From assembly GCA_945890485.1 (NCBI GenBank), contig CAMDCN010000003.1, forward strand, positions 248,001 through 312,000: 64,000 bases of DNA. Direction: 5' to 3'. Origin of the DNA: Candidatus Sulfopaludibacter sp. SbA3. Lineage in GTDB: Bacteria > Acidobacteriota > Terriglobia > Bryobacterales > Bryobacteraceae. Below are positions 1 to 64,000 of the stretch, in pieces (positions within the stretch are counted from its first letter, which is position 1; each line of letters opens with the position of its first letter). Below the pieces are notes generated by a model. It made no database searches, was not told the origin of the DNA, and saw only the letters and a list, made by a program, of their open reading frames with translations. The position numbers were made by a program, and so were the translations under genes.

Positions 1-13
1 GGGAAAGCTCCGG

Positions 14-511
14 CTAAAGGTTGTTGCTGGCGCAGCCATATGCAGGCACCCGATCGGGATCGTGGCCGGCGAAAAATGTCCGCATGGTGGGGAGGTCTTC
101 GAGTGTCACCCCGGGCTGCGGACGGTGTTTCGAATAGCCGCCCTGCCAGGTGCGCCCTGCGGGGTCGGTGAGGGCGAGACGGGGGCCACTCCGGACGGCC
201 ATCACGGCGACCTCAAACCCGGCGTGCTGCAGTGCGCGGGTCCATTCCGCTTGAGGCCGATTCAAATACACCCGCTCGCGCCAGCCCGATTGGGCGCCAC
301 GGGTGACCAGATGACGGGATACCTCCGCCGAGCAGCCGCAATCGACTCGCAGCAGGTGGGTAGCGGTCCAGGCACGGGACTCCGTGGCGACGGTATCCGC
401 GCGCAGAGGCAGGACGTGCGGGGCCATCCACCACGCCGTCACCAGGCTCAACGCGGCGGCCCAAGCGAAAAATCCGCTGAGCAGCCATCCCGTATTGCGA
501 TCCTGTGACAC
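14..511 (-). CDS. Membrane-anchored thioredoxin-fold-like protein
   Basis: 165 aa. One hydrophobic segment at about residues 9-30 looks like an N-terminal anchor or uncleaved signal. The exported part starts with a D-C-G-C-S motif near residue 57, has an 'A-G-R-T-W-Q-G-G-Y' stretch typical of the beta-hairpin of thioredoxin-like domains, and ends in Y-G-C-A-S. This layout (C-x-C-S near the start, GGY in the middle, GCA/GCS at the end) resembles RedB-like thioredoxin-fold proteins. That assignment is from memory of the pattern, and no redox role is proven. It diverges from the phosphofructokinase gene across 84 bp. Confidence 0.55.
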   Translation of the reverse strand: MSQDRNTGWLLSGFFAWAAALSLVTAWWMAPHVLPLRADTVATESRAWTATHLLRVDCGCSAEVSRHLVTRGAQSGWRERVYLNRPQAEWTRALQHAGFEVAVMAVRSGPRLALTDPAGRTWQGGYSKHRPQPGVTLEDLPTMRTFFAGHDPDRVPAYGCASNNL

Positions 512-527
512 CGATTTTCTCCCTACT

Positions 528-545
528 GGGCTTATCGGTTAGCCC
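528..545. promoter_or_regulatory. Small inverted repeat in the divergent intergenic region
   Basis: GGGCT, an 8-nt loop, then AGCCC. It sits where the -35 element of the phosphofructokinase promoter would be, and could be an operator or a weak bidirectional structure. A five-bp stem may be chance. Confidence 0.25.
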
Positions 546-555
546 ACCAGCCCCT

Positions 556-561
556 TATAAT
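556..561 (+). promoter_or_regulatory. Candidate -10 box for the phosphofructokinase gene
   Basis: An exact TATAAT lies about 35 nt upstream of the chosen ATG at 596. The -35 region is poor. Placing a -10 box here argues that the longer reading frame beginning at 560 is not the real protein start. Confidence 0.4.
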
Positions 562-595
562 GAAAGTCAAAACTACCTCACGAGATAGGAGATTC

Positions 596-1780
596 ATGGG
601 TATTCAGCGTATCGGCATCCTGACCGGCGGCGGCGACGTCCCCGGCTTGAATTCGGTGATCAAGGGAGTCACCTACCGCGCCACCGAACTCGGCATTGAC
701 GTGCTTGGCTTCCGGCGCGGCTGGGAGGGGCTCACGCACTTGAACCTGGACGACGAAGAATCGAAAAAGCGGTATCTGATGCCGCTGGACCGCGAGAACA
801 CGGCCACCATCGACCGCTTCGGCGGCACGCATCTTCACTCCAGTCGTACGAATCCGGCCCGGATGCGCAAACTGCCGCCATTCCTCAGCACGGACAGTTT
901 CACCCCTGAAACCGTCACCAAGAAAGGCGAGACTTTTACGGCCTACGACATTTCGAAGCACGTACTCGCGAATCTCGAAAAGCTGGGCGTTGACTGCCTG
1001 GTGGCCATCGGCGGCGACGACACGTTGAGCTACGCGCAGAAGCTGCACAAACAGGGCTTCCGCGTGGTGGCTGTGCCGAAGACGATGGATAACGACGTCC
1101 GCGATACCGAGTACTGCATCGGCTTCTCGACGGCGATCTCCCGCGCGCACGACGCCATTCAGCGGCAGCGGACGACCGTCGGTTCCCACGAACGGCTCGG
1201 CGTGTTTCGCATCTTCGGCCGCGACGCCGGCTATACGGCGCTCTACACCGCCTACGTCACCTCCATCCGCTGCGGCATTCCGGAGCATGCGTTCGACCTC
1301 GACAAAATGCTCGAACTGCTCGCTCGCGACAAGCGCAACAACCCCTCGAACTACTGCCTGACCGTATTGAGCGAAGGCGCGGCGTGGGACGGCTACGTTG
1401 TGCAGGAGTACGGCGAACCAGACGACTACGGTCATCGCCGGAAAATGAACGTCGGCGAACTGTTCGCCGAGCAAGCCAAAAAGCGGGCCGGCATCGAAGC
1501 CATCGTCAGCGACCTGACCTACGACCTTCGCGGCGGCAGCCCGGACTTCGTCGACAAGATGGTGGCGACCACGTTCGGCAACATGGCCTTCGACGCGATC
1601 CAGGCCGGAAAGAGCGGCTTAATGGCGGCGATCAACCAGGGTTGCTACGCGATGGTGCCGATCCCCGATCCGAAGCTGGGACCGCGGAAGGTGGACGTCG
1701 AAACGATGTACAACACGGACCGCTACCGGCCCGTCTATAGCAACAAGCTCGGTATCCCGATCTTCCTGACCAAGGCCTAA
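596..1780 (+). CDS. pfkA: 6-phosphofructokinase, PPi-dependent type signature
   Basis: Phosphorylates fructose 6-phosphate to the 1,6-bisphosphate in glycolysis. 394 aa from the ATG at 596, chosen because AGGAG at 587-591 sits 4 nt before it; an in-frame ATG at 560 has no such site and overlaps the likely -10 box. The N-terminal G-I-L-T-G-G-G-D nucleotide loop is present. The two residues that separate donor types are the second D of G-G-D-D (residues 139-142) and the K of P-K-T-M-D-N-D (161-167). ATP enzymes have GGDG and PGTID at these places, so PPi is the predicted donor, which would make the step reversible. A methyltransferase ATG follows the stop codon directly. Confidence 0.85.
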   Translation: MGIQRIGILTGGGDVPGLNSVIKGVTYRATELGIDVLGFRRGWEGLTHLNLDDEESKKRYLMPLDRENTATIDRFGGTHLHSSRTNPARMRKLPPFLSTDSFTPETVTKKGETFTAYDISKHVLANLEKLGVDCLVAIGGDDTLSYAQKLHKQGFRVVAVPKTMDNDVRDTEYCIGFSTAISRAHDAIQRQRTTVGSHERLGVFRIFGRDAGYTALYTAYVTSIRCGIPEHAFDLDKMLELLARDKRNNPSNYCLTVLSEGAAWDGYVVQEYGEPDDYGHRRKMNVGELFAEQAKKRAGIEAIVSDLTYDLRGGSPDFVDKMVATTFGNMAFDAIQAGKSGLMAAINQGCYAMVPIPDPKLGPRKVDVETMYNTDRYRPVYSNKLGIPIFLTKA

Positions 1781-2422
1781 ATGGGTCTGTTCGATCGGTT
1801 CGTGAAAAAGAAACCGGAGTTGACGGCGGATCTGCGAGAGCGGATCCGCCGTTCGTTCGAAGAGGCGGCGGCCGACGAGGAGCACTTTCCTTCGACGATT
1901 GATCCGCGGATTCTTCATGTGCGGGTGCTGGTGGAGACCTTCGGCAACCTGAATGGCCAGCGAGTGCTGGATGCCGGTTGTGGGAAGGGGCGATTTGCCC
2001 GGGCGCTGCTGGCCGAGTTTCCGCAGGCGTCGATCTGCGGGATGGACCTGGCCGTCGCGATGCTGCGGCATGTCCAGGCGCCGCTGTGGCCCGCGGCGGG
2101 ATCGTTGACCCAATTGCCGTTTGCCACGGCGGCCTTCGACGCGGCGTATGCCACCGAATCGTTAGAGCACGCCGTCGATATCGAAGCGGCCGTGGCCGAG
2201 CTGTGCCGCGTCGTCAAGCCGGGCGGCGCGATCGTCGTCATCGACAAGAACAAGGACCACTGGGGACGGTTCGAGACCCCCGCCTGGGAACGCTGGTTCG
2301 GGCAGCAGGAACTGGAGAAGATGCTGCGGAAGCATTGCCGGAAGGTGACCAGCCGGCCGATCTCGTACTGGGAAGACGTCGACCCGGACGGTCTGTTCCT
2401 CGTGTGGATCGCGCGCAAGTAG
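1781..2422 (+). CDS. Class I SAM-dependent methyltransferase
   Basis: 213 aa, Methyltransf_11 type. Motif I (V-L-D-A-G-C-G-K-G) is at residues 62-70, the acidic ribose-binding residue comes in 'C-G-M-D-L-A', and the post-I region includes 'A-T-E-S-L-E-H'. No membrane segment is visible, so it is probably cytosolic. The ATG abuts the TAA of the phosphofructokinase gene (no gap), so the two should be translationally coupled. The substrate cannot be read from the sequence; related proteins methylate quinones, lipids or small metabolites. Confidence 0.8.
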   Translation: MGLFDRFVKKKPELTADLRERIRRSFEEAAADEEHFPSTIDPRILHVRVLVETFGNLNGQRVLDAGCGKGRFARALLAEFPQASICGMDLAVAMLRHVQAPLWPAAGSLTQLPFATAAFDAAYATESLEHAVDIEAAVAELCRVVKPGGAIVVIDKNKDHWGRFETPAWERWFGQQELEKMLRKHCRKVTSRPISYWEDVDPDGLFLVWIARK

Positions 2423-2431
2423 AATAAGGGC

Positions 2432-4651
2432 GTGCGTTGGAGTCTGTTTCTCATTGCGTGGGTTGCGCTGGCGCAGCCGAAGGCGAAGCTCTGGTGGAGC
2501 TTCACGCCGCTGCGTCCGGTGGAAGGGTCGATCGACGGCCATGTGCGGGCAGGCTTGGCGAAGAAGAGCATTGCGCCGAATCCCCGGGCTGATGCCCGGA
2601 CGTTGCTCCGGCGCATCCACTATGACTTGACCGGCCTACCTCCCACCGAAGCCGAGGCCACCGCGTTTCTGGCCGACCCGAACGTGCCGAAGCTGGTTGA
2701 CAAGCTGCTCGCTTCCCCGCACTTCGGCGAACGCTGGGGCCGCCATTGGCTCGACGTGGCCCGCTACGGCGAAGACGATTTTCATGGCACGGCGCCGCAT
2801 CCCTATGCCAACGCTTGGCGCTATCGCGACTGGGTGGCAAAAGCGTTCAACGACGACATGCCGTACGACGTGTTTGTGAAGGCGCAAGTGGCCGGGGATC
2901 TGCTGCCGGAAAAGGAGCGGTATCTGGGCGGGCTGGGCCTGTTCGGTTTGGGGCCGTGGTACTACGGCATCTCGCAGCCGCCGCAGGCGCGGGCCGACGA
3001 GCGGCATGACCGCATCGACATGGTCACCCGCGGCTTCCTGGGCGTCACCGCGGCGTGCGCCCGCTGCCACGACCACAAGTACGATCCGATTTCGCAGCGG
3101 GACTACTACGCCCTGGGCGGCGTCTTCGCCAGTACGGCGTATAAGGAGTATCCGCTCGCGCCGAAAGACGAGGTGGCCCGCTACGAGGCGCACCAGAAGA
3201 AAATTGCGAAGCAGGAAAAGGCCATCAACGTATTCCTCGAGCAGCAGCGCGAGCAGTTGGCCGGCATCCTGGCCCATCGCATTGCGGACCTGATGATGGG
3301 CACGGGCGAACTCGACGCCGAACTGGCCAAGCGCTGGCGCGACTATCTCGCCAAGCCCGACGAGGATCAGCCCTTCCGCGCCGAATGGGACAGGAAGAAG
3401 GACCGCGCCGCCGCCGAAGCCTATCAGGCGCTGGTGCTGGCCGTGGCCGAAGAGAAGCAGGCGCTCGACGCCGAGAACGCCAAGCTGGTGGCGCGGGCCG
3501 CACCGCCGGTGACGAAACGGCGCATCGAGATTCTGCCCGGCAACTACGACTCCGAAGCCGACTTCAACCCCGGCGCCTACATCCCCACCGAGTCGCTCGA
3601 ACGCGACCGCTACACCCTGTGGCGCAAGATGTTCAGCGGCGACGGCGCGCTGCTTCGCGTGAAGGACGTCGATCGGTTTTTAACCGGCGAGTGGAAACGG
3701 CACCTGGAGACGATGCGGGCGGAGCTTGACCGATTGAAGAAGGCCAGTCCTCCTGCCTACCCATTCCTGCACGGCGTGGCCGAGCACGAGGAGCCGGTCG
3801 ATCTGCCGCTGAACATCCGCGGTAACCCCGAGGACCTGGGGCCTAAGGTGCCACGGCAATTCCTGACCGTGCTGGGTGGCGAACCGCTGGGGCAGGGAAG
3901 TGGCCGGCTGCAGTTGGCGGAAACCATCGTGAAGCATCCGCTGGCGGCGCGCGTGATGGCCAATCGCATCTGGGCGCACCTGTTCGGCCACGGTGTCGTG
4001 CGGACGCCATCCAACTTCGGGCTGATGGGCGAGCGGCCGGGGAACCCGGGGCTGCTCGAATATCTGGCGTCGCGGTTCGTGGCGCTGCGTTGGTCGCCGA
4101 AGGCGCTCATCCGCGAGATTGTGCTCACCGAAACCTACCAAGCGTCGAGCACACAGACTGCTGAAGGACAGAAGGTGGATCCGGGCAACCGGCTGTTCTG
4201 GCGGGCGGAGCGACGGCGGCTGGACGCGGAGTCGATGCGGGATATGCTGCTGGCGGTGACGGGCGAGCTGGATGCCAAGGTGGGCGGGGAGTCGGCGCCG
4301 CTCGACGACAAGCTGCGGCGGCGGACCGTCTATGCGCGCGTCGGCCGCTATCAGCAGAACGAGACATTGGCCCTGTTCGATTTTCCGAGCGCGAGCGCGA
4401 GCGCGGAGCATCGGGCGGCGACGAACGTGCCGCTGCAGCGGCTGTTCTTTCTGAATAGCGATTTCATCAAACAGCGGGCGGAAACATTCGCCGGGCTGGC
4501 GTCGACCGTGGAGCGCGCCTATGCGCTGCTGTTCCAACGGACGCCGTCGGCGAAAGAAAAAGAGCGGGGCGAGCGGTTCTTGGCCGAGGCGTCCAAGGCT
4601 GAGTACGCCCAGGTTTTATTGAGTTCGAACGAGTTTCTCTATGTGGACTAG
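2432..4651 (+). CDS. DUF1549/DUF1553 exported protein
   Basis: 739 aa from a GTG start, with a short Sec-type signal ending near 'V-A-L-A-Q'. The N-terminal DUF1549 part carries 'H-Y-D-L-T-G-L-P-P' and 'F-G-E-R-W-G-R-H-W-L-D-V-A-R-Y'. The C-A-R-C-H-D-H-K-Y-D-P-I motif has the CxxCH form of a c-type heme site. A coiled-coil-like region follows, then DUF1553 ('R-V-M-A-N-R-I-W-A-H-L-F-G', 'F-G-L-M-G-E-R-P'). These proteins are abundant in Planctomycetes and Acidobacteria and are nearly always paired with a DUF1501 gene; their reaction is unknown. The last 11 nt overlap the DUF1501 gene, so the two are coupled. Confidence 0.88.
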   Translation: MRWSLFLIAWVALAQPKAKLWWSFTPLRPVEGSIDGHVRAGLAKKSIAPNPRADARTLLRRIHYDLTGLPPTEAEATAFLADPNVPKLVDKLLASPHFGERWGRHWLDVARYGEDDFHGTAPHPYANAWRYRDWVAKAFNDDMPYDVFVKAQVAGDLLPEKERYLGGLGLFGLGPWYYGISQPPQARADERHDRIDMVTRGFLGVTAACARCHDHKYDPISQRDYYALGGVFASTAYKEYPLAPKDEVARYEAHQKKIAKQEKAINVFLEQQREQLAGILAHRIADLMMGTGELDAELAKRWRDYLAKPDEDQPFRAEWDRKKDRAAAEAYQALVLAVAEEKQALDAENAKLVARAAPPVTKRRIEILPGNYDSEADFNPGAYIPTESLERDRYTLWRKMFSGDGALLRVKDVDRFLTGEWKRHLETMRAELDRLKKASPPAYPFLHGVAEHEEPVDLPLNIRGNPEDLGPKVPRQFLTVLGGEPLGQGSGRLQLAETIVKHPLAARVMANRIWAHLFGHGVVRTPSNFGLMGERPGNPGLLEYLASRFVALRWSPKALIREIVLTETYQASSTQTAEGQKVDPGNRLFWRAERRRLDAESMRDMLLAVTGELDAKVGGESAPLDDKLRRRTVYARVGRYQQNETLALFDFPSASASAEHRAATNVPLQRLFFLNSDFIKQRAETFAGLASTVERAYALLFQRTPSAKEKERGERFLAEASKAEYAQVLLSSNEFLYVD

Positions 4652-6005
4652 ACGAGAGTTATTGGCCCGCACGGGGTTGGGATTCGGCGGCGTGGCGCTG
4701 TCGCAACTGCTGGCTGCGGACGCGTTCGCACCGAAGGCGCCACACTTTCCGGCCAAGGCGAAGCACGTCATTTATCTGATCCTAAACGGCGGCATGTCGC
4801 AGGTGGATACTTTTGATCCGAAGCCTGCGTTGACGAAGTATCACGGGCAGCCGATGCCGGGCGGGAACCCGAAGACCGAGCGGGTGACTGGGTCGTTGAT
4901 GCAGTCGCCATTTGCGTTCCGGAAGCAGGGGCAGAGCGGGATTGCAGTCAGCGAGATCTTTCCACGCATCGGCGCGCAGATCGACAAATTCACGGTCGTC
5001 CGGTCGATGTACAACGATGTGCCGAACCATGAGCCGTCGCTGTTTATGACCAACTGCGGGGCGATTCAGCCGGGGCGGCCGTCGCTCGGAAGCTGGTTGA
5101 CGTACGGACTGGGGACGGAGAATCGGAACTTGCCGGGGTTCGTCGTGATGTGTCCGGGGACGCCGGTGGTGGGTCCGCCGCTCTGGGAAAGCGCGTTTCT
5201 GCCGGCGGTGTATCAGGGGACGTTCATCGGGATCAACGAGACGGATCCGAAGAAGCTGATCAAGTACGTCGACCGGGGGAAGACGGCGCCGGGGGCGCAG
5301 CGGCGGCAGTTGGATCTGCTGAAGGCGCTGAACGAGGAGCATCTGGCGGCGCGGGCGGGAGACGGGCAGTTGGAGGCGACGATTGAATCGATGGAGATCG
5401 CCTACCGCATGCAGACGGAGGGGCCGGAGGTGTTCGACCTGGGTAAGGAGACGGCGGCGACGCGGGAACGCTACGGCGATTCGGCGTTTGGGCGGGGCTG
5501 CCTGATGGCGCGGCGGATGGTGGAGAAGGGCGTGCGGATGGTCCAGATCTACTTTGGTAATTCGCAGCCGTGGGATTCGCACGAGGACATTCAGTCCCAT
5601 GCGCGGTTGGCGCGGCAGGCGGATCCGGCTGTGGCGGCGCTGGTGCAGGATTTGGCTGAGCGTGGGTTGTTAGACGAGACGCTGGTCGTGGTGGGCACCG
5701 AGTTCGGGCGGACGCCGGCGGTGGAGACCGGGTCGACAACGAAGCTGCATAACGGGCGGGACCACAACTCGCTCGGCTATTCGATTCTGCTGGCGGGTGG
5801 CGGCGTGAAGGGCGGGTATGTACACGGGGCGACGGATGAGTTCGGCTACAAGGCCGTCGATAAGCCGGTGCATCCGCACGATCTGAACGCGACGCTGCTG
5901 CACCTGATGGGGCTGGACCACACGAAGCTGACCTATTTCTACAGCGGACGGCACTTCCGGCTGACCGACGTACACGGGGAGTTAGTGCGAGACATCCTGG
6001 CTTAG
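4641..6005 (+). CDS. DUF1501 exported protein (sulfatase-like fold)
   Basis: 454 aa. The start 'M-W-T-R-R-E-L-L' followed by a hydrophobic stretch is a Tat signal (R4-R5), so it is probably exported folded. Family hallmarks are 'L-I-L-N-G-G-M-S-Q-V-D-T-F-D-P-K', 'P-S-L-G-S-W-L-T-Y-G-L-G', 'G-T-E-F-G-R-T-P' and 'R-D-H-N-S-L-G-Y'. The family is distantly related to alkaline phosphatase/sulfatase folds, but the substrate is unknown. It is the standard partner of the upstream DUF1549/1553 gene, with an 11-nt overlap. The last ten codons and the 17 nt after the stop recur imperfectly at 7242-7288. Confidence 0.88.
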   Translation: MWTRRELLARTGLGFGGVALSQLLAADAFAPKAPHFPAKAKHVIYLILNGGMSQVDTFDPKPALTKYHGQPMPGGNPKTERVTGSLMQSPFAFRKQGQSGIAVSEIFPRIGAQIDKFTVVRSMYNDVPNHEPSLFMTNCGAIQPGRPSLGSWLTYGLGTENRNLPGFVVMCPGTPVVGPPLWESAFLPAVYQGTFIGINETDPKKLIKYVDRGKTAPGAQRRQLDLLKALNEEHLAARAGDGQLEATIESMEIAYRMQTEGPEVFDLGKETAATRERYGDSAFGRGCLMARRMVEKGVRMVQIYFGNSQPWDSHEDIQSHARLARQADPAVAALVQDLAERGLLDETLVVVGTEFGRTPAVETGSTTKLHNGRDHNSLGYSILLAGGGVKGGYVHGATDEFGYKAVDKPVHPHDLNATLLHLMGLDHTKLTYFYSGRHFRLTDVHGELVRDILA

Positions 6006-6022
6006 GCCGATGTGCAGCGGCG
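5976..6022. repeat. Imperfect 47-bp direct repeat, copy A
   Basis: Spans the last codons and stop of the DUF1501 gene plus 17 nt downstream. It matches 7242-7288 at 39 of 47 positions (counted by eye). On the plus strand both copies read G-E-L-(V/L)-R-D-I-L-A-stop. On the minus strand both read L-H-I-G-L-x-Q-D-(V/I) with a TAA at the same place. Confidence 0.8.
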
Positions 6023-6048
6023 ATAGATCACGAACTGGCCGCCGATCC

Positions 6049-7083
6049 TTATTCGAAACAGGTCAGCAATGCCGATCGGAGTTGCCGTTCAAAATCATTA
6101 GTTGGAGCGGTTGAGACCTTGAATGCATATCTGGTTCGCGGCGCTCCGGTCGGCACCGCCTCATTTTCGTGTTGGACAAGCTCATCCAACGTCTTAAGAA
6201 CCTCAATGACGAATGGAGACTTGTCGTTGACTACCCTTGCGAAGACAAGTTGCTGCAGCCCTACGTGCCACTCCGCGGCCTTCCAAAGAACCGAACGTTC
6301 CGGAGCAAATCGCGGTCCAATAACGATTCCCTTGTACCATTCGTTATCCCGCCCCAAGTGCTTTGCCAACTGAAGCATGACGGGCTCGGGAAGGGCCTCA
6401 CTAAATGCAAGCGTCGGACCTCCGACAAAGTATCCGGTAGTTAAGCCGGGACTGAATCGCGATCGTATTTGAAACCCCTCCCCGGTGGCGCCTGGGCTTA
6501 GCGGATACTCCTGGTCGATGGTCGACCACATCAGAAGACGACTTGCGCTTGGCCCCTTGGGGATAGACGGTAGCGTGGGTGCCGGAACCCCCGTTCTCGC
6601 CGCGAGGACGCTGGCCGACTCGCCATACCTGCGCCACGTTGGATGCCCCATCGTCAGGGACTCGTCGTCCACCTCGGCCGCCAATGCCCAGCTCACAAGC
6701 GGATACGTCGACTCTCGTTTGTTGGTGACTGCGTAGTTGTAGACGAATTCTGCGCTGGGTGAGCGGGTGATGCGGACCACCGCCTGCGCGTGTGCCTTGT
6801 TCTCCAGAGGAATCCGGATGGTGCGATACGCTTTGGAATGAGCCATCGATGGACTGAGCGACTCGAGGAAATATGCAATGTAGTCGCCGGTCTCGCGGTC
6901 GACGAAAAGATAGGTGTCTTTCGGGTATCTCTCGAGCAAGGGAGCCCCAGCGGTGGGCCAAGGAGGCAGTGTTGAGAACGTTGCTTGCATTTGCGAGACG
7001 GGCTTAGGCCCATCAGAAAATGCCCCCTGCGGTTGTGCCCACAGCGCACAACCGGCGAACAGAAACAGCAGTATGAAGATCAT
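6049..7083 (-). CDS. Orphan secreted protein
   Basis: 344 aa with a clear Sec signal (hydrophobic residues 1-12, cleavage probably after A-L-W-A). No domain is recognised. The mature part is soluble-looking, with mixed charge and no repeats or further membrane segments. The gene is visibly less GC-rich than its neighbours and is bracketed by two copies of a 47-bp sequence, which suggests it arrived by insertion or by a recombination that duplicated the junction. No terminal inverted repeats or transposase accompany it. Confidence 0.65.
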   Translation of the reverse strand: MIFILLFLFAGCALWAQPQGAFSDGPKPVSQMQATFSTLPPWPTAGAPLLERYPKDTYLFVDRETGDYIAYFLESLSPSMAHSKAYRTIRIPLENKAHAQAVVRITRSPSAEFVYNYAVTNKRESTYPLVSWALAAEVDDESLTMGHPTWRRYGESASVLAARTGVPAPTLPSIPKGPSASRLLMWSTIDQEYPLSPGATGEGFQIRSRFSPGLTTGYFVGGPTLAFSEALPEPVMLQLAKHLGRDNEWYKGIVIGPRFAPERSVLWKAAEWHVGLQQLVFARVVNDKSPFVIEVLKTLDELVQHENEAVPTGAPRTRYAFKVSTAPTNDFERQLRSALLTCFE

Positions 7084-7241
7084 TAGGATCAGGGTCCTTG
7101 GTCCGGCAGAGTCGCTATTTGCAAATCAACGTCCGGAGGGCTATTCAGATGGTCTGCTCACAAGCATACATCGGGATTGTTAAATACTATCTAATCGACT
7201 TGTTGACGCACGTAATATCCGCCTGCGTAACAAATCTACCT

Positions 7242-7288
7242 GGAGAGTTACTGCGGGATATCTTGGCCTAAGCCAATGTGCAGCGGCG
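7242..7288. repeat. Imperfect 47-bp direct repeat, copy B
   Basis: Second copy of 5976-6022. Nearly all differences fall at third or otherwise silent positions of the plus-strand reading (GGG/GGA, CGA/CGG, GAC/GAT, CTG/TTG, GCT/GCC, TAG/TAA). Copy B also supplies the last codons and stop of the FG-GAP protein on the minus strand. Confidence 0.8.
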
Positions 7289-9182
7289 CGGCGCAACTGC
7301 TGGCGTAACCGCAGGCGGTGGGGAGCAGCGGGGGCCGCTTCTCTTGCTTCGAGCGGCCGGCCGGCTCCGTGACGTTGTGTAAAAGAATGGCCGGGGCGCC
7401 AAGGCGGGTCAGCACCGCGTCCAGGCGGCCGTCGTTATCGAAGTCGGCTATGACGGCTCCGCGCCAAGCGCCTTTCGGCGTCACCGGGATCGCCTGCTGG
7501 AAAAGGCCCTTGGCTTGGAGGAAAAGCGTCGAGGTCTCCTCGTACACCTCGTTTGAGACGGCCGCGATGTTGTCGGTGACGTGGCTGTTGGCCGTGAGAA
7601 GGTCGAGCCAGCCGTCGTTGTTGAAGTCTCCGAAGACGGCCCCCCAGCCGGAACGGGTCATGGTCAGCGCGCCGAGTTTCGCGGGGTAGGTGACGTCTTG
7701 AAAGCGGCCTCCGCCCAGGTTGCGGAGGAGAGGAAACGTCTCGCGGACTAGGGCCGTGAAGAGGAGATCGGGGCGGCCGTCGCGATCCACGTCGGCGACG
7801 CTCGTACCCATGGCCGAAACCGGTTGGCCGCTCTCGCTCAGGGCGACGCCGGACTCGATGCCGATCTCCGCGAACGTGCCGTCGCCGTTGTTGTGGAAGA
7901 GGAAGTTGGGCAGGTTGTCGTTGGTGACGAACAGGTCGAGCCAGCCGTCGGCGTCGAAGTCGGCGACCGCAACGGACATGCCTTTGCCGCGATGGCGAGC
8001 GATGCCGCTGCGCTCGGAGACATCCTCAAACGTGCCATCGCCGCGGTTGCGATACAGCCGATTGGCCAGAGGCGCGAACTCCTTCGGATTGCAGTAAACG
8101 CGGACACCCTTGGCATCGTCGCCGCAGAACTTGTTGTTGGCCGGGGTCCAGCCGAGGTAGTTGACGACGAAGAGGTCAAGGTCACCGTCGCGGTCGTAGT
8201 CGAACCAGGCGGCGGCGACAGAGAAGGGTTCGTCGGCGATCGCCGAGGAGATGGGGGTGAGAGTTCCCATGTCGTTGCGATAGAGAATGTTGCGGCCTGC
8301 GCCGGCGACGAAGAGGTCCGGGTCGCCGTCGTTATCGAAATCCCCAACGGCGGCGCCGATGGAGAAACCGTCACCGGGGAGAGGAATGGCTTCCCATCCG
8401 GCCGCGCCGCGATTGCGGAGCAGGGTGTTGGCATGTTGAGGGCCCGCTTTGCGGAGCGTGCGCGGGTCGGCGCCGTTAGGAAAGAAGAGGTCGACGAGGC
8501 CGTCGCCGTCGAAGTCAGCGGTGGCGAGACCGCCGGCCATGGTGGAAACGAGGTGCTTGGCGGCGGTGGGGGAGTGATTCAGCGTGAAAGGAAGATCGAG
8601 GGTGGTGAAGCGAGGGACGACGACCGTGCTGGCAGAGGCGGCGGCCGGGGCGCGGGCGATTTTTTCAAGAATTTGGCGGCCTTCGGCGTTCTTGGCAGCG
8701 GTCGCCGCTTTGGTGGCTTCGGGGTAGCGGCCAAGTTTGTAGAGGGCGCTGGCGAGGCCGGAGCGGCCTTCGGGCGAGTCGGCGCGCCGATAATGAGCGG
8801 CGGCGAGTTCCAGGTTGCCGCGCTCCTCTTCAATACGGCCGCGGAGTTGCCACACCCGCGCGGCGGGTTCGCCGGCGGCTAGAGCGACGGCGGTGTTGGC
8901 GAGCGCTTCATCGAACCGGCCCCGGAGGAACTGGACGCGCGCCAGGAAATAGGGCGCCTTCACCTGGGCGAACAGGCCTTCGGCCTTCGCGAGTTCGCCG
9001 GTTTGCTGCCAGGCGAGGCCGAGCAGCAGGGCCGCGGGACGGTCCGTCGGGTTGGCGGCCAAGTGCTTCTCATAGAGCGAGGCTGCTTCGGCGAACCGCT
9101 GTTGCTGGTAAAATTGCCATGCCTGCTCTTTTGCCGTTTGTGCGAACAAAACTGCGGCCAGGAGCAGGGCTGCGATGCGCAT
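7248..9182 (-). CDS. Exported TPR + FG-GAP/VCBS repeat protein (CRTAC1-like), ASPIC domain decayed
   Basis: 644 aa. A Sec signal (residues 1-15) is followed by TPR-like helices to about residue 170, then at least six FG-GAP/VCBS calcium-binding repeats of the form D-F-D-N-D-G-x-x-D-L-F. Such proteins are extracellular beta-propellers. Family members normally finish with an ASPIC/UnbV domain. Here the propeller ends at 'H-N-V-T-E-P-A-G-R', followed by about 20 residues of unrelated, basic sequence and then a short ASPIC-like tail (G-Y-A-S-S-C-A-A-P-L-H-I-G-L-G) that stops at once. The C-terminus therefore looks internally deleted and truncated inside repeat copy B. Confidence 0.8.
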   Translation of the reverse strand: MRIAALLLAAVLFAQTAKEQAWQFYQQQRFAEAASLYEKHLAANPTDRPAALLLGLAWQQTGELAKAEGLFAQVKAPYFLARVQFLRGRFDEALANTAVALAAGEPAARVWQLRGRIEEERGNLELAAAHYRRADSPEGRSGLASALYKLGRYPEATKAATAAKNAEGRQILEKIARAPAAASASTVVVPRFTTLDLPFTLNHSPTAAKHLVSTMAGGLATADFDGDGLVDLFFPNGADPRTLRKAGPQHANTLLRNRGAAGWEAIPLPGDGFSIGAAVGDFDNDGDPDLFVAGAGRNILYRNDMGTLTPISSAIADEPFSVAAAWFDYDRDGDLDLFVVNYLGWTPANNKFCGDDAKGVRVYCNPKEFAPLANRLYRNRGDGTFEDVSERSGIARHRGKGMSVAVADFDADGWLDLFVTNDNLPNFLFHNNGDGTFAEIGIESGVALSESGQPVSAMGTSVADVDRDGRPDLLFTALVRETFPLLRNLGGGRFQDVTYPAKLGALTMTRSGWGAVFGDFNNDGWLDLLTANSHVTDNIAAVSNEVYEETSTLFLQAKGLFQQAIPVTPKGAWRGAVIADFDNDGRLDAVLTRLGAPAILLHNVTEPAGRSKQEKRPPLLPTACGYASSCAAPLHIGLGQDIPQ

Positions 9183-9262
9183 GGAACCATTCTACGGCGG
9201 CCCCGGAGTCTGCGTAGGCGGGGCGAATGTGGTAATCTCGATAGAGATAAGGGAGATTGGTT

Positions 9263-11035
9263 TTGGTTGATTTAAACACCCCCACGCAAGAAGCCGTAGA
9301 AGCGGCGTACGACCGGACGGTCCGCGAGGATATTGAGCGGTTCCGCGCGGTGGCGGCCGACTTCATGGCCGGGAATCTGACGGCTGACCAATTCCGCGCC
9401 GAGCGGCTACGCCGGGGCGTTTACTCCCAACGGCAAGAAGGCGTGCACATGATCCGGACAAAGGTTCCGGGTGGCATCATGACCGCCGAGCAGATGGATT
9501 GTTTGGCCGAGGTGGCCGATCAGTTTGCGGCGGGGAAGGGACATCTCACTACCCGGCAGAACATGCAGTACCACTTCGTGCCGCTGCCGCAGGTGGCCGA
9601 TCTGCTGCACAAGTTAGCCGATGTGCGGTTGACGACGCGCGAAGCCTGCTACAACACGGTTCGCAATATTACCGCTTCGCCGCTCGCTGGTTTGCTGGCG
9701 AATGAAGTGTTCGACGTGCAGCCCTATGTGCGCAAGGTTGCCCTGGCGTTTCTGCACAATCCGCTGACGGACGCCATGCCGCGCAAGTTTAAGATCGCGT
9801 TTTTCGGCGGCGGTGAGCGCGACGATATGGCGCTGGCGATCCACGATCTGGGCCTGACGGCCGTGATCCGCGATGGACAGCGGGGCTTCCGGACAGTGCT
9901 GGGTGGTGGCTTGGGCCCTCTGCCAAACGAAGCCGTTCTGCTCGATGAGTTCCTGCCGGAAGATAAGCTGATTCCGCGGACGGAATCAGTTCTGCGTCTC
10001 TTTAATCAGCACGGCAATCGTGGGAATAAGAACAAAGCCCGTTTGAAGTTTGTCCTGCGCGAGCGGGGCATCGAATGGGTGAAAGAGACCATCGAAGCCA
10101 ACTACGCCGATATTCTGGCCAACGGCGGAACGCCGGAACCCACCTTTGTGCCCGAGAATTTTGGCGGTTTCCGGCTGCGGCCTTTCCCGCTCGGTGAAGG
10201 CGGCCAGTTGCCCATTTTGGGCTCGACGCCGGCTGATCCTGCCTTTGATCGTTGGCTTGAAACCAACGTGCAGGAGCAGAAAAATCCGGGTTATGCGATC
10301 GTGACTATCCGTTGCCCACAGGGCAACATGGTGAGTTCCCAGATGCGCGCCGTGGCGAACATCGCTCGCGACGCCGGCGACAGCTACGTACGGGTGGGCA
10401 TCGATCAGAACCTGATGATCGCCTGGATTCCGGTCCACAATCTGCGACGGGTTCACGCCGCGCTACAGGCGGCTGGCCTGGCGGATGCGGGCGCCTATGA
10501 GATCACCGACACGGTCTCCTGCCCCGGCGGCTACTCTTGCAATCTGGCGCTGACCAAGTCGATGAACCTGGCCGCGGCGATTTCGAGCGCGGTGGCCGAC
10601 TACCGCGACCCGCAGGTCCGGAAGATGAGCGTGAAGATCAGCGGCTGTCCGAATTCCTGTGGCCAGCACTGGATTGCGGACCTCGGCTTCTATGGAAACT
10701 CGCGGAAGATCAACGGCAAGGAAGTACCGTATTACCTGATGCTTCTGGGTGGCGGCCACGACCGGGAAGGCATGCTGAAGTTTGGCTTAGCAATTCAGAG
10801 CCTGCCGGCGCGCTTGGCGACGGTGGCCGTGCGGCGTGTGATCGACCACTTCATGCAGGACCGTCAGACCGGCGAGTCGTTCCGGGAATACGTTCTCCGG
10901 CACAAAGTCGCCTTCTTTAAGGAAATGACCGCCGATCTGGCCAAGCCCGCGGAGTTCACCGAAGAGATGTACATGGACTGGGGTGACGACGTGGCGTTCT
11001 CGCTTCAATTGGGCCGCGGCGAGTGTGCGTCCTAG
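9263..11035 (+). CDS. Nitrite/sulfite reductase, siroheme/4Fe-4S hemoprotein
   Basis: 590 aa. Reduces nitrite to ammonia or sulfite to sulfide by six electrons. The siroheme/4Fe-4S cysteines are C420 and C426 (C-x5-C in 'S-C-P-G-G-Y-S-C') and C462 and C466 (C-x3-C in 'G-C-P-N-S-C-G-Q'). Two ferredoxin-like half domains precede them. The start is a TTG: GGGAG at 9251-9255 is 7 nt before the TTG at 9263 and only 1 nt before the alternative TTG at 9257. Nitrite and sulfite forms cannot be separated by eye. Siroheme would come from the SUMT encoded at 16613. Confidence 0.88.
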   Translation: MVDLNTPTQEAVEAAYDRTVREDIERFRAVAADFMAGNLTADQFRAERLRRGVYSQRQEGVHMIRTKVPGGIMTAEQMDCLAEVADQFAAGKGHLTTRQNMQYHFVPLPQVADLLHKLADVRLTTREACYNTVRNITASPLAGLLANEVFDVQPYVRKVALAFLHNPLTDAMPRKFKIAFFGGGERDDMALAIHDLGLTAVIRDGQRGFRTVLGGGLGPLPNEAVLLDEFLPEDKLIPRTESVLRLFNQHGNRGNKNKARLKFVLRERGIEWVKETIEANYADILANGGTPEPTFVPENFGGFRLRPFPLGEGGQLPILGSTPADPAFDRWLETNVQEQKNPGYAIVTIRCPQGNMVSSQMRAVANIARDAGDSYVRVGIDQNLMIAWIPVHNLRRVHAALQAAGLADAGAYEITDTVSCPGGYSCNLALTKSMNLAAAISSAVADYRDPQVRKMSVKISGCPNSCGQHWIADLGFYGNSRKINGKEVPYYLMLLGGGHDREGMLKFGLAIQSLPARLATVAVRRVIDHFMQDRQTGESFREYVLRHKVAFFKEMTADLAKPAEFTEEMYMDWGDDVAFSLQLGRGECAS

Positions 11036-11077
11036 GCGGCATTTGCGATACATTGTGGGGCGAGGAATCTTTGCCCC

Positions 11078-11479
11078 ATGAAAATTGAAGAGATTGAGGG
11101 AGTTGGACCCGCCTACGCCGCAAAGCTGTCGGAGGCGGGTTTAACCAGTGTGGAGTCGCTCTTAGAGCAGGGCGGAGCGGCCAAAGGGCGTGCCGCGATT
11201 GCCGAGAAAACGGGAATCAGCGAGAAGCTAATACTGAAGTGGGTGAACCATGCGGACCTCATCCGGCTGAAGGGCGTGGGTCCGCAGTTTGCTGAGCTGC
11301 TCGAAGTGGCTGGTGTCGACACGGTGAAGGAACTCCGGAACCGCAACGCCGCCAACCTGGCAGCCAAGTTGATTGAAATCAACGAAGCGAAGAGCATCGC
11401 CGGCACCACCCCGAACGAAAAGCAGGTGGAAGGCTGGATTGAGGAAGCAAAGACCCTGGAACCCAAGGTCTCTCACTAG
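11078..11479 (+). CDS. DUF4332 protein with helix-hairpin-helix motifs
   Basis: 133 aa, no signal. Two HhH-like units read 'I-E-G-V-G-P-A-Y-A-A-K-L' and 'L-K-G-V-G-P-Q-F-A-E-L-L', the pattern of DUF4332. HhH motifs usually bind DNA backbone or protein, but the function of this family is unknown. The start ATG is 42 nt after the reductase stop, so readthrough is possible. The last 4 nt overlap the end of the convergent AAA ATPase gene. Confidence 0.8.
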   Translation: MKIEEIEGVGPAYAAKLSEAGLTSVESLLEQGGAAKGRAAIAEKTGISEKLILKWVNHADLIRLKGVGPQFAELLEVAGVDTVKELRNRNAANLAAKLIEINEAKSIAGTTPNEKQVEGWIEEAKTLEPKVSH

Positions 11480-12702
11480 CGCCGGGTAAAGCGGGCGGAC
11501 TGCGTTCGCCCGCCTTCAGCCTCGATGGCGATCTGTGCCGCGACCAGTTGCTGCGTAAAACTAATATCGGTGATCTGGGCCATGGTGACCGGGCTCATCC
11601 CCTCCGCTTCGCGCAGGAATGTGAGAAGCCCTGCCCCAACATCGAAACCGATGCGGATGGAGTCGCCCATCCGGATTTGATCCGTGGCGATCAGATTCGA
11701 CAACGGCTGAACCAAAGAACGCTCGATGGCCCGCTTCAGGTGGCGAGCGCCGTATTTGGCGTCGATGCCTTGCGATAGCAAGAACTCCTTGGCTTCGTCG
11801 GAGCACTGGAAGATGAAGGCGCGATCGGCCGAAGATTGAAAAATCCGTTGCTGCACCTGCTTGAGTTCGATTTCGAGAATCTGCCGCATCTGCTTTTCGC
11901 CGAGCGGTTGAAACACGACCACCTTATCCAGGCGGTTCATGAACTCCGGCGTGAACTTCTTTCGTGCCGCCTCCACGCCAGAACGCGAGATCTTTTCCGT
12001 TGTCTTTTCGTCGACGGTGTCCGCCTTCAGCGCATCGGTCCGCTTGAGACCGAAGCCAAGTTTCGGCTGCAACAAGCTCGACATCTCGCTGGCGCCCAGG
12101 TTCGACGTCATGAAGATCATGGCCCGGCTAAAATCGACTTTGCGGTTGTCGCCCAGCGTCAGAGTCGCCTTGTCTAGAATCCCAAGCAGCAGATTCCAAA
12201 GCGAATCCGAGGCCTTCTCAATCTCGTCGAAAAGGATAAAGCTCAGCTTCACCCGGTCCGTGTGGTGTTGATTGATCGTCTCCTGGCTCAACAGCGGATG
12301 CGTCTCCCGATGACCCAGGTAGCCCGGTGGCGAACCGATCAGTTTGGCGATCTCATGGCTGTGCTGAAACTCCGCACAGTCAATCTTCACCACCGCCCGC
12401 GGGCTGCCCACCAGGCTCTCCGCCATCGCCTCGACGATCCTCGTCTTGCCCGTACCGGTCGGACCGAGGAACAGGAAGTTCCCCACCGGCCGCCCCGGCG
12501 GATTCAGGCCCGTCTGATGCATCTGATAGATGTTCACAATCTGGTCGATCGCCTCATCTTGTCCGATCACCAGTCTCCGCAGGTTGGAGTCGAGCGCCTC
12601 GGCCTCCCTCCCGGTTCGGGAGGGATCGAGTCGAACATTGGTCGGAAGATTCCTTGCGGACGAACCGGTTCCGGACAATCCTAGGCTTGCCAGTCGCGTC
12701 AT
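11476..12702 (-). CDS. ClpA/ClpB-type AAA+ ATPase, single module
   Basis: 408 aa from the ATG at 12700-12702. AGGAG (complement of 12710-12714) lies 7 nt upstream; the frame stays open for 40 more codons but without a comparable site. There is one AAA_2 module: Walker A G-P-T-G-T-G-K-T at 80-87, Walker B F-I-L-F-D-E at 155-160, sensor 1 in 'M-T-S-N-L-G' (198-203), then a C-terminal ClpB-D2-small domain ('Y-G-A-R-H-L-K-R-A-I'). The Clp N-domain, the first ATPase ring and the zinc finger of ClpX are absent, so it is a D2-only ATPase. No protease gene lies nearby; an unfoldase or remodelling role is inferred. Confidence 0.82.
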   Translation of the reverse strand: MTRLASLGLSGTGSSARNLPTNVRLDPSRTGREAEALDSNLRRLVIGQDEAIDQIVNIYQMHQTGLNPPGRPVGNFLFLGPTGTGKTRIVEAMAESLVGSPRAVVKIDCAEFQHSHEIAKLIGSPPGYLGHRETHPLLSQETINQHHTDRVKLSFILFDEIEKASDSLWNLLLGILDKATLTLGDNRKVDFSRAMIFMTSNLGASEMSSLLQPKLGFGLKRTDALKADTVDEKTTEKISRSGVEAARKKFTPEFMNRLDKVVVFQPLGEKQMRQILEIELKQVQQRIFQSSADRAFIFQCSDEAKEFLLSQGIDAKYGARHLKRAIERSLVQPLSNLIATDQIRMGDSIRIGFDVGAGLLTFLREAEGMSPVTMAQITDISFTQQLVAAQIAIEAEGGRTQSARFTRR

Positions 12703-12885
12703 GCCACTACTCCTTTGCCATTTCATTTGGGGGTGCCAAGTTGTTGGTTGCGAAGCGGCGAGTTCTTCCGGCGTGCCCGTTCCAGGGATCTCTCGAATTG
12801 GTCTGCGTAGTCCTCGAATCACCGATTACCTCGTTGGAGATACCAGCAATTCAGGTGCCGATTGAATCGAGAGCGAATTGTAAGC

Positions 12886-13602
12886 TTATTTCCCCGGTTT
12901 TGATGGCCGAATTTCCACCCGGCTCACCAACGTCCGCGCCGGCATTCTCAGTACCGCAAGAACCATATCGGCAACATCTTCGGGAGCAATCTTCCAATCT
13001 GAACCTTTTCCGCCCGTCCGAGGCGAAAAATTCGTGTCGACGCTGCCCGGCATAATATAGGTCACGCGGATGTCCTCCTGCCGGTGATCGAGCATCATTG
13101 CCTCGCTAAACCCGTTTAATCCGAATTTCGAGGCGTTGTAGGCCGCTCCGCCAGCGAATGGGTTCTTACCGGCCAGGCTCGACAGATTCACGATATAGCC
13201 GCCGCCGCTCGTCCGCATCCGCTCCAGCGCCTCCCGGGAGCAGTAGAAGCTTCCGCTCAGGTTGACGTCAATCGTCTGCTGCCAGTCCTCGATCGTCAAC
13301 TCTCCGGTCGGCTTAAAGATCCCGATCCCGGCGTTGTTGACCAGGATGTCCAGGCCTCCCAATTTGGCATCCGCGAACCGGAATAGGTCCGCCACCTGTT
13401 CCGGAATGGAAACGTCACAAGTGGCGGCGTAGGCATGGACGAAGCCTTTCGCGCGTAATTCTTCCTCGGCCCAGTCCGAATCGGTCCTGCCACAGAAGGC
13501 AACGTGGGCGCCCGCCTCCAGCAGTTGCTCCACAATCGCCCGGCCGATGCCGCGCGTCCCCCCGGTCACCAGGGCTCTCTTTCCATTCAATGAAGTTGTC
13601 AT
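12886..13602 (-). CDS. Short-chain dehydrogenase/reductase
   Basis: 238 aa classical SDR. The cofactor loop G-G-T-R-G-I-G is near residues 14-20, N-N-A-G is in the middle, the catalytic Ser is in 'N-L-S-S-L-A-G', and the Y-N-A-S-K (Y-x3-K) motif follows. The lysine-side cofactor motif 'F-C-G-R-T-D' after beta-2 suggests NADP(H). The best match by feel is the 3-oxoacyl-ACP reductase (FabG-like) group, but the substrate is not determined. It diverges from the tetrapyrrole operon across only 32 bp. Confidence 0.88.
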   Translation of the reverse strand: MTTSLNGKRALVTGGTRGIGRAIVEQLLEAGAHVAFCGRTDSDWAEEELRAKGFVHAYAATCDVSIPEQVADLFRFADAKLGGLDILVNNAGIGIFKPTGELTIEDWQQTIDVNLSGSFYCSREALERMRTSGGGYIVNLSSLAGKNPFAGGAAYNASKFGLNGFSEAMMLDHRQEDIRVTYIMPGSVDTNFSPRTGGKGSDWKIAPEDVADMVLAVLRMPARTLVSRVEIRPSKPGK

Positions 13603-13634
13603 AGGGTTACTCGATATACTGTTGTTACGGAGAA

Positions 13635-14453
13635 ATGCAGGACGTCAGCATATTTTGGCTGCGGGTGGCGACGGTGCTCTATGCGGTCGGGCTGCTCCAT
13701 GTCCTGTTTTTTGTCTGGCGCCGCTCGAACCAGCTTTTCCCGGCAGCTTTGCTGACCTTCGCGGCGGGCGCTCTGCTCCACACGGTTTCCATCGTCGAAC
13801 AATCGATGCAAAGCGGGCATCTTGCGCTACAGACATTTCATCAAACCATCAGCGCCTGTGCGCTCCTCATCGCGGTGGCCTTTCTCTTCGTGTACAAACT
13901 GTACGATTTTTCGAGCCTCGCCGTCTTCATCTTCCCCATCACCTTCCTGATGGCGATGATCGGGGCCACGGCTGTCCCGGTGACCACCTGGTCGGCTCCC
14001 ACGCTCCGCGATGCCTGGCTGCTGGCTCATGTTCTGCTGATTCTCGCCGGCTATGTCGCAATGTTGATCATGGCCGTCAGCTCCGTCTTCTACCTGCTGC
14101 AGGAGCGCCACCTGAAAACGAAATCCACCGGCAGCCTGTTTGACCGGTTGCCTCCACTCGGCACGCTCGATTCGCTCAGTTCCCGCTCCATGGCGATTGG
14201 CTTTGTCTGCACGACGGCCGGCGTCATCGCCGGATGCCTCTGGGCGTATATTGAGTCCGGCACCCGCTGGATCAGCGAGGGCAAGGTTCATATCGCGTTG
14301 TTCACCTGGATTTTCTATCTTGTGGTGGTCTATCTCCGTTCTAGCGCCGGATGGCGCGGCCGCCGGGCCGCCTTCCTTTCGATCTACATGCTGATGTTCA
14401 GCGCGCTCACTTGGGTCTCCCACACCGACCTGCGGGACCTTCTCGCCCGATGA
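13635..14453 (+). CDS. ccsA: CcsA/HemX-like membrane protein
   Basis: 272 aa with about eight hydrophobic helices, of the cytochrome c assembly (CcsA/CcmC) family. The tryptophan-rich heme-binding segment of true CcsA (W-G-x-x-W-x-W-D) is not seen at the expected place, where the sequence reads 'C-L-W-A-Y-I-E-S-G-T'. That fits the HemX branch, which is typically encoded just before hemA and modulates glutamyl-tRNA reductase levels. The ATG at 13635 has GGAG just upstream (spacing short). Its TGA overlaps the hemA ATG (ATGA), so it begins the tetrapyrrole operon. Confidence 0.8.
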   Translation: MQDVSIFWLRVATVLYAVGLLHVLFFVWRRSNQLFPAALLTFAAGALLHTVSIVEQSMQSGHLALQTFHQTISACALLIAVAFLFVYKLYDFSSLAVFIFPITFLMAMIGATAVPVTTWSAPTLRDAWLLAHVLLILAGYVAMLIMAVSSVFYLLQERHLKTKSTGSLFDRLPPLGTLDSLSSRSMAIGFVCTTAGVIAGCLWAYIESGTRWISEGKVHIALFTWIFYLVVVYLRSSAGWRGRRAAFLSIYMLMFSALTWVSHTDLRDLLAR

Positions 14454-15721
14454 AGCTGCACGTCACAGGTCTGAACCATCGGACGGCGCCCGTCGAAGTG
14501 CGGGAACGCGTTGCGTTTTCTGACGCCTCGTTGCCAGAAGCGCTCCGCGAACTGCGGGACCGCACCGGCTTTCACGAAGGGCTGATTCTGTCGACCTGCA
14601 ACCGCGTCGAGATCGCCGTCACCACCGATGATCAGGTGGATGCGCAGCGCTCGCTCGAAGAGTTCCTCGGCGAGGCCCGGCATGTCGAGCGCAAGAAGCT
14701 GAGCGGACATCTTTACGGTTTCGATGATCGCGACGCCATTCGCCACCTGTTCCGCGTCGCCTCCTCGCTCGATTCCATGGTCCTAGGCGAGCCCCAGATT
14801 CTCGGCCAGTTGAAGCAGGCCTATGCGGTGGCCAAGAGTTCGGGCTCTGTTGGCAGCTATTTGGACACCGTGGTCACCCGGGCCTTCTCTGTCGCCAAGC
14901 GCGTGCGCACAGAGACGATGATCGGCCAGAACGCCGTCTCGGTCAGCTTCGCCGCCGTCGAACTCGCCCGCGAAATCTTTGGCAACTTGAAGGATTGTCG
15001 TGTGCTGCTTGTTGGCGCCGGCAAAATGAGTGAACTCGCCGCCCGGCATCTTCACCGCAGCGGCGTCAGCAAAATCTTCGTCACCAATCGGACGCGCTCC
15101 CGCGCCGAGGAGATGGCGGCGATTTTTGACGGCACCATCATCGACTTCGATGGTTTTCTGCAAACGCTGCCCGAAGTCGATATCGTCATCGCGTCAAGCG
15201 GCGCCCCGCACTACATCCTTACCCGGGACCAGGTCCAACGGGCGATGGGCCTCCGTCGCGGCCGCCCCATGTTTCTGATCGATATTGCGGTTCCCCGCAA
15301 TATCGAACCGGCGATCAATCAGCTCGAAAACGTCTTCCTCTACGACATCGACGACCTCGGCAAAGTCGTCGACCAGAATCGCAAGGAGCGCGAGTCAGAG
15401 GCAGCCACCGGCGAAGCCATCATCGCCGAAGAGGTGGAGAAACTCGTCGCCCGCTTGAAAACCCGCGCCGCCACCCCGGTGATCGTCGAACTGCAGGAGC
15501 ACCTTGATCAGCTTCGCCGCGCTGAAATGCAGCGTCTGCGTTCGAAACTCGGCCCGCTGACCCCGCAGCAGGAAGAAGCCATCGAAGCGCTCACCAAAGG
15601 GCTGATGAATAAAGTGGCCCACGGCGCCATCTCGGAAATTCGCAAGTCGGCGGCGCAGGAAGATGGCTGGCAAACGGTCAGTCTGGTGCGCCGCCTGTTC
15701 CGTCTTGAAAACGATGAATAA
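14450..15721 (+). CDS. hemA: Glutamyl-tRNA reductase
   Basis: 423 aa. Catalyses the first committed step of the C5 pathway to tetrapyrroles, reducing glutamyl-tRNA to glutamate-1-semialdehyde with NADPH. The start 'M-K-L-H-V-T-G-L-N-H-R-T-A-P' is canonical. The catalytic Cys lies in 'L-S-T-C-N-R-V-E-I', the NADPH-binding loop in 'V-G-A-G-K-M-S-E-L-A', and a C-terminal helical dimerisation domain follows. Usual length. The ATG overlaps the upstream stop by 4 nt, and the 3' end overlaps hemC by 8 nt. Confidence 0.96.
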   Translation: MKLHVTGLNHRTAPVEVRERVAFSDASLPEALRELRDRTGFHEGLILSTCNRVEIAVTTDDQVDAQRSLEEFLGEARHVERKKLSGHLYGFDDRDAIRHLFRVASSLDSMVLGEPQILGQLKQAYAVAKSSGSVGSYLDTVVTRAFSVAKRVRTETMIGQNAVSVSFAAVELAREIFGNLKDCRVLLVGAGKMSELAARHLHRSGVSKIFVTNRTRSRAEEMAAIFDGTIIDFDGFLQTLPEVDIVIASSGAPHYILTRDQVQRAMGLRRGRPMFLIDIAVPRNIEPAINQLENVFLYDIDDLGKVVDQNRKERESEAATGEAIIAEEVEKLVARLKTRAATPVIVELQEHLDQLRRAEMQRLRSKLGPLTPQQEEAIEALTKGLMNKVAHGAISEIRKSAAQEDGWQTVSLVRRLFRLENDE

Positions 15722-16616
15722 CTCGCTCATTATCGGGAGCCGCGGCTCTCAGTTGGCGCTGTGGCAGTCGAACTGGGTGAAAGCCCAGCTTGAACAACGT
15801 GGCTACACCGTCTCCATTGAAATCATTCAAACCACCGGCGATCGGATCACCGATGTGTCGCTTTCCAAGATCGGGTCCAAGGGCCTGTTCACGAAAGAGA
15901 TTGAAGAGGCCCTGCTCGACGGCCGCGTCCACCTGGCCGTGCATTCCTGCAAAGACATGCCGACCGAACTGCCGGAAGGGCTGGTGCTTTCGGCGATCCC
16001 CGTTCGGGAAGACCCGCGCGATGTCGTCGTCGGCCGGAAGATCAGCGATCTGCCCGCCGGCTCGAAAGTGGGCACCAGTTCGCTGCGCCGCGCCGCGCAG
16101 TTGCAGGCGATGCGCCCGGACCTGGTCATCGAAAACATTCGCGGCAACGTCGATACCCGGCTTCGCAAGCAGCAGGAAGGGCAGTACGACGCCATCATCC
16201 TCGCCGCCGCCGGGCTGCACCGTTTGGGATTGGGCGGGCATGTGGCCGAGTACCTGGCTCCAGAACAGATGATGCCGGCCGTCGCCCAAGGCGCGCTGGC
16301 CATCGAAACCCTCACCTCCGGCCCCGGCTTTGACGCGGCCTCTCTACTCGACGACGCGGCCACGCGGCTCTGTGTCACTGCCGAAAGGGCTGCCTTGCGC
16401 GCCCTGGGCGGCGGATGTCAGGTGCCTTTGGGGGCCCACGCCACGTTGGACGGCGCCACGCTCACCGTCCACGGAGTTTGTGTCTCGCCCGATGGTCGCG
16501 TGGTCGTTCGCGCCACCGCCGAAGGCTCCGACGCCGAAGCCACCGGCTCGGCGCTTGGGCAACGGCTGCTCGACGGCGGCGCCCGCTTCATCCTCGATCA
16601 GGTCTACCATCCATGA
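15714..16616 (+). CDS. hemC: Hydroxymethylbilane synthase (porphobilinogen deaminase)
   Basis: 300 aa. Joins four porphobilinogens into hydroxymethylbilane. The start 'S-L-I-I-G-S-R-G-S-Q-L-A-L-W-Q' and the substrate loop 'H-S-C-K-D-M-P-T' are standard. The dipyrromethane cofactor cysteine is C235 in 'G-G-G-C-Q-V-P-L-G'. The ATG at 15714 lies inside the end of hemA (8-nt overlap) and the stop shares ATGA with the next gene. Expression must be tightly coupled across the operon. Confidence 0.96.
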   Translation: MNNSLIIGSRGSQLALWQSNWVKAQLEQRGYTVSIEIIQTTGDRITDVSLSKIGSKGLFTKEIEEALLDGRVHLAVHSCKDMPTELPEGLVLSAIPVREDPRDVVVGRKISDLPAGSKVGTSSLRRAAQLQAMRPDLVIENIRGNVDTRLRKQQEGQYDAIILAAAGLHRLGLGGHVAEYLAPEQMMPAVAQGALAIETLTSGPGFDAASLLDDAATRLCVTAERAALRALGGGCQVPLGAHATLDGATLTVHGVCVSPDGRVVVRATAEGSDAEATGSALGQRLLDGGARFILDQVYHP

Positions 16617-18070
16617 AGGTCTACCTCGTCGGCGCCGGGCCGGGCGATCCCGGCCTGCTGACGATCAAGGGCCGGGATGTCCTAGCCCGCGCCGACGTGA
16701 TTCTTCATGACCATTTGGCCAGCGATGCCGTGCTCGATTTTGCGTCGCCTGCTGCGGAGCGGATCTACGTCGGCAAGAAGAAGGCGGACCACGCCATGCC
16801 GCAATCGGAGATCGCCCGCTTGATGATCGGCCACGCCCGCGCCGGCCATCTCGTCGTTCGCTTGAAGGGCGGCGACCCGCTGATCTTCGGCCGGGGCGGG
16901 GAAGAGATGGAGGCGCTCGTCGAAGCCGGCATCCCCTACGAAATTGTGCCCGGCGTCACGGCCGCGCTCGGCATTGCTGCCTATTCTGGCGTACCGCTGA
17001 CACACCGGGACCACACCAGCGCCGTCACCTTTGTCACCGGCCACCAGCCCGAGCAGATTGATTGGTCCCGCATCGGCCATGCCGAAACCCTGGTGATCTA
17101 TATGGGGCTCACCGCGATCGGGGAAATCTCCGCCCGGCTCATCGCCGCCGGCCGCGACCCCGCTACGCCCGCCATGGCCGTGCGGTGGGGCACCCGGCCC
17201 AACCAGCAGACCATCGTCGCCACCCTTGCCGATCTGCCGGCTCAGGTGGCCGCGGCGCAGATGCGCCCGCCGGCCTCGGTCGTTATCGGCGAAGTGGTGG
17301 CGTTACGAGAGAGGTTGAACTGGTTCGAAAAGCTACCCCTCTTCGGGCAGCGTATCGTCACCACCCGCACCGGTATGGCGGAGCCCTTGCGGGCTTTGGG
17401 CGCTGAGGTTTTTGAGATGCCAGCGATTGAGATCCGGCCGCCCCAGGATCCGGCGCCGCTCGCGAAAGCCATCGCGCAGTTGGCAAGCTACGATTGGCTG
17501 ATCTTCACCAGCGCCAATGGTGTTCGCGGCTTCCTCGCCGCGCTGGATGCCAGCTCCGTCGATCTGCGCCAACTCCGCGCCCAGCTTTGCGCCATCGGCC
17601 CAGCCACCGCCGCCGCCCTGACGGCGCTGCATCTGAAGGTCGACGTGGTCCCCGAAGAGTACGTCGCCGAAAGCCTCGTGGCAGCCCTCGAAAAATTCGA
17701 TCTGGCCGGAAAGCGGGTCCTGCTGCCGCGCGCCGCCGTCGCCCGGGACGTCGCGCCCAACGCTCTGCGCGAACGTGGTGCTCAGGTGGACGTCGTGGAG
17801 GCCTACCAAACCGTCGTCCCGCCCACCGACCTCTCCTCGGTCGAAGCCGCCGACTGGGTCACCTTCACCAGCTCGAGCACCGTCAAGAATTTCCTCGCCC
17901 TCGGCGGCGGCCGTCTGCTCACCGGTGGCGCCCGTATCGCTTCCATCGGCCCGGTGACCAGCGCCACCGTCCGGCAGCATGGCTACGAAGTCGCTGTCGA
18001 AGCCCGCGAGTTCACCATTCCAGGATTAATTGCAGCTCTTGTCGAATTTCGGCAAACTCATTCGTTATAG
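16613..18070 (+). CDS. cobA-hemD: Fused uroporphyrinogen-III C-methyltransferase / uroporphyrinogen-III synthase
   Basis: 485 aa. Residues 1 to about 235 are SUMT (start 'V-Y-L-V-G-A-G-P-G-D-P-G', 'R-L-K-G-G-D-P-L-I-F-G-R-G', 'E-I-V-P-G-V-T-A-A'), which methylates uroporphyrinogen III to precorrin-2 for siroheme or B12. From about residue 245 comes HemD ('R-I-V-T-T-R', 'W-L-I-F-T-S-A-N-G-V', 'V-T-F-T-S-S-S-T-V'), which closes hydroxymethylbilane with ring-D inversion. The fusion puts product and consumer on one chain, before the heme/siroheme branch point. Fused forms are known in other bacteria. It overlaps hemC by 4 nt. Confidence 0.93.
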   Translation: MKVYLVGAGPGDPGLLTIKGRDVLARADVILHDHLASDAVLDFASPAAERIYVGKKKADHAMPQSEIARLMIGHARAGHLVVRLKGGDPLIFGRGGEEMEALVEAGIPYEIVPGVTAALGIAAYSGVPLTHRDHTSAVTFVTGHQPEQIDWSRIGHAETLVIYMGLTAIGEISARLIAAGRDPATPAMAVRWGTRPNQQTIVATLADLPAQVAAAQMRPPASVVIGEVVALRERLNWFEKLPLFGQRIVTTRTGMAEPLRALGAEVFEMPAIEIRPPQDPAPLAKAIAQLASYDWLIFTSANGVRGFLAALDASSVDLRQLRAQLCAIGPATAAALTALHLKVDVVPEEYVAESLVAALEKFDLAGKRVLLPRAAVARDVAPNALRERGAQVDVVEAYQTVVPPTDLSSVEAADWVTFTSSSTVKNFLALGGGRLLTGGARIASIGPVTSATVRQHGYEVAVEAREFTIPGLIAALVEFRQTHSL

Positions 18071-18073
18071 GGC

Positions 18074-18412
18074 ATGAGTCAATTTCTTCTTCTCCTTCAC
18101 GATCCTGCGGATTCGCCGGTTTTGACGATGAGCCCTGCCGAAATGCAGGAGGTCATCGAACGCTACTCGGCGTGGGCCGCCAAGCTGGCTGCCGAAGGCC
18201 GTATGGCCGGCGGCAATAAGCTCAAGGACGGCACCGCCCGGCATCTCACCAAGCTCGGCGTCATTGACGGACCGTTTCCCGAAACCAAAGAGATCATCGG
18301 TGGCTACTTCCTCATCGAAGCGGCCAACTACGATGAGGCTGCCGCCATCGCCCAATCCTGTCCCCATCTCGATTTCGGCCGTATCGAAATTCGGGAGGTG
18401 GACGTAGTCTAA
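18074..18412 (+). CDS. YCII/DGPF-family protein
   Basis: 112 aa single YCII-related domain with the D-G-P-F signature ('V-I-D-G-P-F-P-E-T-K-E') and the usual 'G-G-Y-F-L-I-E-A' strand. Proteins of this type are the standard genomic partner of ECF42 sigma factors, and one follows 4 nt downstream. Their biochemical role is not established. The ATG is only 3 nt past the hemD stop, so the pair may ride on the tetrapyrrole transcript. Confidence 0.85.
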   Translation: MSQFLLLLHDPADSPVLTMSPAEMQEVIERYSAWAAKLAAEGRMAGGNKLKDGTARHLTKLGVIDGPFPETKEIIGGYFLIEAANYDEAAAIAQSCPHLDFGRIEIREVDVV

Positions 18413-18416
18413 ACCT

Positions 18417-19397
18417 GTGCAGGAACTCGTCGAGAATCTGTTTCGGCGGGAGGCGGGCCGGATGGTCGCGTCACTCACGCGCACCCTCGGGCCCGCCAAC
18501 CTATCGCTTGCCGAAGACGCCGTGCAGGAGGCGCTCATTCGCGCTCTGCGCCTGTGGCCATACCGCGGTGTACCGGCCAACCCCGCCGCCTGGCTCCACA
18601 CCGCTGCCCGGAACTACGCGGTGGATCAGCTTCGGCGCTCCGCCAAGCAGCCAGGCCTGGAGCCATTGCCGCTCGCCGTCGCGCCGACCATCGACGACAC
18701 CCTGCAACTCATCCTGCTCTGCTGCCATCCGGCGATTCCCCCCGAAAGCCACGTGGCGTTGATACTTAAGACGGTCAGCGGCTTCAGCGTTGCGGAGATT
18801 GCCAGGGCCTTTCTGCTGCCGCCAGAGACAATTGCCCAACGGCTCGTCCGCGCCAAGCGAACCATTCGCGAGCAGGGGTTGCAGCCGAATCCGGATTGCC
18901 TGGAGGCGGTCCACGCCGCGCTTTACCTGATGTTCAACGCCGGCTATCCAGCAGGCGGAGAGCATTGCGAGGAGGCGATCCGGCTAACGCAATGTCTTCT
19001 GGCTGCGGGTCTCGGCACTGCGGATACGCAGGCTCTGCGCGCACTTTTCCATCTTCACGCCGCCCGCTTCCCCGTGCCTGTCGCGCCGCATCGCGCGGTA
19101 CTCGGCTACCAGGCGCTCGAAGCCGCTATGCGGGCGGCCGAACTGAGCCCTTGGCATCTGGAGGCCGGCATCGCCGCTGCCCACTTGTGGCGGCCCATCG
19201 ACTGGGATCAGATCGTAATGCTCTATAGCAATCTGCATGCGGTGAAGCCAACCGCCATCGTCCGGCTGAACTGGGCGGTTGCGCTCTCCCAGGCCGGGGA
19301 GGGCGAACGGGCCCGCAAGATGCTCGCCGCCATCGCCGCGAGCGGCGAACTCGCCGGCTACGCGCCGTTTGAAGCTACCGTCCGCGCCGGCCTTTAG
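18417..19397 (+). CDS. ECF42-type RNA polymerase sigma factor, C-terminally short
   Basis: 326 aa, GTG start. The sigma-2 region ends around 'A-W-L-H-T-A-A-R-N-Y-A-V-D-Q-L-R-R', and sigma-4 contains 'G-F-S-V-A-E-I-A-R-A-F'. A long TPR-like C-terminal extension (DUF6596) follows, with 'Y-L-M-F-N-A-G-Y' and 'L-N-W-A-V-A-L'. ECF42 proteins have no anti-sigma factor; the C-terminal extension is needed for activity. Relatives are about 400 aa and finish with further TPR helices ('R-L-G-R-x-x-E-A'); here the frame stops after 'F-E-A-T-V-R-A-G-L', overlapping the convergent gene by 23 nt. The last helices seem lost, so activity is uncertain. Confidence 0.85.
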   Translation: MQELVENLFRREAGRMVASLTRTLGPANLSLAEDAVQEALIRALRLWPYRGVPANPAAWLHTAARNYAVDQLRRSAKQPGLEPLPLAVAPTIDDTLQLILLCCHPAIPPESHVALILKTVSGFSVAEIARAFLLPPETIAQRLVRAKRTIREQGLQPNPDCLEAVHAALYLMFNAGYPAGGEHCEEAIRLTQCLLAAGLGTADTQALRALFHLHAARFPVPVAPHRAVLGYQALEAAMRAAELSPWHLEAGIAAAHLWRPIDWDQIVMLYSNLHAVKPTAIVRLNWAVALSQAGEGERARKMLAAIAASGELAGYAPFEATVRAGL

Positions 19398-19716
19398 GCT
19401 TCATCGACTTCGCCAACTTCTCACGATCTTCTGGGCGCAGGTTCTCGCTCTTTGCAATCTCCTGTAGATCCCGCATTGCCTGCCGCGTTGCCGCGCGGTC
19501 CAACTTTTCGCCGGCCTGGCGCTTAGCGCGCGCGTCGTCGATCGTCTTCAGGGCGCTCTCATACCTTTGGCGCTCCTGTTCATTCAGGTTTCCGTTCTTC
19601 ACCGCGGCGTCCAACTCGCCGCGCATCTTCATCTGGCCGCCGCCACGCTTCTGCGCATAAGCCGGCGCCAAGGCAAGGGTCACCGCAAGGAGAGCGAACA
19701 AAATTGGATTTTTCAT
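19375..19716 (-). CDS. Small secreted charged protein
   Basis: 113 aa. A Sec signal (residues 1-21, cleavage after A-Y-A) precedes an almost wholly helical, highly charged mature part rich in Glu, Arg, Lys and Ala, ending K-G-R-R-G-R. No family recognised. The region 'A-A-V-K-N-G-N-L-N-E-Q-E-R-Q-R' recalls small periplasmic helical proteins such as those related to Spy/CpxP, but this is only a composition resemblance. Its 3' end overlaps the end of the sigma factor gene. Confidence 0.6.
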   Translation of the reverse strand: MKNPILFALLAVTLALAPAYAQKRGGGQMKMRGELDAAVKNGNLNEQERQRYESALKTIDDARAKRQAGEKLDRAATRQAMRDLQEIAKSENLRPEDREKLAKSMKPKGRRGR

Positions 19717-19765
19717 ACCTTCCCAAACCCGCCAGTCACCGCCGGGTTGCGGTAGCTTTGTAACG

Positions 19766-20416
19766 ATGTCCTCCGCACATATCGAAATGACCGCCGCGCT
19801 CAGCGACTACCTTCGCGAAGTCTCCCTCCGCGATCACCCCCTCCTCGCCCGGCTCCGCGCGGAAACCGCCGCCCACCCCCGCGCCATCATGCAGATCACC
19901 CCGGAACAGGGCCAGTTCATGCAGCTCCTGCTCCGGCTGACTGGCGCCCGCCGCACCATCGAGATCGGCGTATTCACCGGCTACAGCGCGCTCGTCACGG
20001 CCCTCGCCCTGCCGGAAGACGGTCAAGTCGTCGCCTGTGATATCAGCGACGAGTGGACCTCAATCGGCCGCCCCTACTGGCAGGAAGCCGACGTCGCCCA
20101 CAAGATCGATTTGCGCCTCGCGCCCGCCCTCGACACGCTAAACAACCTCACCGGCCCGTTCGATTTCGCCTTCATCGACGCCGACAAAACCAACTACGAC
20201 GCCTACTACGAACGCTGCCTGGAACTCGTCCGCCCCGGCGGCCTCATCCTGATCGATAACACGCTCTGGCACGGCGATGTCATCAACCCAGCCAAGCAGG
20301 ATGCCGACACAATCGCCATCCGAGCCCTGAACAAGAAGCTGCAGGCCGACCCCCGCATCGACGTCTCGCTACTCCCCATCGGCGACGGCCTCACCGTCTG
20401 CCGAATATGTCCCTAA
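19766..20416 (+). CDS. O-methyltransferase, CCoAOMT-like
   Basis: 216 aa class I SAM methyltransferase of the caffeoyl-CoA/catechol family (Methyltransf_3). Motifs: '[11 protein letters not shown]' (SAM loop), 'V-V-A-C-D-I-S' (ribose), '[13 protein letters not shown]' (metal-binding aspartates D-A-D-K) and '[11 protein letters not shown]'. A divalent cation and a catechol-like acceptor are expected from the family. The last 26 nt overlap the convergent DUF4197 gene. Confidence 0.9.
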
Positions 20417-21053
20417 GCACTGAAGTCACCCGGGCGGCCGGGTTCTTCCGCATCTGCTTCTCTTCCTGCGTCACCATGTAGAACAAACCGTCGAGCCCCT
20501 TGCCGACAACGTACTCCTCGATGTTCACCGTCTCGATCTTGCTGGCGAAGGGAATCTTCTGGAAGCGGCCAACCAAATCGTTGTACTGCTTGGTCGCGCC
20601 CACCTGCCCCATCGATTCCGTCACCGGCGGCAGGAAGGCTACCGCCAGCGGATCGTAGGTCTTTTTCTTGAAGAAGTCGGTGATGGCCGTCTCGCCGCCG
20701 GTCAATAGACCTCGGGCATCGTCGAAGTTGATCGTCTTGATGGCATTCGCGAAGATCGGCTTCGCCAGCGGCGCAGCCTTCTCCGCGGCCCGGTTCATCG
20801 ACAGTACGAACTCGTCGATCTTCTTGCCCATGCCGATCATCTGCATTCCGCGGACTAGCGGTTTCAACTTCGGGGGCATCAGAATCTTGATGGCTTCGTT
20901 TCGAAAATAACCGTCCAGGCGTCCCGTCAGGTCGACGGCGTTGTTCAGCCCCACCGTCAGCACCTCCTTCAAGCCCAAACTGGTCTTGTCCATCTGTGCG
21001 GGGAGTGTCCCGGCGGCCAGGGTCCAGAGCAACGAACGGCGTCCGATCACCAT
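20391..21053 (-). CDS. DUF4197 family protein
   Basis: 220 aa. The N-terminus '[16 protein letters not shown]' looks like a short Tat/Sec signal. The remainder matches the DUF4197 pattern: '[14 protein letters not shown]', a pair of helices rich in Lys, '[10 protein letters not shown]', and the C-terminal '[11 protein letters not shown]'. Function unknown. Its start overlaps the stop of the 610-aa gene upstream by 7 nt, so MoxR, the 610-aa protein and DUF4197 form one transcription unit. Confidence 0.8.
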
Positions 21054-22879
21054 ATATAGTCTTTCGCCTCCTTACGGCGAGCATAACTATCAAGAATATG
21101 TACGACGCGCAAGCGTTTCACCTTGTCGCTCGAAAGGGCGCCAATCGGGATATAGACGATCGAACGGTTCAACCGGCTGGCGATGGAGCGGAAAACACTG
21201 CGCGGCGGTTTCGCCGCCACATACACCACGTGCCGTTCCACCGAATAGTCGAGCGCGGCGAGCAGCAGCGTCTCCGGCTTCGATTCGGCGAAGGCGTAGT
21301 CCGGGTCGCTCCAAACGTAAGACATGCGGCGCGCGGGCAGCGTCATCAGAAATCCGCCGTACTCCGCCCGGCCGATCCCGGGCCCCACGACGTGTTCCGC
21401 CGGGTTGGTGGCGTAGAACGCCATGTCGGACTCGTTCTGGTGTTCGCCTTGCCAAGTGGCCAGGTAGGTGTACCGGTCGTCCGGATCGTCGTCGAAGATC
21501 ACGCAGAGCGCCCCCACATCGCCCGCAATGCGGTTCGCCTCGCGGACGAAGATCTTGCTCTTGTGCCAGTTCCGCAGCGTCTCGCGCAGGTCGATGCCGT
21601 CGAGCAGCGAAGTGGTGAACTCCTGCACCTTCATCCGGTCTTCGCTCAGGAGGCGCCGGGCTTTGTCCTTTAGGAACCGGCCGTAGGTTTCGATCTCCAA
21701 ATCCTCCGGCGGATAGCTGCAAATCGATTCCCCGTCGAGCTTGTGCTTCCAGTCGCCGGGCTCTTTCTCCTTCTTTCGCTGCTTCAGCCCGCGTGGCATC
21801 AACCGCTGCTTCGGTCGCGGCAGGCGCCGGCGCAGGCGGATCTTTTTCGTATTCAGCCAGACGTCGTCGGCCTGAATCCGCATCGTCTCCATATCGGGAG
21901 CGATCTGTTGGGCCGGGTACTTGTTGGCGAGTTCCCACACCTCCCAGCCGTAATTGTCATCGACGATGGACCGCGCAGCCACGGTGACGTCAAACAGCCC
22001 GGCCACCAGATCATGATTCGTGCGCGCCAGGTTCCGCGTGTACTTCGCCAGCAGTCTCCGCTGCCAATGGGCGACGGTGTCGCCCGTACTCTTGTGATAC
22101 AGCGCCTCGGCTTCGCGCAGGAGGTCGAAGTTGGCCCGCTGCCGGTCAATCAGCGCGTCTTCCTTCCGCGCGATCCGCCACAACTCGTAGCGCTGCTGTA
22201 GATAGGGCATCTCCGTCGTGATCTCGGCCAGGCATTCCGGATCCGGATTCACCAAGCGGACGCGCGACGCCTTTACGCGTTTGGCAGGCTCCTCCTGCGG
22301 AGCCTGCATCGCATCGAGCAGCGGGTCCAACAGATTAAAGGAGACCACAATCAACGTCGAGGCGAACGGGTCCGCGCCCTGCAGACGCCACGCCATGCCG
22401 GCCCCGTGCGCCTCCAACTCCTCGTCCCGCGGCGGCGGTTGCAGCCGGTAGGCCTCAATGTATTTGTCGATTCCGATCCGCCGCACCGCGTACGGGTCCG
22501 GATACTGCGCCGCCACGTGCGGCCGATCCTGCAACGCCGGCTCAATGAACAGCACCTCGGCGTCGATCTCCCGCGCCGTCCGCACGGCTTCGACGAACGG
22601 ATCGCACGGCTCCACCGGGACATAAACGAACGACTCTTCGTCGAGGTCGAAGGCGTCCGGGGTTGGATACATCAGGGCGGAGTACTGCGGCAGCCGGTCA
22701 ATGGCTCGCAAGTAAAACTCCTCGCAGGTATGCGGCAGTTCCACCGCCACCACCTTCGGCCGCGCTTCCAGAATCGCTTGCCGCACCTCGATCGCGAACT
22801 CCATGCGCCCCGGCACGACCGGGAAGTAGCGCCAAGCGCCGCGGCGGAGGCTGCCCGCGTCGTCAGCCCCGGGGAACAT
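21047..22879 (-). CDS. 610-aa MoxR-partner protein of unknown function
   Basis: No signal or membrane segment. The first 150 residues have the order '[15 protein letters not shown]' ... 'A-E-V-L-F-I-E-P-A', reminiscent of the TIKI/TraB/erythromycin-esterase-like superfamily and of DUF5682 proteins, which also sit beside MoxR ATPases. The match is structural-pattern level only. A basic linker rich in Arg/Lys/Pro follows (around residues 350-380), then a mixed alpha/beta C-terminal domain. The 5' end overlaps the MoxR gene by 17 nt, implying coupled translation. A substrate or adaptor role for the ATPase is an inference. Confidence 0.7.
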
Positions 22880-23690
22880 ACCGCAGGGCCTCTTCGCCTA
22901 GCGTTTCGAGGATCGCGATGCGCATGGCGTCGCCGGCCATATTGCCATCTTTGGCCATATGCCGCAGCTTGCACGTGTACCGCGCAATGTTGATGCCATC
23001 GCGCGCCGAGTAGCGTTCGTCGGCCGCGTGGGCGTGCTGCAGGAATTCGGTGACGTACTCGAGAATGCTCTCCTCCGCGAAGGGCAGGTTCTCGCGGAGA
23101 ATCGCCAACTCTTCGTCGTAGTTCGGGAAGTCGATCAGAATCTGCGGCTGCAGACGCGAATGGATGTATTCCGGCAGGTCGAAGGTGGAGCTGTCGTCAT
23201 TCATCGTCGAAACAATCCGGAACAGCGGATGCGCCTTGATCTTGATGCCCGCGATAATCGACTCCACATACCGGCGGTTATCGAGCAGCGGCGCGAGCGA
23301 AGCCCACGATTTCTCGCTCATGCGGTTGCCTTCGTCGAGAATGCAGATGCCGCCGCGGATCATCGCCGTGACAAGGCCCGAGGCCACATACCGGAGTTGC
23401 CCTTCGCCCTCAATCACCGGCGTCACGAGCAAATCCTCAGGCCGTGTGTCCGAGGTGGCCTGCATGATGTAGACCTCGCGGCCCAACCGCTTGGCGGCGG
23501 CGTAGGCCAGCGTCGTCTTCCCCACGCCGGGCTTGCCGACCAGCCGCGGGCTCATCGGCAGATCCCGCTCATCAATCACCAGCCAGGCGGCCAGCAGTTG
23601 GCGCAGAACGTCGTCCTGCCCGACCCATTCGATATTCAGTTCGTCCGGATGCGCCAGGTGAAGGCGTACCCCATCAATTTCAACGACCAT
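22863..23690 (-). CDS. MoxR-family AAA+ ATPase
   Basis: 275 aa from 'M-V-V-E-I-D-G'; upstream codons lie in the divergent gene's leader and look non-coding. Walker A is G-K-P-G-V-G-K-T-T at 52-60, and Walker B reads '[11 protein letters not shown]' around 114-124. The sensor-1 strand reads 'R-I-V-S-T-M-N-D-D', and an arginine finger region follows at 'I-H-S-R-L-Q-P'. MoxR ATPases act as chaperones that activate or insert cofactors into partner complexes, usually with a VWA protein. No VWA gene is present here; the overlapping 610-aa gene is the likely partner. Confidence 0.88.
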
Positions 23691-23718
23691 CCCGCCATTG
23701 TCGCAGTAAACTGGGAAC

Positions 23719-24303
23719 TTGTTGCTCCGTGCCTTCGCCTTCCTGCTGTGCGTAGTTCCCGCGTGGGCCGAGGTGGAATTGCATCTCACCTTCCGGATGC
23801 TCGAGAAAGTGATCAGCGAACAGGTGTTTACCGCCGAGGGCCGGAAGTACGTTCGCGGCTCGCAGTCCGCGAAGTGCTCCTTCGCCTATCTCGAAAAACC
23901 GCAAATTGGCGAGACAGCCGGCCGGCTAATCGTGCGCGCGAAATTCACCGGACGGTCCGCCATGGATTTCCTCGGCCGTTGCGTGGGGATGGGGGAGTCG
24001 TTCGACGTGATTATCCTCGCCACGCCCTACGTCGACCAGACGCTGCTTCGGTTGAAAGAGGTCGTCGTGGAGCCGGCCGACGGCCGCAAAACTCTCTATT
24101 CGCGACGGGTGTGCGCCGGTCTCGCCTCCGAACTCCCTCGCCAGATGCAGTTCGATATAGCGCCCGAAGCGAAACGCATCCTGGAAGCGCCCTCGCTCGA
24201 TTTCCCGTTCACGCGCACCCTGAGCGGGTTCCAGGTGCCCCGGGTCTTCATGACCGCGGAGGCCGTTGTCGTGGCGCTGACGTTCCGGCTCCGGGTCGAA
24301 TAA
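23719..24303 (+). CDS. Secreted protein of unknown family
   Basis: 194 aa. Starts at one of two adjacent TTG codons (23719 or 23722), since no ATG or GTG is available before the signal peptide. The signal ends near 'V-P-A-W-A'. The mature part is beta-rich with a repeated pattern of alternating hydrophobics and three or four cysteines. It diverges from the MoxR gene with 28 bp between starts and ends flush against the convergent permease gene. No domain recognised; a periplasmic lipid- or protein-binding role would be speculation. Confidence 0.6.
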   Translation: MLLRAFAFLLCVVPAWAEVELHLTFRMLEKVISEQVFTAEGRKYVRGSQSAKCSFAYLEKPQIGETAGRLIVRAKFTGRSAMDFLGRCVGMGESFDVIILATPYVDQTLLRLKEVVVEPADGRKTLYSRRVCAGLASELPRQMQFDIAPEAKRILEAPSLDFPFTRTLSGFQVPRVFMTAEAVVVALTFRLRVE

Positions 24304-25563
<1,260 letters not shown>

Positions 25564-25571
25564 CGTCTCCC

Positions 25572-26822
<1,251 letters not shown>

Positions 26823-26927
26823 GAGACCCTTCTTTCAGAATGACACAGCGGCCCGAACGGCTGATTAAAGATATGCAAATGTCTCCACGCCTCCCGCCCG
26901 TCCAACGTCATACGATAATGGAACTGT

Positions 26928-27410
26928 ATGCGAAACCTTGCCGCTTCTAATCGCCGGATCACCCGCCGGGGCTTCACCCTGATGGAGTTGATGATCGTCG
27001 TCGCCATCATCTTCGTCATTCTGGCCATCGCCGTGCCGAAGTACAACCAGTCCAAGATGTTGGCGAACGAGACCGCGGCCACCCGCATGATCGGCACCAT
27101 CCATACGACCCAGGCGCAGTACCAAAGCCAGTTCGGCCGCTACGCCGTCACGCTTCAGGAACTCGGACCGCCCGCCAGCGGCCAGCCCAGCGCCGCCGCC
27201 TCGGATCTCATCCCCGGCGACCTCGCCCTGGGCCGCAAAGGTGGTTTCAACTTCCAGATGCAGGGCACGCCGGGTGGATATACTCTCACCGTGACGCCCG
27301 AATCTTACAACGGCACCGGTCGCCGCAGTTTCTTCTCGGATCAGAGCATGGTGATCCGCGAGAACTGGGGGCCGGAGCCCGCGACGGCTTCGAGCAGTGA
27401 AATCAAGTAG
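26928..27410 (+). CDS. Type IV prepilin-like protein
   Basis: 160 aa. Prepilin peptidase site R-R-G-F-T-L-M-E with the invariant Glu at +5, followed by a hydrophobic helix ('L-M-I-V-V-A-I-I-F-V-I-L-A-I-A-V-P'). The globular part is rich in Gly, Thr and Ser and lacks the cysteine pair of many PilA proteins, closer to GspG/pseudopilin or acidobacterial pilins. Monotopic, assembled at the inner membrane. It stands alone, with no pilus machinery in the window, and is followed by an exported protein and an Oar-like receptor on the same strand. Confidence 0.85.
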   Translation: MRNLAASNRRITRRGFTLMELMIVVAIIFVILAIAVPKYNQSKMLANETAATRMIGTIHTTQAQYQSQFGRYAVTLQELGPPASGQPSAAASDLIPGDLALGRKGGFNFQMQGTPGGYTLTVTPESYNGTGRRSFFSDQSMVIRENWGPEPATASSSEIK

Positions 27411-27475
27411 ATACCTGGTTTTACAAAACTTAAACTGACGGCTCGAACAAATGTCGTCATCCTACGTAAGAGACT

Positions 27476-28681
27476 GTGATGCAACTTACGTACCGACTTT
27501 TGCTTTTGTTTGTTCTGAGCCTGGCGGCCTTTGGCCAACAGGCGCGCGTGTTGGGGACCGTGCAATCCGCCGTTCCCACCCTTCAAGTCAAAACCGACCA
27601 GGGCCAAGTCCTGGAAGTCGCGCTAGCCGAAAAAGCCACCATCCGCAAAGTCGCACCCGGGGCTAAAGACCTGAGCGGAGCGCAGACCGTCTCGGTGGAC
27701 GACCTCGCTTCGGGAGACCGTGTGTTGCTGCGCGGCGCTTTGAACGGCGCAGCCTTCTCGGCCGAAAGCATCATCCTGATGAGCTCCCGCGAGATCGCCC
27801 AGAAGAATCAGGCCGAAACCGCCGAATGGACCAAGCGCGGCATCTCCGGCTTGGTCGACAAGGTCGATGCGGCCACCAATGAGATCACGGTCATTGTCCG
27901 CGGCCCGGAGGGGCCGAAGCCGGCCAAGGTCACCGTCTCCGAAAAGACCGACATCAAGCGGTACGCCAAAGATTCAGTGAAGTACTCGAGCGCTCAGCCG
28001 AGTAAACTCGCTGAAGTCAAGAAAGGCGACCAACTCCGCGCCATGGGCGTGAAAAGCGAAGACGGCGCCACCGTCGCCGCCGAGCGCATCATCTACGGCA
28101 CGTTCAAATCCGCCGCTGGCGTCATCACCGCCATCAACGCCGAAACGAAGGAAGTTACGGTGAAAGACTGGCAGAACGAGAAGCCCGTCTTCATTCAGCT
28201 CTCCGCCGAAACCACGGTGAAGAAGATGCCCGCCATGGGCGGCATGGGAATGGGCATGGGTATGGGCCGGCCACCGGGCATGGGCCCTGGCGGACCGGGC
28301 GGCCCCGGCGGCCCTCCCCCCGGAGCAGCAGGTGGCGCTGGTTCCGGCCGCGGCGGTGGACCCGGCGGCCCTGGTATGGGCGGCATGCGCCCCGGTGGCT
28401 TCGACCCCACGCAAATGATCGAGCGCCTTCCCGTGGCTTCTTTCGCTGACCTTGCCGTCGGCGACACCATCATGATTGCCAGCACCCCCACCGACAAACC
28501 CGATCGCCTGGTTGCGATCACTGTCGTCGGAGGTGCGGAACGCATCCTTACCATGCTCACCATGCAGGCTCAGGCCGGCGCCGGCGCGACCGGCGGCCCT
28601 CCGGGCGGCATGCGCGGCGGCGGGATGGGCGGCGGCATGGGTGGCCTCGACGCCATCATGGGCATGCCCGGCATCCAGTAA
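27476..28681 (+). CDS. Exported protein with Gly/Met/Pro-rich regions
   Basis: 401 aa from GTG at 27476 (or 400 aa from the next codon, ATG). Sec signal to about 'L-A-A-F-G-Q'. Three similar beta-rich units of about 70 residues follow, each with a 'V-T-V-x-x-x-T-x-I' type strand, resembling DUF5666-like folds. Then comes a low-complexity run of Gly, Met and Pro (protein region about 255-310) and a second Gly/Met tail at the C-terminus. The downstream receptor has the same kind of Gly/Met/Pro-rich insert, so the two may act together at the cell surface. Confidence 0.7.
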   Translation: MMQLTYRLLLLFVLSLAAFGQQARVLGTVQSAVPTLQVKTDQGQVLEVALAEKATIRKVAPGAKDLSGAQTVSVDDLASGDRVLLRGALNGAAFSAESIILMSSREIAQKNQAETAEWTKRGISGLVDKVDAATNEITVIVRGPEGPKPAKVTVSEKTDIKRYAKDSVKYSSAQPSKLAEVKKGDQLRAMGVKSEDGATVAAERIIYGTFKSAAGVITAINAETKEVTVKDWQNEKPVFIQLSAETTVKKMPAMGGMGMGMGMGRPPGMGPGGPGGPGGPPPGAAGGAGSGRGGGPGGPGMGGMRPGGFDPTQMIERLPVASFADLAVGDTIMIASTPTDKPDRLVAITVVGGAERILTMLTMQAQAGAGATGGPPGGMRGGGMGGGMGGLDAIMGMPGIQ

Positions 28682-28714
28682 CAACCAAACGAACCCACCA
28701 ACGAGAACCCCTTC

Positions 28715-31639
28715 ATGACTCGCTTACTATTCGTGTCTTTATTTTTGCTGCAAGCCCTGCTGGCACAGGTTTCCGCCATCAAAGGGCGCGTTACCGACCC
28801 CTCCGAAGCTATTGTTCCGGGCGCTATCGTCACTCTCCGCAAGGCCGGTTCCCGCGATGTGCGCCAAACCACCAACGAAGATGGCGTCTATGAGTTCAAA
28901 AACGTTCAGCCCGGCGCCTATACCATCCGCGTGCAAAAGCCCGGCTTTGCGCTTTACGCCGCCGAAGGAATCACCGTCTCAGGCTCCTCCTCTTTTGACG
29001 TCCGCCTAAGCCTGGCCACCGATGCCCAAACCCTCCGCGTCGAAGACGAGCAGAACGCCGTCACCACCGACGCCCAGCAAAATGCCGGCGCGCTCGTCCT
29101 CCGCGAAGCCGAAATGAAAAGCCTCTCCGACGACCCCGACCAGCTCGCTCAGGAACTCCAAGCCCTCGCCGGCCCCGGTGCCGGTCCCAACGGCGGTCAG
29201 ATCTTCATCGATGGCTTCACCGGCGGCCGCATGCCGCCGAAGTCCTCCATCCGCGAAATCCGGATCAACCAGAACCCCTACTCCGCCGAGTACGACCGCA
29301 TCGGCTTCGGCCGCATCGAGATTCTCACCAAACCCGGCACCGACAAGTTCCGTGGCGACGCCTTCTTCAACTTCTCCGATGAAAGCTTCAACTCCCGCAA
29401 TCCGTATTCGACGAACAAGGCGCCCTACCAGTCCCGCCTCTTCGGCGGCCGCATCAGCGGACCTATTAATAAGAAGGCCTCGTTCGGTATCGATGCCGAA
29501 GCCCGCAACGTCGACGAAAACGCCGTCATCAACGCCACCATCCTCGACTCCGCCCTGCAGCCCTTCCGCATTCAACAAGGCGTCGTCACTCCGCAGACCC
29601 GTTACAACATCGGTGGACGTGTCGACTACGCTCTGAACGAAAAAAACACCCTCGTCGCCCGCTACAACTTCTCGCCCATTGCCAACGACAACCAAGGTGT
29701 CGGCCAGTTCACCCTGCCCACCCGGTCCTACTCCACAAAGGACACGGATCACACGGTGCAGCTCACGGAGACGGCCATCCTCAGCGCGTCCATGATCAAC
29801 GAGACCCGCTTCCAATACAACCACTCGAACACCCGCCAAAACGGCGACAACTCCATCGCTGCCCTCGAAGTCCTCGAATCCTTCAGCGGTGGCGGCGTCC
29901 AGGTCGGCCAAGCCAGCCAAGTCACCAAGCGCGCCGAAATCCAAAACCTCACGACCATCATCAAAGGCCGCCACAGCATCAAGTGGGGAGGCCGCGTCCG
30001 CACCGGTGTCAACACCGACACGTCTCCCAATAACTTTGGCGGCACCTTCACCTTCGCTGGCGGCATCGTCAACGGCGAACAGATCACGTCGCTCGAACGC
30101 TACCGCCGCACCCTCCTCTACCAGCAGCAAGGCCTCAACGCCGCCCAAATCCGTGCCCTCGGCGGCGGCGCCACCCAGTTCACTATCAACGGCGGCAACC
30201 CGCTCGCCTCCGTTCGCCAAACCGACGTCGGCCTCTTCCTCACCGACGACTGGCGTATCAAACCCAACCTCACCTTCTCCGCCGGCCTCCGCTGGGAAGA
30301 CCAGACCAACATCTCGAACCACAACAATTTCGCTCCCCGCATCGGCCTCACCTGGGGCGTCGACGGCGGCGCCAACAAGGCAGCGAAATCTGTCCTCCGC
30401 GTCGGCACAGGAATCTTCTACGACCGCCTCAACGAAAGTCTCACCCTGCAGGCGCAGCGCTTCAACGGCTCCAACCAGGTGAACTACATCGTGCAGAATC
30501 CGGACTTCTATCCGAACATCCCATCGCTGGACTCGCTCAGCCAGTTCCAAACCCAGCAAACCATCCGTAGCCTCTATAGCGACATCCGCACCCCTTACCA
30601 GATTCAGACCTCCATCGGCATCGACCGCCAGTTGCCCAAAAACACCACCGTCGCCGTCAACTATGTCTTCAGCCGCGGCGTCCATACGCTCCGTACCCGC
30701 AACATCAATGCACCCGTCAACGGCGTGTTCCCGTACGGCCCCATCGGCAATCTGTTCCAGTACGAGTCCACCGGCTTCTCGCGGCAGAACCAGTTGATCA
30801 CCAACTTCAACACCCGCTTCAGCAGCCGCGTCAGTCTCTTCGGCGTCTACCTCCTCGGCCGCGCGATGAGCGACGCCGATGGCACCGGCTCCTTCCCCGC
30901 CGATAACTACGACCTGCGCAACGAATACAGCTACTCGGCGTTTGACGTGCGCCACCGCTTCATCCTGGGCGGCAGCACGAACGCCAAGTGGGGCATTTCG
31001 CTGAACCCGTTCGTCATCGCCTCCACCGGCTCTCCGTTCAATATCACCACCGGCCGGGACAACAATCTGGATACCCAGTTCAACGACCGCCCGGCCTTCG
31101 CCACCGCGGCGACTGGTGCGGGAGTTGTCAGCACCGCGTTCGGCAACTTCCTCACGACACCCGGTCCGAACGACGTCATCATTCCGCGCAACTACGGTCG
31201 CGGCCCCGGCTCGTTCACCATCAATCTCCGCGCCAGCAAGACCTTCGGCTTCGGCAAGTCCGGCGAGTCCGGCATCAACGACGGCGTGCCCCCAGGCATG
31301 GGCGGCGGTCGCGGACCCGGTGGCGGTGGCCCTCCTCCCGGAATGGGCGGCGGCCGTGGACCCGGTGGCGGCGGAGGCCGTGGCGGCGGAATGTTCGGCG
31401 GCGCCTCCACCGGCAAACGCTACAACATGACCGTTTCCGTCCAGGCCCGCAACCTGCTGAACTACGTGAACCCCGCCCAACCCGGCGGTAACTTGAGCTC
31501 TCCGCTCTTCGGCATCTCCACCCAACTCGGCGGCGGCTTCGGTCCCCGGCCCGGCGGTGGTGGCGGTGGTCCCGGCGGCGGTGGCGGCGGCGCGGCGGCT
31601 AACCGCCTCATCGAACTGCAGCTTCGCTTCTCGTTCTAA
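28715..31639 (+). CDS. Oar-like TonB-dependent outer membrane protein
   Basis: 974 aa. Sec signal, then an N-terminal carboxypeptidase-regulatory (CarboxypepD_reg) Ig-like domain ('G-R-V-T-D-P-S', 'P-G-A-Y-T-I-R-V'), a plug-like region ('I-F-I-D-G-F-T-G-G-R-M'), and a beta-barrel ending in aromatic 'L-R-F-S-F'. Near the C-terminus is a tandem repeat of the unit P-P-G-M-G-G-G-R-G-P-G-G-G-G, plus a second Gly/Pro run just before the last strand. Such receptors are heavily duplicated in Acidobacteria, and substrates are mostly unknown. A strong terminator follows. Confidence 0.88.
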   Translation: MTRLLFVSLFLLQALLAQVSAIKGRVTDPSEAIVPGAIVTLRKAGSRDVRQTTNEDGVYEFKNVQPGAYTIRVQKPGFALYAAEGITVSGSSSFDVRLSLATDAQTLRVEDEQNAVTTDAQQNAGALVLREAEMKSLSDDPDQLAQELQALAGPGAGPNGGQIFIDGFTGGRMPPKSSIREIRINQNPYSAEYDRIGFGRIEILTKPGTDKFRGDAFFNFSDESFNSRNPYSTNKAPYQSRLFGGRISGPINKKASFGIDAEARNVDENAVINATILDSALQPFRIQQGVVTPQTRYNIGGRVDYALNEKNTLVARYNFSPIANDNQGVGQFTLPTRSYSTKDTDHTVQLTETAILSASMINETRFQYNHSNTRQNGDNSIAALEVLESFSGGGVQVGQASQVTKRAEIQNLTTIIKGRHSIKWGGRVRTGVNTDTSPNNFGGTFTFAGGIVNGEQITSLERYRRTLLYQQQGLNAAQIRALGGGATQFTINGGNPLASVRQTDVGLFLTDDWRIKPNLTFSAGLRWEDQTNISNHNNFAPRIGLTWGVDGGANKAAKSVLRVGTGIFYDRLNESLTLQAQRFNGSNQVNYIVQNPDFYPNIPSLDSLSQFQTQQTIRSLYSDIRTPYQIQTSIGIDRQLPKNTTVAVNYVFSRGVHTLRTRNINAPVNGVFPYGPIGNLFQYESTGFSRQNQLITNFNTRFSSRVSLFGVYLLGRAMSDADGTGSFPADNYDLRNEYSYSAFDVRHRFILGGSTNAKWGISLNPFVIASTGSPFNITTGRDNNLDTQFNDRPAFATAATGAGVVSTAFGNFLTTPGPNDVIIPRNYGRGPGSFTINLRASKTFGFGKSGESGINDGVPPGMGGGRGPGGGGPPPGMGGGRGPGGGGGRGGGMFGGASTGKRYNMTVSVQARNLLNYVNPAQPGGNLSSPLFGISTQLGGGFGPRPGGGGGGPGGGGGGAAANRLIELQLRFSF
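31277..31400 (+). repeat. In-frame tandem repeat coding Gly/Pro/Met units
   Basis: Two adjacent copies of a roughly 48-nt unit encode P-x-G-M-G-G-G-R-G-P-G-G-G-G-like peptides, then degrade into Gly/Arg codons. It sits inside an otherwise ordinary barrel. Slippage or unequal crossing-over could change its length. Confidence 0.7.
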
Positions 31640-31645
31640 CGTGAA

Positions 31646-31692
31646 AAGGGTCAGCAGGCAGCTCCGGCAGCCTGCTGACCCTTCTCTTTTTT
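31646..31692 (+). terminator. Rho-independent terminator
   Basis: A 14-bp perfect stem (AAGGGTCAGCAGGC / GCCTGCTGACCCTT), a 10-nt loop and a T-rich tail, 6 nt after the receptor stop codon. It also separates the receptor from the convergent small secreted-protein genes. Confidence 0.92.
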
Positions 31693-31701
31693 GTCGATCA
31701 T

Positions 31702-32076
31702 CTATCGGCCCAACGCCACCAGACGGTCCGAACCCTGCTCCTTGGCCCACTTCGGAGTGGCCAGGACGGTCCGCAGTTGGCCCGGTTGCCAGAATTCGGC
31801 AAGGGCACAGCGCCCGGCATCGGTACAGCGGAACCGGATCGCTCCCTGGTCCCCCTTGCGCGCATCGGCTTGCGCCTGCCGGATCACCATCACCGACTGC
31901 ATCGTCTCCGCGTTGCGCAGCAGCCATGAGGTCCCATGGGTCGCCGAAATGGCGCTCAAGGCGTACTTGCCCTCCGGGAACTTCACCCCTCCTGCCTCAA
32001 ACGGGAAGGGAACCTTCGCCGCCACCTGCGCAAATCCAGCCGTCGCCAACATCAAAAGCAAAATAGTCGTTTTCAT
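31702..32076 (-). CDS. Small secreted protein, paralogue 2 of a tandem pair
   Basis: 124 aa with a Sec signal ending near 'A-G-F-A'. The mature part starts 'K-V-P-F-P-F-E-A-G-G-V-K-F-P-E-G-K-Y', alignable with the upstream paralogue's 'K-I-E-F-P-F-V-A-S-G-V-P-M-P-A-G-D-Y'. Two cysteines (C-x5-C) occur in 'F-R-C-T-D-A-G-R-C-A'; the paralogue has a similar pair. The fold looks beta-rich; function unknown. AAGGAGA lies just upstream of the ATG and the gap from the previous stop is 30 nt, so it should be cotranscribed from the sigma-54 promoter. Confidence 0.75.
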   Translation of the reverse strand: MKTTILLLMLATAGFAQVAAKVPFPFEAGGVKFPEGKYALSAISATHGTSWLLRNAETMQSVMVIRQAQADARKGDQGAIRFRCTDAGRCALAEFWQPGQLRTVLATPKWAKEQGSDRLVALGR

Positions 32077-32106
32077 TGTCGTTCTCCTTTTTCCTGATCT
32101 CTTGCC

Positions 32107-32487
32107 CTACCGCATCGCCACCGTCGCCACCTGAACCGCTTCCACGCCGCTCTCCAACTCTCGCCGCACCTTCTGGTTCTCCATTCCCCGGCCACCCGCC
32201 CACACCTGCGTCAACACGCATTTGCCCGCCGCACACGCAAACCCCAGGTGCGATTCCGGCTTCGTCCGGCTCCGGTCCGCCGCCACCTCAAATCCCATCA
32301 GCACCACCCGCTTCCCCGTCGCTTCGTGACGGATCGAGTACTTGTAGTTCGCCACCGGCAGAACCTTGTAATCACCGGCCGGCATCGGCACCCCGGAGGC
32401 CACGAAAGGAAACTCAATCTTGGTTACCATCGTCTCCGCCTGCATCGCCACCGCCGCCATCATCATCGTCACAATTGCTTTTGTCAT
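32107..32487 (-). CDS. Small secreted protein, paralogue 1 of a tandem pair
   Basis: 126 aa from the ATG at 32485-32487, chosen because AGGAG lies 8 nt upstream and a signal peptide begins there; the frame is open for 29 codons further but overlaps the promoter. The mature region shares the 'F-P-F-x-x-x-G-V-x-x-P-x-G-x-Y' motif with the downstream paralogue and has the pair C-x5-C in 'F-A-C-A-A-G-K-C-V'. No known domain. It is the first gene behind a -24/-12 element next to a sigma-54 activator. Confidence 0.75.
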   Translation of the reverse strand: MTKAIVTMMMAAVAMQAETMVTKIEFPFVASGVPMPAGDYKVLPVANYKYSIRHEATGKRVVLMGFEVAADRSRTKPESHLGFACAAGKCVLTQVWAGGRGMENQKVRRELESGVEAVQVATVAMR

Positions 32488-32536
32488 GGTCGTCTCTCCT
32501 GATTCTTTCGATCCGTCCGGATCATGCCCTAACAAG

Positions 32537-32552
32537 TGCAAACGTCGGACCA
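32537..32552 (-). promoter_or_regulatory. Sigma-54 (-24/-12) promoter of the small secreted-protein operon
   Basis: Minus-strand TGGTCCGACGTTTGCA fits the consensus TGGCACGNNNNTTGCA: GG at -24, GC at -12 with exactly 10 nt between, plus the C-G and TTGCA context. Two mismatches at positions 4-5. Predicted start of transcription is near 32526, giving a leader of about 39 nt with a good ribosome site. Confidence 0.7.
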
Positions 32553-32610
32553 CGCCGTAAGTTGTTGATTCCACTTAGAAGTCCCCCGCCGCGCTAACCG
32601 AAGGGTGAAT

Positions 32611-32622
32611 GCGGTTAACCGC
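32611..32622. promoter_or_regulatory. Palindromic candidate enhancer site
   Basis: Perfect 12-bp palindrome GCGGTTAACCGC, flanked by related half sites (TAACC at 32595-32599 and GGGTTAA at 32624-32630). Its centre is about 90 bp upstream of the predicted sigma-54 start and 28 bp before the regulator's ATG. That fits both an upstream activating sequence and an autoregulatory operator for the adjacent Fis-type regulator. Confidence 0.5.
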
Positions 32623-32649
32623 CGGGTTAATGCTGATAGACTGTGACCC

Positions 32650-34194
32650 ATGCCCGCCCGCCTCCTTGCCATCCACGGCTCCCTCTCCGGCGACGCATTC
32701 CCAATAAACGACCCGGAAACCATCATCGGCCGCGATCCCGATGCCGCCATCGTCCTCGAAGGCGTCGGCGTCGCCTGGCGTCACTGCTCGCTCGCGGGCC
32801 GGACTTTGACGGACCTCCGCTCCCCCGAAGGCACCCTTGTCAATGGCCTCCGCATCCGCCAACACGAACTCGACCCCGGCGACCACATCACCATCGGCCC
32901 CCACCGCTTCGTCTTTGAAACTGAAGTCGCCACCCGAGCCCCGGCCCTCCTCGAAGCCTGCACGATGATCTTCCTTTTTCGTGCCCTCCTCGCCGGCCGC
33001 AACCCCATCATTGAGCGCCATCTCGCCCAGCTCCTCGGCTGCGCCGCCATCCGCTTCGAACTCGGCCCCGGGCCCACCGAAGTCGCCTTCCATCCCGTGG
33101 ACCGCATCGCCACTGTCCCTGTCATCGTCCGCGGCGAACGCATCGGCGCCGTCCGCCTCGATTATCCCGGTTCACCCCCCGACGACGAATCCCTCGGTGC
33201 GCTCGCCACCCTTGCTACGGTCGCCCTCGAAAGCCAGCTCCACCTGGAATCGTTAAAGTCCGAAAACGCCATCCTCCGCGAGCAGCTCTCCGGCATCATC
33301 GGCCAGAGCCCCAACTGGCTCCGCGTCCTCAGCCTCGCCCAGCGCGCCGCCCCGACAGAAGCCACCGTGCTCCTCCTCGGCGAAAGCGGCACCGGCAAGG
33401 AGGTCATCGCCCAAGCGGTCCACCGCGCCAGCCGCCGCGCCAACGGTCCCTTTCTTGCGCTCAACTGCGCAGTCTTCGGCGAAAGCCTCCTCGAAAGTGA
33501 ACTCTTCGGCCACGAGAAAGGCGCCTTCACCGGCGCGGTCGACCGCAAACCCGGCAAGCTCGAGCAAGCCGCGGGCGGCACGGTGTTCCTTGACGAAGTC
33601 GGCGAACTCGCCCCACAACTCCAAGCCAAATTCCTCCGCGTCCTCCAGCAGCGCGAGTTTGAGCGCTTAGGCGGCCGCCAGACCATCAAGCTCGACGCCC
33701 GCATCATTGCCGCCACCAACCGCGACCTCGCCGCGGAAGTAAAAGCCGGCCGCTTCCGTGAAGATCTCTATCACCGCCTCAACGTTGTGACGCTCCACAC
33801 GCCGCCTCTGCGCGAGCGAAAGACGGATATCCCTGCTTTAGCCGCCCACTTCCTCGCCCGCGCCGAACGCCCCATCGACGGCATCTCCCCCGCCGCCATG
33901 CGCCTGTTGATGGACTACGATTGGCCTGGCAACGTCCGCGAGCTGCAGAACGCCATTGAACGCGCCGCGGTCCTCGGCACCACCCACCTGCTCGAACCCG
34001 ACGACCTCCCCGAAGCGCTTCTCGACCCCGCCAAACCCGCCGCCGGCTTCGACGACGCCAAACGCCAAGCCATCATCGACGCTTGGCGCCAAGCCAGCGG
34101 CGACTATAAAGAAGCCGCCGCTCTGCTTGGGATCCACCCCAACTCACTCCTTCGCATGATCCGCCGCCTCGACCTCCGCAGCCAACTCCGCTGA
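32650..34194 (+). CDS. FHA-domain sigma-54-dependent transcriptional activator
   Basis: 514 aa. An FHA domain at residues 1-90 ('[12 protein letters not shown]', 'G-T-L-V-N-G') should read phosphothreonine from a Ser/Thr kinase. Residues 100-200 look GAF-like. The AAA+ domain has Walker A G-E-S-G-T-G-K-E (244-251) and the sigma-54 contact loop G-A-F-T-G-A (291-296), then '[10 protein letters not shown]' and a Fis-type HTH at the end ('[19 protein letters not shown]'). It diverges from two small secreted-protein genes with a -24/-12 promoter. A broken copy of its 3' part lies at 39200-39800. Confidence 0.92.
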
Positions 34195-34210
34195 CTTCCA
34201 CCCGAGTCCC

Positions 34211-34969
34211 CTACAGTCCGGCTAACTCGGCCTCCATCGCCGGCAGCAGATCCGTCTCCTCGTCCGTCTCCGCATCACAAAACGAGAACCGCCGCACCGA
34301 TACCCAGGACCCCTCACACCGGTCCGTATTGATCAGGATTCCGCCCACCAGAATCACCCATCGCGTTGGGTAGTTCGTCCGATCCGCCAACAGGCTCACC
34401 CGTCCGGCAATCGCCTCGTACATCACCTCTGTCGCTTCCTGCAACGGCTCTTTCGCCGCCCGGATCCGGGCCTCCGCCTGCACAAACAGTTGCTCAATCT
34501 GGTTCTGCTGGTAGTCCAGTTCGCTCACCTCTCCTGGCTTGATCTCTCCCCGCAACAACTTGCCCAGCGCCGCCTTCGCCGCGCCGCAACATGCCGAACG
34601 CCCCTCCTGTCCCGGCCGGACAATTTCGCCAAACTCGCCAGACTTCGAAATCCCTACATGCGGTCCATGAAATACGAACACGGCTCCGCCATCGGGCACG
34701 TGATGCGCAAACGCACCCATCCCCGTCAGTCCCGTAAACGGAAACCCATTCAACCCGCCCATCCGGAACGGCCCCAGCATCTCTAGCGCCCGCTTCGGAT
34801 ACTGAATCGAATTCAGATCATCGCTGCAGATACTGTCGGCCGCCATAATCTGCTCCGGCCGCAGTCCCAACTTCCGCTCCAGCATCGTCAGGAACAGGTC
34901 CACCGCCTGGTTCGTTGTCGTCGCATTCGGGTAGTACCCTTTGATGGTTGTCTCGTATGCAGATCCCAT
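34211..34969 (-). CDS. LCIB-like (theta-type) beta-fold carbonic anhydrase
   Basis: 252 aa, no signal. The order of motifs is that of the Limiting-CO2-inducible protein B/C domain: 'I-K-G-Y-Y-P-N-A' at the start, C48-S-D50-D in 'S-I-C-S-D-D', 'F-P-F-T-G-L-T-G-M-G-A-F-A-H-H' (H89/H90), 'G-P-H-V-G-I', then 'S-A-C-C-G-A' (C127/C128). Cys-His-Cys should hold zinc and the Asp two residues after C48 matches the family's C-x-D. These enzymes interconvert CO2 and bicarbonate. A 4-nt gap follows the bestrophin gene. The C-terminal 100 residues are less typical. Activity is inferred. Confidence 0.75.
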   Translation of the reverse strand: MGSAYETTIKGYYPNATTTNQAVDLFLTMLERKLGLRPEQIMAADSICSDDLNSIQYPKRALEMLGPFRMGGLNGFPFTGLTGMGAFAHHVPDGGAVFVFHGPHVGISKSGEFGEIVRPGQEGRSACCGAAKAALGKLLRGEIKPGEVSELDYQQNQIEQLFVQAEARIRAAKEPLQEATEVMYEAIAGRVSLLADRTNYPTRWVILVGGILINTDRCEGSWVSVRRFSFCDAETDEETDLLPAMEAELAGL

Positions 34970-34973
34970 AAGT

Positions 34974-35948
34974 TCACATCAGAATCTCATTCGCTGGCTG
35001 CAGCGCCGCCGGCGGATTCTTCTCCCCCAAATACTCAAGTAAGTCGATCTCAATCGTCCGGCTCAGCGCCGTAATCGGGACATCATTCGGGCTCCCTTCA
35101 AACGGGTTCTCCGAAACACTGCCAATTTTGTCCAGCGTATGAATGATCCACGCGAGCACGACACAGATCGGAATATTCAGCCAAACCAAGCCCATCCGCG
35201 CGAACTCCTCCACCAAGCCCAGCGGCGCCAGCAAAATGAAAATCCAGACGAACAAATGATTCAGCGTGGCGAACTGTCGCGGATACGGATAGTTCTTGAT
35301 TCGCTCACATTTGCCCTGCGCCTCCACCAGCGCCAGCAGCATCCGCTCCATCTCCACATGCCGGAATTCCGACAACGCCCCCGCCGCGTGCAAACCCCGC
35401 AACGTCTCGCCTTGCCGCGCCAGGATGTGCGCCGCCAGGTTCTTCTTCCCCAATACTGCCGCCGCTTCGGCTTCCGGCAGCCGCTCCCTTAGCTCCGCCT
35501 CGATTTTGCCGTCCCATTCCGCCACGCTGTAGCGCTTCCGGTACTCCTCGTTCTCGCGGCGCCGCATGTTCTCCCAACTCCGCGGCTCCCGCAATTGGTA
35601 ACGCAACGCCGTCAACCAAGCCAGATGCCGTCGAATCAGCTCCTCCCGTACTGCCCGCTCCCCCACAAAGTCCAGCGTCAACATAGCCCACCCGCGGCTG
35701 TTGTTCACGATGCCGCCCCAAATCTGCCGTGCCTCCCAAAGTCTTCCGTACGAAGCGTTGTTCTTAAAACCCGTCACGAACGCCACCGCCGTACCGATCA
35801 TCGCAATTGGCTGCCATGGCAACGCTGGCCCCGACCCCGTCAGTCCATGCACGGCCGTCGGCGCGGCCGCTATCACCGCAAAAACCGCGGTCTCCCGCCA
35901 CGTCCACGGCAGGATATGACTAAGTGGATACTTGGCCCCTGTAAACAT
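34974..35948 (-). CDS. Bestrophin-family anion/ion channel
   Basis: 324 aa. N-terminal helices include 'F-A-V-I-A-A-A-P', then the family signature 'F-K-N-N-A-S-Y-G-R-L-W-E-A-R-Q-I-W-G' (residues 61-78; bacterial forms usually read N-x-A/S-Y-D-R-W-W-E-A-R-K-L-W-G). Two later helices ('F-V-W-I-F-I-L-L-A-P-L-G-L-V', 'I-C-V-V-L-A-W-I-I-H-T-L') and the conserved 'E-N-P-F-E-G' calcium-clasp-like segment follow. Bestrophins are pentameric chloride/bicarbonate channels in eukaryotes; a characterised bacterial one passes sodium. Its stop lies 4 nt before the LCIB-like gene, and the sulfatase gene is 28 nt upstream. Confidence 0.9.
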   Translation of the reverse strand: MFTGAKYPLSHILPWTWRETAVFAVIAAAPTAVHGLTGSGPALPWQPIAMIGTAVAFVTGFKNNASYGRLWEARQIWGGIVNNSRGWAMLTLDFVGERAVREELIRRHLAWLTALRYQLREPRSWENMRRRENEEYRKRYSVAEWDGKIEAELRERLPEAEAAAVLGKKNLAAHILARQGETLRGLHAAGALSEFRHVEMERMLLALVEAQGKCERIKNYPYPRQFATLNHLFVWIFILLAPLGLVEEFARMGLVWLNIPICVVLAWIIHTLDKIGSVSENPFEGSPNDVPITALSRTIEIDLLEYLGEKNPPAALQPANEILM

Positions 35949-35976
35949 AGATCCCTGATCACCACAGTGTAACCGC

Positions 35977-37776
35977 TCACCGCCCCACCGGCGGCAGCGC
36001 CTGGTTGTAAGTGCCCCGCCGTCCCGCCGGAGCCTCCAGCAGCGGCAGCGCCCCGTTCCTGGCCGCCTCCGCCCACCACAGCTTCTTTAACTCCTCCAGC
36101 TTTTCCGGATGCTTGGCCGCCACGTCCTCTGTCTCCGCAAAGTCCGCCGCCACATGATACAGAGCCCAGTGGTCGCTCTCAAAGCTTGTGCCCGGGGTAT
36201 GGATGCCCACCGCCTTCCATCCGCGATGCCAGATACCCCGGCTGCCCCAAAGCTCGTAATACTGGCGGTCCCGGGGATCCAGGCTCTCTGGATCGGCAAA
36301 CGTCTCTCGAATACTCTTCCCCTGCATCGGAATCTGACACACCCCTGCGAACACCCCCGGGGCCGCCAACCCCGCCAGATCCAGCACCGTCGGCGTGATG
36401 TCGATCACATCCACGAACTGCCGCCGCAGGCCGGACTTCTTCACCTCCTTCGGCCACGAAAACACGAACGGAGTCTGCACCCCGCCCGCATGGGGCCACA
36501 GCTTGTAGAAAGGAAACGGTGTGTTCGAGACCCATGCCCACGGCCGCGGATACAACGGTTGCGTCGTTGGCGAGCCCATCTCGTCCAGGTGCGTAAACAT
36601 CTCCGCTGCCGTCGTCGGGTCCCCGTACGGTCGGCGGAAGCCGCCCTTGGTTCCCGCTTCCGGCGCCCCGCCGTTGTCCGACATCAGGAAGATCGCGGTG
36701 TTCTCAAACATCCCCTGCGCCTTTAAGTACGCCACCACCCGGCCCACCTGCTCATCCGTATGCTCCAGAAACCCCGCGTAGGCCGCCATGAAGCGCGCGT
36801 TCACCGCCCGCTCCTCCGCGCTCAAATCCGTCCACGCCGGGTCACCCGGGTTTCTCGCCGCCAACTTCGTCCCCGCCGGAATCACGCCCAGCGAAAGCTG
36901 CCGCTCATATCGCTCCCGCCGGATCGCATCCCAGCCTTTCTGATACGTCGACGCATACCTCTCGATGTATGGCTTCGGAACCTGAATCGGTGCGTGTGTC
37001 GCGCCAAACGCGACGTACAAAAAGAAAGGTTTGTTAGCGTCCGCCGCCCGGTGCTCGTCCAGCATCCGCACCGCTTGATCCACGATATCCACCGAGAAGT
37101 GGTAACCCGCCCGCTCCGGCCGCGCAATCGTGTGGTTGTCCTCAAACAAATCTGGTATATATTGATCCGTCCACCCCGACAGGAATCCGTACCACCGGTC
37201 GAACCCCTTCTGTAGCGGCCAATGTGTCCGCGCCCCGCCTGCCTTCATATCCGCCGCCGGAACCAGATGCCACTTGCCCACGCCGTAGGTGCTATATCCG
37301 TTCGCCCACAGAATCTGCGCCACATTTGCCGCCGCCGGCGTCACCCGCCCCCGCGAATGCGGATAGCCTTGGTCGGCTCCCGCCAACTCCTTCATCCCCA
37401 CCGCATGGCTATTGCGCCCGGTCAACAGCGCGGCCCGCGTCGGCGAGCAGATCGCCTTCGTGTGGAAGTTGTTGAAGAGCAACCCCCCGGCCGCCAGGGC
37501 ATCCATATGCGGCGTTGCAATCTCCGACCCGTAGCAATGCAAATCGGAAAACCCGGTGTCGTCGAGCAGAATGTAGACGACATTCGGACTACCCGCCCGC
37601 GCCGCGCGAACCTCCAACGGGGCCGGTTCGGACTCTGCCGCCGTCCGGCCAATCTTCCCTTGAAAGCGCTCCGCCGGTGGATTTGCGCAGGCTTCTTGAG
37701 CATGGCCAGTCCTGCTGGCCGCCGCGCCAATAGAAAGGCAATGCAGCCACTGACGGCGACTAAACCTGCTGACCAT
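35977..37776 (-). CDS. Arylsulfatase, formylglycine-dependent
   Basis: 599 aa. A Tat-like start 'S-R-R-Q-W-L' plus hydrophobic stretch indicates export. The calcium-binding aspartates are in 'Y-I-L-L-D-D-T-G-F-S-D'. C110 in C-S-P-T-R is the cysteine converted to formylglycine, followed by 'A-A-L-L-T-G-R'. 'Y-G-V-G-K-W-H-L', 'F-G-A-T-H-A-P' and 'M-S-D-N-G-G' complete the active site. Hydrolyses sulfate esters, perhaps from polysaccharides. The chain maturase is not in the window. Same strand as the downstream bestrophin and LCIB-like genes, so a shared transcript is possible though the functional link is unclear. Confidence 0.92.
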   Translation of the reverse strand: MVSRFSRRQWLHCLSIGAAASRTGHAQEACANPPAERFQGKIGRTAAESEPAPLEVRAARAGSPNVVYILLDDTGFSDLHCYGSEIATPHMDALAAGGLLFNNFHTKAICSPTRAALLTGRNSHAVGMKELAGADQGYPHSRGRVTPAAANVAQILWANGYSTYGVGKWHLVPAADMKAGGARTHWPLQKGFDRWYGFLSGWTDQYIPDLFEDNHTIARPERAGYHFSVDIVDQAVRMLDEHRAADANKPFFLYVAFGATHAPIQVPKPYIERYASTYQKGWDAIRRERYERQLSLGVIPAGTKLAARNPGDPAWTDLSAEERAVNARFMAAYAGFLEHTDEQVGRVVAYLKAQGMFENTAIFLMSDNGGAPEAGTKGGFRRPYGDPTTAAEMFTHLDEMGSPTTQPLYPRPWAWVSNTPFPFYKLWPHAGGVQTPFVFSWPKEVKKSGLRRQFVDVIDITPTVLDLAGLAAPGVFAGVCQIPMQGKSIRETFADPESLDPRDRQYYELWGSRGIWHRGWKAVGIHTPGTSFESDHWALYHVAADFAETEDVAAKHPEKLEELKKLWWAEAARNGALPLLEAPAGRRGTYNQALPPVGR

Positions 37777-38035
37777 AGTTGTTCCCCCAGAACCTGTCGT
37801 CGTATTGTAATTGAAAGAAACTTCCGACGCTTACGGCACAGCGCACGCAGGAAGCCGCTCAACCGCCGAATTGTGATAGGGCAGAAGCGAGGTGCCGGAG
37901 GTTGGAGAGGAGAGGGACACAGCCGATTCCGAAGTGCCAGTTCGTCGAACTCCAGCAGCATCTGGCCTCTATGCAGAACTCCTGACCTCCATCTAAGCCA
38001 GCTCTATCGATCTAGCCATACTTATTGGACAGGCT

Positions 38036-38638
38036 CTACTTAGCCCTTCTTCTTGCACCTGCATCGACCCGGAAGCATGGGGCGTTCGAAGCATCTAACG
38101 GCTCGTGGAGGTACAAGACGGCGAACGTTCGATCAGGATCCTCGCGCACCACAACTCCGACTCGCCAAAATTCAAGAACTTCTATCTCTTCAGAAGATGT
38201 ACTTGGCCACCTGTCCCCCCGCCTGATTCTGACCAACATGCTCTCTCCAGGATGATCGGGAGCGTCAACTCGCCGAAATCGACTGATCATATGCGGCTGA
38301 CCCAGAAACGATAGGATTCGTTGGCGGATTTCTTTTCCGCCGGATGTTGTCTCGATCATGACAAGCGATAGTCTTTTTGAACTTCGGGAAATCGTAAAAG
38401 TGAGCTTTCCGGCAATAGGAACAGAGATTGGATACTCCAAGATGCGATCCTCCGCATCGACATTACCTGCATAGCGTGGAGGGCCGTACTTTGCTCGCAC
38501 ATCACCTTCTGTAGACGTATTGATGGTGAGTGAATTGAACGTGGCGGACTTCCAAAGTTCACAACTCTGAAATCCGAGCAGAACTGGAGCGATCACGAAG
38601 AACATGCCAGCGGTGAGACTCATCCACTGATAGGTCAT
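38036..38638 (-). CDS. Orphan membrane-anchored protein, weakly BamE-like
   Basis: 200 aa with one N-terminal hydrophobic segment (residues 8-25) and a cysteine soon after, so it is anchored or exported. The stretch 'T-E-G-D-V-R-A-K-Y-G-P-P' resembles the SmpA/OmlA (BamE) 'V-x-x-x-L-G-x-P' motif, but the rest does not help. Base composition is visibly lower in GC than flanking genes, and it neighbours a truncated peptidase gene, so it probably belongs to acquired DNA. Confidence 0.55.
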   Translation of the reverse strand: MTYQWMSLTAGMFFVIAPVLLGFQSCELWKSATFNSLTINTSTEGDVRAKYGPPRYAGNVDAEDRILEYPISVPIAGKLTFTISRSSKRLSLVMIETTSGGKEIRQRILSFLGQPHMISRFRRVDAPDHPGESMLVRIRRGDRWPSTSSEEIEVLEFWRVGVVVREDPDRTFAVLYLHEPLDASNAPCFRVDAGARRRAK

Positions 38639-38648
38639 GGTTTATGGC

Positions 38649-38885
38649 TCATGGTTCAGCCGACCACGGACAAACGGAATTGAGAAATTCAGTTGGGTTG
38701 ATCGCTCTTCCGTTCCGTCTGATTTCGAAATACAAATGCGCCTCACTCGCCGGTTGACCTTGGGCATTCCCGGTCGGACCGACGATTCCGATCGATTGGG
38801 TTGTGGAAAGGACATCACCCACGGCTATTGAAAACTCAGCCAAGTGGGAATACAACATTGTATAGCCAAACCCAATGTCGACCGC
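38649..38885 (-). pseudogene. M23 metallopeptidase, C-terminal fragment
   Basis: About 79 codons match the end of peptidase M23/LytM domains: 'L-Y-S-H-L' (zinc-site H), 'V-G-D-V-L', 'G-I-V-G-P-T-G-N', 'E-A-H-L-Y-F-E-I-R-R-N-G' and 'I-N-P-T-E-F-L'. The N-terminal half with the first zinc ligands (H-x3-D) is missing and the frame instead continues upstream into an RHS fragment. GC content is lower than the RHS side. It should be inactive. Confidence 0.65.
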
Positions 38886-39192
38886 CTGCCGCGTCAACTG
38901 CAGCCGCTCATTGTAAGTCCGCGTCTCCCCAAACATCGACGACCCGCCCCCATACCACGACATCCCCACCAACTGCCCCGCCAACCCATAACTCACCCCC
39001 GAAACCCAGTTCCGGTTCAACCAATTCGGCGTCCCCTGCAGTTGATACTCCTGCGTCATCCCGCTCGGCCGCGCCATCGCACTTATATCGAACCGTCTCC
39101 GCCGTTCCTGAACCCGAACGGTTAATCCGCGCAATAACCCGCCCTTCGTTCATCGAATTCTGCCCGTCCGTAAATACATACTCCTGGTCCAT
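38886..39192 (-). pseudogene. RHS/YD-repeat protein fragment, frameshifted
   Basis: Two overlapping frames encode pieces of RHS repeats: 'Y-V-F-T-D-G-Q-N' with 'E-T-V-R-Y-K' in one frame, then 'M-T-Q-E-Y-Q-L', 'V-S-Y-G-L-A-G-Q-L' and 'T-R-T-Y-N-E-R-L-Q-L-T-R' in the next. Acidobacterial RHS proteins normally carry dozens of these units and a toxin tail. Only about 100 residues remain, fused to an M23 fragment on one side and cut by the broken sigma-54 regulator copy on the other. Confidence 0.6.
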
Positions 39193-39199
39193 CCCCGTC

Positions 39200-39800
39200 C
39201 TCGCCCCGCAGTTGCAGGCCTAGTTCCTTCGCGTCCTGCAGCAGCGGGAGTTTGAGCGCCTTGGTGGCCGCCAGACCATCAAGCTCGACGCCCGCATCAT
39301 CGCCGCCACCAACCGGGACCTCGCCGCCGAAGCCAAGGCCGGCCGTTTCCGCGAAGATCTCTATCACCGCCTCAACGTGGTGACGCTCCACACCCCGCCC
39401 CTGCGCAAGCGCAAGACGGATATTCCTGCCTTAGCCGCTCGCTTTCTAGCCCGCGCCGAACGCCCCGTCGACGGCATCTCCCCCGCCGCCATGCGCCTGC
39501 TGATGGACTACGACTGGCCGGGCAACGTCCGCGAACTCCAAAACGCCATCGAGCGCGCCGCCGTCCTCGGCACCACCCGCCTGCTGGAGCCGGACGACCT
39601 CCCGGAGGCGCTGCTCGACCCCGCCAAGCCTGCCGCCGGCTTCGAAGATGCCAAGCGCCAAGCCATCCTCGCCGCTGGCCTGGCGCCAGGCCAGCGGCGA
39701 CTATAGGGAGGCTGCCGCCCTCCTCGGAATCCATCCCAACTCACTCCTGCGTATGATCCGTCGCCTCGACCTCCGCGGCCAACTGATCGGATCCAACTAA
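39200..39800 (+). pseudogene. Truncated, frameshifted copy of the FHA sigma-54 regulator
   Basis: Matches 33606-34194 closely for its whole length, including 'Q-Q-R-E-F-E-R-L', '[10 protein letters not shown]' and the Fis HTH. FHA, Walker A and the GAFTGA loop are absent. An AAA (Lys) codon of the intact gene is TAG at 39221-39223, and a 4-nt insertion in GCT-GGCC-TGG near 39675 shifts frame so that the HTH is unreadable. The tail differs (ends I-G-S-N rather than L-R), so the source may be a paralogue rather than a direct copy. Not functional as an activator. Confidence 0.85.
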
Positions 39801-39903
39801 GCCCGTAGACCCCGTTTGCGAATGACATCGAGCCGGAAAAGGTATTGTCACCGCGAAAAGTCCGTGCTAATGTTCTCAGGAAGTATTGAGGGAGTTACGC
39901 ATC

Positions 39904-42900
39904 ATGATCAGGTTCTACGCCGCACTTGTTCCTTTCTTCTTACTGCCCTTGGCCTGCTACGCTCAGGGCTTGACAGGATCGATCTCCGGTAATGTAAGCG
40001 ATCCCTCCGGCAGTTCGATTGCCGGAGCGCCGGTCAAGCTGACGAATACACTGACCAATCAAATCCGCGAAGCTGTCACTGAGTCCAACGGTGACTTTGT
40101 GTTCACGCAACTGCTGCCCGGAACCTTCCGGCTGGAGGTTCTGGCCAAGGGCTTCAAGCGCTACGAGCAAAACGATATAGTCCTCACCGCCACTGAACGC
40201 GTAGTCCTCCGGCGCGTCGATCTCCAACTCGGTGAGCTCAATCAAACCATCGAAGTACAGGCCGAAACAGCCCGTCTGCAAACGCAGTCCTCCGAGCGCA
40301 GCGGCCTCATCTCGCAGGATCAAACGCAGAATGTCCCCCTCAAGGGCCGCGACTACCTTGGGTTAGTCAAGCTGCTTCCTGGCGTCATTGATACCGCCAA
40401 TCGCAACGCTCCCGGTTGGAATAATCTGGGCGGCATCACCATCAACGGCAATCGCGCCGGCACCATTAACCTAACGCTCGATGGTATCTCCTCCCTCGAC
40501 ACGGGCTCCATGGGCGGCCCCTATCTTGCGCCCTCCGTCGACGCCGTCGCCGAAGTTAAAGTATTGCTCACAAATTACCAGGCCGAGTACGGACGCTCCT
40601 CCGGTGGCACCATCAATACCGTCATTAAATCCGGCACCCGGGAGTTCCATGGTGGGGCTTACTACTTCCATCGCAATGAAGCCTTCAACGCCAATGAGTT
40701 CTTCCGCAATCGCGACAACCTGCCCCGTCCCCGTTACCGCTTCCACTACCCCGGCTACTTCATCGGCGGCCCCGTTACGATCGGGAAGTTCAACAAGAAC
40801 CGCGACAAGCTCTTCTTCTTCTGGTCGCAGGAGTTCCTTCCCCGTAAGTCCCCTACCTCGCTCCAGCGCCGAACCTTCCCCACCGCCGCCGAGCGCATCG
40901 GCGACTTCTCCGACACGCGGGATCAGAACAACTCCCTCATTCCCATCTGGGACCCCCTCAACAACCGCGTCCCCTTCCCCGGCAACCGCGTCCCCACCAA
41001 CCGCATCGATCGCAACGGCCAGGCCTTACTCAACATCTTCCCGCTGCCTAACAACCCGGACCCCTCCCGCGCCTTCAACTCTCTGATCCAGTCCACCGTC
41101 GATCAACCGCGCCGCGACTCCATCCTCCGCATCGACTACAACATCTCCAACAAAACACAGTTCTACTGGCGCGGCATTAACGACTACGAAGCATTCAAGG
41201 GCGAATTCGACTTCGTCCTCGCCTCCTCCAGTTGGCCCCAACTCCCCATCAAGTATCAGATCCGCTCCGCCGGGATGGTCTCCACTCTCATCCACACCTT
41301 CTCCCCCACCCTGGTGAATGAGTTCACCTTCGGTGTCAACCGCGCTCTCCAAACCGTGGACCCCTTAACCGACGAGGGTCTCGCCCGCAACGTCCGAGCC
41401 AATGTCGCGCCCAACCTGCCCCAATTCTTCCCGCAAGCGAACGCGCGCAATCTCATTCCGCAAGCCAACTTCGGCGGCGTTCCCAATGCGGGCATCTTGA
41501 ACATCGAGCAGCGCTTCCCCTTCTTCGGCACCAACAATATTTGGAACTGGTCGAACAACCTTTCGAAGATATGGAGCGCGCACAACGTCAAAACGGGGAT
41601 CTACATCGAGCGCACCACGCGCAACGCCGCCCGCGGTTCCGCCTTCAACGGCACCTTCAACTTCAACCGCGACGTTAATAACCCCTTCGATACCAACTTC
41701 GCCTATTCGAACGCTCTTCTGGGCAGCGTGCAAAGCTACACCGAAGCCAACAACAAGCCCGATGGCCATGCCCGTTATCTCAACGTCGAATGGTTCCTGC
41801 AGGACACCTGGAAAGTCACCCGCCGCTTCACCGTCGATGCCGGCATCCGTTTCTATCACATCCAACCCACCTGGAGCGCCAACGACCAGCTCGCCGCCTT
41901 CGATCTGGCGGCCTACGACCCGCGGCGGCAACCCCCGCTCATTCAACCCTTCCGCAATGCCGCTGGCCAGCGCGTCGGACGCGACCCGCTCACGGGAGCG
42001 GAGATATCGGCGGCCTCCATCGGCCAGTTTGCCGATGGCGTCGCTCCCTTCCAGGGCATGACCGTCTATGATCAGCGGATTCAGAACACCCCGGGCATCC
42101 AGGTCGCGCCCCGCCTTGGGTTTGCCTGGGACGTCTTCGGCAACGCGCGCACCGCCATCCGCGGCGGCGCCGGGATCTTCTATGACCGGTTCAATGACGA
42201 CCAGGTCTTGATCCACCGCGAGCTGCCCCCCAATACCATCACCCGTACTGCGGTCAATACGACCATCGCGGAACTCCTCCGCAGTCCCTTCCGCGTGAGC
42301 CCGCCCGGAGTTACCTCAATTCAGCGCGACTTCCGCCCGCCCACCGTCTATAACTGGAGCTTTGGCATCCAACAGAATGTCGGCCTTGGCGCGGTGCTCG
42401 ATGTGGCGTATGTGGGCAATGTGGGCCGCCGCCTGCTCCAACGGCGGAGCTTGAATGCGCTCAATTATGGGACCCGCTTCCTGCCGTCCTCGATTGATCC
42501 CACTACGAACAGCCCGTTGCCAGATAACTTCCTCCGTCCCTTGCCTGGCTATGGGGATATTCAATATATCGAGATGGCCAGCACCTCGAACTACCACTCC
42601 CTGCAGACTCAGGTCAACAAGCGGTTCTCGAAAGGGCTCCAGTTCGGCGTCGCTTGGACCTGGTCGAAGGCTCTGACGCTGGTCAATGGCAACAATGATG
42701 CGGTGAACCCATTTCTCGACTACCGGATGCGGAACTACGGCAAGGCCAGCTTTGACCGGACGCATAACTTCGTCCTGAACTATCTTTATGACATTCCGAA
42801 GCTGTCCAGTGTTTGGAAGACTTCGGCGGTCAAGTGGGTGTTTGACGATTGGCAGCTTTCGGGTTTAACGACGTTCACCTCGGGCTCGCCGCTGGGCATC

Positions 42901-43338
42901 GGATACTCTCTCGTCGCGGCTGCCGACCTCACGGGCGCCTCGGGCGCCGGGGTGGATAGCCGCATCAATGTGCTTTCGAATCCGGTGATCCCGAAGAGCG
43001 AACGGACCGAACGCCGCCATTTCAACACGGGCGTCTTTGCTCCGCCGACCCGTGCCGAGTTTGGCATCGGGAATGCGCCGAAGGACGTTCTCCGCGGCCC
43101 TGGAATTAATGGGTTTGACGTTTCGATGTTCAAGAACATCCCGTTTGACGCCGAGTCCAAGCGCCGGTTGCAGTTGCGTTTTGAGTTCTACAACTTCTTC
43201 AATCACGCAAGCTTTCAGGGAGTAGACACGACGGCCCGTTTCGACGCCCAAGGCCGCCAAGTCTCGACGACCTTCGGCCAGTACACCTCCACCCTCGACG
43301 CCCGCCGGATCGTCCTCGGAGCGAAGTTTTACTTCTGA
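39904..43338 (+). CDS. Oar-like TonB-dependent outer membrane protein
   Basis: 1144 aa from the ATG at 39904, preferred over a TTG 18 nt earlier because AGGGAG at 39889-39894 sits 9 nt before it. Sec signal, then CarboxypepD_reg domain ('S-G-N-V-S-D-P-S-G', 'P-G-T-F-R-L-E-V'). The plug has 'I-T-I-N-G-N-R-A-G-T-I-N-L-T-L-D-G' and 'V-L-L-T-N-Y-Q-A-E-Y-G-R-S-S-G'. A long beta-barrel follows with final 'L-G-A-K-F-Y-F'. Family members take up or export large substrates with TonB energy; the ligand is unknown. No glycine-rich insert, unlike the receptor at 28.7 kb. Confidence 0.9.
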   Translation: MIRFYAALVPFFLLPLACYAQGLTGSISGNVSDPSGSSIAGAPVKLTNTLTNQIREAVTESNGDFVFTQLLPGTFRLEVLAKGFKRYEQNDIVLTATERVVLRRVDLQLGELNQTIEVQAETARLQTQSSERSGLISQDQTQNVPLKGRDYLGLVKLLPGVIDTANRNAPGWNNLGGITINGNRAGTINLTLDGISSLDTGSMGGPYLAPSVDAVAEVKVLLTNYQAEYGRSSGGTINTVIKSGTREFHGGAYYFHRNEAFNANEFFRNRDNLPRPRYRFHYPGYFIGGPVTIGKFNKNRDKLFFFWSQEFLPRKSPTSLQRRTFPTAAERIGDFSDTRDQNNSLIPIWDPLNNRVPFPGNRVPTNRIDRNGQALLNIFPLPNNPDPSRAFNSLIQSTVDQPRRDSILRIDYNISNKTQFYWRGINDYEAFKGEFDFVLASSSWPQLPIKYQIRSAGMVSTLIHTFSPTLVNEFTFGVNRALQTVDPLTDEGLARNVRANVAPNLPQFFPQANARNLIPQANFGGVPNAGILNIEQRFPFFGTNNIWNWSNNLSKIWSAHNVKTGIYIERTTRNAARGSAFNGTFNFNRDVNNPFDTNFAYSNALLGSVQSYTEANNKPDGHARYLNVEWFLQDTWKVTRRFTVDAGIRFYHIQPTWSANDQLAAFDLAAYDPRRQPPLIQPFRNAAGQRVGRDPLTGAEISAASIGQFADGVAPFQGMTVYDQRIQNTPGIQVAPRLGFAWDVFGNARTAIRGGAGIFYDRFNDDQVLIHRELPPNTITRTAVNTTIAELLRSPFRVSPPGVTSIQRDFRPPTVYNWSFGIQQNVGLGAVLDVAYVGNVGRRLLQRRSLNALNYGTRFLPSSIDPTTNSPLPDNFLRPLPGYGDIQYIEMASTSNYHSLQTQVNKRFSKGLQFGVAWTWSKALTLVNGNNDAVNPFLDYRMRNYGKASFDRTHNFVLNYLYDIPKLSSVWKTSAVKWVFDDWQLSGLTTFTSGSPLGIGYSLVAAADLTGASGAGVDSRINVLSNPVIPKSERTERRHFNTGVFAPPTRAEFGIGNAPKDVLRGPGINGFDVSMFKNIPFDAESKRRLQLRFEFYNFFNHASFQGVDTTARFDAQGRQVSTTFGQYTSTLDARRIVLGAKFYF

Positions 43339-43870
43339 TGCGGCCGTGGATGCCCGGCCGCGTGGTTGGATCATCCCCACGGGCCGGTGTCTCAGAGCGC
43401 TCATCAGGCCCGTGGTACCGCTATGAGTCCGAACGGTCGGATGGCCGGCGCGGTGGAGTCGAATACGCCCGAATCGGTTGTCTACGGCAGACCCCGCTGT
43501 CGTCGTCCATCGAGTCGGGCGTTTGAGCGCGGCGAGGCCCAACGAGGCCCACGAGAGGCTGACCCGCCTTCTCGGAGATGAGACGCACCCAATTAGTGCT
43601 TTCCGATAGACGTTTTAACCTGCGCAGCCGGCTGGATCGCAGGAGGCACGGATGGTTGATCTGGTGGGCCGCGTTCTTCTGGCGTTGGCCGAGCAACGCG
43701 TCGCAACCATGCCTTCATTCCCAAACACGTCGGCCGGCTGACCAATCACGAAGTGCACTTCTTCGAGTTGCCTGCAGGTTGCCGCCGTCTATACGCGGAG
43801 AATGGCGAACACACCTGAAACGCGTTCCTCTGCAGGGCAATCGATTGGCCATCCCGCCATCGGCGCGTCG
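43339..43870 (+). other. 532-bp stretch without a convincing gene
   Basis: All frames are short and carry the arginine-rich composition of shadow frames. One short plus-strand stretch near 43706-43817 reads like decayed coding sequence (F-I-P-K-H-V-G-R-L-T-N-H-E-V-H-F-F-E-L-P), with no start and an early stop. No tRNA-like fold, terminator or repeat seen. Confidence 0.5.
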
Positions 43871-44644
43871 CTATTGCCGCTGCTGCACGCTGCAAAGCCC
43901 CTTTGCTCCGGGAAGGCTAAGGTCGCAAAAAATCGTAGACCGGGAAAGACCGCTTGCATCGGCCGGAACGGGGCCCCGCCATTGTAAGGGCAGGGAATAG
44001 GGCCAGCCGTTCTCTTTGGGCCACGCATAGGGGTCCGTTCGGATGTAGGCCATCCCGGCGTCGGCCCCTAACACCGCCATCACCTCCCGCGCGAAGCCCT
44101 CCGCTTCGGCGACCTCGAGCGGACGGTCGCTGACTAGCCAAAACTCGGGCAGCCGATTCTTGTAGCTATGAATCCAAGCCAATCGCCCCAACCGAAACTG
44201 CATATCAAACGCATCCCGCCCCGACAGAACTTGCCGCTTGTACTCCATCGTCCGCGCATTCCAGTGATGTACCGATACGCCAATGGGGGTTTGCAGGAAA
44301 AAGCCATGGCTCTCTCGCCCGCGAAACTGGCTCGCCGTCTGGAACGAAAACGAAATGCGTTCATGGGACGACGACGCCATACCGTAGGCCACCGCGCTCC
44401 GTGGGGACAGGATCCGAACGGAAGAGTACGGCCCGGCCGCTGCCTCTGACTTCCGCCTCGCAAACGCAACAACATCCGCAAATTCAAACGACTCGCCGCA
44501 ACAGAGCCACCCCTCGTAACGGACCACGGTTTCCCCAAGCGCCGCCACGCCAACCGCCATCAAACACAGTGCCCTAGTAACCACGCGGGATCCAGTCACG
44601 ACCCATTCGGAAATATTTGCAACAGACAACCGCAACCTAGTCAA
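43871..44644 (-). CDS. Hypothetical exported protein
   Basis: 257 aa in the longest frame. A more likely start is an internal Met at residue 29, just before the hydrophobic stretch 'A-V-G-V-A-A-L-G', which would act as a signal. The mature part has a cysteine pair (C-C in 'W-L-C-C-G-E-S') and is aromatic-rich and beta-looking ('S-F-S-F-Q-T-A-S-Q-F', 'G-V-S-V-H-H-W'). No family recognised and no operon partner. Amino-acid composition is natural, unlike the shadows around it. Confidence 0.5.
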   Translation of the reverse strand: MTRLRLSVANISEWVVTGSRVVTRALCLMAVGVAALGETVVRYEGWLCCGESFEFADVVAFARRKSEAAAGPYSSVRILSPRSAVAYGMASSSHERISFSFQTASQFRGRESHGFFLQTPIGVSVHHWNARTMEYKRQVLSGRDAFDMQFRLGRLAWIHSYKNRLPEFWLVSDRPLEVAEAEGFAREVMAVLGADAGMAYIRTDPYAWPKENGWPYSLPLQWRGPVPADASGLSRSTIFCDLSLPGAKGLCSVQQRQ

Positions 44645-44763
44645 TCACCTCCCGCCTATGCGCCTCCCTGCTAGGGTCGGCTCCGCTTGCCCACACTCCA
44701 TCGTGAAGTAGGGATCTTAGCACACGCGAAGAACCCGAAGTTTCTATTCACGGAGTAACCGTC

Positions 44764-45540
44764 ATGAAGAAAGTCCTGACCGCAGAACAAAAGCAGCGCC
44801 GCGCCGAAACCGCCCGTCGCAACGGAGCCAAAAGCAAGGGCCCCGTCACCATCGAAGGCAAGCATCGCAGTTCCATGAATGCCATCACCGTCGGCAAATT
44901 TGTCGACGTCCACGACGAAGTGCTTCCGGCGTTCGCAACGGTCCTCTCGGTGGAGGATCGCAAAGCCTATGTCCAGCTCCATCAGGCCAACCTGAGGCAG
45001 TACCGGCCGGATTCGGAAGTGGAACTCGGCATCGTCCGGCATATCACCGCCGAGCAGTTTCAACTCGAACGCTACGGAAACCTGGAGACGCTGCAACTCC
45101 AGGTCGAACACGACAACGTGCGCCGCGAATGGCCGGGGGTGCCCGATGTACACCATAGTCATCACGCCTTGCAACGCGCCGTAAACGACGACAAAGTTTT
45201 CCGGTTCCTCGAACGCAAGAAGAATGCCCACCTGGCCGCCTGGAACAAATTCGTGCAGCTCCTCGAACGGATCAAGAAGTCGTTTCCCATGTTGCCGCCC
45301 GAGCCGGTGGATATCACTGCCGACTCAGACGTACTCATCGACCCGGATCCGCCGCAATACGTCGTCGACGAGATGCTCAAACTCGCTGACCAAGCCAAAA
45401 AGGAACCCAACTTTCCGCTGCCCCGGTTTGTGGTGCAACTCCTGTACGATGAACCACTTCTGAAGAAATGCGCGCCTCATTACGACACGCGGGAACTACG
45501 AAAGCGCTACCCCAAACCAACTCCCAAATGGGCCGCCTAG
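44764..45540 (+). CDS. Orphan 'RRNGAKSKGP' family protein
   Basis: 258 aa. The N-terminus 'R-R-A-E-T-A-R-R-N-G-A-K-S-K-G-P-V-T-I-E-G-K' matches a widespread but uncharacterised acidobacterial/planctomycete family (R-R-N-A-x-x-S-x-G-P-x-T-x-E-G-K). The body is helical and charged, with 'L-R-Q-Y-R-P-D-S-E-V-E' and 'E-R-Y-G-N-L-E-T-L', and an acidic Pro-rich segment before a basic tail. No signal or catalytic motif visible. The family is scattered in many copies per genome, often in variable regions, which suggests mobility, but nothing here proves it. Confidence 0.65.
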   Translation: MKKVLTAEQKQRRAETARRNGAKSKGPVTIEGKHRSSMNAITVGKFVDVHDEVLPAFATVLSVEDRKAYVQLHQANLRQYRPDSEVELGIVRHITAEQFQLERYGNLETLQLQVEHDNVRREWPGVPDVHHSHHALQRAVNDDKVFRFLERKKNAHLAAWNKFVQLLERIKKSFPMLPPEPVDITADSDVLIDPDPPQYVVDEMLKLADQAKKEPNFPLPRFVVQLLYDEPLLKKCAPHYDTRELRKRYPKPTPKWAA

Positions 45541-45638
45541 ACCGCCGAATCTTCGCCAGTCAGTCCCCAAACGAACCAACTTACTGCCTCCGATGGGTAT
45601 ACAGTCCCACAGAACCAGCCTTGGCGTACCATGAAGCA

Positions 45639-45830
45639 ATGGAGACGGCCCCGCCGGACAGCGCCCCCGACGAAGTGGATCTCACCCTTCTCGACTGGTT
45701 TCTCTCCCTTTCGCCGATCGAGAGGCTCGAAATCAACGACAACCCCGCGCGGGAGATGACAGAACTCTGCCAAGCCGCCGAAGCTTCTGCTCGAAACGCT
45801 TGTCACTTTCAATCTCGGCACCGTCCATGA
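45639..45830 (+). CDS. Small acidic protein, possible antitoxin-like remnant
   Basis: 63 aa from the ATG at 45639. The core 'D-E-V-D-L-T-L-L-D-W-F-L-S-L-S-P-I-E-R-L-E' resembles small proteins (V-D-L-T-L-x-x-W-x-L-S-L-x-P-x-E-R-L) that precede nucleotidyltransferase genes in many bacteria. The last 15 residues look out of register, while another frame reads 'L-L-E-T-L-V-T-F-N-L-G-T-V-H-E-R-Y', so a frameshift near 45785 is likely. No nucleotidyltransferase follows. Confidence 0.4.
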   Translation: METAPPDSAPDEVDLTLLDWFLSLSPIERLEINDNPAREMTELCQAAEASARNACHFQSRHRP

Positions 45831-45885
45831 ACGGTACGCACCTGAAGGAAATCCTTGAACAACCTGGTCCTCTCACGGTCTCCGT

Positions 45886-46473
45886 ATGCCTGAAGCCAAG
45901 CTGATCCATCAACTACGGGACTCTTTAGTGGGGAAGAGGCTCTCGGGAACAAGAAAGTCCTGCGGACTAAGCATCTTCCAGTTCGGAGAGCTTCGCCAGC
46001 GGGCCGCCAACGAAACATTCGTCGGTGAAACTGCCTTGCACATTGTCTTCAGTCCTTGGCGGGTAAGCCACCGAGGCCGCATTATCACGGGCAATAGCGA
46101 TTACGCAGTGGACCTGAAGGGATCTCCCATCTATATAGACGACTCCGCGTCTTTCGAAGAGGAAATCGAGCCGAACAAGACACTGCAGGTCCACCGCATG
46201 AGCGAGTTATTCCCCGTCGACCTGACAAAGCCCTTTGTTGCTCCGCGGTCCGGATTCGTGCAATTTCCGGTTATCCATCCCGACGTCAATGTCTTCGTTG
46301 ACAACGTTATTGTCTGCGATTCAGGAGACTTGCGGATTCTGTTGACCCAGCAGATTGCCGTTGAGGTGTTTCGGGTCGGAACCGTCGGGGAACATTGGCG
46401 GATCTTGTACCCGCAGGACAGGCGGCGTGCACACCTGAGTATGGAATGCGATGGTCAGTTGGTCCGGGATTGA
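45886..46473 (+). CDS. Hypothetical protein with SPWR motif
   Basis: 195 aa, no signal. The segment 'A-L-H-I-V-F-S-P-W-R-V-S-H-R-G-R-I-I-T-G-N-S-D-Y' recalls small hypothetical/immunity-like proteins with the pattern 'L-x-x-x-x-P-W-R-(x)n-I-x-x-G-S-x-D'; the match is impressionistic. Lower GC than the surroundings. It follows the small acidic protein by 55 nt on the same strand. Confidence 0.5.
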   Translation: MPEAKLIHQLRDSLVGKRLSGTRKSCGLSIFQFGELRQRAANETFVGETALHIVFSPWRVSHRGRIITGNSDYAVDLKGSPIYIDDSASFEEEIEPNKTLQVHRMSELFPVDLTKPFVAPRSGFVQFPVIHPDVNVFVDNVIVCDSGDLRILLTQQIAVEVFRVGTVGEHWRILYPQDRRRAHLSMECDGQLVRD

Positions 46474-46561
46474 CTCTTGCGGCTCAGTGTCAACTCGCCG
46501 GTTAATCCCAAAATGAACCGGCCTACTACAAGGGACTTGTTCTCCCCCAGTCCCTCATCGT

Positions 46562-47449
46562 ATGGTAAGCCTCATGCTGCCGCGCCGAATCATCCTCCAA
46601 ACGCCCCTCGCGCTCGCAGCCCCTCGAACCATGATCCTCGGCATGCACCAATTCACCTCCTTCGCCGCCGGCTACCGCGCCTCTCTCGAAGGCTGGGCCA
46701 GAGCCGGCATCAAACACGTCGAGCCAGTCGCCCCCCTGCTCGACGCCTTCCTCAAAACGGACACCTTGGCCAACGCCAAACGCGTCCTCACCGACAACGG
46801 CCTCACTATCGTCTGCGGCGCCGCCGGTGTCATGAACCTCTGGGACCCCAACCCCGCCTTCGAAGCCAACCTCGAAACCTTCCGCAAGCGCTGCGAACAG
46901 TTCGCCGCCCTCGGCGCTCCCATCGTCTATTCCCCTTGCGTCACCAACGCGAAGTTCACTCTCGACGACTACGCCAAGAGCCTCGACAACATCCGCCGCG
47001 TCGCCGAAGTCGCCCGCCAGTTCCGTCTAAAAGTCGGCGCCGAGTTCGTCCGCAACTCCACCTTCCTTGCCTCGCTTCCCACCGCCCTTCGCCTCCATCG
47101 CGAGGCCGCCCATCCCAATTTCGGCATCGTCTTCGATTGCTACCACTTCTGGTCCGGCCCCAGCCGGCTCGAAGACATGGACTCCATCCGCCCCAACGAG
47201 ATCCTCCACGCTCATCTCAACGATACGCCCGACATGCCCCGCGAACTCCTCGACCTCCAGTCCCGCGTCGCGCCCGGCGACGGCGTCGCCCCCCTCGCCA
47301 AAATCCTCCGCAAACTCGTCGACCGCGGCTACTCCGGCCCCATCACCGTCGAACTCTTCTGGCCTCAGTACCAACAGGCCGATCCCTTCCTAGTCGCCAA
47401 GTCGATCAAGGCCAAATCGGAAGCCCTCTTCGCCCAAGCCGGCCTGTAG
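46562..47449 (+). CDS. Sugar phosphate isomerase/epimerase-like TIM-barrel protein
   Basis: 295 aa of the AP_endonuc_2/xylose isomerase-like superfamily. Metal-site strands read 'H-V-E-P', 'V-G-A-E-F', 'I-V-F-D-C-Y-H-F-W' and 'H-A-H-L-N-D', ending with 'I-T-V-E-L-F-W'. The start 'P-R-R-I-I-L-Q-T-P-L-A-L-A-A-P' could be a Tat signal, as in many acidobacterial members; a second ATG lies 12 nt inside. Substrate unknown. The following gene, an exported RidA protein, is 41 nt away, so cotranscription is likely. Confidence 0.8.
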   Translation: MVSLMLPRRIILQTPLALAAPRTMILGMHQFTSFAAGYRASLEGWARAGIKHVEPVAPLLDAFLKTDTLANAKRVLTDNGLTIVCGAAGVMNLWDPNPAFEANLETFRKRCEQFAALGAPIVYSPCVTNAKFTLDDYAKSLDNIRRVAEVARQFRLKVGAEFVRNSTFLASLPTALRLHREAAHPNFGIVFDCYHFWSGPSRLEDMDSIRPNEILHAHLNDTPDMPRELLDLQSRVAPGDGVAPLAKILRKLVDRGYSGPITVELFWPQYQQADPFLVAKSIKAKSEALFAQAGL

Positions 47450-47490
47450 TCTGCCTGGGTAGTCCGCATTGGTAATATGTGGGAATTCCC

Positions 47491-47931
47491 ATGGCCAACA
47501 CCCGACGCAACCTCCTCGCCGCCGCCGCTCTCGCCGTACCCGCCGCCGCGGCCCCCAAGAATCCCAAAGGCAAAAAGTCCCATTTCAAAGATGGCCGCCC
47601 CACCGACGGCAAGGCCCCCCTCTACTCGCCCGCCGTCACCTGCAACGGCTTCGTCTTCGTCTCCGGCACCGGCAAGATCGACGGCGGCACCATTCAGGAA
47701 CAAACCAAGTACGTCCTCGACTCCATCGAAGCCAACCTCAAGCACGTTGGCTCCTCCATGGCCAAGGCCGTCAAGTGCAACGTCTACCTCTCCGACATCA
47801 ATAACTACGGCCCCATGAACGAAACCTTCCGCGGCCGCTTCGGCGACAATCCCCCCGCCCGGACCACCGTTGCCGTCGCCGCCATCCCCTTCGGCTGCCT
47901 CGTCGAGATCGAAGTCATGGCCGAAGCCTGA
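47491..47931 (+). CDS. RidA-family protein with Tat signal
   Basis: 146 aa from the ATG at 47491 (an in-frame GTG lies 12 nt earlier). 'T-R-R-N-L-L' followed by an alanine-rich hydrophobic run is a Tat signal. The RidA domain has 'F-V-S-G-T-G-K-I-D', 'Q-T-K-Y-V-L-D-S-I', and the active-site region 'P-A-R-T-T-V-A-V-A-A-I-P-F-G-C-L-V-E-I-E' with the arginine that binds the imine acid carboxylate. RidA enzymes hydrolyse reactive enamines/imines in the cytosol, so export is unusual. Followed 6 nt later by a second RidA gene. Confidence 0.85.
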   Translation: MANTRRNLLAAAALAVPAAAAPKNPKGKKSHFKDGRPTDGKAPLYSPAVTCNGFVFVSGTGKIDGGTIQEQTKYVLDSIEANLKHVGSSMAKAVKCNVYLSDINNYGPMNETFRGRFGDNPPARTTVAVAAIPFGCLVEIEVMAEA

Positions 47932-47936
47932 CCCTC

Positions 47937-48323
47937 ATGCAGACCGCGATCTTTTCCCCTTCGGCACCGGCGCCGGGCGGCTTCTATTCCCAAGCCGTCC
48001 GCGCCGGGAACCTTCTCTTTCTCTCCGGCCAGCTCCCGCTCGACCTCCACGGCCGCCTCGTCGATGGCGGTATCGTCGAGCAAACCAACCAGGTCCTCTC
48101 GAACCTCCAGCACGTCCTCCACGCCGCCGGCGCCGACCTCACCCACCTCGTCCAAATCACCATATACGTCGCCGGCATCGAGCACTGGCCGGCCGTCAAT
48201 GCGGCTTATCAATCCTTCCTCGCCGCTGTTCCCGTGCCGCCCGCGCGAGCCGTCGTCCCTGTCCCCGAGCTGCACTATGGGGCCCTAATAGAGATCCAAG
48301 CGATAGCCATGATTATTGCGTGA
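47937..48323 (+). CDS. RidA-family enamine/imine deaminase
   Basis: 128 aa, no signal: a typical cytosolic RidA length. Motifs: 'P-G-G-F-Y-S-Q-A-V-R-A-G-N-L-L-F-L-S-G-Q', 'Q-T-N-Q-V-L-S-N-L', 'P-P-A-R-A-V-V-P-V' (active-site Arg) and 'Y-G-A-L-I-E-I-Q-A-I-A'. The classic 'G-P-Y-S-Q' is G-G-F-Y-S-Q here. Predicted to hydrolyse 2-aminoacrylate-type intermediates to keto acids and ammonia. Sits 5 nt behind the Tat-exported homologue. Confidence 0.9.
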   Translation: MQTAIFSPSAPAPGGFYSQAVRAGNLLFLSGQLPLDLHGRLVDGGIVEQTNQVLSNLQHVLHAAGADLTHLVQITIYVAGIEHWPAVNAAYQSFLAAVPVPPARAVVPVPELHYGALIEIQAIAMIIA

Positions 48324-48396
48324 ATTCCTTGTAATTAGAGCATTTGCAGTCCGCTATTGATACGCCTGTAACGGTGGCCGCAGTACCTTGCGATCT

Positions 48397-51300
48397 ATGC
48401 AGCGTATCGGTCTTTTACTCCTCTCCGCACTTCCCCTTATCGGCCAATGCTCGCTAACGGTTGCCGTCGAAGACGCCTCCGCCGGCCGCATCGCCAATGC
48501 CTCCATTCGGCTCCGCGATCAAACCACCAGTCGCATCCTCACCGCCTCCAGCTCCACGGAAGGCACCGCGACCTTCCCTGCCGTCCCTTGTTCGGCCTAC
48601 CAACTCACCGCGGCCTTTGCGGGTTTTGAAGACGCCACGGCTTCCGTCCGCCTCACGGAGCGGACCCCCGCGCAACTGAAGATTACCCTCCGCACGCGCG
48701 GCCTCACCGAACAGGTTCAGATCATCGAAGGAGCCGACCTCCTCCAAACGAATCGCGCCACCCAATCCGTCTCCCTCTCGGCCCAGCAGATCCAAAACAT
48801 TCCCACCTCATCCCGCAACATAACCCATCTCCTCGTCGCCGAAGCCGGCGTCAACGCCCCCCTGCCAGACCGCACGGGCCGCGGTATGAATATCGCCAAC
48901 GCTCCCGGCGGCCAAGCTGCCGATGGTACCCAGTCCCTCAACCCGTCCGTCAACGGCGCCCGCCCCACCAACAACTCCATGGCCATCAACGGCCTCGATG
49001 CCACCAATATGATGAACGCCAACGGCGGCCTCGGCAGCAGCATCAGCGTCCCGCTCGACGCCCTGGAAATGGTGGAGATGCAGACGGCGCTCTATAGCGC
49101 GTCCACCGGCCGCAACGGCGGCGGCAACATCTCCCTCATCACCCGCGGCGGCTCCAACTCCTTCCACGGCTCCGGCTACCACTTCCTGCAAAACGAGCAG
49201 TTCAACGCTAACGAGTTCTTCCTCAATCGCGCCGGCACCGCCCGCCCAAAGTTCCGTCGCAACGAAACCGGCGCCACGCTCGGTGGCCGCATCATCCGCG
49301 ATAAAACATTCTTCTTTGCCTCCGTCCAGCGCACCGATTTCATCAGCGGCTTTGCCAATCGCGCCATCGCCGCCACCGGCGTCCCCGTGGGCCTCGGCGA
49401 TGTTCGCACCCGCGAATCCATCGCCGCCGTCGCCAATCAATGGCTCCAGTCCGGCGCCGCGGGCAACCCCGCCTTTCCCAACAACTTCCTCACGGCCATC
49501 CGCGCCTTCCCCGCCGAGCAGATCCCCGGCCTCGAATCAAAGTTCTTCACGAGCACCACGCCCGGCAATGTACGGCTCCGCACCCTGACCGCGCAGGACA
49601 TCCACCCCGTCGCCGTCAACGTCCTCAATCAGAAGCGTGACGGCAAGTTCCTTCTCCCCAGCTACAGCCCGGCTATGCCGCTCCTCTCTGGCAACGCCAG
49701 CTTCGGCAATGAAGGCCTTCTTCAGCAGTCGTTCCCCACCTTCTTCAACGCCTGGGCCGGTTCCGGCTCCATCGACCACAACTTCTCGGCCGCCAACCGC
49801 CTCCGCCTGAACTACATCAAGTCCACCTCCTATGTCGAAGAGGCCTTCGGCTGGGCCAACTCCTCCCCGTCGCCCACCTTCGGCCTCACCCCGTCCTACA
49901 CCGCCGGCCTCCAACACACCAAGACCTTCGGCACCCAGTGGGTCTCCGAATTCCGCGGCGGCTTCTTCGAGCTCTTCAACACCCGCGTCTCGAAGTACCG
50001 CGACATCACCAATTCTTCGTTGGGCATCTATAACCCCCTCGAAGCCTCCATCGGCGGCCTCGCCTCCCTCATGCCGACTATCGACATCAACACCCAGCGC
50101 TCCTCCTCGGGCATCGGCAACGCCTGGGATTTCTTCGACCGCCAGCGCGTCATCAACGTCTCGGAAACCGTCAGCTACACACACGCCCGGCACACCATGC
50201 AGTTCGGCGGAGAGTTCCGCCGGCCCACCATCGCCGGTGAGTACATGGCCCGCACCAACGGCGACCTCGACTACGGCAACTGGGCCCTCTTCTTCGCCGG
50301 CCACGGCGCCGCCGGCGGCGGCTCCGACCTCGACCAGGGCGACACCCGCCGCCACTTCAAGATGAAAGACTTCAGCATGTTCTTCCAGGACGACTGGCGC
50401 ATCCGCCCCGGCCTCACCATCAATCTTGGCGTCCGCTACGATTACTACGGCAACCCCAACGACGCCGAGGGTCGCATCGGTAACTACTACACCGCCTCCA
50501 CCGCCGCCGCCCTTGGCCTGCCCCAGGCCGGCTTCTACGTCGACCCGAAGGCCGCCTTCTTCCAGCCCAACTTCGACCCCCTCAAGCTCGGCATCGTTGT
50601 CGAACCGGGAACTCCCTATAATCTCGACGGTGTCTTCGAAGCGCCCTGGGCTTCCACCATTAAGCCCGACTGGAACAACATCGCCCCCCGCATCGGTCTC
50701 GCTTGGCAGCTTACTCCCAAACTCGTCCTTCGTTCCGGCTATGGCATGTTCTACGAACGCACCTCCGGCGCCATCAAGACGGACCTCCAACTCTCCGCCC
50801 CGTTTTTCATCTATCAGAACGTACCTTCCCCAGCCAATATGGCTGACCCCTACCCCAAGCTGAACGTCAACCCATTCCAGATTCCATTCAACGTCAACAT
50901 CGTCCGCAACGCCGCCGGAGCCCCCTCCTGGCGCCGTTTCGACGGAACCCCCTTCCCGGCGACCAGCCCTTTCAACGCCAAGAACAACACCTTCGTTGAT
51001 CCGCTCCTCCGCACCCCCTACGTCCAGCAGTGGACGATGAATCTGCAATACGAGCCCATGGCCGGCAGCCTCATCGACCTCCGCTACGTCGGCTCCCGCG
51101 GCGTCGGTCTCATGGCGCGTCTCAACCTCGCCCAGCCCGTTGACCCCCGCGTCACCCCCGTCAACGGCTTCAACAACATCTTCACCTCCACCGGTGCCCT
51201 CATCTCCCCGGACTTCTTCGTCAAGCCGGAGTTCCTCGGCCTCAACCGCGCCGGCGGCTTTCGCCAGCGTTCCAACTGGGGCCAGGCCACCTATCACAGC

Positions 51301-51999
51301 ATGCAGGCTAATTTCCGCCGCCGCCTCGGCAAATGGCTCACCGGCAACTTCTCCTACACGTGGGCGAAGTCCCTCGATAACGTCTCCTCCGACGGCGCCA
51401 TCATTGAGCACGACGGCTTCAATCTGGCCAACAACCGCGGCCTCTCGGACTTCGATCGCACCCACCGCTTCACCGGTGTCTACGTCATCGACTTCCCCAC
51501 GCCCACGCGCTTCAAAACGTTGCTTGGCGGTTGGTCGCTCAGTGGCTTGATGACCCTCCAGTCCGGCAGCCCTTTCACCGTCCTTGGCAACGCGACCACG
51601 AACGCCCGTTGGGCCCAACCCGCCCGTGTCCGTCCCAGCTTCGTGCCCGGAAAGACCACGGAAGATGCTCTCGGCGCCGGTCGCATCCAGGATCGTCTGA
51701 CCAACTTCTTCGATCCTTCGGTCTTCACCAACTCGCTGGACACCTGGGGCAACGTCGGCCGCAATACCCTTCGCGGACCCAAGCAGGTGCAGTACGACTT
51801 CATGCTCGGCAAGACCATGAAGATCCGCGAATCCTACCAGCTTGAATTCCGCTGGGAGACCTACAACGCGTTCAATCAGGCGACGTTTACCAATCCCGCC
51901 TCTACCCTTGCCGCCGGTGGCCCCGGTACCGCAGGCGTCATCTCCTCCACCATCGGAGGGCCCCGCACGATGCAGGTCGCCCTCCGCTTCCGGTTCTAA
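48397..51999 (+). CDS. Oar-like TonB-dependent outer membrane protein
   Basis: 1200 aa from the ATG at 48397 (an in-frame TTG lies 9 nt upstream). Sec signal ('L-L-L-L-S-A-L-P-L-I-G-Q'), an Ig-like CarboxypepD_reg domain, a plug ('V-N-G-A-R-P-T-N-N-S-M-A-I-N-G-L-D-A-T-N') and a long barrel ending 'Q-V-A-L-R-F-R-F'. Third such receptor in the window. Substrate unknown; the neighbouring phosphatase might supply it, which is an inference from position only. Its TAA ends exactly where the convergent phosphatase gene ends. Confidence 0.9.
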   Translation: MQRIGLLLLSALPLIGQCSLTVAVEDASAGRIANASIRLRDQTTSRILTASSSTEGTATFPAVPCSAYQLTAAFAGFEDATASVRLTERTPAQLKITLRTRGLTEQVQIIEGADLLQTNRATQSVSLSAQQIQNIPTSSRNITHLLVAEAGVNAPLPDRTGRGMNIANAPGGQAADGTQSLNPSVNGARPTNNSMAINGLDATNMMNANGGLGSSISVPLDALEMVEMQTALYSASTGRNGGGNISLITRGGSNSFHGSGYHFLQNEQFNANEFFLNRAGTARPKFRRNETGATLGGRIIRDKTFFFASVQRTDFISGFANRAIAATGVPVGLGDVRTRESIAAVANQWLQSGAAGNPAFPNNFLTAIRAFPAEQIPGLESKFFTSTTPGNVRLRTLTAQDIHPVAVNVLNQKRDGKFLLPSYSPAMPLLSGNASFGNEGLLQQSFPTFFNAWAGSGSIDHNFSAANRLRLNYIKSTSYVEEAFGWANSSPSPTFGLTPSYTAGLQHTKTFGTQWVSEFRGGFFELFNTRVSKYRDITNSSLGIYNPLEASIGGLASLMPTIDINTQRSSSGIGNAWDFFDRQRVINVSETVSYTHARHTMQFGGEFRRPTIAGEYMARTNGDLDYGNWALFFAGHGAAGGGSDLDQGDTRRHFKMKDFSMFFQDDWRIRPGLTINLGVRYDYYGNPNDAEGRIGNYYTASTAAALGLPQAGFYVDPKAAFFQPNFDPLKLGIVVEPGTPYNLDGVFEAPWASTIKPDWNNIAPRIGLAWQLTPKLVLRSGYGMFYERTSGAIKTDLQLSAPFFIYQNVPSPANMADPYPKLNVNPFQIPFNVNIVRNAAGAPSWRRFDGTPFPATSPFNAKNNTFVDPLLRTPYVQQWTMNLQYEPMAGSLIDLRYVGSRGVGLMARLNLAQPVDPRVTPVNGFNNIFTSTGALISPDFFVKPEFLGLNRAGGFRQRSNWGQATYHSMQANFRRRLGKWLTGNFSYTWAKSLDNVSSDGAIIEHDGFNLANNRGLSDFDRTHRFTGVYVIDFPTPTRFKTLLGGWSLSGLMTLQSGSPFTVLGNATTNARWAQPARVRPSFVPGKTTEDALGAGRIQDRLTNFFDPSVFTNSLDTWGNVGRNTLRGPKQVQYDFMLGKTMKIRESYQLEFRWETYNAFNQATFTNPASTLAAGGPGTAGVISSTIGGPRTMQVALRFRF

Positions 52000-53538
52000 C
52001 TAGCTCTTCTTCACGCCCGGCCGCCCATTCTCCACGGTCCAACTGGTCCGTGTGGCAATGGGTGCGCCGGGCTTCAAAACGTAAGGCACAATCCGGTAAT
52101 CCGCGCGGTATTCCGCCGGTGTCACCGAACATTTCACGTATCCCCGCTGTCCGTTGAACCACTTCAAGTGAGGGTTCTCCCGGTACTGCGCCTGCGTCGT
52201 CGGCCGTTCGTCCGTGCCGTCCCCGCCGCTGCTGATCGACGTCCCCACGAACTCGGTGCCCACGGTCGCCGACTTCTCGTTCTTCCAGTCCATCTTCAGG
52301 TCCGCCACCCAGTTCGAATGGATGTCGCCCGTAATTACAATCGGGTTCGACGGCTTCCGCTGCGCAAAGTAGTCGAGCACCTTCTTCCGGTCCGCTTCGT
52401 ACCCGCTCCACTGGTCCATCGAGAACGCTTCTTCGTCGCCCGGCCGCGTGTCGATCTTGGCCATCAGCACCTGTTGCGCCAAAATGTTCCACCGAGCCGC
52501 CGACTTGTCGAGCGTCCCGAACAGCCAATCCCGCTGCGCCGTCCCCAGAATCGTCGCGTTCGGGTCAAACGCCTCTTTGCATCCCGACTTGTTCCCGTCG
52601 CCGCACGGTTGGTCCGTCCGGTACTGCCGCGTATCGAGCACGGCGAAGCGGGCTAGGTTCCCGAAATCCACCGTCCGGTACAATTGCATTCCGGATCCCT
52701 TCGGTAGCGCCGCCGCTCGCAGCGGCATGTGCTCATAGTAAGCCTGGTAGGCGTTCGCCCGCCGCTCCAGTAGCTGCGCCCGCGTCTGCTTGTCTTCGGG
52801 AATGTCGCCCGCGTAGTTGTTGTCCACCTCATGGTCGTCCCACGTCACCACCCACGGGAACATTTGGTGCACCTTCTGCAGCGCCGGGTCGCTCTTGTAG
52901 AGCGCATGGCGGTTCCGGTAGTGGCTCAGATTCGTGATCTCCGGTCCCTGATGCTTCCGTACGCCGTTGGTTCGCTCCGGACCTTCGTAGATGTAGTCGC
53001 CGAGGTGAACCACCAGGTCGAGCTCTTCCTTCGCCATGTGCTCATAGGCGGTCCACAGTCCGGCCTCCCAGTGCTGGCAGGAAGCAAACGCATAGTTCAG
53101 CTTGGCGACGTTGGCCCCAGCGGCCGGCATCGTCCGCGTGCGTCCCAGCGGACTCGTGTAGTTGCCCGCCTTGAACTGGTACCAATACCAGCGGTCCGGC
53201 CGAAGGCCCTCCACTTCGATGTGTACCGAGTGGCCCAGGTTCGGCGTCGCGACCGACTTACCCTTCTTCACGCCTTTTGAAAGCTGTTCATTCTCTGCGA
53301 TCCGCCACTCCACTTCGACGGCCGCGTTCTCCATCCCTCCGGCCCCGCCTTCGGCGAACGGCTCGGTCGCCAATCGCGTCCACAGTACAACGCCGGATGC
53401 GGTCGGGTCCCCCGACGCCACGCCCAGCGTGAAGGGATCTTTCGAAAACTTAGGCGCCCCGAATAGGGGCGTGCGCAGCGAATAGAGCGACGAAATCAGC
53501 GTGCCCGATTGGGCCAGAAACAATCGACGGTTCAACAT
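52000..53538 (-). CDS. phoD: PhoD-like alkaline phosphatase/phosphodiesterase
   Basis: 512 aa. Tat signal 'N-R-R-L-F-L-A-Q'. An N-terminal fibronectin-like PhoD_N domain ('[10 protein letters not shown]', 'V-L-W-T-R-L') precedes the catalytic core: 'F-A-S-C-Q-H-W', 'H-L-G-D-Y-I-Y-E-G', '[11 protein letters not shown]', 'L-D-T-R-Q-Y-R' and 'G-D-I-H-S-N-W'. These ligands hold calcium and iron in PhoD. Hydrolyses phosphomono- and diesters outside the cytoplasm. The stop codon abuts that of the convergent receptor with no gap. Confidence 0.93.
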
Positions 53539-53584
53539 AATGCCAACAGTCTATCGCCCCCTCTGTTAACGGCGAATGACAGGC

Positions 53585-55159
53585 CTATTGGAACTGAAAG
53601 GCGTAGAGACGCGCAGCCCGCATCGTAAGACGGATTCGGATCTCTTTGCCCGCCAGCGCGGAGACGTCGGACTTGCCGCCGTTCCACGTCGCTGCCATCC
53701 GGACGCTATTGCCGTTCAGGTCGTCGGCTTCGGCGGCGGTGAACCCGCGAATGGGAGCCCCCTCGCCCTCGAGTAGTTCCACGCGCGCCACGCCGCCGGC
53801 GCCAGTATCGAGATTCAACTCGAGCCGCTTCCCGGAGAAGCGCATTGGCGGCGTCAACAGGCTGCCGCCCTCATAGTCGGCCTCCGCGGCCACCCATCCA
53901 TCCAGGCGCAGAATGGCCCGGGCAATGGCGCTCTCGTCCTTCGCCGCCTTGGGATCCACGCGCCCAGCGTGATCGTGATTGGTGGCGGTGTAATAGATCC
54001 AAAGATCGTCGCCCATGCGCACCGGGCGCAGGGCGGGGTAGATCCACTTCGAATCCCAGGAGCCGTCTCGCCCGGTCGAGAGGAAGGCGCGCCGGGGCCC
54101 GGGCCGCGTGAAGTGCCGGGCGTCCCGGCTCACCGCCAACTGCACATCTCCCGTGCTGGGCCACGCGCCGTGGGCAGATCCCTGCCAATGGTGAAACACC
54201 GGGATCAGGGCCAGATACACGCCTTCGTAGGGAAAGACGCCCGGGCCATAGAAGTCCATCGGCGCAGCGGGGGTCAGCACCTGATCCTCGCCCGGCTTCA
54301 CCGGATCCGCTCCGGTTCTCTGCTCGCGAGGCGGCAGCACGTCCTCGCCCCGGATCTGCAGCTTGGCAGGGTCCATGCGGAGGGCCGGCGCGGCCGCCAG
54401 ATCCCGCTCATCGGGAGCCAGCGCGAAGTGGAGGTTGGTCCAGTTCACCATGTCGTCGGACTCGTTATAGCTCGCCATGCGGATGCCGAAGCCCGACTTC
54501 TCCCGCACCCACTCCCGCGTATAGCCGATGTACCGTCCAAGGCGCGCGTCCCAAAACCAGGAGGGCTGCGTGTCGGAGGCTCGCAGCCCGGTGACGGTCC
54601 GCTCGTCGTGTGTCCAGTGCAAGCCGTCGGGCGACTTCCAGACCCGGTGGGGACCACGGATGGGGCTGCCGGGCTTGTGGTACATCTTGCTCCAACTCTT
54701 GTACTTGGCGTCTGGTGCGGCGTTCGGATTGTCATCGCGCCAAATGGAGCCGCCACCCACAGAGAGCAGAGAGAGGTCCGGGGGCAGCACCACATTGTTC
54801 TGCTTCGACCCGTTCCATTCGACCAGTCCGAGGGGTTTCTTCACAAAGTGCAGGCCGTCGACCGACTCAGCGTAGGCCATTCCCATGAAGGGCGGGTTCT
54901 GTCCCGGAGGCGCAACCCCGGCGACGACGTTGTACCAGAGCCGGATCTTGCCGTCTTCCTGCACTACGGTCGAGTAGCTCGAGAGCCGGCTCTGCCTCTC
55001 CCACGGAGCGTCCAGCGAGAGTAGCTTCTCACGGGTCTGCATCGGCTGCTGAACACGGAGCGAGATGCCCTCCGCGGATTCAATAAACTTGTAATCGATG
55101 AAGAGTTGCTTCTGTGTGCCGACTTCAAATGCGGCGGCCAGAAGGAGAAGGGCAATCAT
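53585..55159 (-). CDS. Exported beta-propeller glycosidase-like protein
   Basis: 524 aa with a short Sec signal. The repeated 'W-x-S-x-D-G-L-H-W' and 'A-E-S-V-D-G-L-H-F' turns, 'G-K-I-R-L-W-Y-N', 'Y-I-G-Y-T-R-E' and 'L-W-I-Y-Y-T-A-T-N' mark blades of a five-bladed propeller of the GH32/GH43/GH117-like group, common in Acidobacteria and Planctomycetes. The carboxylate triad cannot be assigned by eye, so hydrolase activity is only likely. A C-terminal beta-sandwich follows from about residue 430. Stands alone between the phosphatase and the MBL gene. Confidence 0.75.
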   Translation of the reverse strand: MIALLLLAAAFEVGTQKQLFIDYKFIESAEGISLRVQQPMQTREKLLSLDAPWERQSRLSSYSTVVQEDGKIRLWYNVVAGVAPPGQNPPFMGMAYAESVDGLHFVKKPLGLVEWNGSKQNNVVLPPDLSLLSVGGGSIWRDDNPNAAPDAKYKSWSKMYHKPGSPIRGPHRVWKSPDGLHWTHDERTVTGLRASDTQPSWFWDARLGRYIGYTREWVREKSGFGIRMASYNESDDMVNWTNLHFALAPDERDLAAAPALRMDPAKLQIRGEDVLPPREQRTGADPVKPGEDQVLTPAAPMDFYGPGVFPYEGVYLALIPVFHHWQGSAHGAWPSTGDVQLAVSRDARHFTRPGPRRAFLSTGRDGSWDSKWIYPALRPVRMGDDLWIYYTATNHDHAGRVDPKAAKDESAIARAILRLDGWVAAEADYEGGSLLTPPMRFSGKRLELNLDTGAGGVARVELLEGEGAPIRGFTAAEADDLNGNSVRMAATWNGGKSDVSALAGKEIRIRLTMRAARLYAFQFQ

Positions 55160-55204
55160 AGGTTTCCATGGTAGAACAGGGGCCGGAGCGGGAAGCCCGC
55201 CAAA

Positions 55205-56668
55205 TTACACCAGGAAGTAGTCCACGTACGCCGCCGTCGCCTTCACCCCCGCTGCCTTCGCCTTCGCTCCTGGCGCCTCCCCCACATCCGACAGCACCAC
55301 CCGCTCGTCGGCCTTCTCCACTAATGCGTGAAACAGCGGCTCGGCGGGCATATCCCATCCCTTCTGCACACCATTCTCGTCCTTTCTCCCCTGCGCCTTC
55401 GCCGTCGCCCTGTCCAGCGGGATAAACGCCACCAGCCCCGGCCGGTTCATCAACTCCAAGCCACCCGCCTTCAACGTCGCGTTATGGCTTCCATGGTGGC
55501 CCACCTTGTAGAACACCGTCCGGTTCAACAAGTCATGCGCCGGCAAAGGCTGTACCCGCCCTGGCACCGTGAACTTCACATCCGCCCACGACCGCCAGTT
55601 GCCCACCTGCGCGTCCCCCACAAACAGCAACACCTCCCCCGTCTTCACAAATTCGAACGCCAGCACCAAACTTGTATTGTTCGTATCGCTGTCCAAGTCC
55701 AACGCCAACTGCCCAAACGCCTTCAGCCAGTCCTTCTCAATCTGCCGCCATGCCTGGGCCGGGTCGTCATAAGTCGCCCCCAAAAACGCCGCCACGTTCT
55801 TAAAGTACGGGCTCTGCCGCGAAATCCGGTGCTCTGGCGAAAACGGGAAAAACCTCTCGCCGTCGCCGGCCCCTCCGCACCCCGCTGCCGCCGCCAATCC
55901 GTCCATCCCCGCATCGCCGGTTGCGCCTAAATGATAGATCACCCCATCCCGCTTCATCTTCTCCGTCACCTCGCTCCCCTTCAGCAGAATCGGATCGAGC
56001 GGCGGCCCCAAAACATAGACCCGCACGCCGTCCACGCCATCCAATTCCAGCGGAGCTTGCCCCGGTTCCAGATACTGCAAATCCCCCGATTCCTTCCCGC
56101 GCAGCTTGAGATAATCCAGCGCCTCGGCCACGGTCCCGCTCCCCGTCGTGTCGTCGCTCTCGCTAAAGGCCAGTAGATCCTCTACCCCATCGAGCGATGG
56201 ACCAATCGCCGGCATGTCCAAGGCCGCCCGCAGCGTCGCCACCGCCTTCTTCTTGGCCTCTTTGATCTTCTGCACCTCCTGCTTCGTCAGGTTCTCGGTC
56301 CACCCCAGCCACACGGCCCCAAAGTCGAACTTTGAGTTGAACACCGCCCGCGCCTGATTGAACCCCGACAAATGGTCCTTGTGCTCATGCGTCGCGGCCA
56401 CCACATCCAGCCGACCCTTCCCACCCTTCGGCGCAACGGTCTTGTGAATGTGCTCCACCAACCCCGTCATAAAATTCTTGTCCCGCGCCAGCACGCCGCA
56501 GTCAATCAGCATCTGCAGCGGCTCGCGTCCCTTGCGCGGAAACGTCAGGAGAAAACAATCCCCCAAGCCATGCCGGTACATCCGCACCCGCACCCGATAC
56601 TTCGCCGGACTCCCCGGCGCCACCACCGGCGCCGCCGGAAATCCTGCCACTTTCTTCGCTGCCGGCAT
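55205..56668 (-). CDS. MBL-fold metallohydrolase (ComEC/Rec2-like)
   Basis: 487 aa, no signal. The zinc-binding H-x-H-x-D-H motif is complete at H94-H96-D98-H99 ('T-H-E-H-K-D-H'), preceded by 'M-L-I-D-C-G'. Later 'L-L-F-V-G-D-A' and 'K-V-G-H-H-G-S-H-N' give the remaining ligands, as in the extracellular ComEC domain. The 'Y-R-H-G-L-G-D-C-F-L-L' start is typical of stand-alone versions found in biological-conflict loci. Substrate (nucleic acid or small molecule) unknown. The ATG lies 5 nt after the metallopeptidase stop: a two-gene operon. Confidence 0.82.
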   Translation of the reverse strand: MPAAKKVAGFPAAPVVAPGSPAKYRVRVRMYRHGLGDCFLLTFPRKGREPLQMLIDCGVLARDKNFMTGLVEHIHKTVAPKGGKGRLDVVAATHEHKDHLSGFNQARAVFNSKFDFGAVWLGWTENLTKQEVQKIKEAKKKAVATLRAALDMPAIGPSLDGVEDLLAFSESDDTTGSGTVAEALDYLKLRGKESGDLQYLEPGQAPLELDGVDGVRVYVLGPPLDPILLKGSEVTEKMKRDGVIYHLGATGDAGMDGLAAAAGCGGAGDGERFFPFSPEHRISRQSPYFKNVAAFLGATYDDPAQAWRQIEKDWLKAFGQLALDLDSDTNNTSLVLAFEFVKTGEVLLFVGDAQVGNWRSWADVKFTVPGRVQPLPAHDLLNRTVFYKVGHHGSHNATLKAGGLELMNRPGLVAFIPLDRATAKAQGRKDENGVQKGWDMPAEPLFHALVEKADERVVLSDVGEAPGAKAKAAGVKATAAYVDYFLV

Positions 56669-56673
56669 ATCCT

Positions 56674-58599
56674 CTACGCTCCCGAGTTATGAAGAGCCGC
56701 AAACGGCTCGTTCGTCCCATCAAAGTACGTCGCAGCCAACGACCGGGAGCTATCCGCCCCCTCCCGAAACGCAATCGTCCGCAGGATCCGCTTTTGATCG
56801 TTCAGCCCCTTTCCAATCACGTAGGAAACCTTCTCCGTCTCCAAATCCAGCACAATCGTGCTCCCCGACCGGATCACATGCTCATGTCCCTCATGCACCA
56901 CCCGCTCCTTCTGCAGCAGCGTAATGAATACCTGGTTCAAGATCCGCCCGTCCTCGCCCAAACGCCGCGCCTCCCGCAGCGCCTGCACCGTAAACACTGG
57001 ATGCCCATCCCGCCGCACGCTCACGTTTGGCGGTGCTTGAAACTCCGCCAGCGCCAGCCCCGTCAGCCGCTGCAACAACTCCGCCTTGGCGACCTGCCCC
57101 TGAATCGCCTGGTGCAGCGTCGCCCGAATCTTACGGGTCTCCTGCCAGATCTGCTCCCGAGTCGACAAGTACCGCAACCGGTCCACCTCTTCCCGCAGCC
57201 GAATGCTTTTGATAAAATGCGCCAACATCCGCTCTGATTCTCCCGGCGCCCCTTCCATCGCCTCTCCCGGCCGCGCCCATCGCAAGCTGTCTTCCGATAG
57301 GGTCCGCACATCCCGCGGATAGATTCCCCGCCGCCGGAACGCCTCGATAAACGCAACCCGGTAGTGATGCTCGTCTTCTTGCATCAGGTCCATATCCGCC
57401 GTCACCAGCGCCCGCAGATACTCGCCGAACGTCAGGTCAACCGGCGGGCAGTAGTCCAGCGCGCGGATGCACATGTTCAGCACATGCCCCGCCGCCTTCG
57501 CCGCCTCCTGCGCCAACCGGTTCACCAGATCCGGATGCAGTTCGCCTTGTGCCAACACCCCCGTCCCGCCGCTCGCCAACCGCAGCAGATCCCGCGACCG
57601 ATCCTGGTAGATGGAAAGGAAGGCGTCAAACACCGCCGCCACCAGGATCGCCCCCCGCGCGTGTACTTGCGTCAAATGGTCGAGTGCCGTCGGGTCCGGC
57701 GTATGGCGCACCCAGCGGCCCGACTCGCGGTCGAAGCGGCCGATGGCATCGCGCAAAGCCCCGTGCGTCCCCCGCGCCAAGCCCACTTGCGCCGCCAACT
57801 GCGCCAGCAGGTTCTCGCTCCGCAGGTCGCCCCGCGTCCGCGCTATCTGGTGCCGCAACACCTCGGGAAAGGTGAAGTGCTGGAAGAGCGCGACGATATC
57901 AGCAAATGCCTCATGGAAGGCCAGCACATCCGGATTCGTGGCCTCCATGAAGTGTTCATGAAAGCCATCGAGCAACGCATGCGTTGTCTCGTGCGCAATC
58001 ACGTCATGCGAAAGGCAGGTGAACACCATGCCGCCGGGGAACTGTCCTGACGATCGGTCGTCCGTTGCCGGGAAGTATCCGAAGAGCAACGAGCCTTTGT
58101 TGCGGCTGTAATAGGCATTGGGCATCCGCATGGCGTGAGGATAGATCCGCAGCCGCGGAATGAACCGGCTCTCCGGCCGTTCGCCCGGAGCGATCTCCAG
58201 CCGGTCCGCCCAGAACGCCTTCCGCCCCAGCGCCCTTTCGAACCGGTCGATGGTCGTCATCGCGACTGCATAGGTCATCTGTTGATGAAATTGCGGATTG
58301 CCCTCAGAAGGCTGAAGTCCGTTCTGCGCCAAAACGTGAGGATCATTCAGATCCACGGGAGCGTAAAAGCATTGGCTCGGCGGATCATAGTCGACCACCT
58401 CGACATACTCTCCCACTGGCCCCGGCTGCAGGTCCGGCTCCCAAGGGATCTTGTATGTGATCTCGGAGACTAGGGCGGTCTCTAGTTTGGTGGCAAGGCT
58501 CGGGTCAAAGGCGAAGCCCCGCAAAAGCCGCCGTGTTGGCGAAGGCGGCTGCGAGGCCAAATGGCAATGCTTCGGTTCCAGGGCGGGCTTAGCTGGCAT
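56674..58599 (-). CDS. Gluzincin-type metallopeptidase
   Basis: 641 aa, no clear signal peptide. The active site reads H203-E-T-T-H207 with the third zinc ligand E230 in 'H-E-A-F-A-D-I', the H-E-x-x-H + E-x3-D arrangement of gluzincins (M4/M36-like). The surrounding 'C-L-S-H-D-V-I-A-H-E-T-T-H-A-L-L-D-G' is typical. The C-terminal 250 residues are helical and charged with no familiar domain. Absence of a prepro-region suggests an intracellular enzyme. Coupled with the MBL hydrolase gene 5 nt downstream. Confidence 0.8.
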   Translation of the reverse strand: MPAKPALEPKHCHLASQPPSPTRRLLRGFAFDPSLATKLETALVSEITYKIPWEPDLQPGPVGEYVEVVDYDPPSQCFYAPVDLNDPHVLAQNGLQPSEGNPQFHQQMTYAVAMTTIDRFERALGRKAFWADRLEIAPGERPESRFIPRLRIYPHAMRMPNAYYSRNKGSLLFGYFPATDDRSSGQFPGGMVFTCLSHDVIAHETTHALLDGFHEHFMEATNPDVLAFHEAFADIVALFQHFTFPEVLRHQIARTRGDLRSENLLAQLAAQVGLARGTHGALRDAIGRFDRESGRWVRHTPDPTALDHLTQVHARGAILVAAVFDAFLSIYQDRSRDLLRLASGGTGVLAQGELHPDLVNRLAQEAAKAAGHVLNMCIRALDYCPPVDLTFGEYLRALVTADMDLMQEDEHHYRVAFIEAFRRRGIYPRDVRTLSEDSLRWARPGEAMEGAPGESERMLAHFIKSIRLREEVDRLRYLSTREQIWQETRKIRATLHQAIQGQVAKAELLQRLTGLALAEFQAPPNVSVRRDGHPVFTVQALREARRLGEDGRILNQVFITLLQKERVVHEGHEHVIRSGSTIVLDLETEKVSYVIGKGLNDQKRILRTIAFREGADSSRSLAATYFDGTNEPFAALHNSGA

Positions 58600-58639
58600 A
58601 GGGCTACCGCTCTTGAGTGTATGTCAACGCAAAAACGCT

Positions 58640-60112
58640 TCAACTGTCGCGTCGTCCCCAGGAAAATTGCGCCATCAGCACTCCCGCCGCCAGTAACGTA
58701 AGGTGACCAACCACGCCAAACATCAGATTGTCCCAGGTGAAGTTATACGCCCCAAGATCCAGAAACCGCTTCGAACCCTGCGTCAGGACCGCCCACGCGG
58801 TTACTGTTAGGCTCGCAGCAATTCCCGTCAGCGCAGCCATCGAATTCGCCCGTGGGCACCAAACCGCCAACAGAAACAATCCCGCCAATCCACCCGACGC
58901 AATCGCCGAAACCGCAAACCACAGCGCTAACGCATTCCCCTGCGCCCTCGCGATCACCATCGCCGTCAACGCCGCGCCGACCCCTCCCACCGCCACCAAT
59001 GCTTTCGCCAACCGCAGCCGCTCCGCATCGGTCGACTCCGGCCGCATCGGCTTATAAAAGTCCTCCACGCCGACCGCGGAAAGAGAGTTCAAGTCGCTTG
59101 CCACCATCGTCATCGCGGATCCGCTGATCGCCGCCAGAAACAAACCGGTAAATCCCGGCGGCAAGTGGCTCGCCAGGAAGAAGGGGAAGGCCTGGTCCGG
59201 TTTGGTCACCGCCACCGGCAAGGCCTCCCCTGTCAATTGATAGAACGCCCAGGTTGCCGTGCCCACCAACATGAATAGAGCCCATACCGGCACCGCGAAT
59301 AAAGCGCCGGTCGCGACCCCCTTCAGTGCGGCCTTATCGGAAGAAGCGAGCAGATACCGCTGCACCACAGTCTGGTCCGCCGTGTAGCGCTGCAGATACC
59401 AAAAGAACCCATAGATCACCAGTACCGGGATGCTGGCCCGTTCCAAATTCCATTCCATGGTTCCCAAGCTGAACTTCCCCTGCTCGGACGCCAGGGCGAA
59501 CACGGCTCCCGGCCCGCCCGGTGGCAGCCAAAGCAGATAGCCAAGGCACAGCAAGACCCCTGCCGCCATCACGAAGCCCTGGATCACGTCGGTCCAGATG
59601 ACTGCCTCAATCCCGCCCCGCAGCGCGTAGAAGATCATCACCATTGCGACGCCGCCAATCACCAGATCGATGTTCCACCCCGTCACGCTGTTCACCGTCA
59701 GGGCCATCAGGTAGAACACAAATCCCATCTTCGAGAAGTGAGCGATGGAAAAGGCGAAGGAAGCGTACAGTCGCACGCGCCGCCCGAACCGCTGCTGGAA
59801 GTATTCATAAACGCTGACGCCGATCTTCCGCCGATAGAACGGAATAATCCAGCGCCCCACCAGCGCCAATACGATCACCACGAGGAACCCCGGCAACAGT
59901 AGCGACCAGTTGCCCGCGTAGGAAGAGCCCGGATAGGCCACAAAGGTCACGCTAGAGACGAGCGTTGCGAGCAGGGAGAACCCCATCGCCCAGGGCGGCA
60001 CGGAACGCTTCGCGACGAAGTAGTTCTCCGTCGAGGTCTGCCGCCGGGCGAAGTGGGCGCCGACTCCGGCGAGCAGGGAGAGATAGGCAAGGAGAACAAG
60101 CGCGTCTAGCAT
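58640..60112 (-). CDS. Sodium:solute symporter (SSS family)
   Basis: 490 aa with about 13 membrane helices. SSS hallmarks: 'T-S-T-E-N-Y-F-V-A-K-R-S-V-P-P-W', 'F-S-L-L-A-T-L-V-S-S-V-T-F', 'G-G-I-E-A-V-I-W-T-D-V-I-Q' and the later 'M-V-A-S-D-L-N-S-L-S'. Imports a sugar, organic acid or similar with sodium. The ATG shares one base with the TGA of the upstream dehydrogenase gene, so the two are coupled and the substrate may feed that enzyme. Confidence 0.92.
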   Translation of the reverse strand: MLDALVLLAYLSLLAGVGAHFARRQTSTENYFVAKRSVPPWAMGFSLLATLVSSVTFVAYPGSSYAGNWSLLLPGFLVVIVLALVGRWIIPFYRRKIGVSVYEYFQQRFGRRVRLYASFAFSIAHFSKMGFVFYLMALTVNSVTGWNIDLVIGGVAMVMIFYALRGGIEAVIWTDVIQGFVMAAGVLLCLGYLLWLPPGGPGAVFALASEQGKFSLGTMEWNLERASIPVLVIYGFFWYLQRYTADQTVVQRYLLASSDKAALKGVATGALFAVPVWALFMLVGTATWAFYQLTGEALPVAVTKPDQAFPFFLASHLPPGFTGLFLAAISGSAMTMVASDLNSLSAVGVEDFYKPMRPESTDAERLRLAKALVAVGGVGAALTAMVIARAQGNALALWFAVSAIASGGLAGLFLLAVWCPRANSMAALTGIAASLTVTAWAVLTQGSKRFLDLGAYNFTWDNLMFGVVGHLTLLAAGVLMAQFSWGRRDS

Positions 60113-60981
60113 CAGGAGAAATAGGCTCGCGCGATGGCGCTATTGTCCAACTCGCCATAGCCCGCCTCCTCGGCGGCGGCCAGCAGGATATCATGGGCCG
60201 CCGTCAGGGGCAGGGAGGCGCCGGCTTTCTCCGCCGCGGCCAGCATCAGCCCCACATCCTTCCTGTGTTGCGAAAGCCTCGCCTCCGGCCGGAAATCTCC
60301 ATGCAGCATCCGCTCCCCTTTCCGGTCCATGACGCGGGAATAAGCCGGCCCTTCGCGCAGAACCGCCAGCACGGTGGCCGGATCCAACTCCAGCGCCCGG
60401 CCCAGATGCAACGCCTCGGCTAGGACCGCCCGATGAAGCCCCAATGCCAGGTTCAACACCAGTTTCATCCGCGCGCCGTGTCCGGCTGGTCCCACATGGG
60501 TCACCTTGCCGGAAATCGTCTGCAGCAGCGGCATCACCTCGACGACATCCTCGCTGGCTCCGCCCACCATCAGTAGCGCCTCGCCCTGCCGGGCCTGTGC
60601 GCTGGAGCCTCCCACGGTAGCGTCGAGATATCCGCGCCCCAAGCCCGCAGCGACGGCGGCGAAACCTGCCATCTCCTCCGGGTCGCCAGTGGTGCAGTCG
60701 ACTACGATCCCGCCGGGCGCCATGGCAGCAAAAAGCCCCGGCGCCAGACTCGCGGTCACCCCGCTATGAGGAAAGCAGAGGATGGCCCGATCCGCGCCGG
60801 CGAGCGCCTCCGTCTCATTGGCTGCCCACACCGCGGGAACCGGGCTCAATCGCTCCCGCGCTGCCGCGGACGGATCGAAGAGCCGCAACCGCCAGCCATG
60901 CTCCTGCAACCGCGCCGCAATCGCTCCGCCCAATAGGCCGGTGCCCAAAATGCTGACGTCCCTTGGCTCTTGCTGCTGCAT
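60112..60981 (-). CDS. Beta-hydroxyacid dehydrogenase (HIBADH/6PGDH-like)
   Basis: 289 aa. Rossmann loop 'I-L-G-T-G-L-L-G-G-A-I-A' at residues 10-21, substrate motif 'D-A-T-V-G-G-S-S-A-Q-A-R-Q-G' and the catalytic lysine region 'G-A-R-M-K-L-V-L-N' near residue 175. Oxidises or reduces short 3-hydroxy acids with NAD(P). Usual length. It precedes the symporter with a 1-nt overlap, which suggests uptake and oxidation of one hydroxyacid or sugar acid. Confidence 0.9.
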   Translation of the reverse strand: MQQQEPRDVSILGTGLLGGAIAARLQEHGWRLRLFDPSAAARERLSPVPAVWAANETEALAGADRAILCFPHSGVTASLAPGLFAAMAPGGIVVDCTTGDPEEMAGFAAVAAGLGRGYLDATVGGSSAQARQGEALLMVGGASEDVVEVMPLLQTISGKVTHVGPAGHGARMKLVLNLALGLHRAVLAEALHLGRALELDPATVLAVLREGPAYSRVMDRKGERMLHGDFRPEARLSQHRKDVGLMLAAAEKAGASLPLTAAHDILLAAAEEAGYGELDNSAIARAYFS

Positions 60982-61324
60982 CGCAACATCGTCTCATGGC
61001 GGTGCGACAGGCGAGGGACCGCGATTGTCCTAGGCTGCACTTGCCGCTCCTGCGTCACGCAAGTTTGGAGCACATCCAACAAGCCCTTCGCCCGGATCGG
61101 ACTAGGTTCTTGCGATCACAGACTGTTGGGTCTGGTCCATTTCGGCGCAGTACTACGCGAGTCCAGTAGCACGCATCGGCAAGACTCTTCGCTTGCCGGG
61201 CTTGTACAACTGCTCGTCGCGCCGCGGGGGGCCGCGGAACATCCGGCCCAGAGGAGGGCCGCTCTCCAAGTCCTACTCTCAGATCAAAAACCTGCTCGTC
61301 CCGCCGGCCAAGCGTACCGCTTCA
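60982..61324 (+). other. 343-bp leader region with two GC-rich hairpins
   Basis: No convincing gene. CGGCAAG/CTTGCCG with an 8-nt loop forms a hairpin at 61177-61198, and CCGCGG-GGGG-CCGCGG at 61222-61237. AGGAGG at 61252-61257 has no start codon at useful distance. The hairpins lack U-tails, so they are not ordinary terminators; they lie in the likely leader of the small membrane-protein gene. Confidence 0.4.
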
Positions 61325-61573
61325 ATGGCGCAAAAGTGGCTGGCCAAGCTCCCGTCGCTCCCAGTGTGGCCCCAGCTAGTCGCAAAGATCGGACTGGCGT
61401 TGCTGCTCAATAGTCTCACCGGAATTCTCGTCACCGGGTTGTTTATGCCGACGATCCCGATCACCTACGGACTGCTTGTGGCCGGCATCGTAGTCTTTCT
61501 CTCGGCGTATACACTCTACGAGGACCGGGAAAAGATCGCCAAAACCTTGGTGATGGTGCTCGCGGCATTGTAG
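61325..61573 (+). CDS. Small two-helix membrane protein
   Basis: 82 aa from the ATG at 61325; the frame is open upstream but basic and arginine-rich, like a shadow. Two hydrophobic helices ('L-A-L-L-L-N-S-L-T-G-I-L-V-T-G-L-F' and 'Y-G-L-L-V-A-G-I-V-V-F-L-S-A-Y') are joined by a short loop, with charged ends. No family recognised. Confidence 0.55.
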   Translation: MAQKWLAKLPSLPVWPQLVAKIGLALLLNSLTGILVTGLFMPTIPITYGLLVAGIVVFLSAYTLYEDREKIAKTLVMVLAAL

Positions 61574-61677
61574 CCTTTGCCGGGCGGTTCAGGTGTGGGC
61601 CAAATCAATATTGCGCCCACGCCCCAATCGCCCGCCCGCCGCCCACCGTCGCTATACTGCCAACAGAGCAGCTTACA

Positions 61678-63201
61678 ATGCTTCTCGTCTTCCTCCGCCA
61701 CGCCCTCCCGCTCTGCCTGATTTCCCTATCCGCACTCTCTCAAGCCACCTTCCCCCTCACCGGCACCGTTACCAACGCCACAACCGGCGAACCCATCCCC
61801 CGCGCCCGCGTCGTCGTCACCCCCCTCACCAGCACCGGCGAAGCCCGGGAAATCGCCTTCACCGACCTCGCCGGAGCCTTCCGCTTCCCCACGTTACCCG
61901 CCGGCAAGTACTCACTCTTCGCTCAAAAACCCAGATTCAAAGCCAACGGTCTCTCCCCCGGCCCGCCCATCGATCTCTCCGGGCCTCTCGAAAGTCTCCC
62001 CGTTCCGCTCGTCCCCTACGGCGTCATCGCCGGCCAAGTCGCTGACGCCGGCGGCCAGCCCCTACGCTACGTCCGCGTCGACGCCTACCGCCAAGTAGTC
62101 GTCCTCGGTTATCACCAACTCACCCGCGCTGGAACCGCCGCCACCGATGATCGTGGCAACTTTCGCATCTGGGATCTGCCCGCCGGCCGTTACTTCGTTC
62201 GCGCCATGTCCCGCGCCGGAGGAACCTTCAGTCTTGCGGACGAATCAGCCCCTTCCACCGTCGGCCGGCAAGCCTTCGCTCCCGTATACGCCGGCGGCTT
62301 CGAACGTCTTGCCGAGGCCATTCCCACCGATCTCGCCGCCGGCCAGCAGGCCCGCGCGGACTTTCGCCTGCCCAACCTTCCCGCCTATCGGGTCCGCGGA
62401 ACGGTTACCGGCCTTGCTCCCGCTCTCCCCGTCCGATTTGAACTCCGCCGCTTCGATACTGAACCAACCGAACCCCGAACGTTTTTCAATCCGGCTACCG
62501 GCGTCTTTACGATGTTCGATCTCCTTCCAGGCGCCTACCAACTCCACATTCGCCAGGGCGAGCGTTCCGCGATGCTCACCGCCGAGGCGCCCGTTAAGGT
62601 AGGGCCTGGTGACGTGGCCCCGATTCTCCTGGAGGCCCTTCCGCCCACCACTCTGACACTCCGAAGCGAAGGGCCCGGAACGTTTCCCTGCACCAGCCTT
62701 CTGATCGAAGCCGACAAGCCGTTGCCGCGAGCAACCAGCTTGAATTCCGATATACCGGAGCGGGTGCCTCCAGGGGAATATCATGTCCTCGCAAGCTGCT
62801 CGGATGCCGTGGTGGAGCGAATCCGCTACGGTCGAACGGAGATCCTCGAGTCCTCGCGGCTCACCATCCCCACCGGCGCACCCCCGGCCGAACTCACCGT
62901 CACCCGCTCAACTCGAAGCGGAATCCTCCTGATCGCCCGCCAAGGGGAAACCGCCCGCTCTCCCGTCCTCCTGCTTCCGGGCCAAGCAGCCACTGGAGCC
63001 CCTCGCCTGCTCAACGACGAGGAGATCTCCGCGCGCGGCCTCAAGCTTCTGCCTGGCAAGTACACCCTCCACGCCCTCCGTGATCGTCTGGCACCGTTTC
63101 GAGACCCGGCGTTTCTCGGCCAATTCAGCTACGGTTCTTCCGTCCAAATCGAGAACGATCAGACCACCCAGGTAGTGATCGAGAAACACTCGCAGCCATG
63201 A
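61678..63201 (+). CDS. Exported carboxypeptidase-regulatory-domain protein
   Basis: 507 aa with a Sec signal ending near 'S-A-L-S-Q-A'. Successive Ig-like CarboxypepD_reg units: 'L-T-G-T-V-T-N-A-T-T-G-E-P-I-P-R-A-R-V', 'I-A-G-Q-V-A-D-A-G-G-Q-P-L', 'V-R-G-T-V-T-G', each followed by 'P-A-G-(K/R)-Y'-type turns. No barrel, so a periplasmic or surface adhesive/structural protein is likely. The TGA overlaps the next gene's ATG (ATGA), and that gene encodes a similar protein. Confidence 0.78.
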   Translation: MLLVFLRHALPLCLISLSALSQATFPLTGTVTNATTGEPIPRARVVVTPLTSTGEAREIAFTDLAGAFRFPTLPAGKYSLFAQKPRFKANGLSPGPPIDLSGPLESLPVPLVPYGVIAGQVADAGGQPLRYVRVDAYRQVVVLGYHQLTRAGTAATDDRGNFRIWDLPAGRYFVRAMSRAGGTFSLADESAPSTVGRQAFAPVYAGGFERLAEAIPTDLAAGQQARADFRLPNLPAYRVRGTVTGLAPALPVRFELRRFDTEPTEPRTFFNPATGVFTMFDLLPGAYQLHIRQGERSAMLTAEAPVKVGPGDVAPILLEALPPTTLTLRSEGPGTFPCTSLLIEADKPLPRATSLNSDIPERVPPGEYHVLASCSDAVVERIRYGRTEILESSRLTIPTGAPPAELTVTRSTRSGILLIARQGETARSPVLLLPGQAATGAPRLLNDEEISARGLKLLPGKYTLHALRDRLAPFRDPAFLGQFSYGSSVQIENDQTTQVVIEKHSQP

Positions 63202-64000
63202 AAGCGCTCCGTCTCCTGTTGCTGTTCGCGACACCTTGCCTCTTCGGGCAAGAGTCAATCGCGGTCACCGGCATCGTGCGCCACGCACTCACCCGTGATC
63301 CTCTTCCTAACATCCTGGTGACCCTGAACCGCACCGACGCGCCCTACCCCGAGTCAGCCGCCACCACCGTTCCCGGTGGCCGGTTCGAATTCCGCGTGCC
63401 CCCAGGCGCCTATCGGTTAATGGCCGAGTCCCCCATCTTCGGCGGGCAGTACTATGGCGCACCTTCCTTCCAGTCCGGTCCCGCCGTCAGCCTCGTCCTC
63501 GAACCGGGCGCCAGACCTTCCCCGCTCGACTTCCGGCTCACTCCCCCGGCCGCCATCGAAGGCGCCGTTACTGATGCCTTTGGTGAGCCTGTTCATGCGG
63601 CTCACCTGCAACTCTTTCAAACGTACATCCTTGATGGCCGCCAGCGAGTCATTCCAAGAGGTTCCGCCATTACGAACGATCTAGGCGAATATCGCCTTCC
63701 TGGCTTGGGACCTGGGGAGTATTATCTCGTCGCCACAGGGACACCCTGGCACACCGGCGATGAATTCACACTGCGCGGCGGGTCTCACTTCGTTCCGCGG
63801 TTCTATCCCAACGCACGCACAGCGGAGAGCGCCGCGCCCCTCTTCCTCCGCATTGGCGAAGAAGTCCGTGCCGACTTTCGGCTCGACGAATCGACAAGCC
63901 CCGCTGTCGCGATCCAACTCGTAGATCCACCCACGGGCATCGCACTGCGGCTCTCCATCCACGCCCGGGGCGTCGGCGGCCGCAATCGGCTGCAGCACTC
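63198..64000 (+). CDS. Exported carboxypeptidase-regulatory-domain protein (cut by window edge)
   Basis: At least 267 codons, open to the window end. The ATG at 63198-63200 overlaps the previous TGA by 4 nt. The signal 'M-K-A-L-R-L-L-L-L-F-A-T-P-C-L-F-G-Q' is followed by 'V-T-G-I-V-R-H-A-L-T-R-D-P-L-P-N-I-L-V-T' and 'I-E-G-A-V-T-D-A-F-G-E-P-V', the same Ig-like units as the upstream protein. Paralogous tandem arrangement. Confidence 0.78.
   Translation, partial: MKALRLLLLFATPCLFGQESIAVTGIVRHALTRDPLPNILVTLNRTDAPYPESAATTVPGGRFEFRVPPGAYRLMAESPIFGGQYYGAPSFQSGPAVSLVLEPGARPSPLDFRLTPPAAIEGAVTDAFGEPVHAAHLQLFQTYILDGRQRVIPRGSAITNDLGEYRLPGLGPGEYYLVATGTPWHTGDEFTLRGGSHFVPRFYPNARTAESAAPLFLRIGEEVRADFRLDESTSPAVAIQLVDPPTGIALRLSIHARGVGGRNRLQH

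Follow-up and report, generated by a model that had tools for sequence, protein, structure and literature searches.

Does the adjacency of a bestrophin gene and an LCIB-type carbonic anhydrase (CA) gene in a bacterial genome reflect a shared function, and if so, which one? The question is raised by two genes in a 64,000-nt stretch of DNA from Candidatus Sulfopaludibacter sp. SbA3 (the window), which an earlier, sequence-only reading had interpreted as a minimal bicarbonate/CO2 module.

Identity of the two gene products

Both genes lie on the reverse strand, where the stop of the bestrophin frame (34974-35948 (-), 324 aa) is separated from the start of the LCIB frame (34211-34969 (-), 252 aa) by a 4-nt gap (34970-34973 (-)), exactly as the sequence-only reading had described. 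A sulfatase gene (35977-37776 (-)) is located 28 nt upstream of the bestrophin gene, on the same strand as the pair. In a second genome, G458, the gene upstream of the bestrophin–LCIB pair (locus L033) is an aminotransferase gene and no sulfatase is found there, so it is the pair, and not the sulfatase, that the two genomes have in common. Elsewhere in the window, a sigma-54 regulator gene at 32650-34194 appears to be duplicated in part: an open frame at 39377-39706 (+) resembles, by eye, a partial second copy of the regulator's C-terminal part. A search of the complete window genome returned one LCIB and two bestrophins, together with three matches to PF00484 (187, 174 and 51 bits); LCIB is therefore not its sole anhydrase. 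One beta-CA of this genome adjoins a SulP gene (L219).

The 252-aa protein matched the LCIB_C_CA profile (PF18599) with an E-value of 4.3e-63 (213 bits versus a cut-off of 25), covering positions 3-221 of 223, and its closest sequence relatives in the PDB were 6kfs (E 9e-31) and PtLCIB4 (E 5e-28); NCBIfam profiles gave zero matches. Its AlphaFold model (mean pLDDT 94.1) was matched by Foldseek to PtLCIB4 (5b5y, E 1e-21, TM 0.80 by query length) and 6kfs (TM 0.84 by query length), followed by LCIB (E 6e-12) and LCIC (E 1e-10), with classical beta-CAs far lower, starting at E 1e-4. By family membership and predicted fold, the protein is thus an LCIB-type (theta, beta-CA-like) carbonic anhydrase, in agreement with the LCIB/LCIC domain that had been recognised from its motifs. 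No N-terminal signal was seen by eye, and the enzyme is for this reason presumed to be cytoplasmic.

Conservation of the putative zinc site was assessed in an alignment of 24 bacterial LCIB proteins, one of them from the window. The candidate ligands C48 (codon 34826-34828 (-)), H90 (34700-34702 (-)) and C128 (34586-34588 (-)), which we take to be zinc-binding from the role of these positions in the LCIB family, are kept in 23, 24 and 23 of the 24 rows, respectively, and D50, which completes the C-x-D motif with C48, is kept in all 24. H89 (18/24) and C127 (16/24) are less conserved than H90 and C128. The C-x-D, H-H and C-C motifs put forward by the sequence-only reading therefore stand as C48/D50, H90 and C128, but not as regards H89 and C127, and a Cys-His-Cys site, the absence of which would have spoken against that reading, is present and looks intact, as judged from these candidate residues. 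In the PDB alignment, with numbering counted by hand, H90 pairs with the residue changed in the H88A entry of PtLCIB4 (His) and S49 with that changed in the S47R entry (Ser), presumably zinc and activity residues. The sole LCIB among the 24 without C48 and C128 (L051, which coincides with L069) adjoins a beta-CA gene: it lies directly downstream of it, behind a Na+/H+ antiporter gene (L069:5103-6696), and is perhaps a non-catalytic partner of the neighbouring beta-CA.

The 324-aa protein matched the bacterial/fungal family Bestrophin_2 (PF25539; E 1.7e-53, 182 bits versus a cut-off of 27). This family was used because the older bestrophin family PF01062 was uninformative, giving no matches even with controls. 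NCBIfam returned only a sub-threshold SLATT match. The closest solved relative was KpBest (4wd7), both by PDB sequence search (E 7.5e-24) and by Foldseek (E 6e-13) with a single-chain AlphaFold model (mean pLDDT 93.6); a 'Bestrophin-like protein' chain (7ek1) matched weakly in the sequence search (E 2e-6). Seven residues (F61, Y67, R69, W71, E72, R74 and G78) are invariant across 22 aligned bestrophins, which bears out the family signature previously placed at residues 61-78. The first gene product is accordingly, as had been proposed, a bestrophin by family and predicted fold, and hence a predicted ion channel.

Recurrence of the pair and exchange of the anhydrase

LCIB is rare in the window's phylum, occurring in 2 of the 396 genomes drawn, window genome counted. 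Both LCIB-bearing genomes among the 101 drawn from the window's family carry the pair; they are the window genome and G458, which belongs to another genus, and LCIB was absent from two other searched genomes of the window's own genus. In draws centred elsewhere, LCIB was present in 18/395 genomes from the class of Dyadobacter (the draw's centre included), six of them with the pair, in 4/194 from the phylum of a Sericytochromatia genome, and in 11/229 from the class of Methylobacter, only two of these being strong matches. When named genomes were searched with the window's LCIB protein, 14 loci were obtained, and tblastn searches of 72,556 plasmid and 50,697 phage records found no LCIB match at E 1e-5. 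With an inclusion cut-off of 80 bits on a custom profile, 37 non-redundant LCIBs were counted; the nine Methylobacter-class genomes with weak matches (E 3e-6 to 3e-4) are outside this count and the LCIB tree.

Several LCIB-like frames outside the pairs deserve a description. The nine Methylobacter-class genomes contain frames of ~380-430 aa with weak, repeated LCIB matches (best 28 bits; L077-L086, L106:5294-6574), which may form a remote branch of the family. Another genome of the window's phylum carries a divergent LCIB domain near the C-terminal end of a 535-aa frame (L034:7245-8849), with no bestrophin in its 16-kb neighbourhood. The phylum of the Sericytochromatia genome provides an FHA–LCIB fusion beside a Na+/H+ exchanger gene (L087:5409-6560) and an FAD/NAD reductase frame that continues into an LCIB domain in which a stop is encountered (L089:4201-6216). 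Three unpaired LCIBs of another clade (L063, L064 and L066), with proteins beginning MLQRKF, are found near CobW-type GTPase genes (L064, L066) or near genes for MerC, a FUR-family regulator and DUF1826 (L063), neighbours that suggest control by limitation of a metal, perhaps zinc.

A bestrophin gene adjoins LCIB in 10 of the 37 cases, and 27 are unpaired. The carriers are the window genome, G458, two Dyadobacter, Hymenobacter polaris, G673, G693, G573, G515 and G745, spanning the window's phylum and Bacteroidota; a bestrophin 2.4 kb from LCIB in Flammeovirga was not counted. An arrangement first noted from this genome alone is thus recurrent, extending to a second genus of the family and to Bacteroidota. 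LCIB lies downstream of the bestrophin gene on the same strand in nine pairs and upstream in one. All ten paired LCIBs fall within one clade of 16, with modest support (bootstrap 86, SH-aLRT 89), and the next large clade, with 15 members including Flammeovirga, contains no paired LCIB.

The window genome and G458 group as sisters in the bestrophin tree (SH-aLRT 91) and in the LCIB tree (93/81), and pairwise distances of the two proteins are correlated (Mantel r 0.79, permutation p 0.0015, n = 9 pairs; r 0.68, p 0.010 when one Dyadobacter is removed). The tenth pair, G745, is marked as paired in the LCIB tree but was left out of the bestrophin tree and of the Mantel test, its bestrophin frame being a 170-aa piece. 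Co-inheritance of the two genes is the simplest reading of these comparisons. Genes beyond the pair mostly differ between carriers (flanks covered 1.5 kb per side for L002 and L019-L021). An Ion_trans_2 channel gene, presumably of the K+-channel type, precedes bestrophin–LCIB in L054 and L055, and a Na+/H+ exchanger gene does so in L057 (genome G573, where the only beta-CA match is partial, at 25.7 bits). A candidate bestrophin–LCIB fusion in G515 (L040/L058) was rejected, as its 582-aa LCIB frame overlaps the bestrophin in another reading frame.

We then considered classical beta-CAs as neighbours of bestrophins. The phylum draw of 396 genomes contained 40 non-redundant bestrophins from 41 places (G094 (L146) was merged with G163 (L147), their last 200 residues being identical): 24 had a beta-CA within 300 nt, one had LCIB (the window) and 15 had neither. 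These 24 cases are not independent, since 20 of them form one clade. Among the matches listed for the class of Dyadobacter, which reach to about E 3e-55 and from which no class rate is drawn, few bestrophins adjoined a beta-CA (2 among the 30 loci given, 3 among 36 chosen regions). The 14 named LCIB genomes hold 38 bestrophins, three adjoining LCIB and two a beta-CA. Taken together, 41 of 151 bestrophin entries, which are not a random sample as LCIB loci were sought, are flanked by an anhydrase at 300 nt or less (31 beta-CA and 10 LCIB). Of the 31 beta-CAs, all 13 that were scanned matched PF00484, as did a further beta-CA at 609 nt in L207; the remaining 18 of the 31 were called with a custom profile. 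The beta-CA gene is on the same strand upstream of the bestrophin in 21/31 and downstream in 7/31, and downstream and convergent in 3/31. At two of the bestrophin–beta-CA loci (L091, L092), genes of the NADH dehydrogenase/Mrp antiporter membrane-subunit family lie alongside.

A tree of 146 bestrophins, obtained by a quick search with SH-aLRT support only, omits five pieces shorter than 250 aa (L041; L176 twice; L196 twice); 106 of its rows have no anhydrase neighbour within 300 nt. The beta-CA label requires nine changes on this tree, eight of which are forced by well-supported branches, compared with 28 when labels are shuffled. From 18 beta-CA matches across ten genomes of several thousand genes each, we estimate that a beta-CA would adjoin a bestrophin by chance in ~0.1% of cases. 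One beta-CA pair (L101, genome G500) has its bestrophin nested in the clade of 11 rows that holds the window and G458 (SH-aLRT 99); here the beta-CA gene, overlapping the bestrophin gene by 1 nt, is downstream, the place held by LCIB in six clade members. The remaining four rows have neither anhydrase in view, L180 among them being at a contig end. Given this nesting, the anhydrase partner seems exchangeable, and the 'minimal module' of the sequence-only reading is too narrow a description, as related bestrophins pair with a beta-CA instead.

Proposed role and competing explanations

The pore neck of the window bestrophin bears on its selectivity. Based on an alignment to KpBest counted by hand, the neck consists of T53-F57-F61 (35766-35792 (-)), T-F-F compared with I-I-F in KpBest, with Phe at the middle position (F57) as in eukaryotic bestrophins. 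According to excerpts of PMC8496536, KpBest is a Na+ channel with an I-I-F neck, its I66F change moves selectivity towards Cl-, and HCO3- permeates all human bestrophins. The window protein may therefore be regarded as having an anion-type neck, and is putatively permeable to HCO3- or Cl-. Middle-neck Phe occurs in 30/146 bestrophins overall and, with two changes on the tree, is a clade trait. A link between this Phe and CA adjacency was rejected: ten independent pairs showed no difference, leaving nothing beyond clade membership.

We propose, with a probability of about 0.6, that bestrophin and LCIB form a bicarbonate-handling unit, a channel plus an exchangeable anhydrase, serving net HCO3- exit and pH control. 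The LCIB-type enzyme would interconvert CO2 and HCO3- in the cytoplasm, and the bestrophin would act as an anion channel passing HCO3- across the membrane. Respiratory CO2 would be hydrated inside, HCO3- would leave passively and the proton would be retained, so that CO2 would be disposed of and the cytoplasm acid-loaded, a form of pH control. We infer the outward direction from the passive nature of channels and the normally negative cell interior. Related bestrophins would do likewise with a classical beta-CA, so that the functional unit would be the channel with 'some' anhydrase. The genes for cation channels and for a Na+/H+ exchanger beside some of the pairs are consistent with ion and pH balance, pH balance being a plausible role for the pair. 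The enzyme and the bestrophin may also be in physical contact.

The main rival explanation reverses the flow, and we consider it unlikely. Here HCO3- would enter by the bestrophin and the anhydrase would make CO2 or balance the pools for carboxylases, as a heterotrophic equivalent of a CO2-concentrating step. Such uptake would be in keeping with the genes beside other LCIBs, namely an Sbt_1 gene (Na+-dependent bicarbonate transporter family; L009:5920-7859) and a SulP permease gene (L013:4268-6690), and with algal BST1-3, proposed as HCO3- carriers in excerpts of PMC6708349. However, a passive anion channel would work against the usual inside-negative potential, which also counts against the anaplerotic uptake entertained by the sequence-only reading, and inspection by eye recognised no carboxylase or RuBisCO gene among the listed neighbours of the pairs, a minority of which were run against Pfam.

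It is quite unlikely, in our assessment, that the bestrophin is instead a cation (Na+) channel like KpBest, with the anhydrase aiding pH and ion balance and no HCO3- passing through the channel. The Na+ channel reported for KpBest (PMC8496536, in excerpt), the closest solved relative, is a precedent, and the middle neck residue is Ile, Val or Leu in 26 of the 31 bestrophins paired with a beta-CA; yet in all 25 members of the larger clade to which the window bestrophin belongs this residue is Phe, the very change that shifts KpBest towards Cl-.

We find it highly improbable that the substrate of the LCIB-type enzyme is a different small molecule, for example COS or CS2, as is the case for some relatives of beta-CAs, with the bestrophin passing the product. 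COS and CS2 hydrolases do appear in the Foldseek list (3vqj, E 0.03; 3teo, E 0.04) and a sulfatase gene precedes the window pair, but the LCIB/PtLCIB4 fold match is far better, the pair in G458 is preceded by a gene other than a sulfatase (L033), and a beta-CA occupies LCIB's place in L101. Accidental adjacency of genes with unrelated functions, to which the sporadic occurrence of LCIB and the 27 unpaired cases might point, is already disfavoured and very improbable, given 10/37 pairings with the same relative order in nine, a chance expectation estimated at ~0.1% per locus (two to three bestrophins in several thousand genes), and the second coincidence that the beta-CA exchange would require.

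Relation to known systems

Bacterial gene pairs of bestrophin and anhydrase are undescribed in open-access titles and abstract openings, among the matches listed. In its excerpted text, a 2026 survey of microbial anhydrases (PMC13098186) describes most of the rarer classes, theta included, as thought to be mainly restricted to diatoms and protozoa, and the words bestrophin, LCIB and operon are absent from its main text. It appears that the bacterial bestrophin–LCIB pairing and the exchange of anhydrase type are undescribed, the families themselves being known. No settled native role for bacterial bestrophins was found in the portions of the open-access literature covered; being found time and again beside carbonic anhydrases of two kinds, they acquire a testable substrate (HCO3-) and a testable partner. 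Very tentatively, several bacterial bestrophin clades might represent the channel half of an ancient bicarbonate unit, physically coupled to a beta or LCIB anhydrase, which the algal LCIB/C–bestrophin system re-uses or descends from, although we would bet against this broader view. The small bacterial pairs offer a setting in which to study how LCIB and bestrophins might make contact and be regulated, as has been proposed for algae, of interest for the engineering of CO2-concentrating mechanisms.

Each half of the pair has its own known counterpart. The window LCIB shares its fold, C-x-D motif, His positions and a Ser at the S47-like position (S49) with PtLCIB4 (5b5y) and 6kfs, at ~30% identity, but is bacterial, with a putative activity. 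PtLCIB4, presumably a diatom protein, was reportedly found to be active by Jin in 2016. The window bestrophin has its predicted fold and pore-helix signature in common with KpBest and other bacterial PF25539 bestrophins, and differs from KpBest in its T-F-F rather than I-I-F neck, in ~25 extra residues between about 121 and 151 (by sequence alignment) and in its linkage to an anhydrase gene.

As for the combination, SulP–carbonic anhydrase pairs and fusions are a known type that likewise places an anion transporter beside, or fused to, a carbonic anhydrase, but the transporter is a carrier and not a channel, and the enzyme a beta-CA and not LCIB; one of the LCIB pair carriers, G693, itself has SulP and beta-CA fused in one frame (L221). 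Closer to the window arrangement are the bestrophin–beta-CA pairs, with the same channel family beside an anhydrase and both genes on the same strand in 28/31; they differ in having a classical beta-CA, most often upstream and in 10/31 downstream. The algal LCIB/LCIC and BST proteins are chloroplast proteins encoded by separate nuclear genes. The pyrenoid CO2-concentrating mechanism of Chlamydomonas, with LCIB/LCIC and BST1-3, resembles the window in joining an LCIB-family protein to a bestrophin, and LCIB/C has been reported to interact with BST1 and BST3 (PMC6708349, in excerpt), whereas the window presents two adjacent bacterial genes, whose products are putative contact partners, and no pyrenoid.
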